64,000 nucleotides of DNA from Gammaproteobacteria bacterium (GTDB lineage Bacteria > Pseudomonadota > Gammaproteobacteria > UBA6429 > Thiohalophilaceae). The position numbers were made by a program, and so were the translations under genes. Numbering within the stretch: the first letter of the stretch is position 1; every line of letters begins with the position of its first letter. The notes below the pieces were generated by a model. The model did not search any database. It saw only the letters and a list, made by a program, of their open reading frames with translations, and was not told the DNA's origin. The stretch is from positions 558,001 through 622,000 of the forward strand of contig WGLP01000002.1 of NCBI GenBank assembly GCA_016125505.1. Reading direction: 5' to 3'. Below are positions 1 through 64,000 of this stretch, piece after piece.

Positions 1-1292
1 TGGCAATCACGGATTTGCCCGAACGACTCCTGATAGATCATCTCGATAGTCGCGGACGGGGTATCGCCCATCATGGCCAGCTGCGAGTGGTGTGCGATGG
101 CGCCTTACCCGGAGAGGTGATCCGCGCGACCCGCTATGAACGCAGCCGCCGTCATGTCATTGCGCAGGCATATACCATTGAACAAGCCGCGGAGGCCCGC
201 GTTACTCCCTTATGCCGCTACTTCGGGGAGTGCGGCGGTTGCCAGTTACAACACGCGCGCTACGATGCGCAGCTTGCGTACAAAGAGAGTCATCTCAAAC
301 AGAACCTTGCGGAGTACGGTGACGTCAGTCCGCTCAGCTGGTTACCGGCGTTACCGAGTTCACCGTTTCACTATCGTCGCCGGGTCCGCTTGAGTGCGCG
401 TATGGGCGACGAGGGCGATGTCATCCTCGGATTTCATCGCAAGCTGCATTCGTATTTGCTCGATATCTCGGCCTGCCCGGTGCTTGAACCCCGCATGCAC
501 ATGTTGCTCGAACCCCTGCATGCCGTGTTGGCACAGCTCTCCGTACGCCATCGCCTGCCACAGATCGAAATGAGTTGCGGTGACCAGGAAGTGGCGGTGG
601 TGTTCCGGCATTTACTGCCCCTGTCAAACAACGATCGATCCGTATTGCGCCATTTTGCCGAGTTGCATGACGTCCTGGTCTTTACCCAGGCGGCAGGTCC
701 GGAGTCACTGCTACCCTTAATCAGCGAACAGATGACGAGCCTGCAGTACAGTTTCCCGAAGTATCAGACGCGACTGGTGTTTGCCCCAACCGATTTTATC
801 CAGGCCAATGCCCAGGTGAATCAGAATCTGGTGGCGGCTATGATGCAACTACTGGATGTGCAGGAACACGATGTCATCCTGGACCTGTTTTGCGGGATTG
901 GTAATTTCAGTTTACCCCTGGCGCGCTACGCACGTTCGGTCATCGGCGTGGAAGGTCATCCGGCATTGGTGGCCCAGGCGCAATTCAATGCCGAACACAA
1001 CGGTCTGCGCAATGTGCAATTCCGGCAGGCGGATCTGAATACATGGGTTCCGGACGTCGCGCATACAAAACTGTTGATCGATCCGCCGCGGGAAGGCGCC
1101 ATCGAGATAATAAAACGTTTACCCGGGGACAGTGCGGAAACCATTGTCTATGTCTCGTGTATGCCCAAGACCCTGGCGCGCGATGCGCGTTATCTGGTTC
1201 ACCAGCGTGGATATACCCTGACCAAGGCAGGGATCGTGGATATGTTTCCGCAAACCAGGCACGTTGAGACCATTGCCGTGTTTCAGCGCTGA
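1..1292 (+). CDS. rlmD: 23S rRNA (uracil-C5)-methyltransferase RlmD, start cut off at window edge
   Basis: SAM-dependent enzyme expected to methylate C5 of U1939 in 23S rRNA. Visible parts are an N-terminal TRAM-like region, an iron-sulfur site C-x5-C-x2-C (about residues 67, 73, 76) with the fourth Cys near 154, SAM motif LDLFCGIGNFS, DPPREGA, and the catalytic Cys in YVSCMPKTLARD near residue 382. Cys spacing matches RlmD better than TrmA or RlmC. The frame is open to base 3 and the window opens with tg; if the preceding base is A, an ATG lies one base outside the window, giving about 430 residues, the usual length. The first in-window start is TTG at 15. A pseudouridine synthase gene follows after 25 bases. 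Confidence 0.93.
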   Translation, partial: AITDLPERLLIDHLDSRGRGIAHHGQLRVVCDGALPGEVIRATRYERSRRHVIAQAYTIEQAAEARVTPLCRYFGECGGCQLQHARYDAQLAYKESHLKQNLAEYGDVSPLSWLPALPSSPFHYRRRVRLSARMGDEGDVILGFHRKLHSYLLDISACPVLEPRMHMLLEPLHAVLAQLSVRHRLPQIEMSCGDQEVAVVFRHLLPLSNNDRSVLRHFAELHDVLVFTQAAGPESLLPLISEQMTSLQYSFPKYQTRLVFAPTDFIQANAQVNQNLVAAMMQLLDVQEHDVILDLFCGIGNFSLPLARYARSVIGVEGHPALVAQAQFNAEHNGLRNVQFRQADLNTWVPDVAHTKLLIDPPREGAIEIIKRLPGDSAETIVYVSCMPKTLARDARYLVHQRGYTLTKAGIVDMFPQTRHVETIAVFQR

Positions 1293-1317
1293 TGTTGTTC
1301 TCATACAATAACGCCGT

Positions 1318-2160
1318 ATGCCTGCCGCACCACAACGACAATCCTGGGAACTGACTGCATCGTCCGACGATACCGGTTCGGCCGTGGACTACCTTGTTCG
1401 CCATACCGGCATCAGCAAGGGCAAACTCAAGGACGCCATGATCAAGGGTGCGGTCTGGCTGCAGCGCGGCCGGGGTAAACGCAAACGTCTGCGGCGTGCC
1501 ACAAGCGCATTACAGGCGGGCGATGTTTTGATCTTGCATTATGACGCGGAACTGCTGGCGCGCGTACCACCCACAGCGAGCAGGTTATGGCATTGCCGGG
1601 ATTATAGTGTCTGGTACAAGCCGCCGGGCCTGCTCGCACAGGGCAATGAGTACGGCGATCACGCCTCGTTGTTGCGCCAGGCGGAACTGGCCGACCCCTT
1701 GCGTAAACCCGTGTATTTGATTCATCGCCTGGATCGCGAGGCACGTGGCCTGATGCTCATTGCGCACAACCAGACGGCGGCGCGCCATTTGTCGCAAATG
1801 TTTCAGCGGCAGCAGGTCAGTAAATTGTATGAGGTGAAGGTCCTGGGCAAACCTGCCGAGGCGCAGGGCGAGATCAACCAGATGCTCGATGGCAAGGCGG
1901 CAAGGACACGCTATGTTCTGCGAACCCACGATGTAGCGAGTAACACCAGCGTGTTAGATGTCGAGATCGATACCGGGCGCACCCATCAGATTCGCCGCCA
2001 CCTCGAAGGACTCGGCCATCCGGTCATGGGCGACCCCAGGTATGGGCGTGGTAATAAAACGGCAGAGGGTCTGCAACTGACTGCACTGCGGCTTGCGTTT
2101 ACCTGCCCCTTGACCAATACAGCAAGGGAATTCGATTTGAATCACCTGCGACAGGATTGA
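1318..2160 (+). CDS. RluA-family pseudouridine synthase
   Basis: Isomerises uridine to pseudouridine in rRNA or tRNA. The 280-residue protein has an S4-like RNA-binding N-terminus (about residues 20-80), then the RluA catalytic core with motif HRLDREARGL, where Asp139 is the expected nucleophile. Later core motifs are YEVKVLG and TGRTHQIRRHL. It lies in the same direction behind rlmD, so a common RNA-modification transcript is plausible. The exact target base cannot be told from sequence (RluA, RluC, RluD and TruC share these motifs). Its 3' end faces the leftward glutaredoxin gene with 21 bases between the two stops. Confidence 0.9.
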   Translation: MPAAPQRQSWELTASSDDTGSAVDYLVRHTGISKGKLKDAMIKGAVWLQRGRGKRKRLRRATSALQAGDVLILHYDAELLARVPPTASRLWHCRDYSVWYKPPGLLAQGNEYGDHASLLRQAELADPLRKPVYLIHRLDREARGLMLIAHNQTAARHLSQMFQRQQVSKLYEVKVLGKPAEAQGEINQMLDGKAARTRYVLRTHDVASNTSVLDVEIDTGRTHQIRRHLEGLGHPVMGDPRYGRGNKTAEGLQLTALRLAFTCPLTNTAREFDLNHLRQD

Positions 2161-2181
2161 GCCTTTGCGCTCAGTCGCGCC

Positions 2182-2460
2182 TTAGCTGGCCTGCGCGATA
2201 CCGTCGCTGTTTTTGAGTGCATCCAGTTTGCCTTCCATGTGTAACTCGGTGAGCGCGCTGAAACCGCCGATCCATTGTCCGTCGATGGCGATCTGGGGGA
2301 CGTATCGGCTACCCTGGGTCAGTTCGAGCATTTCCTGCAACAGGCCGCGATCGCGATCGACGCGCGCTTCGTCGTAGGGAATATGCCATTTCTTGAGGAG
2401 ATTTTTGGTGTTATCGCAGATGGGACAGATACCGGTACTATAGACTTTCACACGTGCCAT
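2182..2460 (-). CDS. GrxC-type glutaredoxin
   Basis: Small cytoplasmic thiol-disulfide oxidoreductase using glutathione. The 92 residues carry a dithiol active site C-P-I-C at 12-15, a cis-proline loop (YVPQI) and an IGGF glutathione-binding motif. Length and order agree with GrxC-type glutaredoxins, although CPIC replaces the common CPYC. It is the last gene of a leftward group after the CPBP protease (53-base gap). It has a tail of about 10 residues beyond the fold. Confidence 0.9.
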   Translation of the reverse strand: MARVKVYSTGICPICDNTKNLLKKWHIPYDEARVDRDRGLLQEMLELTQGSRYVPQIAIDGQWIGGFSALTELHMEGKLDALKNSDGIAQAS

Positions 2461-2513
2461 ACAAACCTCTTACTCGCCGTAGCTTGGGCGCGCGCTATTA
2501 TGCCTAATCCGTC

Positions 2514-3947
2514 TTAGCGGTAAAAGAGCAGAATTGTGCCTAAGTATAACAAGTTACCGACGCTGTGCATGACAATGCCGGGCAACAGGCTGTGATAACG
2601 TTCGTAGGCATAGGCCAGTAACAGGCCGCTCCAGAAGATCGAAAGAAAGCCGGCAACGGACTTGAGGTGAAGTGCGCTGAACAGGGTGGCGCTGACAACA
2701 ATGGCCAGCGTCGGGCCAAGGCGAGAGCGCAGGGTTGTGTAGACCAGGCCGCGAAAACCGATCTCTTCCATAATGGGCGTCCATAACACGATGTTGATCG
2801 TGCTCCAGATCACCGTCGCCTGCGGACCGAACACCAGTTTTTCCTGGATCCCGGCCGCCCAGTGATCACCCAGACCCAGTTTCCAGGTCCCCCAGCCGAT
2901 AAGCATTTGGCCCAGCATGTCCATGGCCAGCAGCGCGAGCGTGATGAGAAAAAATTGCCGTAGCCCGGGTTGCCAGAGGGAGAGACCGAATGCCTTTGCC
3001 AGAGTCAGGCCGCGTGGTTTCAGCAAATGGATATGGATCAACAACAGCATAGGTAGGGAAGCGAACAGGGTACTCCACATGGTGAAGATACTGGGGCGAA
3101 AAAACTGGGTGGAGATCAGATGCAGTCCCACGAAGATCAATAAACCATATACAGCGGCGCGCACGGTCACGGCAAAACCTTCAACTGCGGACCAGGGTTG
3201 GTTGAGGATGCTGCGTTCCCAGGGCGAGGGCAGGAACAGGGTGCGATAGCGCACGAGGAAAAACAAACCCACGCCGATCAGGATGCTGACGGTCAGGGCG
3301 AGTTGCAAGACATGTAAACGTAACTGCGCGCCGCGTGTTTCGATGCGATCGCGCAAAAAGCTGGCCAGGCGGTTGTCACCGAGTTTCATGGCGATACGCA
3401 GACGCAGTTGATCCGAGGCCCAGCCGACCGGTAACAGACTGGCGCCAGTGAAGATTTCAGGCGAGAACTCAATGTTGTCTTGCGGCAGATAGGCGTAACG
3501 CACGGCTTCGGCGATAACTTCCTCTTCCGGATTGTTGTCGAAGGTTTTTAACGCCTCGCGCAGTTGCTTGTGATCGCGCTTCTCCGCGATAACGATAAGA
3601 CGGCGCGATTTGGTATTGAGGATGCCCCACTCGGGCGCGCTGTCCGGATGCTGGTCGTAGTATTTGAGTACTTCGTCGTAGACATGGATTGCCTGCGTGA
3701 CCACGGACTGTTGTGAACCGAACAGAAAGTTATGCAGTTTGCGTTCAAGAATGCCGGTGTTGTCATATCCGGCATAAAACTCCATGTGGGTTTCCATCAG
3801 GCGTCCGGCCGAGGGGCCGATGTAACGCAGGCTGCCGAGGTCACCAACACTGGCGAAAGGGTTAAACAAATACCAGACCAGAATTAACAGCACCACGCTA
3901 TATATATAAGTCAGCAGACGATGCAGTTTGCGTTTGATGGAGGTCAT
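2514..3947 (-). CDS. CPBP-family intramembrane metalloprotease with large N-terminal extracytoplasmic region
   Basis: Predicted membrane glutamic or metallo-endopeptidase of the CPBP/Abi (CAAX-protease-like) family. The C-terminal half holds the family motifs EEIGFR (Glu394, Glu395, Arg399), FSALH (His427) and HSVGN. The protein has 477 residues, well above the usual 200-300. An N-terminal membrane segment (about residues 10-30) is followed by about 175 soluble residues and then the multi-pass core from about residue 208. The soluble part is probably periplasmic. The gene begins 2 bases after the stop of the rhomboid gene, so the two proteases are almost certainly co-translated. Substrate unknown. 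Confidence 0.85.
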   Translation of the reverse strand: MTSIKRKLHRLLTYIYSVVLLILVWYLFNPFASVGDLGSLRYIGPSAGRLMETHMEFYAGYDNTGILERKLHNFLFGSQQSVVTQAIHVYDEVLKYYDQHPDSAPEWGILNTKSRRLIVIAEKRDHKQLREALKTFDNNPEEEVIAEAVRYAYLPQDNIEFSPEIFTGASLLPVGWASDQLRLRIAMKLGDNRLASFLRDRIETRGAQLRLHVLQLALTVSILIGVGLFFLVRYRTLFLPSPWERSILNQPWSAVEGFAVTVRAAVYGLLIFVGLHLISTQFFRPSIFTMWSTLFASLPMLLLIHIHLLKPRGLTLAKAFGLSLWQPGLRQFFLITLALLAMDMLGQMLIGWGTWKLGLGDHWAAGIQEKLVFGPQATVIWSTINIVLWTPIMEEIGFRGLVYTTLRSRLGPTLAIVVSATLFSALHLKSVAGFLSIFWSGLLLAYAYERYHSLLPGIVMHSVGNLLYLGTILLFYR

Positions 3948-3949
3948 GG

Positions 3950-4630
3950 TTAACGCCAGCCTCGGCGGCGACCGCCGGTAAAGAACAGGATCAATACCAT
4001 TCCCGCCAGAAAACCGCCAATGTGCGCGCCAAAGGCGATACCGCCGCGACCGCTCTCCGTTAACAGGCTACTGAGGATCTGCAGGGCGAACCAGATCGCG
4101 AGTACAACCCACGCCGGCCACCACACCGAGGTGATAAACAGGAAGATGGGAATGATGACCAGGACCCGTGCACGCGGAAACAACACGAGATAGGCGCCGA
4201 GGATCCCGGCAATGGCGCCGCTGGCGCCAATCATGGGGACGGTGGATTTGATGTTCGGCAGGGCGTTGGCCAGAACGGCAATGACGCCGCAGAGCAGATA
4301 AAACACGAGATAACGTGTATGGCCCAGGCGGTCCTCGACGTTATTGCCGAAGATCCACAGAAACAACATGTTGCCCAACAGGTGAAGCCAGCCGCCGTGC
4401 ATGAACATGGACGTGAAGATCGTCATCCAGGCCGGCACCATATAGTAGTGGGTGGCCTGCGGTAACACACCGAACAGAACGGCGGGAGTAACGCCCAGGC
4501 CGTAAACAAGTCGGTCATGGGGCAGAGGCGTGGTGAGCTCCCAAAGGAAGACCAGGCTGCAACTGATAATCAAGGCAATGGTGACGACAGGGACGCGTCG
4601 CGTCGGGTTGTCATCATGAATGGGAATCAT
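3950..4630 (-). CDS. Rhomboid-family intramembrane serine protease
   Basis: Cleaves transmembrane segments of other proteins within the inner membrane. The 226 residues form about six or seven hydrophobic segments. The catalytic dyad is visible: Ser138 in GASGAIAG and His203 in GAHIGG, together with the HGGWLHLLGN loop and the N-terminal IPIHDDNP start typical of bacterial soluble-tail-free rhomboids. It sits directly ahead of the CPBP protease gene (stop-to-start gap of 2 bases) and 62 bases behind an unknown cytoplasmic gene. Two unrelated intramembrane proteases in one transcript suggest joint membrane protein turnover or signalling, which is inference. Confidence 0.92.
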   Translation of the reverse strand: MIPIHDDNPTRRVPVVTIALIISCSLVFLWELTTPLPHDRLVYGLGVTPAVLFGVLPQATHYYMVPAWMTIFTSMFMHGGWLHLLGNMLFLWIFGNNVEDRLGHTRYLVFYLLCGVIAVLANALPNIKSTVPMIGASGAIAGILGAYLVLFPRARVLVIIPIFLFITSVWWPAWVVLAIWFALQILSSLLTESGRGGIAFGAHIGGFLAGMVLILFFTGGRRRGWR

Positions 4631-4692
4631 GCGGTTTACCGTCGAACCTCATGCCTAGGATTCTAGCAGCTTGTTGTGCCCGCAACAGTCTT

Positions 4693-5634
4693 TCAGGAAG
4701 GCGCGGCCGATTTACGCAAGACGGCCTCGACCAGGATCTTGTTGAGCAATACTTGATCAACGATCTCCGGATACAGGCGGTGATAGGTATGCACGGAGAG
4801 CGGCCGCGCTTGCGCCTGTTGTTCGAGTTCCCGGCGTCGTTGTGCCGGCAAGGGCAGCATCAGCAGGAGCGGCGCCTGCCAGTGCAGGTAGTCGGTAACC
4901 AACTGTTGTGCCTGGCTGTCCTGCCAATGTTCATCCAGCAGGCAGTCCGGAAAGTACTCCGTTGGCACGAACTCATTGCGACGCGTGGTTTTCCCGACGT
5001 GATTGCACAAGACGCTGCCGCTGCCGTCATCATGGCGTTCGATCCACAGGCCCTGAAACGGCCTTTTGCACCGTTGTTTGATAATCCGCAGTAACCAGTC
5101 CTGGGTCTGACCTTTGATAGTGGCGCGGGCCTGGTCTGCGGCAAAGGCCTCGCTGGTAAACGGTACATCCGTGTTTTCCGTCGCTGCCCAATGCAATTGT
5201 TTCTGTGCAGGAATGTCTTCCTGTGCAGTCTGGCTGGCAAGCAGTGCCACCGGTCGCGAGGCGTCCGCCTCCATTAACCATAACTCAAATCTGTCCCGCA
5301 AAGGATAGGGCGGGGTTTGATCGGTGTCGGTCAGGTGTGAAATGAGATCCTGCGTGGCCTGCTCGACGTGTTCCTGGTACAGGCTGGGGTGCACGGGGAT
5401 GCGGGCGAGGCCATCGCGCTGCGACCACACACCGTAAACAAAAAAACGATCATAGCCGGCGGGAATAGCCAGACTGCTCCAGGGTGTTTTGTAAATTTCA
5501 CTGCGGATCTGGATGCGCCAGTTGATACCGTCGACGCTGACGGCACGTGCCTGCGAGGCTTCCAGGACCTGCGCCACACCATGAAACGGATTCAGCAGGC
5601 GGATGGCATAGCGCTGAGTCTGCAAGACGGTCAT
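4693..5634 (-). CDS. Conserved protein of unknown function
   Basis: A 313-residue soluble protein that I do not recognise. No signal peptide or membrane segment is visible. The sequence is rich in Gln and aromatic residues, with a long helical C-terminus (QRRRELEQQAQ). The ATG at 5634 is chosen; a GTG at 5679 would add 15 residues with a less protein-like composition, and neither has a clear ribosome binding site. It is the first gene of a leftward group that continues with rhomboid, CPBP protease and glutaredoxin. Reading frame length and codon use support a real gene. Confidence 0.7.
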   Translation of the reverse strand: MTVLQTQRYAIRLLNPFHGVAQVLEASQARAVSVDGINWRIQIRSEIYKTPWSSLAIPAGYDRFFVYGVWSQRDGLARIPVHPSLYQEHVEQATQDLISHLTDTDQTPPYPLRDRFELWLMEADASRPVALLASQTAQEDIPAQKQLHWAATENTDVPFTSEAFAADQARATIKGQTQDWLLRIIKQRCKRPFQGLWIERHDDGSGSVLCNHVGKTTRRNEFVPTEYFPDCLLDEHWQDSQAQQLVTDYLHWQAPLLLMLPLPAQRRRELEQQAQARPLSVHTYHRLYPEIVDQVLLNKILVEAVLRKSAAPS

Positions 5635-5768
5635 CGCAGTACAACGCAACAGCTGCTTGCGATCCGGGCACTCAGGCACCGATATGACGTTGTAATCTCA
5701 GGAATACCGTGGAAACGCACACTTGCCTCAGGTTAAGATCAGCATTGTGAGAATTATCGCAGGCTACT

Positions 5769-6614
5769 ATGAACGCGCAAGTTAATCTATCACCAGCATG
5801 GCAGGCGATGCTGCAGCAACCCGAAACACACTGGGATTTGTGTCACGCTGCGCTGCTGATCGCCGCACAATTGCAACCGGAAATGAATGTCGAGGTTTAT
5901 CAACACAAGATTGATGCGATGATCGACGAGATGCGAAGCCGTGTGAGACGCGACATGGATGAACAGACTCGCGTAGAGGTGCTGAATGATTATTTTTACA
6001 ACGTCCTGGGTTTTGCGGGTGATAAGCAGGATTATTACCTGCCAGAAAACAGTTTGATGAACCAGGTCATTGAGCGGCGGCGTGGCATTCCTATCACGCT
6101 CGCCGTGCTGTATCTCAAATTGGCCGCAGCCATTGACCTGGATGCCTACGGCATCGGTTTTCCGGGGCATTATCTGGTGGGTGTGCATGCCGAGCATGAG
6201 GATCTCGTGCTTGATCCTTTCGAACAGGGGCATTTTCTCAATCATGCCCAGTTGCGCAACATGCTGCAGCAGCTTACCCATGTGCATGCGGATGATGTGC
6301 TGCTGGAAAAGAATCTGTTACCGGCAAGCAACGGCGATTCTGTCGTGCGCATGCTGCGTAATCTCAAGCAGATCTATATCGATGCGCAAAAAGTGGAACT
6401 TGCGCTTGCGTGTATCGAAATGATCCTGTCTATCCTGCCGGGGTCGCCGGATGAATTGCGCGACCGCGGTATGATCTATCAGCATATCGAATATACCCAG
6501 GGTGCCATCAACGATCTGACGCAATATCTGAAACTGGTGCCGGATGCCGAAGAACGCGGCGTGATCGAGGCCCTGCTTGATTCCCTGCAGGGCCAGCGCA
6601 AATCGCTGCACTGA
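5769..6614 (+). CDS. SirB1-family protein (transglutaminase-like domain plus TPR)
   Basis: Member of the SirB1 group, cytoplasmic proteins with a transglutaminase-like N-terminal domain and tetratricopeptide-like C-terminal helices; the biochemical role is not established. The 281 residues show the family signatures LPENSLMNQV, RRGIPITLAVLYL and GFPGHYLVG in the first half. A helical repeat follows from about residue 195, with the recognisable LPGSPDELRDRG turn. The gene starts at ATG 5769 and is followed after 25 bases by sixA in the same direction. Confidence 0.85.
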   Translation: MNAQVNLSPAWQAMLQQPETHWDLCHAALLIAAQLQPEMNVEVYQHKIDAMIDEMRSRVRRDMDEQTRVEVLNDYFYNVLGFAGDKQDYYLPENSLMNQVIERRRGIPITLAVLYLKLAAAIDLDAYGIGFPGHYLVGVHAEHEDLVLDPFEQGHFLNHAQLRNMLQQLTHVHADDVLLEKNLLPASNGDSVVRMLRNLKQIYIDAQKVELALACIEMILSILPGSPDELRDRGMIYQHIEYTQGAINDLTQYLKLVPDAEERGVIEALLDSLQGQRKSLH

Positions 6615-6639
6615 TTCACATGGACGAGAGCTGAATCTC

Positions 6640-7149
6640 ATGAGCCGGGAATTATTTATTTTGCGCCACGCAAAATCGGATTGGGACAGCGGTGCGTCAA
6701 CAGACAGCGAGCGGCCTCTGAACAAGCGTGGCCGCAAGGAGGCGCCCAGGATAGGCGCCTGGATGCGCGAGCAAGATTTGATGCCGGCACAGGTTTATTG
6801 TTCCACGGCCGTCCGCGCGCGGGAAACCTTGCAGGCGGTTGCGAAAGAACTGCACCTGCCAGCGGCGCACATCCATTTTATGGATGAGCTCTATCTTGCC
6901 GATCTCAGGACCTTACTGCGCATCCTCGCGGAGATTCCGCAGGAACATACCTCGGCAATGCTGGTCGGACACAACCCGGGACTGGATGACCTCGTCAGTC
7001 ATCTCAGTCACCAGGCGGTGCCACTCACCGCCTCCGGGAAATTGATGACCACGGCCTGCCTCGCGCATTTCCGCCTGCCGGATGATTGGCATGCGCTGGC
7101 CCGCACGGGGGAACTCTTGCGGATCATTCGCCCCGCAGACCTGGATTAA
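6640..7149 (+). CDS. sixA: Phosphohistidine phosphatase SixA
   Basis: Histidine phosphatase superfamily enzyme that removes phosphate from histidine in phosphorelay or phosphotransferase proteins. The 169 residues start with the catalytic RHAKSDW motif (His about residue 9), then RARETLQA and the second histidine in VGHNPGLDDL, the normal SixA order and length. The ATG at 6640 is taken because the catalytic motif lies 8 residues behind it; a longer frame from 6577 would overlap the previous gene. A nitroreductase gene follows after 32 bases. Confidence 0.9.
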   Translation: MSRELFILRHAKSDWDSGASTDSERPLNKRGRKEAPRIGAWMREQDLMPAQVYCSTAVRARETLQAVAKELHLPAAHIHFMDELYLADLRTLLRILAEIPQEHTSAMLVGHNPGLDDLVSHLSHQAVPLTASGKLMTTACLAHFRLPDDWHALARTGELLRIIRPADLD

Positions 7150-7181
7150 GTGGCAATACAACGAAAAAGATTGGAGTAAGC

Positions 7182-7778
7182 ATGGTTAAACAGGTTTTTC
7201 CCGATTCGGTACTGGACCAGTTATTTCGTCAGGCGCGCAGCCATAACGGCTGGCAGGCGCGCGAGGTGACCGATACGCAATTGCAACAACTCTACGATCT
7301 GATGAAGATGGGACCGACCGCCGTGAATTCCTGTCCGGCACGCATCGTGTTTATTAAAAGCGCCGCAGCCAAGGAACGACTCAAGGGCTGTCTCAATGAA
7401 GGCAATATTCACAAATCGATGACGGCACCGGTAGTGGCGCTGGTCGGGATGGACACGGAGTTCTATAACAAGCTTGGCAAGTTGTGGCCGCACCAGCCGG
7501 ATGCACCGAACTGGTATATCGGTAAGCCGGAAAAGATTAAGGAGAATGCCTTTCGCAACAGTTCCCTGCAGGGCGCGTACTTGATTATGGCGGTGCGCAG
7601 CCTGGGGCTGGATGCCGGTCCCATGTCCGGCTTCAATTTCGCCAAAATGGATGAGACGTTTTTCCCGGATGGCAAGATAAAGTCCAATTTTATCTGTGCC
7701 ATCGGTTATGGCGACGACAGCAAACTGTATCCGCGCGGACCGCGGCTGGATTTCGCCGAGGCCTGTAGCATCATCTAA
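7182..7778 (+). CDS. Nitroreductase family protein, RutE/malonic semialdehyde reductase-like
   Basis: FMN-dependent reductase of the nitroreductase fold, closest in look to RutE-type 3-hydroxypropionate/malonic semialdehyde reductases. The 198 residues carry the FMN-contact start (HNGWQAREV), GPTAVNSCPAR, and GPMSGFNFAKMD in the C-terminal half. A ribosome binding site (GGAG at 7173-7176) precedes the ATG at 7182. No other pyrimidine catabolism (rut) gene is nearby, so the substrate is open. The gene converges on a histidine phosphatase gene and the two stop codons overlap by 4 bases. Confidence 0.85.
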   Translation: MVKQVFPDSVLDQLFRQARSHNGWQAREVTDTQLQQLYDLMKMGPTAVNSCPARIVFIKSAAAKERLKGCLNEGNIHKSMTAPVVALVGMDTEFYNKLGKLWPHQPDAPNWYIGKPEKIKENAFRNSSLQGAYLIMAVRSLGLDAGPMSGFNFAKMDETFFPDGKIKSNFICAIGYGDDSKLYPRGPRLDFAEACSII

Positions 7779-8317
7779 GGCTCGGGTTCAATTGTGAAGT
7801 CCATCACTTCACAATTGGCGAAATGCAGGTCGCGCAGTTGCGCATCCGTTATTTTGTGAAACCACGCATAAAACACCCGCAGGGTTTCTTCATGCGCAAT
7901 ACTCAGTACGCACTGGCAGGGTTGTTGCCGCAGCCAGTCCAGATAGGGCAGGACGCGTTGCTTGTGCATCAGGAGCGACTCGCCGCCGTTCACGGCGATG
8001 TTGAGCGGGTCGGCGGCGGTGGCAGCGAAGTAATCGGTGACCGGTCTGCCGTTAAACCCGGAGCGGATGTCGTTCAGCGCGGGGTGAGTCTGCAGGGGCA
8101 GCGCATGGTAGCGGTTGATGATCTCGCCGGTATGCCGGGTCCTGGGTAATTGCGAGGTGACGATCATGTCCAGTGGTACTGTGCGCAGCTGTTCCGCGGC
8201 CGCCTCGGCCTGGGCGATGCCGACCGCAGTCAGGTGGACATCGTCCGCGGGGTCGTCATTGCACAGGCCCAGCAGGTTGTAGTTGGTCTGACCGTGACGC
8301 ATGAACAAGATCTGCAT
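7775..8317 (-). CDS. Histidine phosphatase family protein (phosphoglycerate mutase-like)
   Basis: A second histidine phosphatase, unlike SixA. The 180 residues open with MRHGQTNYN (His about residue 8), then LPRTRHTGEII and the second catalytic His in SIAHEETLRV. This pattern fits the cobC/PhoE branch; the substrate is unknown. The last coding bases contain a perfect 12-bp inverted repeat (7789-7817), which lies within the overlapping ends of this gene and the convergent nitroreductase gene. Confidence 0.85.
   Translation of the reverse strand: MQILFMRHGQTNYNLLGLCNDDPADDVHLTAVGIAQAEAAAEQLRTVPLDMIVTSQLPRTRHTGEIINRYHALPLQTHPALNDIRSGFNGRPVTDYFAATAADPLNIAVNGGESLLMHKQRVLPYLDWLRQQPCQCVLSIAHEETLRVFYAWFHKITDAQLRDLHFANCEVMDFTIEPEP
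7789..7817. terminator. Perfect hairpin between convergent genes (possible bidirectional terminator)
   Basis: Arms CAATTGTGAAGT (7789-7800) and ACTTCACAATTG (7806-7817) pair perfectly over 12 bases with a 5-base loop CCATC. It lies 11 bases past the nitroreductase stop and inside the last codons of the phosphatase gene. No U-run follows on either strand, so it is not a textbook intrinsic terminator; it may act as a 3' stabiliser or a pause site. Confidence 0.5.
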
Positions 8318-8527
8318 GAATGTATCCCGGATTCAAGGTTTTTGCTGAGTATCCGTTAATTTGACTATACTGAATAGACAGTAAACTATCGCAAGCGCCC
8401 CGGCCGGGGGTTTTGCTAAATCGGGTAACCACGTGTTGTCGCAAACATGCAAGATGTGAATATCGTTCAGACCGGGGTGCAGAAGGCATTGGCATCGCCC
8501 GGCCCGCGGAATCGGGATAGCCTCGAG

Positions 8528-9640
8528 ATGGACGGTGCAGGCGACAGCAATCACACCGGCGTTCTATCCCTACAACAACGTTATGCTGACGACCTCCGGC
8601 AAAAAGGTTTTACCGCCGATCCTGCACAGCTGCAGGCCATTTATGCATTGCAGCACCTGGCGGAAACCCTGAACAACGCCGGTGCGGGTAAAGGCCGATT
8701 CATGCGCATGCTGACGGGCCCGCAACGCATCCCCGGTATCTATCTTTGGGGCGGTGTTGGCCGCGGCAAAACCTATCTGATGGATATGTTTTATGCTTCC
8801 CTTGCGGGTGTCGGCAAGCAGCGTGTGCACTATCACAAGTTCATGCTGGAGATCCATGAGCAACTGCGGGTGCTGCCCAAATCACCCAATCCCCTGCGGA
8901 TCATTGGTAAAGCCATCGCGGATCGTATCCGCGTATTGTGTCTGGATGAATTTCACGTCAGCGATGTGGCGGATGCCATGTTGCTGGCCGGCCTTTTGCG
9001 GACCTTGTTCAAGCACGGCGTAACCCTTGTGGCGACCTCGAACACGGCTGTCGATGAGCTGTATCGCAATGGACTGCAACGCGAACGCTTCATGGAGGCG
9101 ATCGCCTTGCTGCATGACCATACCGTGGAACTCAATCTGGAGGCGGGACAGGATTATCGCCTGTTACATCTCAAACGCGGCGAAACCTATCTGCCCTCAG
9201 GCACACAGTCACGTCAGCTGCTCTCCACAAAATTCAATGCGCTGGCACCGGGTGAGGTCAGTCTCGGCACATCGCTTTGTATTCACGAGCGCGGCATCAA
9301 GACGATCGCGCTGGCGGATGACGTGGTGTGGTTCGACTTCCATGAACTGTGTGATACACCGCGGGCGGCGAAAGATTACCTGGAGATCTCCAGGTTGTTT
9401 CACACCGTGTTTGTCAGCGATATTCCGCCGCTGGCGGATGCACAGGACAGTGCGGCAAAGCGTTTCATGCATCTGGTGGACGCCCTGTACGATCATCGTG
9501 TGAAGTTGATCGCCAGTGCCGCAACACAACCGATGGACCTGTATCAGGGGCGTTTACTGCAGGGCGCTTTCGATCGGACCGTCAGCCGTTTGATCGAGAT
9601 GGGCAGCGAAGACTACCTCGCCCTGGCGCATAAACCCTGA
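8528..9640 (+). CDS. zapE: Cell division protein ZapE (AFG1-like ATPase)
   Basis: AFG1-family P-loop ATPase; ZapE associates with the Z-ring during constriction. Visible are Walker A (GGVGRGKT), Walker B (CLDEFHV), sensor ATSNT, and the C-terminal LIASAATQPMDLY region. From ATG 8528 the protein is 370 residues, close to E. coli ZapE, and the conserved LSLQQRY motif starts at residue 13. An ATG at 8447 would add 27 weakly conserved-looking residues; neither has a strong ribosome binding site. The gene stands alone, divergent from the histidine phosphatase and convergent with the PstS-like gene. Confidence 0.92.
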   Translation: MDGAGDSNHTGVLSLQQRYADDLRQKGFTADPAQLQAIYALQHLAETLNNAGAGKGRFMRMLTGPQRIPGIYLWGGVGRGKTYLMDMFYASLAGVGKQRVHYHKFMLEIHEQLRVLPKSPNPLRIIGKAIADRIRVLCLDEFHVSDVADAMLLAGLLRTLFKHGVTLVATSNTAVDELYRNGLQRERFMEAIALLHDHTVELNLEAGQDYRLLHLKRGETYLPSGTQSRQLLSTKFNALAPGEVSLGTSLCIHERGIKTIALADDVVWFDFHELCDTPRAAKDYLEISRLFHTVFVSDIPPLADAQDSAAKRFMHLVDALYDHRVKLIASAATQPMDLYQGRLLQGAFDRTVSRLIEMGSEDYLALAHKP

Positions 9641-9650
9641 CAACAGATCG

Positions 9651-10532
9651 TTACTCTACCCCGAAGCCGTAGATCAGCATTTTCGACATGAGCTTCGGTG
9701 CATCCTGATACGGCACGGTCCCATTTTTACGCAGGATGGCGCGGCCTTCCTTGGACATGGCGAATTTGATGAAGTTTTTTACTTCCGCTGGCGACGAGGA
9801 ATTGGACACCAGGTATAAGGGCCGATAGAACACGTACTTGCCGTCTCGCACATTTTCGAAGCTCGGTGATTTGCCGTCGATGCTGAGAATTTTCACCTTG
9901 CGTTTACGCGCGGAACTCACCCCGGTGATCGCGATGCCATTGGGATCCTTTTCGATCGCCTGCTCCAGTGGTCCGGATGAGCGCATAACGTATTGCGGGT
10001 CCGTCACAAAATCCTTATTGGAGTCTTTGAAGATGTACTGGCGAATGGCATAGCCGACGCCGGAGATCTTGCCGCGGCGAATGTAAAGATGAATAGGGGC
10101 GTCTTGCTGTCCTAACTGTTGCCAGTTGGTGATCTTGCCGGCGTAGATATCCTTGATCTGCTCGCCGGTCAGGTTCGAAATCGGGTTGGACTTGTATGCG
10201 ATCACGGCGAGGGCATCCCATGCGACGGGATTGAGCTGGGCATACAGCTCACTGCGATCCGTGCTCGGCAGGGTCATGCGGCAACTGCCGCCCATATCGA
10301 CCTGGTGTTTGACGGTGTCGCGTATGCCGCGGGTCGCGCCGCCACCTTCCAGTTTGATTTTGACGCCGGTCTTTTTCTCGTAGGCCTTGGCCAGCTCCGC
10401 CATGAAGGCCTTCTTGGTGATGCCACAGCCTGCCCAGGTCAACGTATTCGAGGCGAGTGCGGCGGGTATACCTGCAACAAACAACAAAATAGCGAGTAAT
10501 GGCGCAGTGATGCGCTGACTGCGATTCAACAT
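9651..10532 (-). CDS. PstS-like periplasmic phosphate-type substrate-binding protein (orphan)
   Basis: Secreted solute-binding protein of the PstS/PBP-like-2 group. Residues 1-27 form a signal peptide ending near ALAS. The mature part has the family motifs GGGATRGI, MGGSCRM and the TGEQIKDIYAGKITNW stretch common to phosphate-type binders. Length 293 residues. No permease or ATPase gene (pstC, pstA, pstB) is adjacent, so it is an orphan here; it could feed a transporter elsewhere or act as a sensor or scavenger. Ligand identity is not proven by sequence. Confidence 0.85.
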   Translation of the reverse strand: MLNRSQRITAPLLAILLFVAGIPAALASNTLTWAGCGITKKAFMAELAKAYEKKTGVKIKLEGGGATRGIRDTVKHQVDMGGSCRMTLPSTDRSELYAQLNPVAWDALAVIAYKSNPISNLTGEQIKDIYAGKITNWQQLGQQDAPIHLYIRRGKISGVGYAIRQYIFKDSNKDFVTDPQYVMRSSGPLEQAIEKDPNGIAITGVSSARKRKVKILSIDGKSPSFENVRDGKYVFYRPLYLVSNSSSPAEVKNFIKFAMSKEGRAILRKNGTVPYQDAPKLMSKMLIYGFGVE

Positions 10533-10702
10533 GAAACCAAATCCTCTGCTTTAAAAACTGATCGAGATCTGTATCGGGCCAACTCTTATTCTGTTTACCT
10601 TATCCGCGAATAATCTGCGGATTTAGCGAGATGGTGCTAAATAAGGGTTTTCTGTAATAGCACAACACCTGCAGCGACAGGTGAGGTGAAAGCGGTTCCG
10701 CT

Positions 10703-11176
10703 TTATGCGACGACCATGTCAGGGGAGAGTTGGGTTTCGACTTTGGTAAAGAGCTCGCCGCGAATAATGGGCTTGCCCAGAAAGTCGTTTGCACCCAGTT
10801 TGCTCAACCAGAATTGTTCCGTGGGTTGTTCAGTAGCGCTGATGATAATGATGGGGATCTTGTGTGTTATCGGATCTTTGCGGATCTTGCGTGTCGCCTG
10901 AAATCCATTAAGTCCCGGCATGATGACGTCCATCAGGATGAGATCGGGACGGTGGGTCTTGGCCAGTTCGATTGCGGTCATGCCGTCGTAGGCTTCCATG
11001 ACGAAGTAGCCATCTTGTTCAAGGACGGTTCGCAGGCTGTGGACCACGGTGCGCGAATCGTCCACTACCAATACCTTCATCACGCGGGCCTTGGGCAGGC
11101 GCGGCTTACGGCGGCGATCCGCGACAGTCGTATTACGTCGCGTAAACAGATTATTGAAGAACGTCTTTCTTTCCAT
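10703..11176 (-). CDS. Single-domain response regulator with basic N-terminal extension
   Basis: CheY/PilH-like receiver without an output domain. The receiver begins at about residue 33 (KVLVVDDSRT); the acidic pair is Asp39-Asp40, the phosphoacceptor Asp83 (LILMDVIMPG) and the conserved Lys135 (FLGKP). The first 32 residues are Arg/Lys-rich. The start at 11176 is supported by GGGAG about 8 bases upstream, so the basic tail is probably real. No histidine kinase is adjacent. The low-complexity basic tail could help membrane or protein docking, which is inference. Confidence 0.88.
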   Translation of the reverse strand: MERKTFFNNLFTRRNTTVADRRRKPRLPKARVMKVLVVDDSRTVVHSLRTVLEQDGYFVMEAYDGMTAIELAKTHRPDLILMDVIMPGLNGFQATRKIRKDPITHKIPIIIISATEQPTEQFWLSKLGANDFLGKPIIRGELFTKVETQLSPDMVVA

Positions 11177-11370
11177 TTTGCACTCCCTCCCAGGAGATTA
11201 GCCTATTTTATCCAGTTAGGCGAAATGCGTACACCACACTTTGCGCCAGAACCAAATATGCAAATTAGGGTATGAATCATATCGTTATATAGTAATAGTG
11301 AATCTGATACTTAAGTATAGAGTCTAACCACCTGTTTTTTCATTGTATAGCTCATAAATGCAAAACCGGG

Positions 11371-11964
11371 TTAATTCTGCGATGCCAGTATTTTCCCGGT
11401 AAATGCGCGGATGGCGGTTGTCGCCTCGGTAAGATGCTGGAATTGGTGATCGCCGCCGGGATAGACGATGACCTGGGCACAGTCACGATAGCGTTGTTCC
11501 GCATCACGATAGTCAATGATCTCATCCGCCGCATCGAGCAGGACCAGGGTTGGCACGGGGGCCAGACAGGGTTCGGCGATGGCGTAACGACGCAGTTGGG
11601 TCAGCTCGTCTTTGCCGAAGTAATAACGTTCGCCGGAATAGTAATTCGTCTGCCAACCCAGATACGGTGTCAGTGTCTGCTCGGGTTGGAGCGCCGGGTT
11701 GATCAGCACGGCGGCCAGCTGGTACCGACGCGCCAGATATTGCGCATAAAATCCACCCAGAGAGGAACCGATCAGAATGGCAGGCCCATGCTCTTGTGCG
11801 GTGTCGAGCAGGCGCGCAAGGTAGCGCTGCAGTCCTGCGATCGCGGCAGCGGGTGCGGGTGGATAAGTTGGCGTGTGCACGGCATCCGGCGCCAGCGTTT
11901 GTGAGAAGAAACGGCCTTTGGCGGAGGCGCCACTGCTATTGAATCCGTGAAGATAGATAAACAT
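11371..11964 (-). CDS. YqiA/YcfP-family alpha/beta-hydrolase esterase
   Basis: Small cytoplasmic esterase of the YqiA type. The 197 residues begin with MFIYLHGFNSS. The nucleophile elbow is GSSLGG (Ser68), a candidate acid Asp is in LDAADEIID and the catalytic His in GGDHQF. All three catalytic residues are in the expected order. The gene is divergent from the monooxygenase/alcohol dehydrogenase pair, with 77 bases between. Natural substrate unknown. Confidence 0.86.
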   Translation of the reverse strand: MFIYLHGFNSSGASAKGRFFSQTLAPDAVHTPTYPPAPAAAIAGLQRYLARLLDTAQEHGPAILIGSSLGGFYAQYLARRYQLAAVLINPALQPEQTLTPYLGWQTNYYSGERYYFGKDELTQLRRYAIAEPCLAPVPTLVLLDAADEIIDYRDAEQRYRDCAQVIVYPGGDHQFQHLTEATTAIRAFTGKILASQN

Positions 11965-12041
11965 GCCGGCCGATTGCGATGAATATACAAGTGAGTATAC
12001 TGCCCGTGGTGTCAGGCTGATTTCAAGCGAAGGAAAATGCC

Positions 12042-12335
12042 ATGCAGGTCACGCTCGTGCATGTCCACGTCAAACCCGAGCACGTTGCTGATTTCGTCGA
12101 GGCCACGCGCAAGAATCATGAGGCCTCTGTGCGTGAACCCGGTAACCGGCGTTTTGATGTCCTGCAATCACCTGAAGACCCGTCCCGGTTTGTTTTATAT
12201 GAAGCGTATGTCTCTGCGGATGACGCGGCCGCGCACAAACTGACAGCACATTATCTGCAGTGGCGCGAAACCGTGGCCGAATGGATGGCGGAACCGCGGC
12301 AGGGCATTACCTATTCCGGCCTGTTTCCCCGTTAG
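12042..12335 (+). CDS. Antibiotic biosynthesis monooxygenase-fold protein (LsrG-like)
   Basis: A 97-residue protein with the ABM dimeric ferredoxin-like fold, known in LsrG and cofactor-free quinol monooxygenases. The pattern VHVKPEHVADF, ATRKNHEASVREPGN, FDVLQSPEDPSRFVLYE and HKLTAHYLQW is typical. An AAGGAA ribosome binding site precedes the ATG. Only one base separates its TAG stop from the ATG of the iron alcohol dehydrogenase, so both are translated together and probably act on related carbonyl compounds. There is no lsr operon here. Confidence 0.82.
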   Translation: MQVTLVHVHVKPEHVADFVEATRKNHEASVREPGNRRFDVLQSPEDPSRFVLYEAYVSADDAAAHKLTAHYLQWRETVAEWMAEPRQGITYSGLFPR

Positions 12336-12336
12336 T

Positions 12337-13530
12337 ATGCATTCCTATCTTCCTTTTTCCATCGCGCGCCTGCCGCGCATCGAGTTTGGCGCCGGGAGCA
12401 TGACAAAGGTACCGGCACTCTGTGCCGGCTACGGCAGACGCGTGCTGTTAGTCACGGGAGGGAATTCCTTCCAGGGGAGTGCGCAGTTCGACGCACTGGT
12501 GCAGGCACTGCAACAACGGGACATGCAGTGGCAGCATTGCAAGATCACGGGCGAACCATCCCCTGTCTTGATTGACGAACTTGTTGCGCAATATGCCGAT
12601 GCGAATGTCGATGTCGTACTGGGCGTGGGTGGCGGCAGTGTCCTCGATGGCGCCAAGGCCATTGCCGGTTTGTTACGCGTCGGGCACAGCGTCATGGATT
12701 ACCTGGAGGGTGTCGGTCCCGAGTTGCCTTACACCGGACCCGCAGTCCCGTTTATTGCGGTGCCGACGACCGCAGGCACCGGCAGCGAAGCCACGAAAAA
12801 CGCCGTATTGAGCGTGCAGGGACCTGAAGGTTTCAAGAAATCTTTTCGGCACGACAGGCTGGTCGCCGAATATGCCGTCGTGGATCCGGATCTGTTAGCG
12901 AGTTGCCCCCCCGCCCTGATTGCTGCCAATGGCATGGATGCCCTGACCCAGTTGCTTGAATCCTATGTCTCGCTGCGCGCCAATGTCATGACCGATGCGC
13001 TGGCGATCAGCGGTTTGCGCGCGGTGCGCGATGGCCTGTTGCCGTGGTATCGCGATCCCGCTGGCGCACACGCGGCACGCGCGCAAATGGCGTACGCCGC
13101 CTTGCTGTCCGGTATTACGCTTGCGCAGGTGGGGCTTGGCTCGGTGCACGGTCTGGCGTCACCCTTGGGTGCGTTCTATCCCATCGGGCATGGTGTCGTT
13201 TGTGGCACCCTCGTGGCGGCGGCCACGGAAGTGAATATCAAGACACTGCAGGCGCGTGACCCGGACAATATTGCACTGGCAAAATACGTGCGCCTGGGCG
13301 AGGTGTTGTGTCAACGCCGACACGCTTCCGCCGACGCGGCACGCGAGGCATTAGTGGGTTTGCTCTACGACTGGACCGAGCAGATGCAGTTGCCGCGCTT
13401 GCGCGAATACGGCGTCACGGAGGATGGCCTGGATCATGTTGTTACCCATTCGCGCGGCAGCAGTATGAAAACCAATCCCATTGTGCTCACGGATGAAGAA
13501 ATCAAATCCGTGTTGCAGATGCGCTTGTAA
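12337..13530 (+). CDS. Iron-containing alcohol dehydrogenase
   Basis: Group III metal-dependent NAD(P)-linked alcohol dehydrogenase. Visible are the nucleotide-binding GVGGGSVLDGAKA, the PTTAGTGSE motif, GMDALTQLLE and the metal ligand histidines in SVHGLASPLGAFYPIGHG. The 397 residues are of normal length and all expected motifs are present. Translationally linked to the preceding ABM-domain gene (TAGTATG junction) and followed after 5 bases by trmO. Alcohol or aldehyde substrate unknown. Confidence 0.9.
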   Translation: MHSYLPFSIARLPRIEFGAGSMTKVPALCAGYGRRVLLVTGGNSFQGSAQFDALVQALQQRDMQWQHCKITGEPSPVLIDELVAQYADANVDVVLGVGGGSVLDGAKAIAGLLRVGHSVMDYLEGVGPELPYTGPAVPFIAVPTTAGTGSEATKNAVLSVQGPEGFKKSFRHDRLVAEYAVVDPDLLASCPPALIAANGMDALTQLLESYVSLRANVMTDALAISGLRAVRDGLLPWYRDPAGAHAARAQMAYAALLSGITLAQVGLGSVHGLASPLGAFYPIGHGVVCGTLVAAATEVNIKTLQARDPDNIALAKYVRLGEVLCQRRHASADAAREALVGLLYDWTEQMQLPRLREYGVTEDGLDHVVTHSRGSSMKTNPIVLTDEEIKSVLQMRL

Positions 13531-13535
13531 TCCAC

Positions 13536-14249
13536 GTGGTCGATCAAACCTGGACATGTCATCCGATCGGGCGTATTCATTCTCCGCTCAAGGAAAAATT
13601 CGGTTTACCGCGGCAATCGGGCCTGGTCGCGCAATTAAAGAGTCAGCTTGAAATCCTGCCGCCCTACGATCGTGATGAAGCCTTTACGGCGCTCACGGGC
13701 TATTCACACATCTGGGTCGTGAGTGTGTTTCATCTCGCGGTCCGTGAGCATTGGCAACCGACGGTACGACCACCGCGGCTGGGCGGGAATGAGCGGGTGG
13801 GGGTGTTTGCCAGTCGCGCACCGTACCGTCCCAATCCCATCGGCCTTTCTTTATGCGCCCTGGAGGATATTCGTCGCCGTGACGGGCGATTATATTTGTC
13901 TATCCGTGGTTGCGATCTGGTGGATGGCACACCGGTGCTCGATATCAAACCGTATCTGCCCTATGCAGATAGCGTGGCGGATGCGCATGCCGGTTTTACC
14001 GACGAGGTGCCACGGGAGCTGTTGCGGGTGAACTGGTCCGAAGAAGCAGATGCGCAAGTTATTCAGTGGTCAACGCGTTATCCGGATTTACGCGTACTGG
14101 TGGAGGAACTGATCGCGCAGGACCCGCGGCCAGCATATCAACGCGATTCAGTAACGCACGAATACGGCATGCGTGTGTATGAGTGCAATATCCGATTTGC
14201 CGTCAGCGGTGAGCAGGCAACCGTCCTGGCTGTTGAGCCGGCCTTTTAG
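13536..14249 (+). CDS. trmO: tRNA (t6A37) N6-methyltransferase TrmO
   Basis: Methylates N6 of threonylcarbamoyladenosine at position 37 of a threonine tRNA, using SAM. The 237 residues carry the TrmO/YaeB signatures IGRIHSPLKEKFGLPRQ, the FAVREHW-type segment, FASRAPYRPNPIGLS, and a C-terminal domain with the repeated DPRPAY motif. The GTG at 13536 fits the family N-terminus. It runs in the same direction 5 bases behind the alcohol dehydrogenase and overlaps the convergent NTF2-like gene by 4 bases. Confidence 0.92.
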   Translation: MVDQTWTCHPIGRIHSPLKEKFGLPRQSGLVAQLKSQLEILPPYDRDEAFTALTGYSHIWVVSVFHLAVREHWQPTVRPPRLGGNERVGVFASRAPYRPNPIGLSLCALEDIRRRDGRLYLSIRGCDLVDGTPVLDIKPYLPYADSVADAHAGFTDEVPRELLRVNWSEEADAQVIQWSTRYPDLRVLVEELIAQDPRPAYQRDSVTHEYGMRVYECNIRFAVSGEQATVLAVEPAF

Positions 14250-14659
14250 TGCATGGTCGTGGTTGTGGCCTGCGGTACGGCACGGGCCGGTGAGGCGTGA
14301 TGGAGTATGATGCGCCAGCCATTCGCAGTGAGTTCGTAAATATTGGTGGAAATGACTTCGGCCATGCTCTGTGTGCCCGCAACACCGGTCTGGATCTGTT
14401 CGCTGACACTATGAATCGCCAGATTGCCTGTCTGTGTGCACTGATGACGAACAATGTGAAAGCGCAGACGTTCCCCCTGCGCAAAGATTTGTTGCCAGCT
14501 ACGGCGAATGGCTGCAATACCTTCCAGGCGCGGGCCGCCGGGATGGATACATTCGACATGCGCGGCGTCCAGCCAGATTTCCATCATCGTGTTCAGGTCA
14601 CAATGTGAGAATGCATGGTAAAAGGCATCTTCCGCTTCGGCGGGTGTGGCATATAACAT
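14246..14659 (-). CDS. NTF2-like (SnoaL/DUF4440-type) protein
   Basis: A 137-residue protein with the cone-shaped NTF2-like fold as judged from pattern: EDAFYHAFSHCDLNTMMEIW at the start, CIHPGGPRLEG, AIRRSWQQIF, and a C-terminal GWRIILHHAS strand. Members include ketosteroid isomerase-like enzymes and binding proteins; the SnoaL_3-type subgroup usually lacks an assigned function. It converges on trmO with overlapping ends and is divergent from the TlpA-like gene. No catalytic call is made. Confidence 0.75.
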   Translation of the reverse strand: MLYATPAEAEDAFYHAFSHCDLNTMMEIWLDAAHVECIHPGGPRLEGIAAIRRSWQQIFAQGERLRFHIVRHQCTQTGNLAIHSVSEQIQTGVAGTQSMAEVISTNIYELTANGWRIILHHASPARAVPQATTTTMH

Positions 14660-14760
14660 GAGTGTGGATTCCGGTGTTTGCGATGCGTATCTAGATTCCG
14701 CGCTGAACTCGCCGTAATGAAGGCAGTCTTAAGCGTGACAATATACAAGAGGTCGCCTGC

Positions 14761-15261
14761 GTGAAACAAACCGTGCGTTTAGTCTTTTTGTTGTGTGGAC
14801 TGTTAATAGTCACAAGTAGCTGGGCTGAGCTCATGGATCTTGGGGGCAAGCCCGAGCGACTTGCAGACTATACCGGCAAGGGCAAATGGACGGTTGTGAT
14901 GTTCTGGGCCGCCGACTGCCGGGTATGTAATGCCGAGATGGGCCATTACATTCAATTCGGACAGGACCATCAGGATAAGGTCAGCATGCTGGGCATCAGC
15001 CTTGATGGTCAGGCCGGGCTGGATGCGGCGCGTGCGTTTATCAAACGGCATGCCGTGCCCTTCCCCAATCTGGTGGGTGAGCCGGTCACGGTCGCCACGC
15101 TCTATCAAACACTGACTCATCATACCTGGGTTGGAACACCGTCGTTTCTCGTGTACAACCCAAAGGGTGAGTTAATTGGTGCACAGGAGGGGGCAATCCC
15201 TCCGGCCCTGATTGTAAAATTCATCAATGACAACACCCCGCCTGCCAGTCCGCCCAAGTAG
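14761..15261 (+). CDS. Secreted TlpA/ResA-like thioredoxin-fold protein
   Basis: Periplasmic thiol-disulfide oxidoreductase. An N-terminal signal peptide (about residues 1-22, ending SSWAE) precedes a thioredoxin fold with the active site C-R-V-C in FWAADCRVCNAEM and the cis-proline in GTPSFLVYNPKG. Length 166 residues. The start is GTG at 14761, with AGAGGT upstream. Likely roles are reduction of apocytochrome or other periplasmic thiols, but no cytochrome genes are adjacent. It precedes the first GGDEF-EAL gene. Confidence 0.83.
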   Translation: MKQTVRLVFLLCGLLIVTSSWAELMDLGGKPERLADYTGKGKWTVVMFWAADCRVCNAEMGHYIQFGQDHQDKVSMLGISLDGQAGLDAARAFIKRHAVPFPNLVGEPVTVATLYQTLTHHTWVGTPSFLVYNPKGELIGAQEGAIPPALIVKFINDNTPPASPPK

Positions 15262-15344
15262 GCCGCAATGACGGGGAATCGCGGACAGAGATGTCAAAAC
15301 TTGCCTATAGTTTACAAAGGGCTACGGCGTTCAGATTGTAATCT

Positions 15345-17876
15345 ATGCGCGCATTAATAGAATTTATAACAAGCAAGAGTGTTCGGAAGCAATACGTGCT
15401 GATCGGCCTGGTGATGTCGACGGTGGTGTTGTCGTATACCTGGTATAGCGGCATCTGGGTCCGCCAGACCGGCGAGACCAGTGTGCATCAGATTGAAAAG
15501 CGCATCACGGTAGCGGACCTGGCGCACCAGATTCGGCGTGCCGTGATCAACGCGGATAATGCCTTGAATCTCTTCCTGCTCGCGCCCTCGCAAAAGACCC
15601 AGGATCAGTTTAACGACGAAACCCAACGGGCAAACAAGTTGCTGGCGGAATTGCTCAAGACGGACTGGACCCAGCAAAGCAGCATCCTGCCCAAACTGCA
15701 GGAACTCACCGCCATCCTCAAGAGCGTCGAGTCATCCTCCGTGCAAATCATGAAGGTCAGGATGGATGCAAACCTGATGTATCCGGCCATGCGGCTTGCG
15801 AACGGCGAGATGCTGGACATCAATCGCAATTTTATTACCCAGGTTGATAACGCCATCAACGTCTATTCCAATAATAACCACCTCAAGCCGCACCAGAAGC
15901 AGGTACAGAACGCGCTGATCACCGTTCGCGATCAATGGCATCGCATGATCAATTCGTACCGTTTATTCATGATTAACCGTACGGGTTCGTTATTCGAGAA
16001 CGCCAGCCAGGCACAAATCCATGATGTGGAAACTTTTTATACCAGGATAGGGGAATTAATTACTCAGCTTCTTGACTACAACAAAAAGTATTCCCTCGAT
16101 CTCGAAGCCTCCACTGCAATCGACGGCATGGAAAAACTTGCACCGCGTTGGCATGAGGGATTCAAACAGGTTGTGCTGATTTATACCCAGGGTCGCTGGC
16201 GCGGTGACATCCCGCTGATCAACGATGTCATCAACCCTTTATTCAACGAGATCTACGACAGACTCGACCTGCTTGATGCCGAGCTGAAACAGGCATCCGA
16301 TATCGACATCGTCAACCAGGCGCAGGTATCGCACTCCATTGTCAATTCACTCTGGGGGATGGCGATGTTTGTACTGGTGATCGGTGCAATAGGGTATATC
16401 GTGCTGGAACTGAATTTTATCCGCCCGATTGCCAAGGTGGCGAGTAGCCTGAAAGCGGAGGCGAAGGGGCTGGAGGTCACCGACCTGCCGGATGTGCAGG
16501 CCATCGAAATTCGCGACCTGACGGATGCATTCCGAGATCTGCGGCAACAGGTGCATTCGCGGCAACTGGCGCTTGAACACATCGCCATGCACGATGCGCT
16601 GACATCACTGCCGAATCGCACCTTGCTGATGGATCGACTCAATCAATCGATCAGCAATGCCCAGCGGCGTAAGCGCTCGCTTGCGTTATTAATGCTCGAT
16701 CTGGATCGCTTCAAGGAGATTAACGATACGCTGGGTCACTTGACCGGCGACGCGCTATTGCAGCAGGTAGGCGCGCGGCTGCGCAACGTGTTGCGTGATT
16801 CGGATACCGTCGCCCGCCTGGGCGGGGATGAGTTCGCGGTATTGCTGCCGAACGTGAGTGATACCAATGCCCTGCGCATTGCGGCCGCGATCCACGAGCG
16901 CCTGGAAAAGGTCTACGAGGTATACGAACACTCCTTATACGTCGGTGTGAGTATCGGCGTTGCGGTGTTTCCCCATCATGGCGAGACCTCGGAGAGCCTG
17001 CTGCAGCATGCGGACGTTGCCATGTACATGGCCAAGCGCAGCAATAGCGGTATCATGTTGTATGACGTCGAACGCGACGAACACAGTGTCACCCACCTGT
17101 CCGTGCTCTCGGATCTGCGCAGTGCCGCGGAGAATGACGAATTTATCCTGCAGTACCAGCCTAAACTGGCCATGCGCGAAAGCACGGTGGATGGGGCCGA
17201 AGCCTTGCTGCGCTGGAAGCATCCCAAGCATGGCCTGATCATGCCGGACAGTTTTATCAATGTCGCGGAACAGACCGGCCTGATCAAGCGTCTTTCCAAC
17301 TGGGTCCTGGATACCGCGATTCGCGACTGCCAGCACCTGCATCAGAAAGGCCATAAGATCAATATCTCGGTAAATCTGTCGGTCTGGGACATTCAGGATC
17401 CGAACATCGGTTTGAACATCACACAGAAGCTGGAAAAGTGGGGGCTGCCCGCGAAATATCTGACGCTGGAGATTACCGAACGGGTGATGATGGCGGAACC
17501 CGAACGTGCACGCCTGGTATTGTCGGAGCTGGATAATATGGGCGTGCAGGTAGTTATCGATGATTTCGGCACAGGCTTTTCCTCGCTGGTGTATCTCAAA
17601 CAGTTGCCGGTATCGATGCTCAAGGTAGACAAGTCTTTTGTGATCGATATGATGCGGGACGAGAGTGATGCGGCGATCGTGCATTCGATCATCGAGCTTG
17701 CGCATAACCTGGGCCTGCAAACCGTGGCGGAAGGCGTGGAGAACGACCAGGCCTGGAGCTGGCTACGCACCTGGGATTGCGATTATGCGCAGGGCTATTA
17801 CATCAGTCATCCGCTGGCGCTGGCCGATTTCGAGCTGTACCTGAATGCGCACAAGATAGATAAGATCATCGGATGA
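15345..17876 (+). CDS. Membrane GGDEF-EAL c-di-GMP enzyme with periplasmic sensor (paralogue 1)
   Basis: Dual-domain cyclic di-GMP enzyme. A membrane helix (about residues 18-36), a helical periplasmic sensor of about 300 residues, a second membrane helix (about 335-355), a HAMP-like linker, GGDEF (motif at 493-497) and EAL (motif at 619-621). The I-site RDSD lies five residues before GGDEF. EAL catalytic markers are present: ITERV, DDFGTG, AEGVEN and QGYY. Both activities may therefore be intact. The sensor shares motifs (WRGD-x3-L-x4-NPL, FMINRTG) with the proteins at 36875-39409 and 56681-59563. It is not a Pfam domain I recognise. Confidence 0.9.
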   Translation: MRALIEFITSKSVRKQYVLIGLVMSTVVLSYTWYSGIWVRQTGETSVHQIEKRITVADLAHQIRRAVINADNALNLFLLAPSQKTQDQFNDETQRANKLLAELLKTDWTQQSSILPKLQELTAILKSVESSSVQIMKVRMDANLMYPAMRLANGEMLDINRNFITQVDNAINVYSNNNHLKPHQKQVQNALITVRDQWHRMINSYRLFMINRTGSLFENASQAQIHDVETFYTRIGELITQLLDYNKKYSLDLEASTAIDGMEKLAPRWHEGFKQVVLIYTQGRWRGDIPLINDVINPLFNEIYDRLDLLDAELKQASDIDIVNQAQVSHSIVNSLWGMAMFVLVIGAIGYIVLELNFIRPIAKVASSLKAEAKGLEVTDLPDVQAIEIRDLTDAFRDLRQQVHSRQLALEHIAMHDALTSLPNRTLLMDRLNQSISNAQRRKRSLALLMLDLDRFKEINDTLGHLTGDALLQQVGARLRNVLRDSDTVARLGGDEFAVLLPNVSDTNALRIAAAIHERLEKVYEVYEHSLYVGVSIGVAVFPHHGETSESLLQHADVAMYMAKRSNSGIMLYDVERDEHSVTHLSVLSDLRSAAENDEFILQYQPKLAMRESTVDGAEALLRWKHPKHGLIMPDSFINVAEQTGLIKRLSNWVLDTAIRDCQHLHQKGHKINISVNLSVWDIQDPNIGLNITQKLEKWGLPAKYLTLEITERVMMAEPERARLVLSELDNMGVQVVIDDFGTGFSSLVYLKQLPVSMLKVDKSFVIDMMRDESDAAIVHSIIELAHNLGLQTVAEGVENDQAWSWLRTWDCDYAQGYYISHPLALADFELYLNAHKIDKIIG

Positions 17877-17953
17877 GATTTTGGCATTCAGTTTGTGCGC
17901 GGAGTTGGTTATAGTAGCCGCCTGCTGAATATTGCTGAGCCGGGATTCTTGAA

Positions 17954-18349
17954 ATGAGTGACAAGCTTGTCGTCCTGTTAAACGGACAGTCTGTAGTTGA
18001 ATACGATCGTGCCAAACGCCTGCCAGGGCATCAGCGCCAGTATCTCGAAAAAATGGACAGCGATATGGACAGTGGTATCGAGTTGAACGGCGAATCCATT
18101 GCCGAACCCGATGCGACGCAACGGGCCAAATTCGTTGCCATGCACATGGTCCAGGCGCTGCTGGATGAGCACGATGCGATGATCGCCGCGGGCTGCGCCT
18201 ATCTTGCCAATCGGCTGCCGGATCTCAAACAGGTGAAAGTAGTCCAGGAAGGCGAAGACCTGATGCTGGACCTCGTTTTCACGGATGCCCCGGAAAATCA
18301 GGTAATGGTCCAGTTTGACCCCAGTCATCTACGCAAACAGCAGCATTAA
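17954..18349 (+). CDS. Conserved hypothetical protein
   Basis: A 131-residue acidic soluble protein of unknown function. It has a short basic patch near residue 20 (AKRLPGHQRQYLEKMD), a helical middle and a beta-rich end (LMLDLVFTDAPENQVMVQF). No signal peptide, membrane segment or known motif is seen. It is followed after only 5 bases by a small membrane protein gene in the same direction, so the two are probably one transcript. Confidence 0.7.
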   Translation: MSDKLVVLLNGQSVVEYDRAKRLPGHQRQYLEKMDSDMDSGIELNGESIAEPDATQRAKFVAMHMVQALLDEHDAMIAAGCAYLANRLPDLKQVKVVQEGEDLMLDLVFTDAPENQVMVQFDPSHLRKQQH

Positions 18350-18354
18350 CCACC

Positions 18355-18684
18355 ATGATAAAAAAACTTAACCACCTCGTGCAGGCATTTGGATTTTTAC
18401 GGATCTCGTTGTTATTGTTCGTGTTGATCGATGCACTGGCACGGCCGCTGCCGGGCACGACCCCCGATTATGAAAGTTCCCATGCGATGATCGTCATGAT
18501 GGTGGCGGCGCTGGCGCCGATACTGTTCATGCTTCTGCTGCTGGATGCCATCATGACGACGGTATACATGACCTCCATGCCGGCGGAGCGTAAACCCGCA
18601 TACCGCCTGATATTGATCGTCAATCTTGTGGTGGCGATTGTCTTTTTGCTGTATTGGCTGCCGTACTTCCGCGCATTGCTGTAA
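18355..18684 (+). CDS. Small membrane protein of unknown function
   Basis: A 109-residue protein with three hydrophobic segments at about residues 15-30, 45-68 and 84-104. The first is followed by a short polar loop with LPGTTPDYES. The start codon is 5 bases past the stop of the previous unknown gene, which suggests a functional pair of soluble and membrane partners. No family recognised. Confidence 0.7.
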   Translation: MIKKLNHLVQAFGFLRISLLLFVLIDALARPLPGTTPDYESSHAMIVMMVAALAPILFMLLLLDAIMTTVYMTSMPAERKPAYRLILIVNLVVAIVFLLYWLPYFRALL

Positions 18685-18773
18685 CCGCTACCGTCGTTCC
18701 AAATAATATATTTCGGTTAAACCTTTACCCCGACGCGCCGATAAGTTCAGTACGTCAAGATGGAACGTAATCT

Positions 18774-18932
18774 ATGTTACCTGAATCCTCGACAGCGAAA
18801 TCCGGCCGGTTCAGTCTGGTCTGTCCCTGGCTCAAGCGCGTTGGCGTGGCAGGTTTTTTGTTTTTCCTGATTAAGGGGCTGTTGTGGTTGCTGGTCCCCG
18901 GGCTGGTTGCCTATCTGGGTTTGGGCAATTGA
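18774..18932 (+). CDS. Putative small membrane protein, 52 residues
   Basis: A short frame starting at ATG 18774 and ending TGA at 18932. After a polar N-terminus with several Ser residues and a basic turn (WLKRVG) comes one strongly hydrophobic stretch of about 28 residues (GVAGFLFFLIKGL to AYLGLGN). That is the layout of a single-pass small membrane protein. A weak GGAA lies 12 bases upstream. It fills the gap between the small membrane protein gene and the convergent thioredoxin gene. Composition supports it more than signals do. Confidence 0.5.
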   Translation: MLPESSTAKSGRFSLVCPWLKRVGVAGFLFFLIKGLLWLLVPGLVAYLGLGN

Positions 18933-18942
18933 ACCGGCACCG

Positions 18943-19290
18943 TTAATCCAGCCAGGGCGCGATAAATTCCTCGATAAAGCCCCTGGACCGCGCGCTGCTG
19001 AAGCGGGCCTTTTCCTCCCCGTGTTGGAACAGGATGATGGTCGGGAAACCGCGCACCTGATAGCGTCCGGCCAGTTTCATATTGTCACCTTCATCCACCT
19101 CCAGCTTGGCCAGTTGCACCTTTCCTGCATAATCCGGAATAAGCTGTTCCAGCACAGGCGCGATCACCAGACAGGGCGGACACCACTCGGCCCAGAAATC
19201 CACAAGGACGATGCGTTGCTGCGAGGCGGCGAGCACGCGTTCGTCAAAGTCTTCGAGTTGCACATCAAACATATCCGGCATAAAAGGCAC
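18943..19290 (-). CDS. Thioredoxin-family protein with CPPC active site
   Basis: Cytoplasmic thioredoxin-fold protein of 115 residues. The active site is WCPPC in FWAEWCPPCLV, with the cis-proline in RGFPTIILFQ. The proline-proline dipeptide differs from the classical CGPC. Its look is that of the N-terminal domain of CnoX/YbbN without the TPR tail. Several in-frame starts exist (19290, 19281, 19272); the first is given. It converges on the putative small membrane protein and is divergent from the ygiQ-like gene. Confidence 0.85.
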   Translation of the reverse strand: MPFMPDMFDVQLEDFDERVLAASQQRIVLVDFWAEWCPPCLVIAPVLEQLIPDYAGKVQLAKLEVDEGDNMKLAGRYQVRGFPTIILFQHGEEKARFSSARSRGFIEEFIAPWLD

Positions 19291-19380
19291 AACATCTTCG
19301 CGTGTTAAAACAGCCGCGAATTATACGCAGACCGGCACATGATCGCATCCGGGATCGTCATCCAGCTTGAAGGGTGGCTA

Positions 19381-19417
19381 TGTTATACTTATATACAAGG
19401 ACCGGCAGACGCCGGTC
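19381..19417 (+). promoter_or_regulatory. Extended -10 promoter and 5' hairpin before the YgiQ-type gene
   Basis: TGTTATACT (19381-19389) is an extended -10 element. Transcription would begin near 19396. A hairpin follows at once: GACCGGC (19400-19406), loop AGAC, GCCGGTC (19411-19417), a perfect 7-bp G+C-rich stem at the 5' end of the message, about 22 bases before the ATG at 19440. A 5'-terminal stem commonly protects messages from decay. Confidence 0.45.
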
Positions 19418-19439
19418 TTATGTTTCCGACCTCAATTGT

Positions 19440-21596
19440 ATGCAAGCCGCTCCCGACATATTTTCCTATCGTAAACACTGGGCGAAGAAATTCGGCCCCG
19501 CGCCGTTTTTGCCGATGACACGCGAGGAGATGACGCAACTGCACTGGGATAGTTGCGACATCATACTGGTGACCGGTGACGCCTATGTGGATCATCCCAG
19601 CTTCGGCATGGCGGTAATCGGCCGGGTGCTGGAGGCACAGGGCTTTCGCGTGGGGATTATCGCGCAGCCTGACTGGCGCGATACCGCGGACTTCGCCCGC
19701 CTGGGCAAACCGAATCTGTTTTTTGGCGTGACGGCGGGCAACATGGACTCCATGGTTAACCGCTATACCTCGGATCGCAAAATTCGCAGCAACGATGCCT
19801 ATACGCCGGGCGGCGAGGGCGGCAAGCGACCGGATCGCTCGGTGAACGTCTATGCCCAGCGCTGTCGGGAGGCCTTCAAGGATGTGCCGATCATTATCGG
19901 CGGCATCGAGGCCAGTCTGCGCCGTATTGCGCATTACGATTACTGGTCCGACAAGGTGCGCCGTTCCGTGCTGCTGGACAGCAAGGCCGACCTGCTGGTG
20001 TATGGTAATGCCGAGCGCCAGATCGTCGAGATTGCCCACCGGCTTGCCGCGGGCGAATCGATTGGGGCGCTGCGTGACATTCGCGGCACGGCAGTGCTCA
20101 GCAAGGCCATCCCCGACGGCTGGTTCGAAATGGATTCCACCCATCTGGACCGGCCAGGGACCATCCAGCCGCATCCCGATCCCTACGCGATGCAGGAAAG
20201 CGCCTGCGCCAGCAACAACGATGGTGCCACGGTGCAGTTCATTCCACGCGTCAGCAAACACGACCGCAGCAGGACGGTGATCCGTTTACCGGCGTATGAG
20301 ACCGTCCGTGAGGATCCGGTGATGTATGCGCATGCCTCGCGCGTGTTTCATCTGGAAACCAACCCGGGGAATGCGCGGGTCATCGTGCAGCGCCATGGCG
20401 ATCGGGATATCTGGATCAATCCGCCGCCGATTCCGTTAGAGACCAAAGAGCTCGATGGCGTGTTTGAACTGCCTTACACCCGGCGGCCGCATCCGCACTA
20501 TGGCGAACAGAACATTCCTGCGTATGAAATGATCCGCTTTTCCATCAACATCATGCGTGGTTGTTTCGGCGGTTGTACCTTTTGTTCCATCACCGAACAC
20601 GAAGGCCGTATCATTCAGAGTCGTTCGGAAGATTCCATCATCCACGAGATCGAAACCATTCGTGATTCGGTGCCGGGTTTCACCGGCGTGATTTCCGATC
20701 TGGGCGGCCCCACCGCCAACATGTACCGCCTGGCGTGCAAGGACCCCAAGATCGAATCGGCCTGCCGGCGCCTGTCCTGTGTCTATCCCGGCATCTGTCA
20801 CAACCTCAACACCAACCATGCACCCTTGATCAAACTCTACCGGCGTGCACGCGCACTGCCGGGGATCAAAAAGATCCTGATCGGTTCAGGCCTGCGTTAT
20901 GACCTCGCGGTGGAGTCACCGGAGTATGTGAAGGAACTGGTGACGTATCACGTCGGTGGTTACCTGAAGATTGCACCGGAACATACCGAGACCGGGCCTT
21001 TGTCGAAAATGATGAAGCCAGGCATGGGTGCCTATGATCGTTTCAAGGAATTGTTCGATCGCTATTCCAAGGCCGCCGGCAAGGAACAGTACCTGATCCC
21101 GTATTTCATTGGCGCCCACCCCGGTACGAGTAACGAAGACATGCTGAACCTGGCCCTGTGGTTAAAGCACAATGGTTTTCGCGCGGACCAGGTACAGACC
21201 TTTTTGCCGTCACCCATGGCATTGGCCACGGCCATGTACCACAGCGGCAAGAATCCCCTGCATAAAGTCAGCCGCAGCAGCGAAACAGTCAGTGTCGCCA
21301 AGGGACTGCGCCAGCGTCGTCTGCACAAGGCCTTCCTGCGTTATCACGATCCGGAGAACTGGCCGACGTTACGCAAGGCGCTGCAGGAGATGGGACGCGC
21401 GGATTTGATTGGTAACGGTAAACGTCATCTGGTACCCAACTGGCAACCCAAGGGAACCGGTGAGGATAGCGAAGGCCGTCGTCAACATGCCAGGTCACGT
21501 CCGTTCCTGACCCAACATAACGGCCTGCCCAAAACACCGTCGCAACCAGCGCATAAAAACAAGACACGCGGGCGGAACAGGTCGCGCAGTCGTTAA
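19440..21596 (+). CDS. ygiQ: YgiQ-family radical SAM protein
   Basis: Large radical SAM protein of unknown reaction (YgiQ/UPF0313). A B12-binding-like N-terminal region precedes the iron-sulfur motif C-x3-C-x2-C in [18 protein letters not shown], and the family signatures [29 protein letters not shown] and YFIGAHPG are all present. From ATG 19440 the protein has 718 residues, normal for YgiQ. The C-terminus ends in a Lys/Arg-rich tail ([13 protein letters not shown]), also common in the family. The frame could begin at 19374 but the extra residues lie over the promoter. Confidence 0.93.
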
Positions 21597-21702
21597 ATTT
21601 TATTGCATCCCGTCCGGTTTCACGGATTTTCCATTCAGCCTTGCTACAATCGCGCTCAGTCAAACGCACGGAACCTTATTTTATTTTGTTGGTATAAACG
21701 CT

Positions 21703-22368
21703 ATGTCAGAACAAGAAATGGATATGGAAGAAAAAGTACTCAGGGAGAGTATCGTCAGTGCAGCGGGTATCAATGCCTCGAGTTTGCAGATCGGCATACG
21801 CGGCGACCCGTCGATGCGCGAAACCACGGTGGAACGCAAACGCTATTTATCCAGCGTGGATACCCACCTGGACGAGCTGATGCCGCGACTGGAAGACCTT
21901 ATGCTGAATCACTCGCCGTACCAGTTATTCATTGGTTTCAATAACGGTGAGATCCGGACGCACTCGGTCTTCGACCCCATGCGTCAGGAAATTCATGACG
22001 CGGAAAAGATGATCGACCCGGCCTACATCGAGCGCCAGTTTCCTGCCGTGGCGTACAACGACAAGATTCGGCTGATCCGCGAGACTTACGCGGCGCTGCG
22101 CGAACACCCCGTCTATCAACAATTGCCGGGTTACTGGAAAAATTTCATGGCCAAGCGCAGCCGGGCGTGGGAACCCATGGAACCGGACGAGATCAAAATC
22201 GTTATCGGTACCTTGAAAGCCTTGCGTGACATGCCCATGTATTACCTGCGCAATATTACGATCAATATCGTGCAGTCGATTGTGCGGATTCAATTCAACT
22301 GTGATGGTACCCAGATCGTGAGCGCGGAGAATTACACCCGGTTTTTGGAAGAAAATTTACCGAACTAG
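21703..22368 (+). CDS. Conserved hypothetical protein upstream of htpX
   Basis: A 221-residue soluble protein of unknown function. The sequence is acidic at the N-terminus and then mixed helix and strand; stretches such as YQLFIGFNNGEIRTHSVFDP and YLRNITINIVQSIVRIQFN look conserved but belong to no family I can name. It is followed by htpX after 9 bases, with a GAGGATCT ribosome binding site between, so the two should be one operon. A role in membrane stress would be pure inference from that neighbour. Confidence 0.72.
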   Translation: MSEQEMDMEEKVLRESIVSAAGINASSLQIGIRGDPSMRETTVERKRYLSSVDTHLDELMPRLEDLMLNHSPYQLFIGFNNGEIRTHSVFDPMRQEIHDAEKMIDPAYIERQFPAVAYNDKIRLIRETYAALREHPVYQQLPGYWKNFMAKRSRAWEPMEPDEIKIVIGTLKALRDMPMYYLRNITINIVQSIVRIQFNCDGTQIVSAENYTRFLEENLPN

Positions 22369-22377
22369 AGGATCTGT

Positions 22378-23256
22378 ATGAAGCGAATTGTTTTATTCGT
22401 TTTAACCAACCTGGCCGTCCTGTTGGTGCTGAGCATCGCCATGCGTCTGTTTGGCTTCGACTATTATCTCGCGCGGCAGGGCATGAACCCCGGTGCCATG
22501 TTGATCTTTGCCGCCGTCATCGGATTTGGCGGTGCCTTCATTTCGCTGTTTATGTCGAAGTGGTCGGCCAAGCGCATGACCGGCGCCCAGGTGATTACCC
22601 AACCCGCCAATGCCGCCGAGCAATGGCTGGTAGAGACGGTTCGCCGCCAGGCCGAAGCAGCGGGTATCGGTATGCCGGAAGTGGCAATCTATGATGCGCC
22701 GGATGTGAATGCCTTTGCCACCGGCGCCAATCGCAATAGTGCATTGGTCGCCGTGAGTACCGGTCTCTTGCGTGCCATGGATCGTGACGAGGCGGAGGCT
22801 GTGCTCGGTCATGAGATCACTCACGTGGCGAACGGCGACATGGTGACGCTCACCTTGATTCAGGGTGTCGTGAATACCTTTGTGATCTTCCTCTCACGCG
22901 TGATTGGGCATACCGTGGACAGGGCGGTTTTCAAAAACGACCGTGGCAATGGCGTCGCCTTCTGGGTCACGACGATCGTGGCCGAGTTGGTACTGGGGAT
23001 CCTGGCCTCCATGATCGTCATGTGGTTCAGCCGCCAGCGTGAATTTCGTGCCGACGCCGGTGGTGCGCGTCTGGCGGGACGCCAGAAAATGATTGCGGCA
23101 TTGCAACGCCTGCAAATGAATGCAGGTCAACCGCACTTGCAGGATCAACTCGCGGCCTTCGGCATTGCCGGTGGCATCGGCCACGGCCTGAAAAAACTCT
23201 TCATGTCACATCCGCCGCTGGAAGAACGCATTGCTGCATTACGTGGGTCGGAATAA
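22378..23256 (+). CDS. htpX: Membrane zinc metalloprotease HtpX
   Basis: Heat-stress-induced M48 protease that degrades misfolded inner membrane proteins. The 292 residues hold two N-terminal membrane helices, the zinc motif HEITH in [13 protein letters not shown], further hydrophobic segments (about 155-175 and 195-215) and the downstream Glu in [21 protein letters not shown] at the C-terminus is typical. It is the second gene of a pair with an unknown protein and is followed by an intrinsic terminator at 23274-23305. Confidence 0.95.
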
Positions 23257-23273
23257 ACATCGGTGTTAACAGA

Positions 23274-23305
23274 AAGCCTGGCCAACACGGTCAGGCTTCT
23301 TCATT
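23274..23305 (+). terminator. Intrinsic terminator after htpX
   Basis: AAGCCTGGCC (23274-23283) pairs with GGTCAGGCTT (23289-23298), loop AACAC, with one G-U pair, followed by CTTCATTCT. It lies 18 bases past the htpX stop and closes the two-gene unit. Confidence 0.75.
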
Positions 23306-23419
23306 CTATAAGCATATACTGAAAAAGTGTTATTGCCGTTTTGACCGTCTGATCCATAGGCAGGCCTATATCCGATGGGTATACTTAAAGACAACTGCAT
23401 GACAGTAAGAGGAGGATGC

Positions 23420-23494
23420 ATGCAGGAGTTGAAAGTGTATTTGCAAGTTGAGGTATATCAATATGGCCACAGGCACAGTCAAATGGTTCAATAA
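23420..23494 (+). CDS. Possible 24-codon leader ORF overlapping the cold-shock gene
   Basis: ATG at 23420 follows a strong AGGAGG (23410-23415) by 4 bases and the frame runs 24 codons to TAA at 23492-23494, passing over the start of the cold-shock gene in another frame. The signal is stronger than the GAGG used by the cold-shock ATG itself. It may set up translational coupling or control; it may also be only a ribosome standby site. Confidence 0.35.
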
Positions 23495-23666
23495 TTCCAA
23501 AGGTTACGGCTTCATCGCGCCGGCTGAAGGGGGGGACGATGTGTTCGTTCATTTCAGCGCAATCAAGGCAGATGGATACCGCACACTGAACGAAGGTCAG
23601 AACGTTTCATACGAAGTCGAGCAGGGCCCGAAAGGACTGCAGGCTACCAACGTCGTTCCTAACTAA
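23463..23666 (+). CDS. CspA-family cold-shock protein
   Basis: RNA-chaperone of 67 residues with one cold-shock domain. RNP motifs KGYGFIAP and DVFVHFSAI are present, and the frame ends in [13 protein letters not shown] 23463 is chosen because [10 protein letters not shown] is the family start; GAGG lies 9 bases upstream. The gene has a leader of about 150 bases containing an AGGAGG-led micro-ORF and is followed by a strong terminator, so it is a single-gene unit. Confidence 0.95.
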
Positions 23667-23697
23667 ACTAACGAATCAGAATAATTGACAGTACTCT

Positions 23698-23760
23698 AAC
23701 CCCGCTTCCGACGGGCTCGCCTGCTTGGCAGGCCAGTCGCGTTGGGCGGGGTTTTCTTTT
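23698..23760 (+). terminator. Branched intrinsic terminator after the cold-shock gene
   Basis: AACCCCGC (23698-23705) pairs with GCGGGGTT (23746-23753), followed by TTCTTTT. An inner stem GCCTGC/GCAGGC (23719-23724 and 23728-23733) sits in the loop, giving a two-level structure. Confidence 0.8.
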
Positions 23761-23869
23761 CCGGGATGGCCGGAATTTTTTCCCTCTCCCTGTCAACCGG
23801 GCCTGCCCGTGCGCGTTAATCACAGTAACGAGCGAGATTAATAACGAATAAGCAGGCAGGAGTACAACC

Positions 23870-24208
23870 ATGAAACTGAAAACCATCACCTTATTGGGCG
23901 CCCTTCTGGGTAGTATGGCAGCCGGTCAGGCCTTGGCGTCAGACCCGGGCCAGGTGGTCGAGAACCATTTGGACCGTCGCGGGGACCGGATTGAGCGTCA
24001 CCTGGATAAGCGGGGCGACCGTATTAATCATCGTCTCGACCGCCGCTCCGATATTGCCGAGGCCAACGGTCACGAGCACCGGGCCGAACGTCTGGACCGC
24101 ACGGGGGATCGCATCGATAACCGTCTGGATCGTCGAGGCGATCGTATTGACCATCGGTTGGACAACCGTGGTGAGCGCCTGCACAACCGCATCGATGCGC
24201 GTCACTAA
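23870..24208 (+). CDS. Secreted charged protein of 11-residue repeats (LDRRGDRI type)
   Basis: A 112-residue exported protein with a signal peptide (residues 1-23, ending ALA). The mature part is almost wholly a run of degenerate 11-residue units such as HLDRRGDRIE, RHLDKRGDRIN, NRLDRRGDRID and HRLDNRGERLH. Hydrophobic Leu and Ile recur at fixed spacing among Arg, Asp and His, so a charged amphipathic helix of hendecad type is likely, like LEA or apolipoprotein-type helices. The function is unknown; envelope protection or metal or surface binding are guesses. Own unit between the cold-shock terminator and the sigma operon. Confidence 0.75.
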   Translation: MKLKTITLLGALLGSMAAGQALASDPGQVVENHLDRRGDRIERHLDKRGDRINHRLDRRSDIAEANGHEHRAERLDRTGDRIDNRLDRRGDRIDHRLDNRGERLHNRIDARH

Positions 24209-24336
24209 GGCATAGCGCCTGTGCGTGCGGGAAGCTGGCGAGCAGTGGTCTTTCCCGTGTGTGCATGGCCATAATAACGGAAGAATCAACGCGTAGTGTG
24301 TTTGCGATTTCAGCCTGGCAGGTATAGGGGAACGAC

Positions 24337-24891
24337 TTGGTTGCACGGCACGAAGACAGGACGACCGCCCTGGATAGATTTCTGGCCGCGCACGAACGCC
24401 GGGCCTACCGCATGGCTTATGTGGCGACTGGTAACCATGACGATGCCCTTGATGTTGTGCAAGACGCCATGTTCAAACTGGTGCAACGTTACGCCAAGCG
24501 AGATGAAGGTGATTGGCCGGCGCTGTTCACCCGCATCGTACAGAACAACCTCGCCGACTTTTATCGTCGCAATGCCGTCCGCCGGAAATGGCGACAGTGG
24601 TTCGGTCGCAGTGATGAAGAGGATACTGGAGAGGATCCCCTCGAGCAGGTGGCGCAAACCGGCACGCACCAGCCGGATGAGCAATTGGGCCAGCAGCGGG
24701 CGATGCAGACCCTCGATGCGGCGTTGAAAAAATTGCCACTGCGTCAACAACAGGTTTTTCTGTTGCGGCAGTGGGAAGGTCTGGATGTGGCGGCAACCGC
24801 ACGGGCCATGGGTGTGAGCGAGGGGAGCGTCAAGACGCATTACTCGCGCGCGGTGCAGAGTTTACGTAATCAACTGGAGGATCATTGGTAA
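24337..24891 (+). CDS. ECF-type RNA polymerase sigma factor
   Basis: Sigma-70 family regulator of 184 residues. Region 2 spans about residues 10-80 (DALDVVQDAMFKLVQRY) and region 4 about 125-180 (LPLRQQQVFLLRQWEGLDVAATARAMGVSEGSVKTHYSRA, a helix-turn-helix). The TTG at 24337 is chosen because AGGGGAA lies just upstream. It leads a four-gene operon; its TAA stop overlaps the next ATG by one base (TAATG). The order sigma, short membrane protein, DUF3106 is known in other proteobacteria. The membrane protein is the likely anti-sigma. Confidence 0.9.
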   Translation: MVARHEDRTTALDRFLAAHERRAYRMAYVATGNHDDALDVVQDAMFKLVQRYAKRDEGDWPALFTRIVQNNLADFYRRNAVRRKWRQWFGRSDEEDTGEDPLEQVAQTGTHQPDEQLGQQRAMQTLDAALKKLPLRQQQVFLLRQWEGLDVAATARAMGVSEGSVKTHYSRAVQSLRNQLEDHW

Positions 24892-25241
24892 TGAGCGATC
24901 CGAAACAACAGGAGCAGGCGTTTCTGCGACGCATCAAGTCCACGCTCGATGCGAACGAAGCGCAACTGGACGCCGATACCTTGCGCGATTTGCGCCTGGC
25001 CCGGCACAAGGCACTGGAGACATTGCAAAGGCCGCGGCGACTCTGGCAACCTGTCGCCCTGGCGGGCGTGGCGGCTACGGTCGTGCTGGTCGCGATTAGC
25101 CTGCATGTCATGCAATCGCAGGGTCCCGTGACACCACCGGCGATGGAAGACATGGCCTTACTGACGACGAGTGACGATCTTGACCTGTATGAGAATCTCG
25201 ATTTTTACCAATGGCTGGAGCTGGAGAAGCGCAACGGTTAA
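24891..25241 (+). CDS. Short single-pass membrane protein, DUF3619-like, likely anti-sigma partner
   Basis: A 116-residue protein with a cytoplasmic helical N-terminus (about 1-55, with LDANEAQLDADTLRDLRLAR), one membrane helix (about 58-78, PVALAGVAATVVLVAISL) and a short acidic periplasmic tail. The layout and position after an ECF sigma gene fit DUF3619-type proteins. The gene starts on the sigma stop (TAATG) behind GGAGG, so translation is coupled. The anti-sigma role is inference; no zinc-finger anti-sigma motif is present. Confidence 0.75.
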   Translation: MSDPKQQEQAFLRRIKSTLDANEAQLDADTLRDLRLARHKALETLQRPRRLWQPVALAGVAATVVLVAISLHVMQSQGPVTPPAMEDMALLTTSDDLDLYENLDFYQWLELEKRNG

Positions 25242-25485
25242 ACGCGCGTTAGTGGCGACCATGTTGATGTGCGGAATGAATTTATATGCCCAGAACAGCA
25301 ATCCGCCGGATATGGCCCTGTTGGAATTCCTCGGTGAGGGCGTCAAGGTGGATAATGAGGTGGTTGATCCCATGACCTGGCAGGCCATTGAAGAGATGAC
25401 GGGCGCTAAGCAGACACAGCAGAGCAAGGGGCGGCAAAAGCAGGATGATGTACGGCAGCAAAGCAGGCGGCAGGACCATGACTAA
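25189..25485 (+). CDS. Small secreted protein of sigma operon, unknown function
   Basis: Third gene of the ECF sigma operon. A signal-peptide-like stretch (VKRALVATMLMCGMNLYAQ) is followed by about 75 residues, including LEFLGEGVKVDNEVVDPMTW and a basic Gln-rich end. The start is uncertain: ATG 25189 overlaps the previous gene by 53 bases and includes the full signal, while ATG 25261 cuts into it; neither has a clear ribosome binding site. The end overlaps the DUF3106 gene by 8 bases. Confidence 0.6.
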   Translation: MRISIFTNGWSWRSATVKRALVATMLMCGMNLYAQNSNPPDMALLEFLGEGVKVDNEVVDPMTWQAIEEMTGAKQTQQSKGRQKQDDVRQQSRRQDHD

Positions 25486-26074
25486 ATTTTTAGGCTATAC
25501 GCTGCTATTGATGTTGGTATTGTGCAAACCCGTTTGGGCGCAGGCCCCGATCAGCTGGGATTCCTTGAGCGCGAGCGAACAGCAGATCCTGCAACCGCTC
25601 AAAGACAAATGGGCGCAACTACCGGCGGAGCGGCAACAGCACCTGCGCGATGGTGCGCAACGCTGGCAGACAATGACGCCGGAACAACGTGCGCAGGCAA
25701 AAGCGCGCCTCAAGAAATGGCAGGCGTTGACGCAGGAACAGCGTGAAAAGATGCGTGAACGTTTCCAGAAATTCCGCGAGCTGCCACCGGAACAGCAGGC
25801 GCAGTTACGCAAGATGTATCAGTGGTTCAGACAACAATCCCCGGAGCGCCAGCAGGAGCTGCGGCAAAAGTGGCGCAATATGAGCGAAGAGCAGCGGCAG
25901 AATCTGCGAAATTTTTTACGCGAGACCACGCCCGAAGAACGCCAGCAACTGCGCGAACAGTGGCAGAACGCGTCACCGGAAGAGCGGGCACGCATCCGCG
26001 AACACTGGCGCAATGCGAGTCCGGCGCAGCGCGAACAAATGCGGGAACGTCTGCGTCAGCGCCTGCGCCATTGA
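25478..26074 (+). CDS. DUF3106 secreted Gln/Glu/Arg-rich repeat protein
   Basis: Exported protein of 198 residues with signal peptide (1-22, ending VWAQ). The mature part is a long run of repeats of roughly 14-16 residues built on PEERQQLREQWQNASPEERA-like units, with Trp at regular places (KWQ, WRNMS, HWRNAS). DUF3106 proteins are known in proteobacteria but their role is not. The ATG at 25478 has AGGA upstream. Being the last gene of an ECF sigma operon, it is probably an envelope-stress effector or a sigma-signal component. Confidence 0.85.
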   Translation: MTKFLGYTLLLMLVLCKPVWAQAPISWDSLSASEQQILQPLKDKWAQLPAERQQHLRDGAQRWQTMTPEQRAQAKARLKKWQALTQEQREKMRERFQKFRELPPEQQAQLRKMYQWFRQQSPERQQELRQKWRNMSEEQRQNLRNFLRETTPEERQQLREQWQNASPEERARIREHWRNASPAQREQMRERLRQRLRH

Positions 26075-26086
26075 GACAGTGCCCGC

Positions 26087-27160
26087 TTAACGCCGGAACA
26101 GCCATTCAAAACGCACCAATAGCGAGTCTTCCTGAGTGAAGGCGTAATCGATGCGGTAACGGACCTGCGGGACCAGCTCCATGAACAGGTAATCGCCGTG
26201 AATGATTTGTCGATAACGCGCCTGCAACACATAATCCGTTGCATGAATATTCGGTTCGCTGTTGCCGAAGAATCCAATGGAATACGTAATGGCGCGGCGT
26301 TCGCTCAGGGTTTGGGAAATGGAAAAGACCTGGCTCAGATCGAACCGTTGGTATTCTTCGGTATTGCGCACCAGACTGCTGGCGCGAAACAGCAATCGTT
26401 TGTCCAACAGGCGTTCCCATACCATTTCCGAATCGGCACCGGCGCCTACGGTGTCGTACCAGTAAACCGATTCCGTCAGGTGCAGATTCCAGGTGGTGAA
26501 TCTGATATCGCGGAAGGCCCGCATCCGCACATAATATTCAATAGGGAAGTGTAACTTCAGTCCCACGGATGGCGAGAACCGCCATTTGGTTTCCTTACCG
26601 AATTCACTTTGCAGGCCGGCATAGTAATTAGTCTCCGGTTGCGCCGTGTCGAGGGTGTTGGTCGTTGCCCGTTGCAGATTGGACTGCCTTTCCACCGGGT
26701 CGCTTTCCAGCACCAGTTTGAGTTTTTGTTCCGTGCGTGGCAGATGCAGGCTGATGTCGAGCTTGCCAACCGTGGTGAGCCGCCCGCCTTCTTCGAACAA
26801 GGAGTCAACGCTATAACGCAGATAGCTGCCACTGGATTTATAAAATACCTGCTCGTTGGCAAAGAATGAGTCGATGGACTGGGCCATGCTCTCCAGGCCT
26901 GCGGAAATACGCTGTTGCGGCGCGTCGAGAAAGGAAAAGAATCCCGGTTTGGTTTCGGTGAGTGGATCCTCCGGGAACAGATCGGTGCAGTCCGTATTGA
27001 TGCTCTCGCCGCTGGGCAGGGCGGGTTCTTCTGTCTGGGCCAGGACAGGGCTGGCGGCCAAGAAGAGAAGCAGCGCTATCCACCTGGAGACGCCGAGTCC
27101 GGTGCGTGGATGGGAAGGGGCCTGGTCTTTCTTAACACACGTCTGCATACCTGTACGCAC
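26087..27160 (-). CDS. Putative outer-membrane beta-barrel protein, unknown
   Basis: A 357-residue exported protein. The signal is internal to a basic N-terminus (hydrophobic part about residues 27-40, ending VLAQ). From about residue 105 the sequence alternates polar and aromatic residues in many strands (YVRMRAFRDIRFTTWNLHLTESVYWYD) and ends in FEWLFRR, suggestive of a barrel though the usual terminal Phe is displaced by two Arg. A Cys sits in the N-terminal mature region (DCTDLFPED). It converges on the DUF3106 gene with a 12-base gap. Confidence 0.65.
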   Translation of the reverse strand: MRTGMQTCVKKDQAPSHPRTGLGVSRWIALLLFLAASPVLAQTEEPALPSGESINTDCTDLFPEDPLTETKPGFFSFLDAPQQRISAGLESMAQSIDSFFANEQVFYKSSGSYLRYSVDSLFEEGGRLTTVGKLDISLHLPRTEQKLKLVLESDPVERQSNLQRATTNTLDTAQPETNYYAGLQSEFGKETKWRFSPSVGLKLHFPIEYYVRMRAFRDIRFTTWNLHLTESVYWYDTVGAGADSEMVWERLLDKRLLFRASSLVRNTEEYQRFDLSQVFSISQTLSERRAITYSIGFFGNSEPNIHATDYVLQARYRQIIHGDYLFMELVPQVRYRIDYAFTQEDSLLVRFEWLFRR

Positions 27161-27242
27161 TTTACCATGCGAACAGCCCGGATTTGGCCTCGATTACCCG
27201 TCCTGCGAGCTTGTTATTCCGGCGGGGTTGACTACACTTTCC

Positions 27243-27263
27243 AGTTAGTCAGCTAACTATAAT
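27243..27263 (+). promoter_or_regulatory. TetR operator-like inverted repeat and -10 box
   Basis: AGTTAG (27243-27248), TCAG, CTAACT (27253-27258) form a perfect 6-bp inverted repeat. It touches a consensus -10 TATAAT at 27258-27263. The ATG of the TetR gene begins 6 bases after the -10 box, so the message would be leaderless or nearly so. Autorepression by the TetR protein is the simple reading. Confidence 0.55.
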
Positions 27264-27269
27264 TAGTAA

Positions 27270-27833
27270 ATGCCACCTACCGAATCCAAAAGAGCCCGCT
27301 TGACCGCAGCCGCGCGAGATTTAATCCACGCCATGGGGTACGCCCAGACGACCCTGGCCGATATTGCCCGTGCGGCGGATGTGCCGCTGGGTAACGTCTA
27401 TTACTACTACAAGACCAAAGATGCCCTGGCCCAGGCGGTTATCGATACACGGGCAGAGGAATTCAAACAACTGACCCAGGAGCTGGACCGCCTGAGTGAC
27501 CCACGCGCGCGTATCGAAGGCTACCTCAGTATGCTGGTGCTGGATAGCGAGGCCATTGCGCGCCATGGTTGTCCGATTGGCGGTTTGTGTACCGAGCTGA
27601 ACAAGAGCGACAGTCCGCTGGCAAAACCGGCCAATGCCCTGTTGCGCTCACAGCTGGACTGGCTGACCCGGCAATTCCAGCAAATGGGTAAGGCCGAGGA
27701 GGCGGCGGAGTTGGCCTTGCAGCTGCTCATGCAACTCCAGGGCGCGAGCGTACTGACCCAGGCGTTCAAGGATGCAACGCTGTTTACCCGGCAGGTCGCC
27801 AATTCCAAACTCTGGTTGCAAACACTTACCTGA
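27270..27833 (+). CDS. TetR/AcrR-family transcriptional regulator
   Basis: Dimeric DNA-binding repressor of 187 residues. The N-terminal helix-turn-helix (about 25-50, TTLADIARAADVPLGNVYYYYKTK) is typical, and the ligand domain has GCPIGGLCTELNKSD, as in the TetR_C_16/AcuR-type group. The ATG at 27270 lies just behind a TATAAT and an inverted repeat, without a ribosome binding site, so leaderless translation and autorepression are likely. An unknown protein gene follows after 4 bases and may be its controlled partner. The ligand is unknown. Confidence 0.9.
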   Translation: MPPTESKRARLTAAARDLIHAMGYAQTTLADIARAADVPLGNVYYYYKTKDALAQAVIDTRAEEFKQLTQELDRLSDPRARIEGYLSMLVLDSEAIARHGCPIGGLCTELNKSDSPLAKPANALLRSQLDWLTRQFQQMGKAEEAAELALQLLMQLQGASVLTQAFKDATLFTRQVANSKLWLQTLT

Positions 27834-27837
27834 CAAG

Positions 27838-28230
27838 ATGGTGCAGACAATGACCCCCGATCATTCCATTTCGCTCAATCAACGCCCCCTCACCATTGAA
27901 CTCAGTCCTGCCGCAAAATCGGCACTGGCTGGTCGCAACGCTGCCCTGTATGTGCAAATGGAATTGTATTTCAGCTGTCTGTTGCGGCTGAAGGTACGCT
28001 TCTATGAAACCGAGCCCGCAACCAAAACCGGCTGGTTAGCGGTGAGCGACAAGCTGTTTGTGAATTTCCGGCCGGTGATGACCGCGCATTGCTCCAATGA
28101 TTATGACGGTGAGGAGCCACCGTTGACGGATTTCCCCATTGCCCAGGAGGCACCATTCACACCACGCTGGTTACAACTGGATTATCGCCAGGGCGAATGG
28201 CGGGGCGAATTTGGTTACCACCAGGGGTGA
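27838..28230 (+). CDS. Conserved hypothetical protein in TetR operon
   Basis: A 130-residue soluble protein. Recognisable stretches are LSPAAKSALAGRNAALYVQMELYFSCLLRL and DFPIAQEAPFTPRWLQLDYRQGEWRGEFGY, which look like a compact beta-rich domain; I cannot assign a family. The start is ATG 27838 or 27850. It begins 4 bases after the TetR stop and so shares its transcript. No metal or redox motif is obvious apart from single Cys residues. Confidence 0.65.
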   Translation: MVQTMTPDHSISLNQRPLTIELSPAAKSALAGRNAALYVQMELYFSCLLRLKVRFYETEPATKTGWLAVSDKLFVNFRPVMTAHCSNDYDGEEPPLTDFPIAQEAPFTPRWLQLDYRQGEWRGEFGYHQG

Positions 28231-28250
28231 TATTCAAACGCTGAAGTCGA

Positions 28251-29225
28251 TCAGTCTGTGCTTAATCGCCTGTTAGCGGCCAGCCATCCCGCCGCGAGCA
28301 GGCCTACCGCCACGGCAAACCACAATGTGCTTAACCGATTGATCACCGGAACGACGACGGCGACATGTGTATCGGCACCCGCCGCCGCGAGCATGATCGC
28401 CATGGCCGCTTCGGTTGCGCCAATGCCGCCCGGGATCATGGAAACCGCACCGGCCAGCAGACTGATGGCGTAGATGCCCATGGCGAGAGGCAGTTGCATC
28501 TCGAAACCAATCACCTGCAACAAATAATAAAACGCATAGCCCTGAAGGCTCCAGGCCGCGATGCCCAGCAGCAACCCGAGCGCGAGGGGTTGCAGCGTCA
28601 GAAAATTACGTGCGTCGTGCACCAGTTGATGTAGATGTCCAAGGCCTCGCTGCAGACGTTTGGAGTGCAAACGGCGCTGCAGATATTCCAGTATGTGCAA
28701 CGGCCATGGGCTATGCAGCAGGAGAAAAACGATAAAGGCCAGGCCGAGCAGAATGAAAATAAAATTCTGATCTGCGCTGAAGGCGAGTGTGGTCAATGCC
28801 GCGAGCAGGGCAACGACGACGACATCCAGAAGACGCTCGCTGAAGAAACAGGCAAGCGAAGTCGGATAAGGAATCCCATGCGGCCGCAGGAGGACAGAGC
28901 GGATCGTCTCGCCGGCCTTGCCCGGTGTCGTGGTCAGGGCAAACCCGGCAAGGTAGTAGGCCAGATGTAAGCGCAGCGGTAGCCGCCAGCCGGCACGACG
29001 TAAAAAATACTGCCAACGCACAAAACGCAGTAAATAATTGCCGAAGGAACAACTCAGCAACAGCAGCCAGTCGGCCGGGCCCAATCTGGAAAATACCTGC
29101 CAGGCGGCATCCGCACCGGTTACCAGCACCACCAGGAGATACACAAGGGCGACCAGGGACAGTGACAGAATAATGGCGCGGCGGTGACGAAGACTGAACA
29201 GACCTTGCGGTGGGGTGTTTTGCAT
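28251..29225 (-). CDS. Flippase-like/LPG-synthase TM-domain membrane protein
   Basis: Inner-membrane protein of the lysylphosphatidylglycerol synthase transmembrane-domain family (YbhN/UPF0104 type). The 324 residues have eight or so hydrophobic helices, with the family patterns NYLLRFVRWQYFLR, ALTTTPGKAGETIRS, SERLLDVV and MIPGGIGATEAAM. These proteins are thought to move or shield lipids or lipid-linked sugars, but the substrate is not known here. It is divergent from the PilZ gene. Confidence 0.88.
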   Translation of the reverse strand: MQNTPPQGLFSLRHRRAIILSLSLVALVYLLVVLVTGADAAWQVFSRLGPADWLLLLSCSFGNYLLRFVRWQYFLRRAGWRLPLRLHLAYYLAGFALTTTPGKAGETIRSVLLRPHGIPYPTSLACFFSERLLDVVVVALLAALTTLAFSADQNFIFILLGLAFIVFLLLHSPWPLHILEYLQRRLHSKRLQRGLGHLHQLVHDARNFLTLQPLALGLLLGIAAWSLQGYAFYYLLQVIGFEMQLPLAMGIYAISLLAGAVSMIPGGIGATEAAMAIMLAAAGADTHVAVVVPVINRLSTLWFAVAVGLLAAGWLAANRRLSTD

Positions 29226-29304
29226 CTCTCTGATATGTCGTAAATTTTCCGTGGCGTGGATTATGCATTATATCGGGCAGGAAGCGTAATTTAAGGATGA
29301 GCCC

Positions 29305-29721
29305 ATGCGAACTTATATAAGACACCCTGCCGATATCCCGGTAGCGATTGAGGTAAGCTCACAGCCCGCACAGGCGCAACGGCGGGTGAGCAACGTCAGC
29401 CATGGTGGCCTCGCATTTCTGTCAGATAGCTGTATGGATCGCGGTACGCAGATACGTATACGCATCGATGCGGTTGACCCGCCTTTTGAGGCCGAAGGCA
29501 TTGTGACTTATTGCCGGCAAAAAGGCCGCCACTACATGATTGGGGTCGAATTCATACACCGCGATGATTTGTATATCGCGCGTATGGTAGAGCAGATTTG
29601 CCATATCCAGCAGTACAAACAACGGGTAGCGATGCATGAAGGGCGTCGTTTGAGTGCACAGGAAGCCGCTGTCGAGTGGATAAGCAAATTTGCCGGAAAT
29701 TTTCCGCGCTGGAGTAGCTGA
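29305..29721 (+). CDS. PilZ-domain protein (c-di-GMP receptor)
   Basis: A 138-residue cytoplasmic protein with a single PilZ domain, the c-di-GMP binding fold. The RxxxR motif at the start (RTYIRHP, Arg2 and Arg6) and the NxSxxG-type motif (NVSHGGLAF, about residues 29-37) are in place, so ligand binding is expected. The C-terminal 45 residues are helical, with IARMVEQICHIQQYKQR. Such single-domain proteins pass c-di-GMP signals to flagellum, pilus or polysaccharide machinery. Three GGDEF-EAL enzymes lie in the same window. Confidence 0.88.
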   Translation: MRTYIRHPADIPVAIEVSSQPAQAQRRVSNVSHGGLAFLSDSCMDRGTQIRIRIDAVDPPFEAEGIVTYCRQKGRHYMIGVEFIHRDDLYIARMVEQICHIQQYKQRVAMHEGRRLSAQEAAVEWISKFAGNFPRWSS

Positions 29722-29795
29722 AACAAAGTGCTGATTTTTTTGCGATGTGCAGGTAAGCTACGCGGCAGTCTACTCTCGAAATAACACAGGAATTG

Positions 29796-30101
29796 ATGAT
29801 GGCTGAGACAGTCGATGATATTACCATGAACTATTTTGAAAATGACCAGCAACTGGTGAAGGAACTGGACAAGGTCATTCTGACGAAAGGGGCGTGGTCG
29901 ACTATTTTATTCAAATATCAGGATTGGGACCGGAAGAAGAATGATTTCGGTCCAGTGAAATTCTCGGTACGTCGCTATCAGAAGCGCGAAGGAACGTATC
30001 GTCCGAAATCCAAATTCAATATCAGCAGTGTTGATCAGGCGCAGAAACTGATCGATGGGCTGAATAAATGGATTCAGGAAGGCGAAGGCGACGCGGATTG
30101 A
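29796..30101 (+). CDS. Small conserved protein of unknown function
   Basis: About 100 residues, acidic N-terminus followed by a conserved-looking core: LVKELDKVILTKGAWSTILFKYQDWDRKKNDFGP, RRYQKREGTYRPKSKFNISS. AGGAA precedes the ATG at 29796 (a second ATG lies at 29799). I believe similar proteins occur beside other sulfur-oxidiser-type gammaproteobacterial genes, but cannot check. Its stop directly abuts the end of the convergent fusion protein gene. Confidence 0.72.
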   Translation: MMAETVDDITMNYFENDQQLVKELDKVILTKGAWSTILFKYQDWDRKKNDFGPVKFSVRRYQKREGTYRPKSKFNISSVDQAQKLIDGLNKWIQEGEGDAD

Positions 30102-31580
30102 TCAGGCAAGTGTGTCGCTGAAGACGCACGCCGATTCTACCCCCTGCTGCTGCAGGGCGGATTGCATGGCAGCTACCTCCTTGTCTGGCCCTGCTATATA
30201 AAAGTGGTACCCATCCAGTTGTGGATGTTCCTTACTCAGCATTTGCATGACGTCGTTTGCAAGCATATCTCGATTCCCGCCGATCACGGGTGAATAGCTG
30301 AAGCGTTCAAAGGCATCCGACCAGGCGCGACAGTTGTTGTGCATATACAATTCGTGGTTGTCGGTCACCGCCCAGAACAAATCGATGTGTTCGGTGACGT
30401 CCAGGGTCATGGCGTGTTCGATCAGGCTCTTGATCGGGGCAAAGCCTTCACCGAAGGCAATAAAGACAATCGGGTTCGTCTCGTCTTCACGCAGCACGAA
30501 ATGGCCGACCGGGCCCTCGATATTGATCACGTCATTGGCTTTCAGATGCGAGAAGACATGTTCGGTAAACGGATTATGGCTGTCGCGATGCAGGTGAAAT
30601 TGCAGGTGCATGTCCTCACAGGGACAGCTGGCGACATGGGCTTCCATTGCGCCAACGCCCGGGGTTTCCAGTTTCACCTTTTGTCCGGCGAGGAAGCGCA
30701 GTCGCTGGGTCCGCGGCGTCTTGATATTGAGAACGCATAAGTCCGGCAGCGGCATTTCGATTTTGCGCACACGGGCCTGAAAGGTCTGCAAGGGAATATC
30801 CTGCTCGCTCCCGGCCTCGTCAGCGCTGATGATGATATCCGTCACCGCCGTATTGGAGCAGGCCAGGAAGTAACCCTGCAGCTTGTCCTTCTCCGTCAGG
30901 ACGTAATCATGGGTGCGGATCTTTTTGATCTCACCCGAGAGGAGCCTGGCCTTGCACTTGCCGCAGTTGCCGTTGCTGCAACCGTAATTGAGCGCAAGCC
31001 CGGCGCTCAGGCCGGATTCGAGAATACTGTTGGAGCCTTCCACAAAGTATTCGTGGCCGCTGGGCTCGATGCGTACCTGTGCGGCGACCAGACGTAAAAT
31101 ATTATCGGTCGTCAGCAGCGGGAATTGTTCCATTTTTTTCTCGCTCACGGACTCGATCTCCTGCAGTAGCCAGGCCTGGAGATCGCGCAGACTGTCTGAT
31201 AGTTGCGGATGTGCACGTGAGACTGTATTAAGGCGCGCCTTCAGCTTATCCATAATATTATAGAAGATGCTGATCTCCAGTTTGGCCTCGATCAGATCTT
31301 CCGTCAGCAGATTTACCCGCGCGGCGAGGGTTTCCATATCCGGAGGCAGACTGGTAGTGCGATTGCGCGCCTTGATGGCGGCGTGCTCGATGATGCGTTC
31401 GAGTTTCTCGAGCATGGTGTTGTCTTCCAGGGTGGCATCGGGGAATACCCTGGCTAGGTCGGAGAGAAGCAGTTGGCCTTCGAAACTTTCCAGTTCACCG
31501 TCCTGGACTCTGCGCTGCAGATTGCCGCGGGAGACGCCAACCAGTTTTGCTGCGCGGGAGATACTGACTAAACGGTCCAT
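30102..31580 (-). CDS. HTH-ferredoxin-reductase fusion protein, possible redox regulator
   Basis: A 492-residue three-part protein. Residues 3-45 form a MerR/excisionase-like helix-turn-helix (ISRAAKLVGVSRGNLQRRV). Residues 55-150 are helical, probably a coiled coil. Residues 165-255 are a plant-type [2Fe-2S] ferredoxin (Cys201, 206, 209 and 241, pattern C-x4-C-x2-C). Residues 265-490 are a ferredoxin-NADP reductase-like module with NAD motif GEGFAPIKSLI and YIAGPDKEV. The usual FAD-binding R-x-Y-S-x-A-S is MEAHVAS (312-318), so flavin binding is in doubt. A redox-sensing transcription factor is inferred. The gene lies 3 bases behind an unknown gene. Confidence 0.82.
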   Translation of the reverse strand: MDRLVSISRAAKLVGVSRGNLQRRVQDGELESFEGQLLLSDLARVFPDATLEDNTMLEKLERIIEHAAIKARNRTTSLPPDMETLAARVNLLTEDLIEAKLEISIFYNIMDKLKARLNTVSRAHPQLSDSLRDLQAWLLQEIESVSEKKMEQFPLLTTDNILRLVAAQVRIEPSGHEYFVEGSNSILESGLSAGLALNYGCSNGNCGKCKARLLSGEIKKIRTHDYVLTEKDKLQGYFLACSNTAVTDIIISADEAGSEQDIPLQTFQARVRKIEMPLPDLCVLNIKTPRTQRLRFLAGQKVKLETPGVGAMEAHVASCPCEDMHLQFHLHRDSHNPFTEHVFSHLKANDVINIEGPVGHFVLREDETNPIVFIAFGEGFAPIKSLIEHAMTLDVTEHIDLFWAVTDNHELYMHNNCRAWSDAFERFSYSPVIGGNRDMLANDVMQMLSKEHPQLDGYHFYIAGPDKEVAAMQSALQQQGVESACVFSDTLA

Positions 31581-31583
31581 GTG

Positions 31584-31979
31584 CTATCGGGTAAATTGCA
31601 GGGGTTCGCCAAATTCATGTCGGCCTGCGGCCAGACGCTTGTACTGTCTGATCATAATACGTGTTTTCAATACCGCCGGTTCATCTATCTTCGCCAGGTT
31701 CAACCCAATCCGGATGAGTCTGCCTTGCGCGCTCATTGCGCCGACCTCGATAAATTGCCGTATCACCTTACTCCGAGGAGCGCCCTGATCTAAATAATAG
31801 GATAGCGTGAACAGGCTTGCATCCCAAACAATTAAATTACCCTGGAAGGGACCACTAAAACGGAAGTGGCAGAAGGATTCGCCCAAGGGTGAAAGCAGTT
31901 CGTATTGAAGCCCGGACCTGGCGAGTTGTTGTTCAAATTCGATAGGATCGATTATCACTGGCGCATTTCTCGCCCACAC
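31584..31979 (-). CDS. Conserved hypothetical partner of the HTH-ferredoxin-reductase protein
   Basis: A 131-residue soluble protein that I cannot place in a family. It has aromatic and acidic patches (PLGESFCHFRFSGPFQGNLIVWD) and a basic C-terminal half (KTRIMIRQYKRLAAGRHEFG). Its stop lies 3 bases ahead of the start of the fusion protein gene, so the two are co-transcribed. The constant neighbour suggests a linked role. Confidence 0.68.
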   Translation of the reverse strand: MWARNAPVIIDPIEFEQQLARSGLQYELLSPLGESFCHFRFSGPFQGNLIVWDASLFTLSYYLDQGAPRSKVIRQFIEVGAMSAQGRLIRIGLNLAKIDEPAVLKTRIMIRQYKRLAAGRHEFGEPLQFTR

Positions 31980-32147
31980 ATTAACGTCTATTATTAGCTA
32001 AACTTCAGAGCCCGCGCACAGCGTATGACAAGCCCGACTTCCCACCAATCAACCCATGCCAATACATGGATTGTGAGTTATTGTATCACTACATGGCGCG
32101 TACACAGGTAATGGCATGCAGCAATTCGGAAAAGTATCGGTAACTTA

Positions 32148-33449
32148 ATGGCGGCGGAATATAAAAGTCCTGCCTACATGCAGGAATTCAGATGTCTGGG
32201 CGGGGACTGTGAAGATACATGTTGCCAGCATTGGGATATCCGCTTTGACAAGTCGCATTATGAAAAATTGCGAGATGCGGTGCAGGCTGATCCGCAGCAG
32301 CAGCAATTATTTGAAACGTTTATTGTCCTGAATGCGGCCGGGCAGTCGAGCGATCGGGATTATGCCCGCATCAACATGAATGCCGATGGCTATTGCCCGT
32401 TTCTGGATAATGCCGGCCTGTGCCAGTTGCACGCACGCTATGGAGTGGCGCCGCTGAGTAACATCTGCGCCTTCTTTCCTAGGGTGCTCAGCAGTTTCGC
32501 GGAGCGTGTGGAGATGACCGGCGCCTTGTCCTGTCCGGAAGTGGTGAGGCAATGCCTGTTGAGCGACGATGCAGAGCAGGCCTTCGTCGACTTTGATCCG
32601 GCCATCCTGCCGCGTAGCGAAGACATTCCGCTTACTCGCGTGGTGCCCGGTAATGAAATCGATTTTTATGCCAGCCAGTTTCCCTCCGTACGCGAGGCGA
32701 TGTTGTGGCTGGCACAGGCAGATAAATACGCCTTTGAGACACGCCTGTACTTTCTCTCCAACTTCAGTCATCGCCTGGCACCCTGGTATCACCAGGGCTG
32801 TGCGCAGAATCAGAAACTGCTGAATGAGGAGTTGGCGCGGATCCGATCGGCAAAGACATTGGGTACCCTGGATAATTATTACTTTCAGTATGTGACCGCT
32901 GAACCGGTTGCCCTGGTGGTAATCCAGGCCGTATTGCAATTACGCATTCAGCTGGCGCCGGACGATAAGTTGAGTCGCATGGCGACGGGAATCTTCGCAC
33001 ATTATCGTGAACAGATTCAGGCGCAGGGTGACATGGATGTCTATGGCGACAATCTGCCGCCGGAACAATTATGGCAGGTGTATCAGCAACGCTGGGATCG
33101 GCTCAATACACAATACGGCGTGCGCCTGGAACAATGTCTGAGTCGGTATTTGATTAACTGTCTGCAACGCGAATGGTTTGTCAGTTTGCCCGATCCATTC
33201 GTCTATATTCACTTGCTGACGATCCGCCTTGCGATCCTGCGTTTTCTCATTGCCAGTCATCCGCAGGTGCAACACCTGCTTGCGCAACAGCGCGACAGCA
33301 GTGAAATCGACAAACAACTTGTGGAGATCGTGTATTTGTTTGCCCGTGGTGTCGATCACAACCTGGCGTTTCTGCAGGTGGTGTATCAGGCTATGGCGGA
33401 ACAACAAATGATGAGTTTTGATTATGCGATGCCGTTCATCAAATTCTAG
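32148..33449 (+). CDS. fliB: FliB-like protein (flagellin lysine-N-methylase family)
   Basis: A 433-residue protein with the FliB Cys-rich start: FRCLGGDCEDTCCQHW (Cys16, 21, 25, 26), then GYCPFLDNAGLCQLH and SNICAFFPR. FliB methylates surface lysines of flagellin in Salmonella, and the cysteines probably hold an iron-sulfur cluster. No flagellin or flagellar gene lies in this window, so the substrate may be encoded elsewhere. The upstream 168 bases hold no other gene. It converges on a Rieske protein gene. Confidence 0.85.
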   Translation: MAAEYKSPAYMQEFRCLGGDCEDTCCQHWDIRFDKSHYEKLRDAVQADPQQQQLFETFIVLNAAGQSSDRDYARINMNADGYCPFLDNAGLCQLHARYGVAPLSNICAFFPRVLSSFAERVEMTGALSCPEVVRQCLLSDDAEQAFVDFDPAILPRSEDIPLTRVVPGNEIDFYASQFPSVREAMLWLAQADKYAFETRLYFLSNFSHRLAPWYHQGCAQNQKLLNEELARIRSAKTLGTLDNYYFQYVTAEPVALVVIQAVLQLRIQLAPDDKLSRMATGIFAHYREQIQAQGDMDVYGDNLPPEQLWQVYQQRWDRLNTQYGVRLEQCLSRYLINCLQREWFVSLPDPFVYIHLLTIRLAILRFLIASHPQVQHLLAQQRDSSEIDKQLVEIVYLFARGVDHNLAFLQVVYQAMAEQQMMSFDYAMPFIKF

Positions 33450-33488
33450 CGCGGGCCTCAGAATTCACCGGCACGTCAGAACCCTGCT

Positions 33489-33800
33489 TTAGTCCATCAC
33501 TACATACACCGTATCGCCTTCCACTTCCGTCGCATACGTCTTGATCGGTTGCGTGGCGGGTTCTTCCGTGGGTTGGCCGGTGCGTACATCAAAGCAACTG
33601 CCGTGCAGGGAACATTCGACGAAATGGCCGCGCAAGGCGCCATACCAGAGGGGAAACTCCTCGTGGCTGCACATTTCGTCCGTCGCAAAAAATTCACCTG
33701 CAACATTTATGAGTATTATGCGTTTGCCGTTGACGTCGAAACACCGCATCTTGCCGGGGGCGAGTGTCGTCGTGGCGGTAACTGGGTAACGGTTTGCCAT
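33489..33800 (-). CDS. Rieske-type [2Fe-2S] ferredoxin
   Basis: A 103-residue soluble Rieske protein. Ligands are C-x-H (Cys44, His46 in CSHEE) and C-x2-H (Cys63, His66 in CSLHG), with the usual spacing. It resembles the small electron carriers of dioxygenase or nitrite-reductase systems (NirD or BphF-like). No oxygenase or reductase partner gene is adjacent, so its electron acceptor is unknown. It is divergent from the DUF2384 gene. Confidence 0.88.
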   Translation of the reverse strand: MANRYPVTATTTLAPGKMRCFDVNGKRIILINVAGEFFATDEMCSHEEFPLWYGALRGHFVECSLHGSCFDVRTGQPTEEPATQPIKTYATEVEGDTVYVVMD

Positions 33801-33918
33801 AGTGCGTATCTTTCAAATCAGTGGTTTAGAAAAGCTGCTGAGCGACTCTTGGTATCAGGTTTGTGTATTAGCAGTTTACCATATAGACTTGTCGGGAATA
33901 CCAGAGGTTTTTTTCAAG

Positions 33919-34323
33919 ATGGCAATGGCATTTAAAGATATGGATCATGACGAATGCGTCTCCCTGACACGCTCCATCATGGCAATTCTGGACGGGTGGG
34001 GACTCAACGGCGCGGCAATCATGGGTGTGCTTGCCATTCCCGAAGGTGTGCCCGTGCGTGCCTTGCGCCGCTATCGTGAAAACACCCCGTTCCCCGATGA
34101 CGCTGCGGTGTATGAACGCGTCGAACACATCATCGGCATCGCCGACGCACTACGTACCACTTATCCGCACAATCCGCCCATGGGTGTGTTATGGCTGCAA
34201 CAGAACAACCGGCGTTTTCAGGATCGTGCGCCGCTGCAGTTGATCGTGGAGAATGGTTTGCAGGGTTTGCTGGAGGTGCGCAAGTATCTGGATTGTTCGT
34301 ACGACTGGCACGTCAATCCCTGA
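33919..34323 (+). CDS. Orphan MbcA/ParS/Xre-type (DUF2384) protein
   Basis: A 134-residue protein with the two-part form of Xre/MbcA antitoxins: an N-terminal helical, Xre-like domain (about 1-70, GLNGAAIMGVLAIPEGVPVRALRRY) and a C-terminal DUF2384 segment (NRRFQDRAPLQLIVENGLQGLLEV). Such proteins normally neutralise RES-domain toxins, but no toxin gene is adjacent. The start is ATG 33919 or 33925; the frame is open upstream to 33802. It ends exactly where palindromic repeat A begins. Confidence 0.78.
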   Translation: MAMAFKDMDHDECVSLTRSIMAILDGWGLNGAAIMGVLAIPEGVPVRALRRYRENTPFPDDAAVYERVEHIIGIADALRTTYPHNPPMGVLWLQQNNRRFQDRAPLQLIVENGLQGLLEVRKYLDCSYDWHVNP

Positions 34324-34465
34324 GAACTTGTTTAAAAACTACTGCGCTTGCCATAACTGCGTTGTAAAAGAACTCAAAATCCTCATTTACTCTCGTGTAA
34401 ACTCCGGTTTTTCGTTCTTTTACGCCTTGTTCTGGCTGCGCTCGTAACGTTTTTAAACAAGTTCT
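34323..34465. repeat. Palindromic intergenic element, copy A
   Basis: A 143-base near-perfect long palindrome fills the gap between convergent genes. Outer arms AGAACTTGTTTAAAAAC (34323-34339) and GTTTTTAAACAAGTTCT (34449-34465) pair over 17 bases. A 44-base core (34372-34415) is shared with copy B (39 of 44 bases equal by hand count). The stem flanking the core is TAAAAGA/TCTTTTA (34365-34371 and 34416-34422), with GTTG before and CGCCTTG after. It could act as a bidirectional terminator or a mobile palindrome. Confidence 0.82.
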
Positions 34466-34472
34466 TGCACTG

Positions 34473-34931
34473 TTAATCTGATTTTTTGTTTCTGCGCGTG
34501 CGGCCTTCAAACTGCACGATGCTGCGGGCAATCTCTGTATAAGGCAGTGCAGGGATCTCACCGTAACGTTCCAGCGCCGATTGCAGCAAGCCAAAGATAT
34601 TCTCGATGGGTTTGTTGATATCACTCTCGCCAAGGAGCTGTTGCAGGCCGTACAGTCCGCCGGTCTGTACCTTGATTTCCTTGGCATGTGGCAGTGGCCC
34701 ATCGAGCCGGGTCAGTTTAAGCGCAAACAAGGCATTGTCGCGCATGTGTGTCAGGGTTGCCTGGCACAGGGCTGCGGCCTGCGGTTCGCGACAGGCAACA
34801 CCTTCACGATCGGCGAGATTGAAGCGGTGCGCGTACTGGCAATGGGCGCGGCGGGATAAAATGGTTTTCTCAAAAACGCAGCGCTGCTGATTGATGGCGT
34901 GATAAAAGCTGCGATATTCGTTTTCTTCCAC
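34473..34931 (-). CDS. Cysteine-containing conserved hypothetical protein
   Basis: A 152-residue protein with four Cys in the first third (Cys18, 31, 47 and 56, in CVFEK, HCQYA, ACREP and ALCQAT). The even spacing suggests a metal or iron-sulfur site in a helical bundle, though no family is recognised. The rest is helical and ends in a basic tail (GRTRRNKKSD). It is downstream of a 77-residue unknown gene, 10 bases away, in the same direction; its 3' end meets repeat A. Confidence 0.68.
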   Translation of the reverse strand: MEENEYRSFYHAINQQRCVFEKTILSRRAHCQYAHRFNLADREGVACREPQAAALCQATLTHMRDNALFALKLTRLDGPLPHAKEIKVQTGGLYGLQQLLGESDINKPIENIFGLLQSALERYGEIPALPYTEIARSIVQFEGRTRRNKKSD

Positions 34932-34941
34932 AGGTGTACGC

Positions 34942-35175
34942 TTATTTTTCCCACTCGCGCAGGATGGGTTTATCCCGCTTTTCCATTAACTGTTCTTCCG
35001 CCTGGAGCTGGTTCTCGGCGAACATGACTTTTATCTGGCTGTTATCGGTTTGTTCGGCACGCGTGTGCTTGGCAAAATCCTGGGCCTCTTTATAGACCTC
35101 GAATTCCTTGAGCAGCTCGAGCTGTTTGACGATGGCGGTAGGACCGGCTTGAATGCGAAAGACATAATAAGGCAT
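34942..35175 (-). CDS. Small conserved hypothetical protein
   Basis: A 77-residue protein starting MPYYVFRI and made of a short beta segment followed by two helices (FEVYKEAQDFAKHTRAEQ, AENQLQAEEQLMEKRDKP). The highly charged helices suggest a protein-protein role. No domain recognised. Ten bases separate it from the Cys-containing protein gene, so they form one transcription unit. Confidence 0.68.
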   Translation of the reverse strand: MPYYVFRIQAGPTAIVKQLELLKEFEVYKEAQDFAKHTRAEQTDNSQIKVMFAENQLQAEEQLMEKRDKPILREWEK

Positions 35176-35268
35176 GTTGTGGTACCTGATAGTTAAAACG
35201 TGATCTCAATTCGGTAAATATTTTATTATAACCAACATCGGTTCCTCTACCCAGCCTGGTGTATTGTT

Positions 35269-35646
35269 ATGAGTAAAGACCTACTCGCCGTCATTGAATT
35301 AGGCGGCTATCCCAATTTCGCGAGGCTATACGAATCGCTCGGATTTACGGTACATACCGAGGCCAGTATGCGTAATGCGGTGCGCACGCTCAAGAAGGTC
35401 ACCCCGGCGGTGGTGGTTGCCGAATTCAATTTTCAGTCTGATTTTCGCGATCGCACCAGCAGCCTGGAGACACTGATGTCGGTGCTGCAGCGCTTGCCTG
35501 ATTGCAAGGTCATCGTGTTTTATGAACAGGAATTTGCGCACCAGTTACGGCGGTTTACCGACCAGCACCCGGTACATGCCACCTTAGCCTTTCCCATCGA
35601 TGAGGCTGCGCTGAAACAGGCCTTGCAACAGGCGGGTGGCCAGTAG
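35269..35646 (+). CDS. Pseudo-receiver domain protein with Glu at the phosphorylation site
   Basis: A 125-residue protein that reads like a degenerate response-regulator receiver. The order of strands and helices agrees, but the acidic pair is missing (VIELGG), the phospho-acceptor Asp is Glu52 (VVVAEFNF) and the conserved Lys is replaced by Phe near 108 (LAFPID). It cannot be phosphorylated in the usual way, and the Glu could mimic the active state. It converges tightly (3 bases) on the thioredoxin-HEAT gene. The assignment is inference from pattern. Confidence 0.55.
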   Translation: MSKDLLAVIELGGYPNFARLYESLGFTVHTEASMRNAVRTLKKVTPAVVVAEFNFQSDFRDRTSSLETLMSVLQRLPDCKVIVFYEQEFAHQLRRFTDQHPVHATLAFPIDEAALKQALQQAGGQ

Positions 35647-35649
35647 CTG

Positions 35650-36303
35650 TCAGGTCGGCAGACTCGCGAGGGCCTCGCGGGCAATCTCGCGCACTTCCGG
35701 GTCCGGGTCCCCGGTGCAGCGCGTCAACGCCGGTCGCGCCGCGTCAGCATTACTCAGACCAAGATAGTAACAGGCATCACCCCGAACACGCTGATCCGCA
35801 TGGCGGGTCAATTCTGACAGCTCGGGCACCAGTGCCTGCAACAGCGGATCACCCTGCAGCCCCTCGAACACGGCACCCAAACCGATGCGAGCCTGAATCG
35901 GCGCTGCCATGTCGGCGATGATGGACAGACTGATCCGCAGCCAGTGCGGGTGTTTTCGTATCAGTTGTTCGACCGCGACAAGGTGGCCGGCCTCCAGCTC
36001 CTCGGTAAGATAACGCGCGATGCCGGTATCGCTCAGGGCATGGCTGACCCAGTAGTCCAGTTCCGCGGCGCTGTGCAGACCCTGGAATTCCAGCTCGCCG
36101 ATACGAAACCACGGTACGGAACGTACGTGATATTGCGCCGCCTTTTCCGGTTGTTGGGCGATATTAATGACTTCATAGTGGCCAATCTTTCCTGCACCGT
36201 CCAGTTGGTCCAGGAGCTTGTGGACGATGGGACAGATGGCGCAGCCATCGGCAATCAGTAAGAGGACATCCGGTCGGGGTGCTGATGTGGCACTGCGGGG
36301 CAT
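35650..36303 (-). CDS. Thioredoxin-fold protein fused to HEAT-like repeats
   Basis: A 217-residue protein with a thioredoxin/glutaredoxin-like N-terminal domain and active site C-A-I-C (Cys21, Cys24), then a cis-proline VPWFRIG, followed from about residue 115 by helical repeats of HEAT type (PALTRCTGDPDPEVREIAREAL). HEAT or PBS-lyase-type repeats usually bind other proteins, so this may be a client-specific reductase. It begins 3 bases upstream of a PilZ gene in the same direction, suggesting coupling to c-di-GMP signalling. Confidence 0.8.
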   Translation of the reverse strand: MPRSATSAPRPDVLLLIADGCAICPIVHKLLDQLDGAGKIGHYEVINIAQQPEKAAQYHVRSVPWFRIGELEFQGLHSAAELDYWVSHALSDTGIARYLTEELEAGHLVAVEQLIRKHPHWLRISLSIIADMAAPIQARIGLGAVFEGLQGDPLLQALVPELSELTRHADQRVRGDACYYLGLSNADAARPALTRCTGDPDPEVREIAREALASLPT

Positions 36304-36306
36304 GAC

Positions 36307-36573
36307 TCAACTTTCCAGAAACTTCAGGGCGATGCCGTCCTTGTCAGCGCGCACGATCTGCGCCTTGACCAGGGGGGCGTCGCCTTCCTGTAATCCCTGT
36401 TTGAGTTTGATGTACACGATAGTGCCGACGGCGGGTAATGCGGGCTGGCTTGTCTCGAGAAATACGCCATGGTTGCTGAGATCGCGGGTATGGACTGAGG
36501 TGGCTTCGCCTTCCAGTTGCAATTCGACTTCGAGGCGGATACCGAGCCGGGGCTCTTTGCGTTTATCACTCAT
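36307..36573 (-). CDS. PilZ-domain protein
   Basis: A minimal PilZ domain of 88 residues. The first c-di-GMP motif is RKEPRLGIR (about residues 5-13) and the second is DLSNHGVFLE (about 32-41), both intact. Such stand-alone PilZ proteins act as c-di-GMP adaptors. It lies between a thioredoxin-HEAT gene (3 bases) and a DUF465 gene (12 bases), all leftward, and close to the second GGDEF-EAL gene at 36875. Confidence 0.87.
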   Translation of the reverse strand: MSDKRKEPRLGIRLEVELQLEGEATSVHTRDLSNHGVFLETSQPALPAVGTIVYIKLKQGLQEGDAPLVKAQIVRADKDGIALKFLES

Positions 36574-36585
36574 GTGCGGGCAACT

Positions 36586-36801
36586 TCAGGCTTCGATATC
36601 GGGGATGAGCTTGCTTTCCAGCCGGCCGATCATGTCTTTGAGATTCAGTTTGCGCTTTTTCATCCGTCTTAACTGAAGTTGGTCGACCATCGGATCCATA
36701 CCCAGGCGCTGAATAATATCATCCAGGTCGCGGTGCTCCACGCGCAGCTCTTCCAGGCGTTGCATGATGGCAATGCGTTCTTGTTCTTCCATTTCTTCCA
36801 T
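36586..36801 (-). CDS. DUF465/YdcH-family small protein
   Basis: A 71-residue helical protein with the YdcH/DUF465 signature LRVEHRDLDDIIQRL and MKKRKLNLKDMIGRLE. Members form short coiled coils of unknown role. The ATG at 36801 is used because the DUF465 pattern starts there; upstream frame from 36942 overlaps the end of the GGDEF-EAL gene and lacks the protein look. It is the first gene of the leftward PilZ and thioredoxin-HEAT group. Confidence 0.85.
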   Translation of the reverse strand: MEEMEEQERIAIMQRLEELRVEHRDLDDIIQRLGMDPMVDQLQLRRMKKRKLNLKDMIGRLESKLIPDIEA

Positions 36802-36874
36802 AGCTGTCCGTGATCCGCTACAAGATATCCATCGCGTAGTATACCGCAAGCCCACAGGCGCCGGGAGTGTGCCG

Positions 36875-39409
36875 CTATCCCAGTTTGTACGGCCGGGCCG
36901 CCTTGTGCTGGGCCTCGATGATACGGGTGATTTCCCCCGCATTCACGGGCTTTGCCAGGAAATACCCTTGTGCCGTATCGCAGCGCAGGATGCGCAGCAG
37001 ATCGTAGATTTCCTCGCTTTCCACGCCCTCGGCAACGACCCGCAGACCGAGGTTATGCGCCAGGTCGATAGTGGAACGCACGATCACGGCGTCGTTTTCA
37101 TTCTCGATCATGTCCAGCACGAACGACTTGTCAATCTTAAGCTCGTCCACCGGCAGTTTCTTCAGGTAACCGAGCGAAGAGAAGCCAGCGCCGAAATCGT
37201 CGATGGCAATCCGCAGGCCCATATCGTCCAGCTTTTGCAGGATGCCGATAGCATTGTTCGGGTCGATCAGCATGGCGTTCTCGGTGACTTCGATCACGAC
37301 ATAAGTCGCCGGCACTTCATATTTTTCCAGGAGCCGGCTGATTTGTTCCACCAGTTCGATCGTCAACAGGTCATAGACAGACAGGTTGATGGCGACGGAT
37401 ATGAAAATATCCTGTTTACGCCAGCGCGAACACTGCTGTATGGCCTGTTCCATTACCCACGATGTGAGGCGATTGATGATGCCGAGCTGTTCCGCCAGGG
37501 GGATGATATTGACCGGTGATACCGAACCGTGCTGCGGATGTTCCCACCGCAACAAGGCCTCGACACCGACCGGCTGATTCAGGGCAATGTCATATTTAAG
37601 CTGATAGACGATATCCAGCGTACCTTCGTTGATGGCACAGCGGAGATCGTGGGCCAGCGACAGGTAACGTGTATCGTAATTATCCGTCGTTGCCTCATAA
37701 AAGGCGAAGCCAAGACGATTACGTTTGGCAACGTACATGGCGATGTCGGCACGCTTGATCATGGTCTCCGCATCGTTGCCATGCTGGGGGTGTACCGCGA
37801 TACCGAGACTGGCGCCGACAAACAATTGTTGGCCCTGAATATCAAACGGCTGCTCGAATGACTTGAGGATCTTCATACAGACGTTTTTCGCCTGGGTCTC
37901 GTCGGCTCCATACAGCAGTACAGCAAATTCATCACCGCCGAGGCGCGCAACCACGTCATTCTCACGAAACTCATCACGCAGGCGTTTGCCGACTTCGATC
38001 AGCAGGAGATCACCCATGTGGTGTCCCAGGGCATCGTTGGCTTCCTTGAAGCGATCCAGATCGAGCATGATGAGACTGACGTCGTCGGTATGCCGGCGGT
38101 TTTTGCCGATCGCCTGACTCAATTGCTGGTACAGCAGATTCCGGTTGGCGAGGCCGGTAAGGGCATCGTGCTGTGCCTGGTGTTCCAGCGCCTCCTGCCG
38201 CGAATGAATCTGATCGCGCATTTCCGTGAAGGCCTGGATCAGATCGCGGGTCTCCCTCGATTTGGGTTCCGGCAATGCCGCCATGCCGCCCTTGCGAGCC
38301 TCCTGTAAAAAGACATTTGCCAGCTTGAGCATTGGCTTGAGCACGGCACGGTCGAAACTGAAGTAACCGAGCACGATGAAGATCAGACATACCGTTGCGA
38401 TGCCCCAAATCGTGATACCTTGCTGTTGTGCAAGGCTATCCAGCGTGTTGATATCCTCATTGGCGCTGCGTTCCAGGTTGGCATCAAAGGTGAGCAAGGC
38501 GGTCCAGATCATTTCCATCAGTGGATTGATACGATCGTGTAACTGGAGAGCGTCACTTCGCCAGTTGTGTGAGTTGTGGATGTTGATCAACTTGTGGTAT
38601 TCGCGGTCCCACATACGGGTGAGTTGAACAATCTCGGTGACTGCGTTATTGGTGTTGAAGCCCATCTGGCTTTCTGTCTGCATGGCCTTGAGCTGGCGCA
38701 GGTTGTCATTGAGATCGGCGATATAGATTTCGATATTCTTTTCCTGCGTGGCGAGGGTATCTATGTCGTACGATCCCAGGCGATTGGCGATCAGCATGCG
38801 CACGTTCAGGATAATGGTGGACCAGCGATGCCGTGCCTGTACCAGCAATTGGTAAAGGGCAAATCGTTCCGGGTCGTGTTCCAGTTCGGTGGCGGTTTCG
38901 TCCAATGCAAGCTGGAACGCGTCGAACACGCTTTGTTGTTGCGGCACCATTTCATCACGAGCCAGCTCCAGGCTGGGAAACTGCAGGCGGGAATCGAGCC
39001 GGATCGTGATCAGTTCCCGTGCCGCGGTTTGCAACTGGTGGGTCAGCGTGGTGACGTACAGAATACGTTCCCGTTGCGCCTTGTTAAGCTGGGTGTGCAT
39101 GTCGAGCAGCTGCTGTGTGCTGGCGAGCAGCTCATCGATGCGTTGGTGAATGAGTGACTGGTTTTCACGACGCTTCGGGTCGATCAGGAATTGCCCGATT
39201 ACCTCGCGGACCTGCCAGATGGCATTGCGGATTTCCCGGCTTTGCATCAGCAGTTGGCGTCGGGTCTCGATGTTTTGTGCCGCTGCCTCGCGTGTGTGGG
39301 TCGACAGGTAGTGCCCGCCAACGGCACACAGCAAGACGAGAATGCCAAGAATGACACTGATCGAGGCGTATCTGCTGCGAAGGCTATATAAATCCACTTT
39401 CCCTACCAA
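36875..39409 (-). CDS. Membrane GGDEF-EAL c-di-GMP enzyme with periplasmic sensor (paralogue 2)
   Basis: 844 residues, same design as the protein at 15345-17876: N-terminal membrane helix (about 14-32), helical periplasmic sensor with WRSD-x3-L-x4-NPL and LIANRLG, second membrane helix (about 330-350), linker, GGDEF (491-495) and EAL (617-619). The I-site is REND. EAL markers VTENA, DDFGAG, AEGVES and QGYF are present, with one change (GTG to GAG). Start is TTG 39409 or GTG 39397, the latter behind AGGG. Both activities may be intact. The linker and GGDEF are very like paralogue 1 (DQIHSRQEALEHQAQHDAL). Confidence 0.9.
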   Translation of the reverse strand: MVGKVDLYSLRSRYASISVILGILVLLCAVGGHYLSTHTREAAAQNIETRRQLLMQSREIRNAIWQVREVIGQFLIDPKRRENQSLIHQRIDELLASTQQLLDMHTQLNKAQRERILYVTTLTHQLQTAARELITIRLDSRLQFPSLELARDEMVPQQQSVFDAFQLALDETATELEHDPERFALYQLLVQARHRWSTIILNVRMLIANRLGSYDIDTLATQEKNIEIYIADLNDNLRQLKAMQTESQMGFNTNNAVTEIVQLTRMWDREYHKLINIHNSHNWRSDALQLHDRINPLMEMIWTALLTFDANLERSANEDINTLDSLAQQQGITIWGIATVCLIFIVLGYFSFDRAVLKPMLKLANVFLQEARKGGMAALPEPKSRETRDLIQAFTEMRDQIHSRQEALEHQAQHDALTGLANRNLLYQQLSQAIGKNRRHTDDVSLIMLDLDRFKEANDALGHHMGDLLLIEVGKRLRDEFRENDVVARLGGDEFAVLLYGADETQAKNVCMKILKSFEQPFDIQGQQLFVGASLGIAVHPQHGNDAETMIKRADIAMYVAKRNRLGFAFYEATTDNYDTRYLSLAHDLRCAINEGTLDIVYQLKYDIALNQPVGVEALLRWEHPQHGSVSPVNIIPLAEQLGIINRLTSWVMEQAIQQCSRWRKQDIFISVAINLSVYDLLTIELVEQISRLLEKYEVPATYVVIEVTENAMLIDPNNAIGILQKLDDMGLRIAIDDFGAGFSSLGYLKKLPVDELKIDKSFVLDMIENENDAVIVRSTIDLAHNLGLRVVAEGVESEEIYDLLRILRCDTAQGYFLAKPVNAGEITRIIEAQHKAARPYKLG

Positions 39410-39519
39410 ATTTATAAATATGGGATCCCGCTATGCCGTTGAGGCACGACTGGCCCGGTGGTTATCGGCAAGCACCCAAATTTTATTTATACCACTAATT
39501 TAATATGGCTTTAACTAAC

Positions 39520-40107
39520 TTAGCGCCGATCCGGGAGAAGTGCGGCAATGGCGGCGTTCAGGAGCTGGAGGCGGGCGGTATTCCCGCCGCGATCCGGATG
39601 ATGTTGCATAACTTGCTCGCGGTAACGGCGGCGGATCTTGGCATCATCCACCGGGTCTGACAGCCCCAGGACGGCCAGGGCCTCGGCCCGTTGTTCCGTG
39701 CGGGCCAGCTGCCGCCAGAAGTCGTCGAGCAGCGCCTGCACATCCTCGGGACCTGTCTCTTGCAGGTGGCTAAGGTCGAGATAGTAGTGCTGTAGGGGGT
39801 CGGCCTCAGTCAGTTGGCCTGAAGTCGTGGCCTGGTAGGGAAGCAGGGCAATCCGCAGCGGTCCAATTTCAAGGCGCGCCAATTGCCGGGTCAGCAGGTC
39901 CGCCCGCAAAAGGTAGAGACTATGAAACAGAATAAAATGTTGGCGAAACAGCGCGACCGGGTCTGCCCGATCGGTCTGGAAGACCGCTAACTGCCTCTGC
40001 AATATATTAAGGAGCTCATATTCACTCAGCCCATCCGGATACTCGCGCAGGACCGTGTGGAGATGGGCACAGAGCGGGGCAAAATCCGCTGGTGCGGGCG
40101 CTGTCAG
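39520..40107 (-). CDS. DnaJ-related protein, apparent CTG start
   Basis: A co-chaperone-like protein with an N-terminal DnaJ-related helical domain and a C-terminal J domain (YREQVMQHHPDRGG, HPD present). The first usual start codon is TTG at 40002 (160 residues), but the open frame continues upstream with family-like sequence (LREYPDGLSEYELLN) that lacks ATG, GTG or TTG. CTG at 40107 with GGAG 8 bases ahead gives 195 residues and overlaps the stop of the previous gene as CTGA. The longer form is given. If a true start is TTG, the first half-domain would be lost. Confidence 0.75.
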   Translation of the reverse strand: MTAPAPADFAPLCAHLHTVLREYPDGLSEYELLNILQRQLAVFQTDRADPVALFRQHFILFHSLYLLRADLLTRQLARLEIGPLRIALLPYQATTSGQLTEADPLQHYYLDLSHLQETGPEDVQALLDDFWRQLARTEQRAEALAVLGLSDPVDDAKIRRRYREQVMQHHPDRGGNTARLQLLNAAIAALLPDRR

Positions 40108-40397
40108 TCCTTTGACTCCGAACTCGGGCGCTTGAGCTTGTCGAGAGGGACGACCACCGTGTCCTGTGGTTCATCGATAAAGCGCGGACGCATCCGGCTT
40201 TCCCGCCCGGCTTCTTTTGCCAGTTCCTGTTCCCGCGCGGTAATGAGGGCGAGGCACTCGCGAATCCCGAGGATGGTGTTGTCGCTCAGGGGATGGCGCA
40301 GGCCGGGCTTCACATGCGTATCCTTGGCGACGTCGGTGAGGACTTTTTTCATCATTTGCAGGATTCGCTCTTCTTTACTGAATTCGGGTTCGGACAT
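40104..40397 (-). CDS. Conserved hypothetical protein
   Basis: A 97-residue hydrophilic helical protein with the recognisable stretch KEERILQMMKKVLTDVAKDTH and IRECLALITAREQELAKEAGR, ending in a basic KLKRPSSESKD tail. I believe the family is widespread in gammaproteobacteria next to DnaJ-related genes, without assigned function. Its TGA overlaps the CTG of the downstream gene, so the two are translationally coupled. Confidence 0.75.
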   Translation of the reverse strand: MSEPEFSKEERILQMMKKVLTDVAKDTHVKPGLRHPLSDNTILGIRECLALITAREQELAKEAGRESRMRPRFIDEPQDTVVVPLDKLKRPSSESKD

Positions 40398-40504
40398 GCA
40401 GGTCTCCGTCGCGGCTGGTGACTAAGGCCGCTATTGTACCTGAGCCTGTGCTCAGCATGCTAAGCTCACCGACTTTCTGTCCCGGCAATCCCCCTGGAGA
40501 ATGC

Positions 40505-41089
40505 GTGGAAACTCCCTGTCGACAATTGGTACTGAGTCCCGCCGAGGCCCAGTGGGTGCCGGAAACCTCGCGCCACTTGATCGATGTGCTGGCGAAACTC
40601 GGGGTGATCGGTCCGCCCGTGCGCGAGGATACGCCGGACCGGTTCGTGATTGGCGAGGCCTTTTTACAGTTATTCAGTTTCATGGGTTGTGCGCCGAGCA
40701 TCGAGTTGCATGTCGCTGATCGCGACATGATTGATTGGCTGGGGTTCGTGTATGTGCACGTCAGCCCGAGCCTGGCGCAGCCGCGCTGGCTGGTGGAACG
40801 GGGCATGGCGAAACCGGCCTGCCCGCATTGTCAGCGCCGAACACGCACATGGCAGGAACACTATCAAGCGCACGCTGCCGCGCTGCAGTGTCCGCACTGT
40901 CAGCACACTGCCTCCGTTTGTGATTGGCGCTGGTACGATGCCGGCGCCTGCGCCCGTCAGTTTGTGAGTATCGTGAATGTCTATCCCAAGGAATCCTTGC
41001 CCACCGACACACTCTTGTCACAATTAAATGAGGCCAGCGGTGTTGCCTGGCGGTATTTTTATTTGCATGCGCCGCTTATCACGGCCTGA
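40505..41089 (+). CDS. Zinc-ribbon-containing protein of unknown function
   Basis: A 194-residue protein. The second half has two CxxC knuckles (PACPHCQRR and LQCPHCQHT), spaced like a zinc ribbon, at about residues 105 and 125. The first half is helical, with GEAFLQLFSFMGCAPSIELHVADRDMIDWLGF. GTG at 40505 is preferred because GGAGA sits 5 bases upstream; a frame open to 40418 adds unlikely residues. No family recognised. It is divergent from the DnaJ-related pair. Confidence 0.72.
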   Translation: METPCRQLVLSPAEAQWVPETSRHLIDVLAKLGVIGPPVREDTPDRFVIGEAFLQLFSFMGCAPSIELHVADRDMIDWLGFVYVHVSPSLAQPRWLVERGMAKPACPHCQRRTRTWQEHYQAHAAALQCPHCQHTASVCDWRWYDAGACARQFVSIVNVYPKESLPTDTLLSQLNEASGVAWRYFYLHAPLITA

Positions 41090-41137
41090 CGCAAATTTCT
41101 GATTGACAGCATTGCAAGTCGTCGGCACACTCGAAAC

Positions 41138-41221
41138 ATGTCTATTCGATTTGCCATTGTACGCGTGCTGCCGCACATCCGCTGGATGTGTGTCGCTGGC
41201 TGCGTGCCCCGGGATCGATGA
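41138..41221 (+). CDS. Putative 27-residue leader peptide with C-x3-C-x-P motif
   Basis: A micro-ORF between genes, ATG 41138 to TGA 41219-41221. It encodes a basic peptide whose end reads CVAGCVP. C-x3-C-x-P is the reported hallmark of copper-responsive upstream ORFs such as CruR in Bordetella. A stem CACATCC/GGATGTG (41174-41180 and 41184-41190) lies inside it. It is followed by an intrinsic terminator and then by the EamA gene. No clear ribosome binding site precedes it, so it is only a candidate. Confidence 0.4.
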   Translation: MSIRFAIVRVLPHIRWMCVAGCVPRDR

Positions 41222-41255
41222 CTGACTAAATATTTCTTTCAAGAATCAGAATTCC

Positions 41256-41295
41256 AGAAGGCCGCAGCGAAAACTGCGGCCTTCTGCGTTTTAGG
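41256..41295 (+). terminator. Strong intrinsic terminator or attenuator before the EamA gene
   Basis: AGAAGGCCGCAG (41256-41267) and CTGCGGCCTTCT (41274-41285) form a perfect 12-bp G+C-rich stem with loop CGAAAA, followed by GCGTTTTA. The end lies about 30 bases before the EamA start, in the 5' region of that gene. It could close a transcript from upstream or attenuate the transporter gene. Confidence 0.78.
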
Positions 41296-41318
41296 CCTTT
41301 AATAACAAGGAACTCACA

Positions 41319-42209
41319 ATGCAGGCGCGTTATCCGGTGCTATTCGGGTTTATCATTGTCGTCATCATCTGGTCGACGACACCGCTGGCGGTAAAGTGGA
41401 GCGGTGAAGGACCGGGATTTTTGTTCGGTGTCACCGCGCGTATGGTGATCGGCACGGTGGTATTGCTGTTACTTGCACGAATTAAGCGTGTCACGGTGCC
41501 GTGGCATCGCAGTGCAATCAAAACCTATCTGGCGGCGGGTCTGGGCATCTATGGCGCGATGATCTGTGTGTACTGGGGGGCGCAGTTCATTGCCTCGGGA
41601 TTTATTTCAGTCATCTTCGGGCTGGCGCCGATCCTCACGGGTGTCTTTGCCTGGTTCATCCTTGAGGAACGTGGACTGACACCCTTGCGCCTGTTTGGGA
41701 TCCTGCTGGGTCTGGTGGGGCTGGCATTCATTTTCCAGCGCAGTATGAATCTCGGACACACGGTATTGATGGGGATCGCGGCTGTGTTGATCTCGGTCAC
41801 GCTGCACGCCTTCAGCGGCGTTCTGGTCAAGCGGCTGCATGGCGATCTGCCTGCCTTGAGTGTCACGACCGGCGGCCTGCTGATCGCAACACCCTTGTAT
41901 CTGCTGACCTGGTGGATTCAGGATGGACACTGGCCGCAACAGATCCCGACGCAGGCACTATGGTCGATTGTCTATCTTGGCGTGATTGCCACCGGTATTG
42001 GCTTCACCTTGTATTTTTACATTCTCAAATACATGCAGGCATCGCAGGTGGCCTTGCTGACGCTGCTCACGCCGGTATTGGCATTATGGTTTGGAAATCT
42101 GTTCAATCACGAAGTTGTGGGCGTCAGCGCCTGGTTCGGGACCGGATTGATTTTGTTCGGGATGGGCATTTATCAGTGGGGCGGCTTGTGGTTGCAGCGC
42201 TTTCGGTAG
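41319..42209 (+). CDS. EamA-family (DMT superfamily) transporter
   Basis: Ten-helix inner-membrane transporter, probably an exporter of metabolites or amino acids. The 296 residues contain two EamA repeats of about 140 residues each, with IIWSTTPLAVKW, ISVIFGLAPILTGVFAWFILEE and LLTLLTPVLALWFG as the characteristic patterns. ATG 41319 has AAGGAA upstream. A perfect terminator hairpin and a Cys-motif micro-ORF in the 230 bases ahead suggest control by attenuation. Substrate unknown. Confidence 0.88.
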   Translation: MQARYPVLFGFIIVVIIWSTTPLAVKWSGEGPGFLFGVTARMVIGTVVLLLLARIKRVTVPWHRSAIKTYLAAGLGIYGAMICVYWGAQFIASGFISVIFGLAPILTGVFAWFILEERGLTPLRLFGILLGLVGLAFIFQRSMNLGHTVLMGIAAVLISVTLHAFSGVLVKRLHGDLPALSVTTGGLLIATPLYLLTWWIQDGHWPQQIPTQALWSIVYLGVIATGIGFTLYFYILKYMQASQVALLTLLTPVLALWFGNLFNHEVVGVSAWFGTGLILFGMGIYQWGGLWLQRFR

Positions 42210-42221
42210 TATATAGGATGG

Positions 42222-43583
42222 ATGCCGAGATTCCAGATCCAGACGAGCGGAGTGCTTTGCCTGACGCTGGCAAGCGCAATGCTGTTCGGTTGCGATGCCG
42301 GTACGCATCGCGGCCAATTGCAGGAGATCTTAAAGAGCAAGCAATTGGTGGTGGTGACACGCAATGCGCCCACGACCTATTACGAATTACATGACGAACC
42401 GGTGGGACCCGAATACGATCTGACCCGGGCCTTCGCCGCGCATCTCGGTGTCAAGGTGCGCTATATCGTGAAGGATACAGTGAGTGATGTGCTGGCGGCA
42501 CTGGAAGATGGTGAAGCAGACATCGCGGCGGCAGGGCTGACGCGAACGCCGGATCGAAAGCAACGTTTTTTATTCGGTCCGATCTATCAGGAGGTTCAGC
42601 AACAACTGGTCTGCCGTGTTGGTGGCAAGCGTCCCCGCAAAATTGCGGACCTCGCCGATGTCAAACTCAGTGTGCCGTCGGATACCAGTTATGTAGAGCA
42701 GTTGCAGGTATTGCAGCAGAAGCACGATGGCCTGCAATGGCATATCGTGGATGACGATACCGAGAGCCTGCTCGAGCAGGTCTGGCAAGAGAAACTCGAT
42801 TGCACCGTGGCTGACTCCAATATCATGGCGATCAATCGCCGTTATTATCCGGAGTTGCGCGTACGTTTCAATCTGGCCAAACCCCAGCCTCTGTCCTGGA
42901 TGCTGTCCAAACATGCTGATGCCTTGCAGCAGTCCGTGGACGAGTGGATGAAAACATTTCGCCGCGAAGGCAAACTCGAAAGCATACTGGAACGTTATTA
43001 CGGCTATATCAACGAATTCGATTATGTCGATATCAGCAAGTTCAAACGCCGTATCGCCACTGTCTTGCCCGAATATGAGGCTATGTTCAAACAGGCAGCA
43101 AGCAAATATAAACTGGACTGGACCTTGCTGGCGGCACAGGCTTATCAGGAATCACACTGGAAGGTGAAGGCAAAGAGTCCGACCGGTGTGCGCGGCATCA
43201 TGATGTTGACGCTGGATACCGTAAAGGAACTGGATATCAACAGCCGACTGGATCCGGCGCAGAGCATCATGGGCGGCGCCAGTTATTACAAGAGTCTGTA
43301 CGATCGCATCCCGGATTCGGTAAAGGGACCGGATCGCAATTGGCTGACGCTGGCGGCCTATAATATGGGTATGGGACATTTGTACGATGCGCGGATCCTG
43401 GCGCGACGTCTCGGCAAGGATTCGGATCGCTGGAGCGATTTGATGAACGTGATCCCGTTACTCAGTCAAAAGAAATACTACAAGACCCTGCAACACGGGT
43501 ATGCGCGTGGGCGCGAAGCCGTGGACTACGTGCAGCACGTTCGCGATTATCATGACATTCTGTATCAGACGGTGAGCAACTAG
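42222..43583 (+). CDS. mltF: Membrane-bound lytic murein transglycosylase F
   Basis: Outer-membrane lipoprotein that cleaves peptidoglycan. A signal peptide ends in the lipobox LFGC (Cys24). Residues about 40-265 form an extracellular solute-binding (SBP_bac_3) domain and about 290-450 the Slt-type lytic domain with catalytic Glu310 in QESHW and the GLMQL-type GIMML. AAYNMGMGHLYDAR is also typical. Both domains and the 453-residue length match MltF. It begins 12 bases behind the EamA gene and may be co-transcribed, though a functional link is unclear. Confidence 0.93.
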   Translation: MPRFQIQTSGVLCLTLASAMLFGCDAGTHRGQLQEILKSKQLVVVTRNAPTTYYELHDEPVGPEYDLTRAFAAHLGVKVRYIVKDTVSDVLAALEDGEADIAAAGLTRTPDRKQRFLFGPIYQEVQQQLVCRVGGKRPRKIADLADVKLSVPSDTSYVEQLQVLQQKHDGLQWHIVDDDTESLLEQVWQEKLDCTVADSNIMAINRRYYPELRVRFNLAKPQPLSWMLSKHADALQQSVDEWMKTFRREGKLESILERYYGYINEFDYVDISKFKRRIATVLPEYEAMFKQAASKYKLDWTLLAAQAYQESHWKVKAKSPTGVRGIMMLTLDTVKELDINSRLDPAQSIMGGASYYKSLYDRIPDSVKGPDRNWLTLAAYNMGMGHLYDARILARRLGKDSDRWSDLMNVIPLLSQKKYYKTLQHGYARGREAVDYVQHVRDYHDILYQTVSN

Positions 43584-43589
43584 GTATTT

Positions 43590-44804
43590 TTAGTGGTCGC
43601 CGTAATGGCGCTCGATATAGCGTTCGACGATGCCCTGGAATTCCTGCGCGATGTTGTCACCCTTGAGTGTTACGGTCTTTTCACCGTCTTCGTAGACCGG
43701 CGCCACGGGTTTTTCGCCGGTCCCCGGCAGGCTGATGCCGATATTGGCGTGCTTGCTTTCGCCCGGACCATTCACCACGCAACCCATGACCGCCACGGTC
43801 ATGTTCTCCACGCCCTGATACTGTTTACGCCAGGCGGGCATGTTGTGGCGCAGGAACGTCTGGATATCACGCGCGAGTTGTTGAAAGTAGGTGCTCGAGG
43901 TGCGGCCGCAACCGGGACAGGCGATCACCTGCGGCGTGAACGAACGCAGGCCCATGGATTGTAAAATCTCCTGGGCCACGATGACTTCCTGGGTGCGATC
44001 CCCGCCGGGTTCCGGTGTCAGTGAGATGCGAATCGTATCGCCGATGCCCTGTTGCAGTAGGACCGCCAGCGCGGCGGCGGAGGCGACGATGCCCTTGCTG
44101 CCCATGCCGGCCTCGGTCAGACCAAGGTGCAGGGGAAAGTCGCACTGGTGCGCCAGGCGTTGATATACGTTGATCAGGTCCTGCACGCCACTCATCTTGA
44201 CCGAGAGGATGATCTTGTTATGCGCCAGGCCGATGGCCTCCGCCTGGGCGGCACTCTCCAGCGCGGAGGTGATCATGGCGTCGTACATGAGGTGTTGCGA
44301 ATCCAGTGGCTCGCTGCGCTGTGCGTTTTCATCCATCAGTCGCGCCAGGACGGCCTGATCCAGGCTGCCCCAGTTCACACCGATGCGCACCGGTTTGTGG
44401 TAGCGCACGGCAAATTCAATAAGGGTAGAGAATTGTTCGTCGCGCTTTTTACCGCGGCCGACGTTGCCCGGGTTGATGCGGTATTTGTCCAGGGCCTCGG
44501 CGCAGGCCGGGTGCTCGGTCAGGAGCTTGTGGCCGTTGAAATGAAAATCACCAATGAGGGGGACATGACAGCCCTGTTGCAGCAGGCGTTCCTTTATATA
44601 GGGCACCGCCTGGGCGGCCTCGCTGGAGTTGACGGTGACACGAACCATTTCAGAACCGGCGCGGGCCAGGGCCAGGGTCTGCTGGACGGTGGCATCGATG
44701 TCCGCGGTGTCGGTATTGGTCATGGACTGCACGACCACCGGGTGATTGCCTCCCACCGTGACGTTACCGATCTTCACCGCCACGCTGTGATGTTTGGCTG
44801 GCAT
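43590..44804 (-). CDS. ispG: (E)-4-hydroxy-3-methylbut-2-enyl diphosphate synthase (IspG)
   Basis: Iron-sulfur enzyme of the MEP isoprenoid pathway; uses flavodoxin or ferredoxin to make HMBPP from MEcPP. The 404 residues form a TIM barrel ([27 protein letters not shown]) and a C-terminal reductase-like domain with the [4Fe-4S] Cys in CPGCGRTSS and [17 protein letters not shown] precedes the ATG. Slightly longer than E. coli IspG (372). Reads leftward, divergent from the methyltransferase gene. Confidence 0.95.
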
Positions 44805-44937
44805 AAGGTGTTGGCCTTCCTGTTTTGCAATAAGGGCGCGATTTTACCATAGCGCGCCTGCGGAGACAGGCGAGAACCCCGGGACAAAAACACCTATAAT
44901 GTGCGCCTTTGTTTCCAGCGGGTGTAAAGGAGCGGCC

Positions 44938-45816
44938 ATGGCCAAAGATAAGAAGCACAAGAAAAACAAGCACAAGGAAAAAGCCAAGGACAAGTCGGGG
45001 CCGACGATGGCGGAAACCGCCGACCGCCACCTGATGTACCAGGCCGCGGTGCAGGCCGCCGATGTGGAGGTCGAATTTCTGGACAAGATCTTCCGTGAGA
45101 TTCGTGGCCGCCAGCCGCTGAGCTTTAAGGAAGATTTTTGCGGTACGGCCCTGCTCTCGGTGGAGTGGTGCAAATCCGATCCCAAACGCACGGCTATCGG
45201 TGTGGATATCGACGAACCGACCCTGAAGTGGGGCGGGGAACACAACCTGCAACCCGCCGGCAGCGACGTCGCCAGCCGGGTTACCCTGTTGCAGAAAGAC
45301 GTGCGCGAAGTACTGGAACCCAAGGTGGATATCACCTGCGCGTTCAACTTCAGTTTTTGTATTTTCAAAACCCGCGGCAGCCTGCGTGAGTACTTTACCA
45401 AGGCGCGCGCAGGGCTGAAGGATGACGGGATGCTGGTGCTGGACATCTTTGGCGGCACCGAATGCATGGATACCCTGGAGGAAGAGACCGAACTGGAGGA
45501 CGTGTCAGGCACCTATGTCTGGGAACATGCCAAGTTCAATCCCATCACCAATGAAATCCTGTGCCATATCCATTTTGAATTCCCGGATAAATCGCGCATG
45601 GAGAAGGCCTTTACCTATGACTGGCGCCTGTGGTCGGTACCCGAACTGAAGGAGCTGCTGGAAGAGGCCGGTTACAGCAAGGTACGCGTGTACTGGGAGC
45701 AATTTGAAGAGACCGATGATGATGACGATTATCTGGAAAGCAACGGGGAATTCCTCGAGGCTACCGAGGTCGAAAATCAGGAGTCGTGGCATGCATATAT
45801 CGTTGCGGAAAAATAA
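44938..45816 (+). CDS. Class I SAM-dependent methyltransferase with Lys-rich N-terminus
   Basis: A 292-residue methyltransferase with unknown target. After a Lys/His-rich leader (KDKKHKKNKHKEKAKDK) comes the SAM fold with FCGTALLSVEW (motif I), IGVDIDEPTLKW (motif II) and CAFNFSFCIFK (motif IV). ATG 44938 is chosen, with AAAGGAG 8 bases upstream. The basic leader may bind nucleic acid or acidic protein. The C-terminal tail is highly acidic (EETDDDDDYLES). Repeat copy B follows the stop by 6 bases. Confidence 0.85.
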   Translation: MAKDKKHKKNKHKEKAKDKSGPTMAETADRHLMYQAAVQAADVEVEFLDKIFREIRGRQPLSFKEDFCGTALLSVEWCKSDPKRTAIGVDIDEPTLKWGGEHNLQPAGSDVASRVTLLQKDVREVLEPKVDITCAFNFSFCIFKTRGSLREYFTKARAGLKDDGMLVLDIFGGTECMDTLEEETELEDVSGTYVWEHAKFNPITNEILCHIHFEFPDKSRMEKAFTYDWRLWSVPELKELLEEAGYSKVRVYWEQFEETDDDDDYLESNGEFLEATEVENQESWHAYIVAEK

Positions 45817-45822
45817 TGCAGC

Positions 45823-45944
45823 TAAAACTCGCTGAAGCCGCGCTGGCTGTGTTGGAGCGATACTCAAAATGCTCATTTACTCATATGTAAACTCCGCTTT
45901 TTCGTATCGCTCCGCCTTGCCATCATCGGCTTGATCGAGTTTTA
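45823..45944. repeat. Palindromic intergenic element, copy B
   Basis: A 122-base palindrome. Outer arms TAAAACTCG (45823-45831) and CGAGTTTTA (45936-45944); an adjacent CTGAAGCCG/CGGCTTGAT pair with two mismatches; the core (45862-45905) is 39 of 44 equal to copy A. The core-flanking stem is GAGCGAT/ATCGCTC (45855-45861 and 45906-45912), different from copy A yet complementary; GTTG and CGCCTTG are shared. Confidence 0.82.
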
Positions 45945-45966
45945 AAAACAGACAAGAATTTTAGTT

Positions 45967-46494
45967 ATGACTGATCAGGATCGAGAGGCTGAACAACAGC
46001 GCCGCATGGGCGGCTGGATGTATATCGGTTTCTGGATCCTGTTGTTGGTGTTTGTCGCAATGTTCTTCTCGCGCTGGCTGGATCACCAGCGCAATCCCAA
46101 TCAACAGGTGGCGTCACGCATTGATGGCGATGGCGTGCGCGAGGTGGTGCTCAAGCGCAATCGCATGGGGCATTACAATGTGACCGGTGACATCAATGGC
46201 CATAGCGTGGAGTTTATGCTGGACACCGGCGCCACCGACATCGCAATCCCCGCGTCCATCGCAACCGACCTCGGCCTGCAACGGCTCGGCCGCATGCAAT
46301 TTGAAACAGCCAACGGCATTGCCGAGGGCTACGCGACGCGCCTGCACGAGGTGCGTGTCGGCAATATCGTGTTGCACGATCTGGCGGCCAGCATCAATCC
46401 CAACATGAACGACGATATCGTGCTGCTGGGCATGAGTTTTCTCAAGAAGATCGAATTCACCCAACGCGGCGATAGCCTCATCCTGCGCCAATAA
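45967..46494 (+). CDS. Retropepsin-like aspartic protease, TIGR02281-type
   Basis: Membrane-anchored clan AA aspartic protease of 175 residues. One membrane helix (about 17-36) is followed by a single retropepsin-like domain with active-site DTGA (Asp86) in FMLDTGATDIA and a conserved LLGMSFLKK end. A dimer would be needed for catalysis. Its periplasmic orientation and substrate are unknown; ancient families of this type are widespread in proteobacteria. It is separated from the previous gene by repeat B and converges on the chemoreceptor. Confidence 0.87.
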   Translation: MTDQDREAEQQRRMGGWMYIGFWILLLVFVAMFFSRWLDHQRNPNQQVASRIDGDGVREVVLKRNRMGHYNVTGDINGHSVEFMLDTGATDIAIPASIATDLGLQRLGRMQFETANGIAEGYATRLHEVRVGNIVLHDLAASINPNMNDDIVLLGMSFLKKIEFTQRGDSLILRQ

Positions 46495-46517
46495 CCCACC
46501 TGCCTGCGTACAGGCGC

Positions 46518-48863
46518 TTACGAGGTCTTGAACTGGGCGACCAGTTGCTGCAGTTCTGCCGCCAGTTTGCTCAACTCCTGGCTCGCTGCGGTGGTTTGAT
46601 CCGCACCCTGGGTCGTTTGCTCCGCCGCCTCACGAATCAGGACGATATTTTTGTTGATCTCTTCGGTGACTGCGCTTTGCTCTTCGGCGGCACTGGCAAT
46701 CATGGTGTTCATATCGTTGATCTCGGTGACGGCGTGAGTGATGGTTTGCAGCGAATCGCCGGCGGTGGCGGCGTGCTGCACGTTTTGCTGGCTTCGCTCG
46801 CGGCTGCGTTTCACGGCATTGACGGCGTCATGCGCCTCTCTTTGCAACTGCTCGATCATCTTTTCGATCTCTACCGTGGATTGCTGGGTACGGCTGGCAA
46901 GGGTACGCACCTCATCTGCCACCACGGCGAAACCACGACCTTGCTCACCCGCCCGAGCGGCCTCGATGGCTGCGTTGAGCGCCAGCAGATTGGTTTGTTC
47001 GGATACCCCCTTGATCACATCCATCACCACACCGATGTTCTCACTGTGTTTGCTCAGGTTATCGATGACGCTGGATACCTCGTCAAGATCACGGGATAAC
47101 TCGCTGATCGAGTCGATAGCGGTATCCACCACCTGTTTGCCGGTGAGTGCCTGGGTATTAGCGTCTCGCGCTGCCTGCGCCGCCTTACTGGCGTTATTGG
47201 CGACTTCGTGTACTGTCGCCGTCATCTCGTTAGTCGCGGTGGCTACCTGATCGATTTCATGAAATTGCCTATTGACGTTTTGATTGACGGTTTGTGTGAT
47301 CGATGACATCTCTTCCGAGGCTGTCGCCAGCATCGTGGTGGATGCGGCTACGTGTTCCAGACTGGCGCGGAATTTATCCAGCATGTTGTTCATCGCGATT
47401 GCCATACTGCCGATCTCGTCAGTGGAGTTGATATCGATCCGCTGCGTCAAGTCGGAGGTCGCTTCGATTTCGCGCATCGTTTTGCTCATGCGGATCACGG
47501 GGCGGGTGATCCGGGTAGCAAACAGTACGCCGACCACGATAGCTAACACGATCATCAGGATAGTAAGGATAAAACCGGTCAGGCCGATCTTTCTGGTCAG
47601 TGCCTTGCTGGCGGCCAGGGCCTCATCGGCATTGATCTCGCTGATAACGGCCCAATGCAGATTTTTGAACGTCAGCGGGGTATAGGCGGTGAGCGTGGCT
47701 TCACCGGTCACACTCCTGCTCCTCGCCACGCCCTGTTTGCCGGCCAATGCCGCGTCTACCGCGCTGTTGTGGTCGAGGCGTAACCGATCGATGGCCGTGT
47801 CCTGCAGCGCCATGGTCTGCAGCACATCCGGTTTGAATTGTTCACTGATACGTTTAATGAAACCGGCCTTGTCCTGCACCAGGGCCCGATAGTTGCTGCG
47901 CAGGGTCTTGTCGGCGCCGACCAGGAAGGCATCACCGCTGGTGCCCATGCCGACCTCTTTCCATTTGGAATCCGAGGTCATGATCGCGTTGATTTCAGCC
48001 GGGGAGACCTTGAGGACGAGGACGCCCAGGATTTCGTAGGCATCCTCTTCTTCCAGATTCTGGATCGGTGACGCGATAAAAAACGCGGGGCGATTGAAGC
48101 TGGCAGGATGCGGTTCGATATCGCTGATCGAGACAAACGTATAATCGCCGGATTTGATCGCCGCCTGGTAGGTGCGCGCGAGGGCGGTGTCTTTATAGGG
48201 TCCCGTATTCAGATCGGTGCCGAAGTCGGGATATTTCTGCACCGAGTACACCACGTTGCCGTTGGGATCCACTAGGTACATATCCTCCACATCCAGCTTC
48301 TCAAACAGGCGTCTGAGGGTACGGTGGCTCTCACCATGGGCGTTAGAGTAGGTCAGTCCGTCATCAGGTTGTATCAGATTGAGTTTTTCGCCGAACTTGG
48401 CGTCGGTGGCGACATAACTGCTTTGCAGGGCGATGGCCATGTTGCCCAATTTATCTACCAGCGCAGTCGGGTCGGGCGCCGGCGCAGGATTGAATTTGAG
48501 GTAAGCCTTGCGGTACTGATCCTTGTAAAAATTGATGAGTTTGGATTTTTGTGCGGAGACCTCGGTGAGGCGGCGTTTATCGCCGTTGAAATACGTTGAT
48601 AATTTTTGTATGTACATGACGATCGCCGGGTCAACGGAATAACGACTGACCCGCGTCTCGAGCGTTTTCAGATAACTTTCAATCTGCCCCTTTTTGATTT
48701 CCCGAATGCTCACCAGTTGATTAGCGACCTGATCATGCAATGCATGTTCGGCGTCCCGCTTGGCCTCGATGCCCATAATCAGACTGGTCACTACCAGGGG
48801 GACGACCACTAAGGTGACGGAGACGAGCAGGATCTTGGTCTTAACACTGTTTAGCAACGGCAC
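46518..48863 (-). CDS. Methyl-accepting chemotaxis protein with large periplasmic (dCACHE-like) sensor
   Basis: A 781-residue chemoreceptor. N-terminal membrane helix (about 12-30), a periplasmic sensor of about 380 residues with the CACHE-like pattern [20 protein letters not shown], second membrane helix (about 425-448), HAMP (about 450-500) and the signalling domain with the hairpin tip [35 protein letters not shown]. The GTG start follows GAGGA by 8 bases. It ends without an obvious CheR/CheB tether (NWETF-type) motif. No che genes are adjacent. The sensor ligand is unknown. Confidence 0.93.
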
Positions 48864-48985
48864 ATGCGAATCCTCATTATTATTTTACGCGAAGTGTTGC
48901 CGCTGCCCGTTATGGGAGTTGCGGGCAAGGCGGACGTTATAAATAGATCGGCTGTTGCTATCGAGGCTTTAACAATTCGGATTAT

Positions 48986-49684
48986 TTATGTGGGATTTTT
49001 GTGCACGGGACCATACGGCTCGTGGCGGATCCTGTCGTGGATATGCATGCGGTATTCGATAAAGTCCGCTTTCTTGCTGAAGTGCATGAAGGGGTTGCCT
49101 TCAATTTCCTGTCCCATGGTGCAGGTTGGGGTGACGGAATAATTGTGCCCGGGCAGGATGCGGGTCTCCGTCGCTAATTCGTTACTCATGCGGCGCAGCG
49201 TATCGAACATCTGCTCCGGATCGCCACCGCTCAGATCACACCGGCCGCAACCATAGACAAACATGGTGTCGCCACTGATGACATCGTTGCCGAGATGGTA
49301 ACAGGCGGAGCCCGGGGTATGTCCGGGCGTATGCATCACCGCGATCTCGGTTTCGCCCAGGCGGATGATGTCGCCGCCACGATGCAGGGTCGGCAGATCC
49401 AGGTACTTGCCCCAGAATTCCGCCTCGGCCCGGCACAAATGCAATTGCGCATCGTGTTCGGCGAGGACACCTTCGATGCCATTGATGTGATCGTGATGAC
49501 TGTGGGTGAGCAGAATATCGGTTATCGCGATGTCCTTGTCGCGTGCCCAGGCGAGTATGCTGGGGACATCCCAGGCAGGGTCGACAACAGCCGTGCGTCG
49601 GGTCTTTTTATCCGTGATGAGATAAATAAAGTTTTCCATCGGGCCCAGTTCCATGACCTCGATGGCATAAGATGTGTCCTGCAT
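48986..49684 (-). CDS. MBL-fold metallohydrolase (glyoxalase II-like)
   Basis: Metallo-beta-lactamase-fold hydrolase of 232 residues. Metal ligands are visible in THSHHDH (His61, His63, Asp65, His66), then HTPGHTPGS, ISGDTMFVYGCGR and ILPGHNYS. The subgroup is close to hydroxyacylglutathione hydrolase or persulfide dioxygenase-like enzymes. A strong AGGAGG precedes the ATG. The presence of GCGRCDLSGGD favours a thioester hydrolase; ETHE1-type persulfide dioxygenase is an alternative. It is divergent from the methyltransferase gene. Confidence 0.87.
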   Translation of the reverse strand: MQDTSYAIEVMELGPMENFIYLITDKKTRRTAVVDPAWDVPSILAWARDKDIAITDILLTHSHHDHINGIEGVLAEHDAQLHLCRAEAEFWGKYLDLPTLHRGGDIIRLGETEIAVMHTPGHTPGSACYHLGNDVISGDTMFVYGCGRCDLSGGDPEQMFDTLRRMSNELATETRILPGHNYSVTPTCTMGQEIEGNPFMHFSKKADFIEYRMHIHDRIRHEPYGPVHKNPT

Positions 49685-49781
49685 GATGACGTCCTCCTGC
49701 TGCCGGAATTTTCCTATTGTAACGCTGTGGCTGTTGTCTGTCAGAGGCTAGAATACATATCCGCAAGTGGATGAGGTGATT

Positions 49782-50444
49782 ATGGAACCGGATTTTTGGC
49801 GTGAGCGCTGGCAACAGAATCAAATCGGTTTTCACCAGGGCGAGGTGAATCCGTATCTGCGCGAGCATTGGGCGGGCCTGGGTATCGCGGCACCGGCCCG
49901 GGTGCTGGTGCCGTTGTGCGGAAAAAGCCTGGACCTTGTCTGGCTGCGCCAGCAGGGGTATCAGGTCGAGGGCGTCGAGCTATCGGAAGTGGCGGTGCAG
50001 GCCTTCTTCGAGGAACAGGCTATGCCGGCACGACAATCCACACAGGGCGCGTTTCAGGTCTGGGAGGCGGATGGCCTGCGGTTGTGGTGCGGCGACTTTT
50101 TCAAACTCGATTCTACCCGCCTTGGCCCGGTCGATGCGGTCTACGATCGTGCGGCACTGATTGCCTTGCCGGAAGAGATGCGGCGGCACTATGTTCGGCA
50201 CCTGCAGACCCTGATAGGCCCCGTCCCACATTTGCTGATCACCCTGGATTATCCGCAGTCACAGATGAACGGGCCGCCCTTCGCTGTCGGCCAGGCGGAG
50301 GTTGAGGCCTTGTTCAGCGACCGTTTTGACGGGACCCACGCGCCCCTCTGCCATGATGTCCTCCGTGACAACGCGCACCTGCAGTCGCGCGGGGTCGAGC
50401 GCTTGCACGAGTGCGTGTATCAGCTGCAAGTCCCCAAAAAATAA
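49782..50444 (+). CDS. tpm: Thiopurine S-methyltransferase
   Basis: SAM-dependent methyltransferase of 220 residues of the TPMT family, which in bacteria also detoxifies tellurite and selenite. The signatures are FWRERWQQNQIGFHQGEVNPYL, VLVPLCGKSLDLVWLRQQGYQVEGVELSE, and DAVYDRAALIALPEEMRRHYV. ATG 49782 is chosen, with GAGG 7 bases ahead. It is transcribed toward the transglycosylase gene, divergent from the hydrolase. Confidence 0.93.
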   Translation: MEPDFWRERWQQNQIGFHQGEVNPYLREHWAGLGIAAPARVLVPLCGKSLDLVWLRQQGYQVEGVELSEVAVQAFFEEQAMPARQSTQGAFQVWEADGLRLWCGDFFKLDSTRLGPVDAVYDRAALIALPEEMRRHYVRHLQTLIGPVPHLLITLDYPQSQMNGPPFAVGQAEVEALFSDRFDGTHAPLCHDVLRDNAHLQSRGVERLHECVYQLQVPKK

Positions 50445-50481
50445 CGAGTTCATCACCGTTTTAAACTCGGTCCGATGACGT

Positions 50482-50509
50482 CCGATACAGTTATTAATAA
50501 CTGTATCGG
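50482..50509. promoter_or_regulatory. Perfect 28-bp palindrome over the ribosome binding site
   Basis: CCGATACAGTTATT is followed directly by its exact reverse complement AATAACTGTATCGG, 28 bases in all. The last GG belongs to GGAG (50508-50511), the ribosome binding site of the lytic transglycosylase. It may be an operator for a dimeric regulator, or form an RNA stem that hides the ribosome site. No U-run follows, so a terminator for tpm is less likely. Confidence 0.65.
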
Positions 50510-50516
50510 AGTTCGC

Positions 50517-51143
50517 ATGTTACCTGCGCGTTACCTGTTTGGCCTGAGCCTTTTCATCCTGATGTCGATCCTGCCGGTGCAGGATACCCTGGCTGCTCGG
50601 TTCTATGTCTATCAACTGCCGGATGGCTCACGCATGATCAGCGATCATGTTATCAACAAGCCGACACACAAACTGATCACCAGCCGTACCCAGGTCGAAG
50701 GTACCGGCCAGATTGCCGCGAAAAAGGTTCGCTTCAGCAAACCCGAACACCTCGATCGCTGGGACGATCTGATCACCGAACTGTCGCAACGGCACAGGGT
50801 GGACGTCGCCCTGGTCAAGGCCGTGATTCATACCGAATCCTATTTTGACTATCGCGCCGTTTCCCGCGCCGGTGCCGAAGGCCTGATGCAGCTCATGCCG
50901 CAAACCGCCGCGAAGTATGGCGTGCGTGACATCCAGAATCCCTATGAGAATCTGGATGCGGGCATTCAATACCTGCGCGACCTCCTGACGAAATATCACT
51001 ACAACCTTCGTTATACCCTGGCTGCCTACAATGCCGGTGAAAAGGCGGTGTTCTACTACAACGGCGTTCCCCCCTACAAAGAAACCCGTGACTACGTGCG
51101 CAAGGTGCTGGCGTATCGGGAGTATTATCGGGAGACGTATTAA
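50517..51143 (+). CDS. Lytic transglycosylase (Slt domain) with N-terminal DUF4124-like segment
   Basis: Periplasmic peptidoglycan-cleaving protein of 208 residues. A signal peptide (1-27) is followed by a short DUF4124-like strand motif (YVYQLPDGSRMISDH) and an Slt-type catalytic domain: Glu107 in HTESYFD, GLMQLMPQTA, and AAYNAGEKAV. ATG 50517 fits the signal peptide; GGAG lies 5 bases upstream, covered by the 28-bp palindrome. Translation may therefore be regulated. A second lytic transglycosylase, MltF, lies 8 kb away. Confidence 0.92.
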   Translation: MLPARYLFGLSLFILMSILPVQDTLAARFYVYQLPDGSRMISDHVINKPTHKLITSRTQVEGTGQIAAKKVRFSKPEHLDRWDDLITELSQRHRVDVALVKAVIHTESYFDYRAVSRAGAEGLMQLMPQTAAKYGVRDIQNPYENLDAGIQYLRDLLTKYHYNLRYTLAAYNAGEKAVFYYNGVPPYKETRDYVRKVLAYREYYRETY

Positions 51144-51150
51144 TGTCATT

Positions 51151-51191
51151 GTCATTCCGGGCAAGCCGAAGGCGCGACCCGGGATCCAGTG
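51151..51191. repeat. Dispersed GTCATTCCGGG...CCCGGGATCCAG-type repeat
   Basis: The sequence GTCATTCCGGGC (from 51151) through ACCCGGGATCCAGTG (to about 51191) looks like the widely dispersed palindromic repeat seen in many proteobacteria. Only one copy lies in the window. It sits directly after the transglycosylase gene, in the 126 bases before the HDOD gene's end. Confidence 0.5.
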
Positions 51192-51269
51192 TCTTATCCT
51201 TACAATAATTTCGCCCGGCGCTTCGCACCAAAGCCACGCAGTGGCAGGCGAAAAATAAAAAAATTAAAT

Positions 51270-52529
51270 TTACAACGTATCAATAATCCCGTTCGCCCAT
51301 GTCACCGCTTCGATATTGGCGACGAGGATGTCCTGGGTATTGAGCCTGGCGAATTGTACGTTTGGCCAGTCTGCGACTTCATAGGCCATGACACAGGTCA
51401 GGACGTCACCCAGGATGCCTTTGTGATAGAGCAGGGCGCTGGTGATCTCCGGGCTGAGGGGCAGGGGTTCGAGCAGTTTGGGGAGCGGGCGTTGCATGAT
51501 CAGATCCAGTGCGGAGAACAGGCCGACGGTGAAGAAGCTCTCTGTCGGTTTTTGTCCGGCGCGTTCCGCCAGCAGTTCGCACATCTTGGCGCGGACCATG
51601 GCGGTGCGCAGGATTTCCGATGGTCGATCATTGAGGGTATTGAGTGCCAGCATCGAGGCCCAGCTGGAAAGTTTGCGCCGGCCTAACAGCATGACCCCGT
51701 GTTGGATGGACTCCACCTTGCGCGGCAGATTGAAGGCCGCGGAGTTGATCATCTTCAGCAGTTTATAGCTGGTGGTGACATCGGTGTTGATAGCGTCGGC
51801 CAGGTCCTCGTTCTCGGAGTCCGGGTTATGCAGGACGGAGAGCAGGTTCATGATGGTGAGGCGATTGGTCGGCATCTTCTCGGCCGAAATGATCTGCGGC
51901 CGGCTCAGGAAGTAGCCCTGAAAGTAATCGAAGCCCAGGTTGGAACACATGATGAATTCCTGCGGGGTTTCGATCTTCTCCGCCAGGAGTTTCACGTTGT
52001 ATTGACGCAGTTGTGCGACATGTTCCTTGAGGCCGTCCTGATCGAGCCGCCTCAAATCGATTTTGACGATGTTGGCCAGGTGCAGTAACGGGGCATGGGC
52101 CGGGTTAAAAATGTAGTCATCCAGGGCGATGGTGTAACCGGCCTGGGCGAGTTTGGCTATAGCGTCGATCAGTGGCGGGGTGACCGGGATGTCCTCCAGG
52201 ATTTCGAGGATCGCCTGTTTCGGCGAAAACGGAATCCGGTTTTCTTCCAGCAAGAATTTTTCGGTGAGATTAATCGCCGCCAGTTTGTTGAGGACCAGCC
52301 GGTCCAGGCCAATCTCCATGAAGGTATTAATAATGGTCTGGGTCGTGGCACTGTCACCGTCAAACCCGACGTTGGCGGCCTGCTGCCCGGCCGCACGGTA
52401 TAGCAATTCGTACGCGTAGACCTTGAGATTGCGATCGAAAATCGGTTGGCGACCGACATACACATTATTGGGCGCGGCTGCGGGCGAATTTTTGTCGGTC
52501 ACTGGTTGTTGCATCGGACTCGGCTTCAT
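51270..52529 (-). CDS. EAL-HDOD signalling protein (degenerate EAL)
   Basis: A 419-residue protein with an N-terminal EAL-like region and C-terminal HDOD domain (about 215-400). Instead of E-A-L the first motif is YELLYRA; the other catalytic residues are not conserved, so phosphodiesterase activity is unlikely. It is likely a c-di-GMP-linked adaptor, as in the YuxH group. Patterns: VGRQPIFDRNLKVYAYELLYR, ALDDYIFN, INSAAFNLPRKVESIQHGVMLLGRR. ATG 52529 is chosen; the open frame extends upstream to 52688 over the dinB promoter. The gene is divergent from dinB. Confidence 0.88.
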   Translation of the reverse strand: MKPSPMQQPVTDKNSPAAAPNNVYVGRQPIFDRNLKVYAYELLYRAAGQQAANVGFDGDSATTQTIINTFMEIGLDRLVLNKLAAINLTEKFLLEENRIPFSPKQAILEILEDIPVTPPLIDAIAKLAQAGYTIALDDYIFNPAHAPLLHLANIVKIDLRRLDQDGLKEHVAQLRQYNVKLLAEKIETPQEFIMCSNLGFDYFQGYFLSRPQIISAEKMPTNRLTIMNLLSVLHNPDSENEDLADAINTDVTTSYKLLKMINSAAFNLPRKVESIQHGVMLLGRRKLSSWASMLALNTLNDRPSEILRTAMVRAKMCELLAERAGQKPTESFFTVGLFSALDLIMQRPLPKLLEPLPLSPEITSALLYHKGILGDVLTCVMAYEVADWPNVQFARLNTQDILVANIEAVTWANGIIDTL

Positions 52530-52641
52530 TATGATGGACGTCCACAGAGGTATATCGACCTGGTTCGTCGCTTCTGTAGCATAAAATGGGTGGGATGCCC
52601 GTCGTGCCAAAAGCGGCGATTTTGTACGTGATTCAAGCGAA

Positions 52642-53835
52642 ATGACACCTAACCTTGAGACAGACCGGAAGATCCTGCATGTCGACATGGATGCGTTTTA
52701 TGCATCCATCGAAATCCGGGATAACCCTGCCCTGCGTGGCAAGCCGGTGATAGTCGGTGGTGCACCGGAACGGCGCGGGGTGGTGTCGGCCGCCAGCTAT
52801 GCCGCACGCAAGTTCGGGGTGCATAGCGCCATGCCGATGGCCCGGGCGTTACGTCTCTGCCCGCAGGCGATACGGGTCCCGCACCGGATGGGGGTGTACG
52901 CCGAGGTCTCCCAGCAAATCCGCGACATCTTTGCCCGTTACACCCCGCAATGCGAACCCTTGTCGCTGGACGAGGCCTTCCTTGATGTGACGGCGTGCGA
53001 AAAATTGTTCGGCGGGGCAGTGGCGATCGCGCGGTCGATCAAACAGGCCATCCGGGAAGAGCTTGATCTCGTCGCCTCGGTGGGCGTGGCCCCGAACAAG
53101 TTCATCGCCAAGATTGCCTCGGACGTGAACAAACCCGATGGCTTTGTCGTGGTCGCACCGGAGCAGGTGCAGGCCTTTCTTGACCCCCTGCCGGTCAGCC
53201 GCCTGTGGGGGGCCGGCAAGGCCACGGTGGCGGTGTTCGAACGCATGGGTATCCGCACTATCGGACAGTTGCGGCGTCAATCCGCGTCCTGGTTGATCAC
53301 GCATTTTGGCCGCCATGGCGAGCATATGTGGCAACTGGCTCACGGTGTGGATAGCCGCGAGGTGATCAGCGATGCCCAGGCCAAATCCATCTCCCATGAA
53401 ACCACCTTTGCGGAAGATGTGGCGGATCCGGCGGTGCTCGAGGCGTGGTTACTGCATCTGACCGAACAGGTGGCCTGGCGGCTGCGCCGCGCCGAGATGT
53501 ATGGCCGCACCATTCAGTTGAAATTACGTTATCCCGACTTTAAAACCATCACCCGCTCCCATACGCTAACTGAAGCGACCCAGAGTACGGACCCGCTTTG
53601 GCAGATCGTCCGCCAATTATTCCGGGATAACTGGCAAGGCAGCCCGGCGATTCGTCTGATCGGCATGGGGGTAAGTGGATTGCAGGGCAATGACACGCAC
53701 ATGCAGCAGGCGGATTTATTCGCGCAGACGGCACCCGGCAAGACCAAGGTCGACACATTGACCGATCAGATCAACGCCCGCTTCGGGCCGAGCACGCTGC
53801 AGCGCGGACGCAGTAAAACACGTATAACGGAGTAA
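52642..53835 (+). CDS. dinB: DNA polymerase IV (DinB)
   Basis: Y-family translesion polymerase of 397 residues. Motifs in order: HVDMDAFYASIE (metal Asp), GRRGVVSAASYAAR-type finger (RRGVVSAASYAARKFG), SLDEAFLDVT (catalytic Asp-Glu), VGVAPNKFIAKIASD and the little-finger domain ending QADLF-type motif (QADLFAQ). All catalytic residues are intact. No LexA box (CTGT-N8-ACAG) is seen upstream, so SOS control is uncertain. pepN follows 2 bases after the stop. Confidence 0.95.
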   Translation: MTPNLETDRKILHVDMDAFYASIEIRDNPALRGKPVIVGGAPERRGVVSAASYAARKFGVHSAMPMARALRLCPQAIRVPHRMGVYAEVSQQIRDIFARYTPQCEPLSLDEAFLDVTACEKLFGGAVAIARSIKQAIREELDLVASVGVAPNKFIAKIASDVNKPDGFVVVAPEQVQAFLDPLPVSRLWGAGKATVAVFERMGIRTIGQLRRQSASWLITHFGRHGEHMWQLAHGVDSREVISDAQAKSISHETTFAEDVADPAVLEAWLLHLTEQVAWRLRRAEMYGRTIQLKLRYPDFKTITRSHTLTEATQSTDPLWQIVRQLFRDNWQGSPAIRLIGMGVSGLQGNDTHMQQADLFAQTAPGKTKVDTLTDQINARFGPSTLQRGRSKTRITE

Positions 53836-53837
53836 GT

Positions 53838-56516
53838 ATGAGCGACATCAACAAACAGGCAGACTTGCCGCAAACACCACATGCCATTTATCTGAAGGAC
53901 TATCAGGCGCCGGCATACTGGGTCGATCAAGTGGAAATGGAATTTGTCCTGGCAGCGGAGACCACGCAGGTAACAACGGTTTTACATATCCAGCGTAATG
54001 ATGCGGTGGCGAATGCCAAAACGCCGTTGGTGTTGAACGGCGATCAGCTTAGCCTGGTTTCCCTGGCGCTTGATGGTCAGCCTCTGGCGAGTACTGCATA
54101 TCAGGTCGATGCCGAGAGCTTAACGATTCCGAATGTCCCGGCGAAATTTATATTGCAAACCGTGGTGGAGATCCATCCCGCCCAAAATACGGCCCTCGAG
54201 GGCCTGTATGCCTCCAGCCGCATGTTGTGCACGCAGTGCGAAGCGCAGGGCTTCCGGCGTATTACCTATTTTCCCGATCGCCCCGATGTCATGAGCCGGT
54301 TTCGGGTCAAGCTTAGTGCAGACAAACAGACCTATCCTGTCCTGTTGTGTAACGGCAATCCCGTCGCACAGGGCGATCTCGATAACGGCCGTCATTACGT
54401 CGTCTGGGAAGACCCGAGTCTCAAACCCAGCTACCTGTTTGCCCTGGTGGCCGGCGATCTCAAATACATCGAAGACGAGTTTGTCACGCTGTCCGGCCGC
54501 AGGGTGCAACTGCGCCTGTATACCGAGGCGGAAAATATTCACAAGTGCGATCACGCCATGGCCAGCCTCAAACAGGCGATGGCCTGGGACGAACAGACCT
54601 ATGGCCGCGAATACGATCTGGATATCTACATGATCGTGGCGGTGAACGACTTCAATATGGGTGCGATGGAGAACAAGGGCCTGAATATCTTCAATGCCTC
54701 CTGTGTCCTGGCGTCGCCGGAAACGGCCACCGACGACGATTTCTACAGCATTCAAAGCATCATCGGTCACGAATATTTTCACAACTGGTCGGGCAACCGC
54801 GTCACCTGCCGCGACTGGTTTCAATTGAGTCTGAAGGAAGGCTTTACGGTATTTCGCGATCAGGAATTTTCCTCGGATCTGAATTCGCGCGCGGTCAAAC
54901 GGATCGACGACGTCAACGTCCTGCGCACGCATCAGTTCGCCGAGGACAGCGGACCGATGGCGCATCCGGTGCGCCCCGATCACTATATCGAGATCAGTAA
55001 CTTCTACACCGTGACGGTATACAACAAGGGCGCGGAGGTCGTGCGCATGCTGCGCAATCTGCTGGGTGCCGACGGTTTTCGCAAGGGTACCGATCTGTAT
55101 TTCCAACGGCATGACGGACAGGCGGTCACCTGCGACGATTTCGTCAAGGCCATGGAAGACGCCAACGCCGTTAACCTGCATCAATTCAAAAACTGGTACA
55201 GCCAGGCGGGTACGCCCGAGTTGAACGTTCGCGGCGAGTATGATGCCGGCAGGAAGACCTATACCCTGCATATCGATCAACGCACCCCGGTCACCCCCGG
55301 CCAGGCGGAGAAACAGCCGTTTCAGATCCCGGTTGCTGTGGGCCTGCTTGATGCCAGGGGGCAGGACATGCCCTTGCATCTGAGTGGTCAGACCGGCTCG
55401 GGTGAAACCGGGCTGGTGCTGGATGTGCACGCACCGTCCCAACAATTTGTCTTCACCGATGTGCCGCAGGCACCGGTGGCGTCGGTCTTGCGCGGGTTTT
55501 CCGCGCCGGTGAAAGTCACCATGCCGCGTTCGGAAGAGGAACTGGCATTCTTGTTGGCACATGACAGTGATGCCTTTAATCGCTGGGATGCCGGACAACA
55601 ACTTGCCTTGCAGGAGTTACAGCGTCAGATCAAGGCGCATCAGGCAAACGAACCCTTGCCGGAACCGGTGGCCTTGACGGAGGCCTTGCGCAAGGCCATG
55701 ACGGATATCCGCATCGATAAGATGTTGCTGTCGCAGATCCTGACCTTGCCGAGTGAGAGTTACCTGGCTGATCAAATGGACGTGGTCGATGTCGATGCCA
55801 TCTACCACGCAAGATTATTCACGCGACGCTATCTCGCGCAACAACTCTATCCGCAGTTCGTCGGTTTATACGAACAAAACAGTGCGGATAAACCTTATGT
55901 CTTTAACAGTGCGGAAATGGCGCGGCGGGCCTTGAAGTCGGTGTGTCTGTCCTATCTGACGGAAACCGAGCGCACAGATGAGTTCGAGCGTTGTTATACG
56001 CAGTTTCGCACGGCCAACAACATGACCGATCAACAGGCCGCCCTGGCCAGCTTGTCGCAACATGCCACACCGTTGCGGTTGCAGGCGCTTACGGAATTTT
56101 ATGAGCGTTGGCACAGCGATGCCCAGGTCGTGGATAAGTGGCTGGGGATTCAGGCGCGTTCGCGTCTGCCGGAGACACTCGACAATGTGAAGGCCTTGAT
56201 GCAGCACCCGGCATTCACATTGAAGAATCCGAATAAGGTGCGCGCCTTGATCGGCAGTTTTTGCCGCGCTAACCCGGTGCGATTCCACGCCAGTGACGGC
56301 AGCGGTTATGCCTTCCTGACCGAAAATGTACTTGCGCTCGACAAACTGAACCCCCAGATCGCGGCACGCCTGGTACAGGCGATCATTCGCTGGCAACGTT
56401 TCGATGAGAAACGCCAGGCATTGATGCAGGCGAGTCTGCAACAAATCCTGGAGACGGCAGGTTTGTCGCGAGATACCTATGAAGTCGTGGCGCGTGGTTT
56501 GAATAAAACCCAATAA
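53838..56516 (+). CDS. pepN: Aminopeptidase N (PepN)
   Basis: M1 zinc aminopeptidase of 892 residues that trims peptides from the N-terminus. The substrate motif GAMEN and zinc motif HEYFHNW with the downstream Glu (KEGFTVFRDQEF) are intact. A separate DUF3458-type and helical C-terminal region follows. The protein has no signal peptide, so it is cytoplasmic. The gene starts 2 bases past dinB, so co-transcription is likely although function differs. Confidence 0.96.
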   Translation: MSDINKQADLPQTPHAIYLKDYQAPAYWVDQVEMEFVLAAETTQVTTVLHIQRNDAVANAKTPLVLNGDQLSLVSLALDGQPLASTAYQVDAESLTIPNVPAKFILQTVVEIHPAQNTALEGLYASSRMLCTQCEAQGFRRITYFPDRPDVMSRFRVKLSADKQTYPVLLCNGNPVAQGDLDNGRHYVVWEDPSLKPSYLFALVAGDLKYIEDEFVTLSGRRVQLRLYTEAENIHKCDHAMASLKQAMAWDEQTYGREYDLDIYMIVAVNDFNMGAMENKGLNIFNASCVLASPETATDDDFYSIQSIIGHEYFHNWSGNRVTCRDWFQLSLKEGFTVFRDQEFSSDLNSRAVKRIDDVNVLRTHQFAEDSGPMAHPVRPDHYIEISNFYTVTVYNKGAEVVRMLRNLLGADGFRKGTDLYFQRHDGQAVTCDDFVKAMEDANAVNLHQFKNWYSQAGTPELNVRGEYDAGRKTYTLHIDQRTPVTPGQAEKQPFQIPVAVGLLDARGQDMPLHLSGQTGSGETGLVLDVHAPSQQFVFTDVPQAPVASVLRGFSAPVKVTMPRSEEELAFLLAHDSDAFNRWDAGQQLALQELQRQIKAHQANEPLPEPVALTEALRKAMTDIRIDKMLLSQILTLPSESYLADQMDVVDVDAIYHARLFTRRYLAQQLYPQFVGLYEQNSADKPYVFNSAEMARRALKSVCLSYLTETERTDEFERCYTQFRTANNMTDQQAALASLSQHATPLRLQALTEFYERWHSDAQVVDKWLGIQARSRLPETLDNVKALMQHPAFTLKNPNKVRALIGSFCRANPVRFHASDGSGYAFLTENVLALDKLNPQIAARLVQAIIRWQRFDEKRQALMQASLQQILETAGLSRDTYEVVARGLNKTQ

Positions 56517-56612
56517 GCATTAAGGTTGAGCTTTCTGATTGCGCGTTATATCCAAGCGCGCTTCTCGGACTTTCGGCAACGTTTCGGATAATTCCTTCTC
56601 TCGTACTGGATA

Positions 56613-56641
56613 TTATCTGGTCTGATTCTATTATCAGATAA
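56613..56641. promoter_or_regulatory. Inverted repeat upstream of the third GGDEF-EAL gene
   Basis: TTATCTG (56613-56619) and CAGATAA (56635-56641) form a 7-bp inverted repeat with a 15-base spacer, 40 bases before the ATG at 56681. The half-site and spacing suit an operator for a dimeric regulator, but nothing identifies the factor. Confidence 0.35.
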
Positions 56642-56680
56642 ATTGTCCATGTTGTTTCTGAACTGAGAGCGGCGAGAAGT

Positions 56681-59563
56681 ATGCACAAGCCTGATCTCTT
56701 CCGCGCCATGACGCTTAAACGCAAAGTCATTTTTGCGTTTGCCGGCATGCTGCTTCTCATGCTCGTTGGCACCGGGTTTGTGCTCTACCGCCTGGCGCAG
56801 ACCGTGACGGTCGGGAATGATGTCATCCTGCTCCATCAGCCGGCGGCGCTGAGTTCGGTACAACTCATCCGGCAAGTCAATCTGGCCAGTGCACTGTTAA
56901 GCAATTACCTGTTGACGGGCGATAAGCGCATCAAGGAGGAGTTTTATCAACACAAGGATGTTATCTATAAGACGGCAAATCAGATAGCCGGTTTTCAGGA
57001 ACTGCAAAAGAGTAAAAACAAAAAGGTATTCAATGAAATCCACGGGATGCTCGCGCGCTTTTTCGCGTATGCGGAGGAGTTGTTCCACCTGCGTGAAAAT
57101 GAACTGGAAAATTATCCCGGACTGGCGCTGGCCTCGCAATTAACCGACCCGTCTACCCTGGCCTATCTGGGGACGGTCAATGATCTGCTGGATTCCGGCC
57201 TTGACGAGGTACCGCGCGCAAAACGTCAACGGGTAAGAAATCTGTTGCAGGACTTGCGTTATTCCTGGGTGCAAATGAATAACGCCTTTCGTATTTTCAT
57301 GACGACACGTCAGCACAATGACCTGGAGAATTTTTATAATTACAGTGATACGAACGGCCTCATTCACAAGCGCCTGCGTGAATTGCACGTCGATCTGGGG
57401 TTTAACGCACTTGCGCAACTGGAAGAGTATCGAGCGCAACGTTTAAAGAATGTACCGACAGTCGCGAAGGTCTTTCAGGGGGATGCCTGGCGCAAGGATG
57501 TTTACCTGTTGAAGACGGAGGTGAATCCGCTGTTGGACAAAATCAGTATGGCGCTGCAGGCGTTTGCCAGTAGCGAGATCGGTGTCTCCGCGGCGAGCGA
57601 ACGTGAACTGGCCGCCAGGCTGAATCAAACCTATACCTTCGCAGGCATTATCCTGATTGCCGGCATCTTGTTGGCCTCGATTGTCGGCAGCCTGATTATA
57701 AAAAGCCTGAGACCTATCTCTGCCCTTACCGATTCCGTTAATAAGCTGTCACTCGATCATCTCGTGCCATTAGATACTTCACTGGCGCGGCGCGAGGACG
57801 AAGTGGGCCGGCTTGCCAGAAGCTTCGATCGCATGACGAAACATCTGATTCAGGATATCCGGGAGCGTAAAATCGCGGAAAGGAAATTTGAAACGCTGCT
57901 TGAATCCTTGAGTGATGCGACAGTTATCGTCGATCAAAGTGGCCTGATCAAACTCTTCAATTTCCAGGCGGAGATGCTCTTTGGTTACACAAAGGAAGAG
58001 GTGATAGATAAACCGGTTGAAATCCTGCTGCCGCTACGTTATCGGGCAGGACATACTTTATTGCTCCGGGACTACACGGAGAAACCGCAGTTCAAGCAGA
58101 TGGGCAAGCGGCCGGAACTGTATGGCCTGCGTAAAAATGGCGAGGAGATCCCTGTTGAAATCGGCCTGTCACCGATTGAGACTAGCGAGGGCCTGTTAAT
58201 AAGTGCGGCTGTGCGTGATATTACAGAACGAAAAATTGCCGAAGAGAAACTGATCCACCAGGCAAATTACGACAGCCTGACGGGGTTGCCTAATCGTAGC
58301 CTCGCATTGGAAAGGTTGTCGCACGCCATTACCGGTGCACGGCGTAAACCGCATCCCATTGCCGTCATGTTCGTGGATCTGGATAACTTCAAACAGGTCA
58401 ACGACAGCCTGGGACATTCAGTGGGTGATGTCCTGTTACAACATGTCGGGAACAGGTTGAACGAGTGTATCCGCGCCAATGACACCGTGGCAAGATTGGG
58501 TGGAGATGAGTTTCTGATCGTGGTTCCACGTATTCTCGAACTGCATGAAATCGATGTGATTGCGCAGAAGATCATTGATACTGTCGGTCATCCGTTCAGT
58601 ATTGACGAGCGCGATATTTATCTCGGAGCGAGTATCGGGATTACGCTTTTTCCCACAGACGGGGAAGAGCCTGAAGTCCTGCTGCGAAATGCCGATGCCG
58701 CCATGTACCAGGCCAAGAAGGCCGGGCGCAACACCTTCCGCTTCTTTACCGCTGAAATGAACAAACAGCTGCTGGCACGTCTCGATATCGAGTCCAAATT
58801 GCGGAGTGCACTGGAAAAAGACGAACTGTTCCTGAATTATCAGCCGTTATTCGAACTGGAAAACAATAAAGTTATCGGCGTTGAAGCCTTGTTACGCTGG
58901 AAAAATCTGACGTTAGGGCTGGTGATGCCGGACACCTTTATTCATATCGCGGAAGAAACCGGGCTGATCAATAAAATCGGCGAATGGGTCCTGCGCGAAT
59001 CATGCCGCAAGGCGGCGACGTGGCAGCAAACGACCGGCATACCTGTGCGTATCGCGGTAAACATTTCGCCGGCACAGTTTCGCAGCAGTGACCTGGTGGC
59101 AATTGTGAAAGAGGCACTTGCCGAGAGCGGGCTCGCCGCGGATTTACTGGAACTGGAGATGACCGAGCGTGTGCTGATAGACGATAATCCCAACGTCAAT
59201 CGTATCCTTAAGGACATTCGCCGGCTTGGTGTACGTCTGGCACTGGATGATTTCGGTACGGGCTATTCTTCCCTGGGATATTTAAAACGTTTCCGCTTTG
59301 ACGTGCTCAAGATTGACCGGATGTTCGTCTCGGATATTACCGTGAACCCCGAAACGGAATCACTATGCAAGGCGATAGTAGCGATGGCGCAAAGTATGGA
59401 TCTGGAAGTCGTCGCGGAAGGCGTCGAGAATGTACAGCAACTGGAAATCCTGCGGGGGCTCGGTGTGACTTTCGTCCAGGGTTATTATCTTAGCCCGCCA
59501 TCACCGGCGGACAAGATCCAGGAGATCCTCACCCGAAAAAGCCCGTTGCTCCGTCCGGTCTGA
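56681..59563 (+). CDS. Membrane HAMP-PAS-GGDEF-EAL c-di-GMP enzyme (paralogue 3)
   Basis: 960 residues. Membrane helices at about 16-35 and 320-342 enclose a helical periplasmic sensor that shares WRKD-x3-L-x4-NPL and FMTTR with the two other GGDEF-EAL proteins in this window. After HAMP (about 345-400) comes a PAS domain (about 405-525, with DATVIVDQSGLI and FNFQAEMLFGYTKEEV) that the other two lack. GGDEF (607-611) with I-site RAND and EAL (735-737) with MTERV, DDFGTG, AEGVEN and QGYY are intact. The PAS could add a second input (redox, light or ligand). Confidence 0.92.
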   Translation: MHKPDLFRAMTLKRKVIFAFAGMLLLMLVGTGFVLYRLAQTVTVGNDVILLHQPAALSSVQLIRQVNLASALLSNYLLTGDKRIKEEFYQHKDVIYKTANQIAGFQELQKSKNKKVFNEIHGMLARFFAYAEELFHLRENELENYPGLALASQLTDPSTLAYLGTVNDLLDSGLDEVPRAKRQRVRNLLQDLRYSWVQMNNAFRIFMTTRQHNDLENFYNYSDTNGLIHKRLRELHVDLGFNALAQLEEYRAQRLKNVPTVAKVFQGDAWRKDVYLLKTEVNPLLDKISMALQAFASSEIGVSAASERELAARLNQTYTFAGIILIAGILLASIVGSLIIKSLRPISALTDSVNKLSLDHLVPLDTSLARREDEVGRLARSFDRMTKHLIQDIRERKIAERKFETLLESLSDATVIVDQSGLIKLFNFQAEMLFGYTKEEVIDKPVEILLPLRYRAGHTLLLRDYTEKPQFKQMGKRPELYGLRKNGEEIPVEIGLSPIETSEGLLISAAVRDITERKIAEEKLIHQANYDSLTGLPNRSLALERLSHAITGARRKPHPIAVMFVDLDNFKQVNDSLGHSVGDVLLQHVGNRLNECIRANDTVARLGGDEFLIVVPRILELHEIDVIAQKIIDTVGHPFSIDERDIYLGASIGITLFPTDGEEPEVLLRNADAAMYQAKKAGRNTFRFFTAEMNKQLLARLDIESKLRSALEKDELFLNYQPLFELENNKVIGVEALLRWKNLTLGLVMPDTFIHIAEETGLINKIGEWVLRESCRKAATWQQTTGIPVRIAVNISPAQFRSSDLVAIVKEALAESGLAADLLELEMTERVLIDDNPNVNRILKDIRRLGVRLALDDFGTGYSSLGYLKRFRFDVLKIDRMFVSDITVNPETESLCKAIVAMAQSMDLEVVAEGVENVQQLEILRGLGVTFVQGYYLSPPSPADKIQEILTRKSPLLRPV

Positions 59564-59580
59564 TACAGCGGAATTCAGTT

Positions 59581-60663
59581 TCAGGCATTGCCGTGACCCA
59601 GCACCGGCTTTTTACGCTGAGCCGCGAAGTCCAGCATCCGTTGTACCGAGATCATGGCACGCTGACGGATCTGTTCATCCACGTGAATTTCATGGTTCCC
59701 GTTTTCCAGCGCATCAATCAGGGTAGTGAGGCTGTTCATTGCCATCCAGGGGCAGTGGCCGCAACTATGGCAGGTGGCGCCGATACCCGCATTAGGCGCC
59801 TCGATGAAGTGCTTGTGCGGAGCCGCCTGCTGCATCTTGTAGAAGATACCGTTGTCGGTCGCGACGATGAATTCCGGGTTGGGCAGGCGTTGCGCCGCGT
59901 TGATCAAGGCGGTGGTGGAGCCGACCACGTCGGCCTGGGCGATAACATCAGCCGGCGATTCGGGGTGCACGAGGATAGCCGCTTGTGGGTGGCTGGCTTT
60001 TAATTCCGCGAGGGCGCGGGCCTTGAATTGCTCGTGTACCACACAACTGCCTTGCCAGAGCAACATATCCGCCCCCGTGACTTTGCGGACATAATCACCC
60101 AGGTATTTATCCGGCGCCCAGAGGATTTTCTTTCCCTGCGCATGGAGGTGGGCCACCACGTCAGCGGCGATACTGGAGGTGACGACCCAATCGGCGCGGG
60201 CTTTCACCTCGGCACTGGTATTGGCATACACCACCACCGTGCGCTCCGGGTGGGTATCACAGAAACGGCTGAATGCCTCCGCCGGACAGCCCAGATCCAG
60301 GGAGCACTCGGCTTGCAGCGTCGGCATTAACACGCGTTTTTCCGGATTGAGGATCTTGGCGGTCTCGCCCATGAAACGGACTCCCGCCACCAGCAGGGTG
60401 GATGCGGGGTGCTCATGGCTAAAACGCGCCATATCAAGAGAGTCAGAGACATAGCCACCGGTTTCATCCGCCAGGCGCTGCAGGTCTGCATCCGTATAAT
60501 AGTGCGCCACCAATACGGCATCGTGCTCCTTGAGCAGCCGTTTGGCTTTCTCGTACAGGGTCTTGCGTTCACTATCCGCTAGGTGGTCCGGCAGGGGCAC
60601 TATTTCCGCCTGGTGACGGATACTCTCGTTATCCACCATGGGTAGTTCGATTATGGGTGTCAT
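59581..60663 (-). CDS. nadA: Quinolinate synthase (NadA)
   Basis: [4Fe-4S] enzyme that makes quinolinate from iminoaspartate and dihydroxyacetone phosphate in NAD synthesis. The 360 residues keep the three ligand Cys regions ([19 protein letters not shown] and CHSCGHCPW), HYYTDADLQ and [11 protein letters not shown] 60663 is used, since the protein core begins shortly after; GTG or ATG at 60702 would add 13 residues. nadB and nadC are not in this window. Confidence 0.95.
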
Positions 60664-60919
60664 TTCGTCAAACGCTCCCGTGTTGCAAAGATCCTGATTC
60701 AAGACTATGAGATTGCCTATGTCACTAAAATTTCACATAAGAGATATAAGGGCGTCTGTGGGCGCTCACAACGGGGACGGTTAGATAAATCCCCCTAGTA
60801 ATTCTACAAAAATTAACTGTAATTACACGTACTTGGCGTGTTTTTATCAAGTTATTTCTGCTACAGTGCAAAACAGCAGGATGAATCACTCGGCAGGTGA
60901 AGCGAGCCATCAGCCCAAT

Positions 60920-61606
60920 ATGGATAAACCCAAAATCATCAGCAAGATACAGAAGTGCCTGCGCCTGGCGGAGTCGGGGAATCCCAATGAAGCCGCAGCA
61001 GCCTTGCGTCAGGCGCAAGGCCTGATGCGCAAATACGGCATTCAGGAAGCCGATGTTCATACCCTCCAAATCCAGGAATCCACTGCCGGGAGCGGGGGCT
61101 ACTACAATCCACCTTATTGGGCCCTGGCCCTGTCTGAGCTGATTGCCGAGGCGTTCGACTGCCGGGTTTATATCGCCCGCAGGCACGAGGCACAGCCCCA
61201 GTTTCGCTTTATCGGGCTGGAACAGAGTGCCCACGTCGCGGCATACAGCTTTACTGTCCTGTATCGTCAGCTCCGCCTGGCACGCCGCAGTTATATGAAA
61301 TCCCTGGCGCTGGAGGATAGACAGGAAGTCCGACGCCGGGGAAATGTCTTCGCCCAGGCCTGGTTGTTCCGGATTGCCCGGGTTGTCGCCGAGTTTGTTG
61401 GTGATCCCGAGGTTCAGGCCACTATCGATGAGTATGTCCAGGCGCAGTATGGCGATACCTGTGACCTTTCACGGGAACATACGCCGCCTGAATCTGGCGA
61501 TTATGACGTCATTCTGTCCGGCCTGCGGGCAGCCCACAAAGTCCATCTGTTTCGTCCGATGCATGATACCGGATGTCGAAAAATGGCATTGGACGCATGC
61601 GCCTAG
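60920..61606 (+). CDS. DUF2786-domain protein
   Basis: A 228-residue protein with an N-terminal DUF2786 domain (KIISKIQKCLRLAESGNPNEAAAALRQAQGLMRKYGI, about residues 4-42) and a helical C-terminal domain (YWALALSELIAEAFDCRV, ARRSYMKSLA) of the kind often seen with it. Its function is unknown. The ATG at 60920 is chosen because DUF2786 begins at once; ATG 60881 is possible. Ribosome binding site weak. It lies 256 bases from nadA, divergent. Confidence 0.82.
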   Translation: MDKPKIISKIQKCLRLAESGNPNEAAAALRQAQGLMRKYGIQEADVHTLQIQESTAGSGGYYNPPYWALALSELIAEAFDCRVYIARRHEAQPQFRFIGLEQSAHVAAYSFTVLYRQLRLARRSYMKSLALEDRQEVRRRGNVFAQAWLFRIARVVAEFVGDPEVQATIDEYVQAQYGDTCDLSREHTPPESGDYDVILSGLRAAHKVHLFRPMHDTGCRKMALDACA

Positions 61607-61756
61607 ACCCCTAATCCGCTATATTCATATGGCTAATTTGCATGGGTCTTTTGACTGGGGGTCTCAGCCTTTTCCTGCCATGCCCGATAATAATAATCAG
61701 ACTGTTAAGGTACCTCGTTACGCTGTGACGAACTTCAAGATTTATTGACAACGATC

Positions 61757-62692
61757 ATGCCGGCAACCCTGAGCTTCACAATGGACGACTTTAGTCGCAC
61801 TGTTCCATGCAAGACGGTGTTGACGGTCGGCCGTGATAAAAGCAGCGACATCGTCCTGGCTGATCTGATGGTGTCACGCAATCACGCCATGATCCGTTGC
61901 ATTGGTAACGGTGATTACTACCTCATCGATGGCGGCAGTTCCAACGGCAGTTATGTGAATCAACAGCGCGTCACCATGCCGCGCCTGCTCAAGCACGGCG
62001 ACCGCATTGTCATCGGCGGTATCGAATTTTTATTCGAACAGGACAAACAGGAAATCGTCGAATCGGATAATGTCTCCATGCAGGAGACCATCGTGCATGA
62101 CACACCCGAGATCAAGAAGATCACGATCCTGGTGGCCGACATCCGTGGTTTTACCTCCTTGTCGGAACAGATCCCGATTCGGACCCTGACCCAGTTGATG
62201 AACAACTGGTTTAACCGGGTAAGCGATATTGTCATGCATCAGCATGGCATTGTGGACAAATTTATCGGCGATTGCGTGTTCGCACGTTGGGAGGCAGACG
62301 ATGACGAATTGCAAACCGTGTTTTGTGCGCTGACAGCGGCAAACGCGATTAGCAAAATGACGGAAGAGCTCAATCGCAGTTATACCGATTTGACCGAAGA
62401 ACTCAAAATCGGCGTAGGCATTAATACCGGTGCGGCATCGGTAGGGATAAGTGTCGATAATTCCGCATTGGGCGATGCGGTAAACGTTGCCTTCCGGCTG
62501 GAGAGTGCGACCAAGGTGCTTGGCAAGGATATTGTGATGAGCGAATCAGCATATCGCCATCTACCGGAGAAATTCTGGAAACCCCTTACCCAGAAAATAC
62601 GTGTCAAAGGCAAACGCGACCCTGTTCGGATATTCGCGGTGGATTTTGTCGATGTGCCCATGCTGCTCAAAGCGATCAAGCGCAGAAAATGA
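61757..62692 (+). CDS. FHA-domain class III nucleotide cyclase
   Basis: A 311-residue cytoplasmic protein with an FHA phosphothreonine-binding domain (about 15-95, GRDKSSDIVLADLMVSRNHAMI and GGSSNGSYVNQQRV) fused to a class III adenylate/guanylate cyclase (about 115-300). Metal Asp residues are in VADIRGFTSLSE and FIGDCVFA; Lys precedes the second (VDKFIGD), and Asn and Arg in VNVAFRLE support a working active site. ATG 61757 or TTG 61745. No serine/threonine kinase is in the window to supply the phospho-signal. Confidence 0.92.
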   Translation: MPATLSFTMDDFSRTVPCKTVLTVGRDKSSDIVLADLMVSRNHAMIRCIGNGDYYLIDGGSSNGSYVNQQRVTMPRLLKHGDRIVIGGIEFLFEQDKQEIVESDNVSMQETIVHDTPEIKKITILVADIRGFTSLSEQIPIRTLTQLMNNWFNRVSDIVMHQHGIVDKFIGDCVFARWEADDDELQTVFCALTAANAISKMTEELNRSYTDLTEELKIGVGINTGAASVGISVDNSALGDAVNVAFRLESATKVLGKDIVMSESAYRHLPEKFWKPLTQKIRVKGKRDPVRIFAVDFVDVPMLLKAIKRRK

Positions 62693-62731
62693 ACGACAAA
62701 CATTGCTTTTGACTACCGGTATCTCGGTTTA

Positions 62732-63166
62732 TCAATTAGCGTGAGGGAGGTCTGACGTATTCTTGCCTGAGTCGAGATAAATCCGCATATCCTGCATAGC
62801 ATCCTCCATATCCGCCTTGATTTGCGCGATAATACGGTTGGCCTCGTCAGCGTAGCGCCAGTCGGGATGTTCCGGATCGGCTGATTGAATTGCAGCCTGC
62901 CCATGTGCAACGATCTCAACTTTACTCTCGGGAATAAATTGTTCCAGATAGACGTATGCCTGAATCAGACTATTGCGTACCGCTGCATCAATATCATCGA
63001 ATTCCCACAAGAGGGTTTGAATCGCTTGTTTGATTTCTGCTTTAGAGTAGGGGAGCAAGGACATCGGCAGGGCGGTATTGACGTGTTTGAGTCTAGCCAG
63101 CACAACCCCATATGCACTGACGATGCGTTCAGCGGATTCCAGTTTGTCGGCGGTGGTTGCTTGCAT
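62732..63166 (-). CDS. Conserved helical protein of unknown function
   Basis: A 144-residue helix-rich protein with no Cys and several acidic-amphipathic stretches (KAEIKQAIQTLLWEFDDIDAAVRNSLIQAYVYLEQF and YADEANRIIAQIKADMEDAMQDMRIYL). No family recognised. It lies between the cyclase and NERD-protein genes, leftward, without obvious operon partner. Stability of the frame and absence of a competing gene support it. Confidence 0.68.
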   Translation of the reverse strand: MQATTADKLESAERIVSAYGVVLARLKHVNTALPMSLLPYSKAEIKQAIQTLLWEFDDIDAAVRNSLIQAYVYLEQFIPESKVEIVAHGQAAIQSADPEHPDWRYADEANRIIAQIKADMEDAMQDMRIYLDSGKNTSDLPHAN

Positions 63167-63295
63167 TAGATTAATCTTAGCACGTCATGGTGTATTCACG
63201 AGATAATATACTGAATCGTGCAGCAATTTCCCCGGGTTATCTTGTAATGACTGTTGTGTAACGTAAATTTACAATTAAAATATCAAGCGCGTTTC

Positions 63296-64000
63296 ATGGA
63301 TATCAACTTCAATATATTCGATTTTCACCAACCCATATTGCAGGGGATTCTGCTTGTCCTCCTGTTTGGCATTAGTTTGTGGATTGCCTGGTCGCCGTTG
63401 AAAAAAATACGTGCGCATTACCAGCTGCAACGCCTGATAAACCGTTTGGGCCATGCTGCCTTGCGTCACGTGACCCTGATGGATGGTGCGGATATCCCGA
63501 TTTATATCGAATATTTGATCCTGCAATCCACCGGATTGTTACTGCTGATCATTAAACCCTATCGCGGCAATATATTTGCTGCGCTCAAAATCCAGAACTG
63601 GACACAGGTGGTGCGTCACCACAGTTTCAAGTTCGCAAACCCCTTGTACGAACTGGAAACGAACCTCCAGGCGATTCGCGCGATGATACCCAAAGTCAAC
63701 GTACAGGGACTTGTCGTGTTTGCACAAGGTGCGGCATTCCCGAAAGGCAAACCCGAATTTGTCTGCGACTATGACATGCTGAAACGACTGGCACATTCCC
63801 ATGAACGGGGGGAGTTGCCGGCTAGCGTGCGCTCTGCCTGGGAACAACTGGGCAGTAGCGTTCAGCAGGACAAAAAACTCCATCCAACGATCCTCTATCA
63901 GCGGGGTGACAGGCCGAGGCTCATTTTCGGGATATTTTTGCTGATTGGCTGTCTCATATATGCGATTTGGTTATTAGTTCAGCTATATGGAACGGGTTGA
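63296..64000 (+). CDS. NERD-domain membrane protein, possibly catalytically inactive
   Basis: A 234-residue protein with two membrane helices: about 17-36 and 205-228. Between them is a nuclease-related (NERD) domain of the restriction-endonuclease-like fold: YIEYLILQSTGLLLLIIKPYRGNI, NPLYELETNLQAI and VNVQGLVVFAQGAAF. The active-site pattern E-x-K reads I-I-K, so the acidic residue appears missing. The frame runs to base 64000, so the gene ends exactly at the window edge. The start is ATG 63296, with TTG 63254 possible. A nucleic-acid binding role is a guess. Confidence 0.78.
   Translation: MDINFNIFDFHQPILQGILLVLLFGISLWIAWSPLKKIRAHYQLQRLINRLGHAALRHVTLMDGADIPIYIEYLILQSTGLLLLIIKPYRGNIFAALKIQNWTQVVRHHSFKFANPLYELETNLQAIRAMIPKVNVQGLVVFAQGAAFPKGKPEFVCDYDMLKRLAHSHERGELPASVRSAWEQLGSSVQQDKKLHPTILYQRGDRPRLIFGIFLLIGCLIYAIWLLVQLYGTG

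Follow-up and report, generated by a model that had tools for sequence, protein, structure and literature searches.

The window, the whole stretch of 64,000 nucleotides analysed here, contains two palindromic elements, copy A and copy B, each of which lies directly at the end of a gene. The gene upstream of copy A (33802–34323) has a TGA stop codon whose final base is also the first base of the copy, which is flanked by convergent genes. Copy B adjoins the TAA stop codon of its upstream gene (44794–45816) and is followed by a gene that begins at 45967 and runs the same way. Both copies have the anatomy given in the original prediction: copy A reads GTTG, TAAAAGA, core, TCTTTTA and CGCCTTG, copy B reads GTTG, GAGCGAT, core, ATCGCTC and CGCCTTG, and 39 of the 44 core positions are identical in both (89% over 44 bases by BLAST). 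The outer arms of copy A form the perfect 17-bp inverted repeat that had been described, and its limits could be retained, whereas the family model makes copy B slightly longer than first proposed (Table 1). The outermost arms of copy B have decayed. Neither copy shows a clear target-site duplication, Rfam gives no match at gathering score within the window, and copy A lacks a terminator-like site, that is, a GC stem followed by a T run.

Table 1. Positions in the window of copies A and B and of their parts.
Feature	Position	Strand	Remarks
Copy A, whole element, 143 bp	34323..34465	+	Model R1: 163 bits, E 4.5e-37
Copy A, left outer arm AGAACTTGTTTAAAAAC (terminal inverted repeat)	34323..34339	+	Perfect 17-bp complement of right arm
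Copy A, right outer arm GTTTTTAAACAAGTTCT	34449..34465	+	Perfect 17-bp complement of left arm
Copy A, middle stem, left, TAAAAGA	34365..34371	+	Sequence free, pairing kept
Copy A, middle stem, right, TCTTTTA	34416..34422	+	
Copy A, 44-base core, including a small apical hairpin (TTTAC..GTAAA)	34372..34415	+	Near-invariant over 77 copies
Copy A, CGCCTTG	34423..34429	+	Conserved asymmetric element facing GCGTTG (34359-34364)
Copy B, whole element by family model	45813..45955	+	R1 match 112 bits, E 4.2e-24 (G000:C2:603813-603955)
Copy B, middle stem, left, GAGCGAT	45855..45861	+	
Copy B, conserved core	45862..45905	+	
Copy B, middle stem, right, ATCGCTC	45906..45912	+	
Copy B, CGCCTTG	45913..45919	+	

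How widespread is this element? With the family covariance model, R1, the host genome yields 20 confident copies (E <= 3e-15), and BLAST with copy A returns 18 further family copies or fragments across its 4.16 Mb (E < 1e-3), copy B included. The resemblance of copies A and B is thus well beyond chance. With R1, copies are present in 21 of 40 relatives, reaching 46–53 per genome, and in the class as a whole 149 of 369 genomes and 121 of 272 genera carry the family. A broader, more diverse model, R2, is positive in 125 of 398 genomes of a phylum sample, some of them beyond the class with 95–101 bits. Among named genomes, the exact core occurs for instance in Gallionella, Sideroxydans, Pseudomonas, Amphritea and members of the Chromatiaceae, Ectothiorhodospiraceae and Granulosicoccaceae. 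The presence of similar cores in other gammaproteobacteria, suggested in the original prediction, is confirmed. Copy number differs greatly among related genomes.

The near-constant part of the family consists of the core, CTCAAAATGCTCATTTACT-N3-GTAAACTCCGCTTTTTCG, and the flanking GCGTT/GCCTTG. Fifteen oriented host copies could be aligned without difficulty. Their mean pairwise identity is high in the core (0.87) and in GCGTT/GCCTTG (0.91), but falls to 0.51 for the outer-arm pairs and to 0.58 for the middle stem. Several copies depart from the standard form. A long form in G008 (L084-L089) and G016 (L102, L106-L109) carries an apical-loop insert of ~52 bp, which is related between the two genera and holds small palindromes, among them GCCCATCCATGGGC and GTACATCCATGTAC; L139 is a similar-looking long form. 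At L218 (G008:C21, around 82991), the insert unit has expanded to a tandem minisatellite array within the element. L208 (G008:C34:303350) is broken by an apparent fragment of an IS3-family transposase, and L219 (G008:C24:18689) is a miniature of 57 bp that has the two ends and no core, possibly a deletion derivative. In the host genome, L011 and L017 have other inserts in the core, one of them rich in CATCC-loop palindromes, and L019 is a half element.

The variable stems differ in sequence but continue to pair, as had been noted for copies A and B. For the 15 best host copies, RNAalifold gives 45 pairs, 31 of them with changes on both sides; covariation is 0.484 compared with 0.171 after shuffling (0 of 500 shuffles as high), and sliding by a single base reduces pairing from 91% to 42–48%. 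The middle stem is 97% paired in these copies despite its low identity. In 77 copies from many genera, aligned by a structure-carrying model that favours this structure, 92.8% of positions pair, 42 of the 45 pairs are doubly changed and covariation is 0.600 versus 0.155 shuffled, with helices 1–2, the terminal inverted repeats, 89–94% paired. Because slid controls of the same copies are only 34–48% paired (40–48% for a one-base slide), the fit to the model alone does not produce this effect. Neither a core confined to the window nor a loss of covariation over more copies, the two outcomes that would have spoken against the original prediction, was observed.

What keeps the arms complementary? 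The original prediction regarded the structure as selected; the pairing is indeed kept, and selection is a possible cause, but in DNA hairpins template switching from arm to arm can also maintain complementarity. Such switching at replication would convert mismatches, so that stems drift and stay complementary through self-correction of the hairpin and not through structural selection. Correction of quasi-palindromes is established in E. coli. Self-correction predicts a free drift of stem sequence, which is seen, and near-identical copies change symmetrically on both arms, for example L016 compared with L018; in L082, a one-base deletion is paired. However, it should also erase the asymmetric internal loops and the T.G pair (69 of 76 copies), yet both persist across the class, and therefore at least the loops are selected. 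We consider self-correction a serious possibility for the stems, somewhat less likely than not. Covariation by itself is no proof of RNA function, and the family clearly exemplifies DNA hairpins whose sequence changes while their pairing stays.

Target-site duplications are present elsewhere in the family, and copies with different ends carry different duplications. Copies with ends GGGCACCTC.. (the GGGCACCTCTAAAAATT type) have exact 4-bp AT-rich duplications in 13 of 26 cases, where 1.6 are expected and 300 shuffles give 6 at most. For ends CAGGCTGTTGAAAAAC, 4-bp duplications occur in 11 of 45 and 10 of 45 copies at two registers (1.9 and 1.5 expected), and are mostly YTAR, namely TTAA/CTAA/CTAG/TTAG. 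Seven copies with ends TYCTACTGTGTCAC (TYCTACTGTGTCACAAA) have 4-bp NTAN duplications; at ends GAACCTRTCTCAAAAT, the edge shows TA only, which is inseparable from part of the repeat. An empty site is available in E. coli, where BLAST with copy A matches 293 of 5,426 genomes. Both of the two matches inspected lie between hemE and nfi, and the copy in strain 7/2 scores 88 bits (E 1e-20, R2). Reading the boundaries by eye from both sequences, the filled site is C(TAA)GAGCCTGG...CCAGGCTC(TAA)GG and the empty site of K-12 is CTAAGG, so that the insertion duplicates TAA, the stop codon of hemE. The family thus has the features of a miniature inverted-repeat transposable element (MITE): it is short (143 bp) and multi-copy, lacks a transposase gene, ends in inverted repeats, duplicates its target site and can be compared with an empty site. 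A MITE-like unit was among the roles proposed originally, and of these it is the one that the terminal repeats, the duplications, the E. coli empty site and the match to IS5-family ends described below support.

Judging from their sequence, at least two of the end types match the ends of IS5-family elements. The CAGGCTGTTGAAAAAC arm type equals the terminal repeats of such elements in Paraburkholderia/Rhizobium, and the GGGCACCTCTAAAAATT arm type those in Roseovarius/Sulfitobacter. In Paraburkholderia phymatum, CTAA/CAGGCTGTTGAAAAAC...CAACAGCCTG/CTAA encloses a 379-aa IS5 transposase, and Rhizobium leguminosarum has a complete element with the same CAGGCTG end on both sides; in Roseovarius indicus, TGTA/GGGCACCTCTAAAAATT...GAGGTGCCC/TGTA likewise encloses an IS5 transposase (slashes mark the element edges). 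Among plasmids, Roseovarius and Sulfitobacter records match the end query with 20–21 identical bases, two of these matches lying at the edge of an IS5-family element whose opposite edge carries the end in inverted form. The CAGGCTG end matches ten rhizobial or burkholderial records, none of them inside annotated genes where annotation exists. The transposases of the Paraburkholderia, Rhizobium and Roseovarius elements all score well above the NF033581 cut-off of 140 bits; those tested reach 270–304 bits and contain DUF772 and DDE_Tnp_1. In genomes that bear the element, NF033581 elements have related ends, GGAACCTCTGATNAAT, which resemble the element arms of L136 and L150 and are flanked by YTAR-like duplications. 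At the upstream edges of L268 and L269, IS5 elements of the CAGGCTGTTG type directly adjoin TGACACAGTAGTA-like sequence that resembles the other end type, TACTGTGTCA, as if an IS5 had inserted at the edge of another element.

A search for a transposase with matching end sites gave a divided answer: the match, over 18–21 identical bases, is found in other taxa and not in the copy-rich genomes searched or in the host. Pattern searches of the copy-rich genomes G008, G146 and G354 retrieved no autonomous insertion sequence with exact element ends and no transposase between paired ends, only ends of the element itself and an IS3 fragment that interrupts one copy. In the host genome, NF033581 transposases are absent. 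Because of this, the link between the element and IS5 rests on end sequence and duplication type and not on co-residence. No partner was found in plasmids for ends GAACCTGTCTCAAAAT and TTCTACTGTGTCACAAA, nor was one found for ends GAACCTRTCTCAAAAT; a search with PF13586 in seven genomes yielded one broken copy, and direct BLAST of copy A against plasmids gave no match. Between pairs of copies 1–3 kb apart lie housekeeping genes and not transposases.

Could the element instead be primarily a structured RNA, a 3' UTR hairpin that serves as RNase III site, mRNA stabiliser or terminator and keeps its pairing for that function? The strong covariation would fit, as would the position of the copies at a median of 14 bp past the upstream stop codon, and transcripts of Correia and ERIC repeats are known RNase substrates (PMC2229807, PMC10969869). 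For 85 copies with enough flanking sequence, with neighbour genes called by a simple ORF rule, 51 lie between tandem, 24 between convergent and 10 between divergent genes, and within tandem pairs 28 have the same and 23 the opposite orientation, which is no bias. This random orientation and the missing terminator signature at copy A argue against an RNA regulator, and so do the blank Rfam result in the window, the insertion demonstrated by target-site duplications and the empty site, and the variation in copy number between related genomes. These observations fit insertion that is tolerated at gene ends better than they fit an RNA device with a set orientation. The copies may affect mRNA, as ERIC and Correia repeats do (PMC10969869), but we consider RNA as primary function, and with it the terminator that was proposed, unlikely. 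A REP-like nature, in which an HUH (Y1/RAYT) transposase would mobilise the hairpin as single-stranded DNA, is more improbable still, and we give it little weight. The hairpin with conserved loops and mismatches and its intergenic position would suit this possibility; the 4-bp and TAA duplications do not, since Y1/HUH transposition is not known to leave a target-site duplication. In addition, REPs are described as 20–40 bp long (PMC3733652), compared with 143 bp here.

Taken together, both palindromes are probably copies of a ~143-bp non-autonomous, non-coding MITE that has spread through the Proteobacteria and is moved by IS5-family transposases in trans. In this mechanism, IS5-family (DDE) transposases would recognise the outermost 15–20 bp, the terminal inverted repeats, and insert the element at short AT-rich targets, often stop codons because TAA and TAG lie within YTAR targets. 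Between the ends lies the conserved hairpin core. The core is fixed, and the middle stem and terminal repeats are variable yet complementary, so that one core is joined to several unrelated end types. We infer that copies swap ends with one another and depend on the core to proliferate, for instance as an extruded hairpin or as a site for a host protein. More speculatively, and with less confidence than we place in the MITE itself, the core may be an exchangeable chassis that repeatedly gains different IS5-family terminal repeats on both arms at once and so borrows whichever transposase is available. Correia, the E. coli hemE–nfi insertion and possibly ERIC would then be local descendants of a Proteobacteria-wide superfamily, with the core carrying a structure-dependent signal for spread.

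In open PMC papers, we found no description of the family or of a link between ERIC, Correia and IS5, and a 2007 review noted that similarities between the ends of bacterial repeats and of insertion sequences had mostly not been sought or found (PMC2229807). How Correia and ERIC repeats are mobilised has been an open question, for which the family supplies concrete candidate transposases. The element shares with IS5-family elements (NF033581, DUF772 and DDE_Tnp_1) two end types, identical over 15–18 bp, and the type of duplication (CTAA, TGTA); unlike them, it carries its own hairpin core and no transposase. YPAL/RU-2 of Yersinia is also a palindromic MITE, of 168 bp, but inspection of its published sequence by eye does not reveal the conserved core (PMC2759123).

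Similar to the family, ERIC (IRU/RU-1) of enterobacteria is an intergenic palindrome, of ~127 bp, with TGCGTT..GCCTT flanks, and its core TCACTTACTTATGTAAGCTCC resembles TCATTTACT..GTAAACTCC of the family; in contrast, its arms are fixed in sequence. R1 and R2 both place their best match in the locus exactly on an E. coli ERIC, at 18–19 bits (R2 18.3), which is not significant next to the 17.2 bits that a coreless hairpin reaches as the best match within 50 kb of K-12, and the model score does not place ERIC in the family with confidence. The resemblance of the cores makes kinship only suggestive. For ERIC, Correia and a Cupriavidus copy, R2 was run without filters on local stretches, and the ERIC and Correia query sequences were confirmed against records.

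The Correia repeats (nemis, CREE) of Neisseria are likewise palindromic MITEs with paired terminal repeats, laid out as GGCGTTG, a GTACT-N-GTAC core and CGCCTTGTCCTG. R2 detects Correia at its exact position (31.7 bits, E 3e-6), and also a Cupriavidus copy that has the Correia core and other arms (41 bits); Correia is therefore a likely relative of the family. Two PLSDB "N. gonorrhoeae plasmids" of ~2.17 Mb (NZ_CP119140.1, NZ_CP119142.1) look like misfiled chromosomes, since they are this large and each has 40 or more Correia matches. Correia repeats differ from the family in their length of 107 bp, the absence of the variable 11-bp middle stem, their fixed 24–26 bp ends TATAGTGGATTAAATTTAAA and their restriction to one genus, and none of the family copies listed has these Correia ends, which go with a TA duplication. 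The short (107 bp) and long (155 bp) Correia forms differ by ~50 bp (PMC2229807), which parallels the ~52-bp insert in the long form of the family. The family would in this way link the Correia elements of Neisseria to a much wider family.
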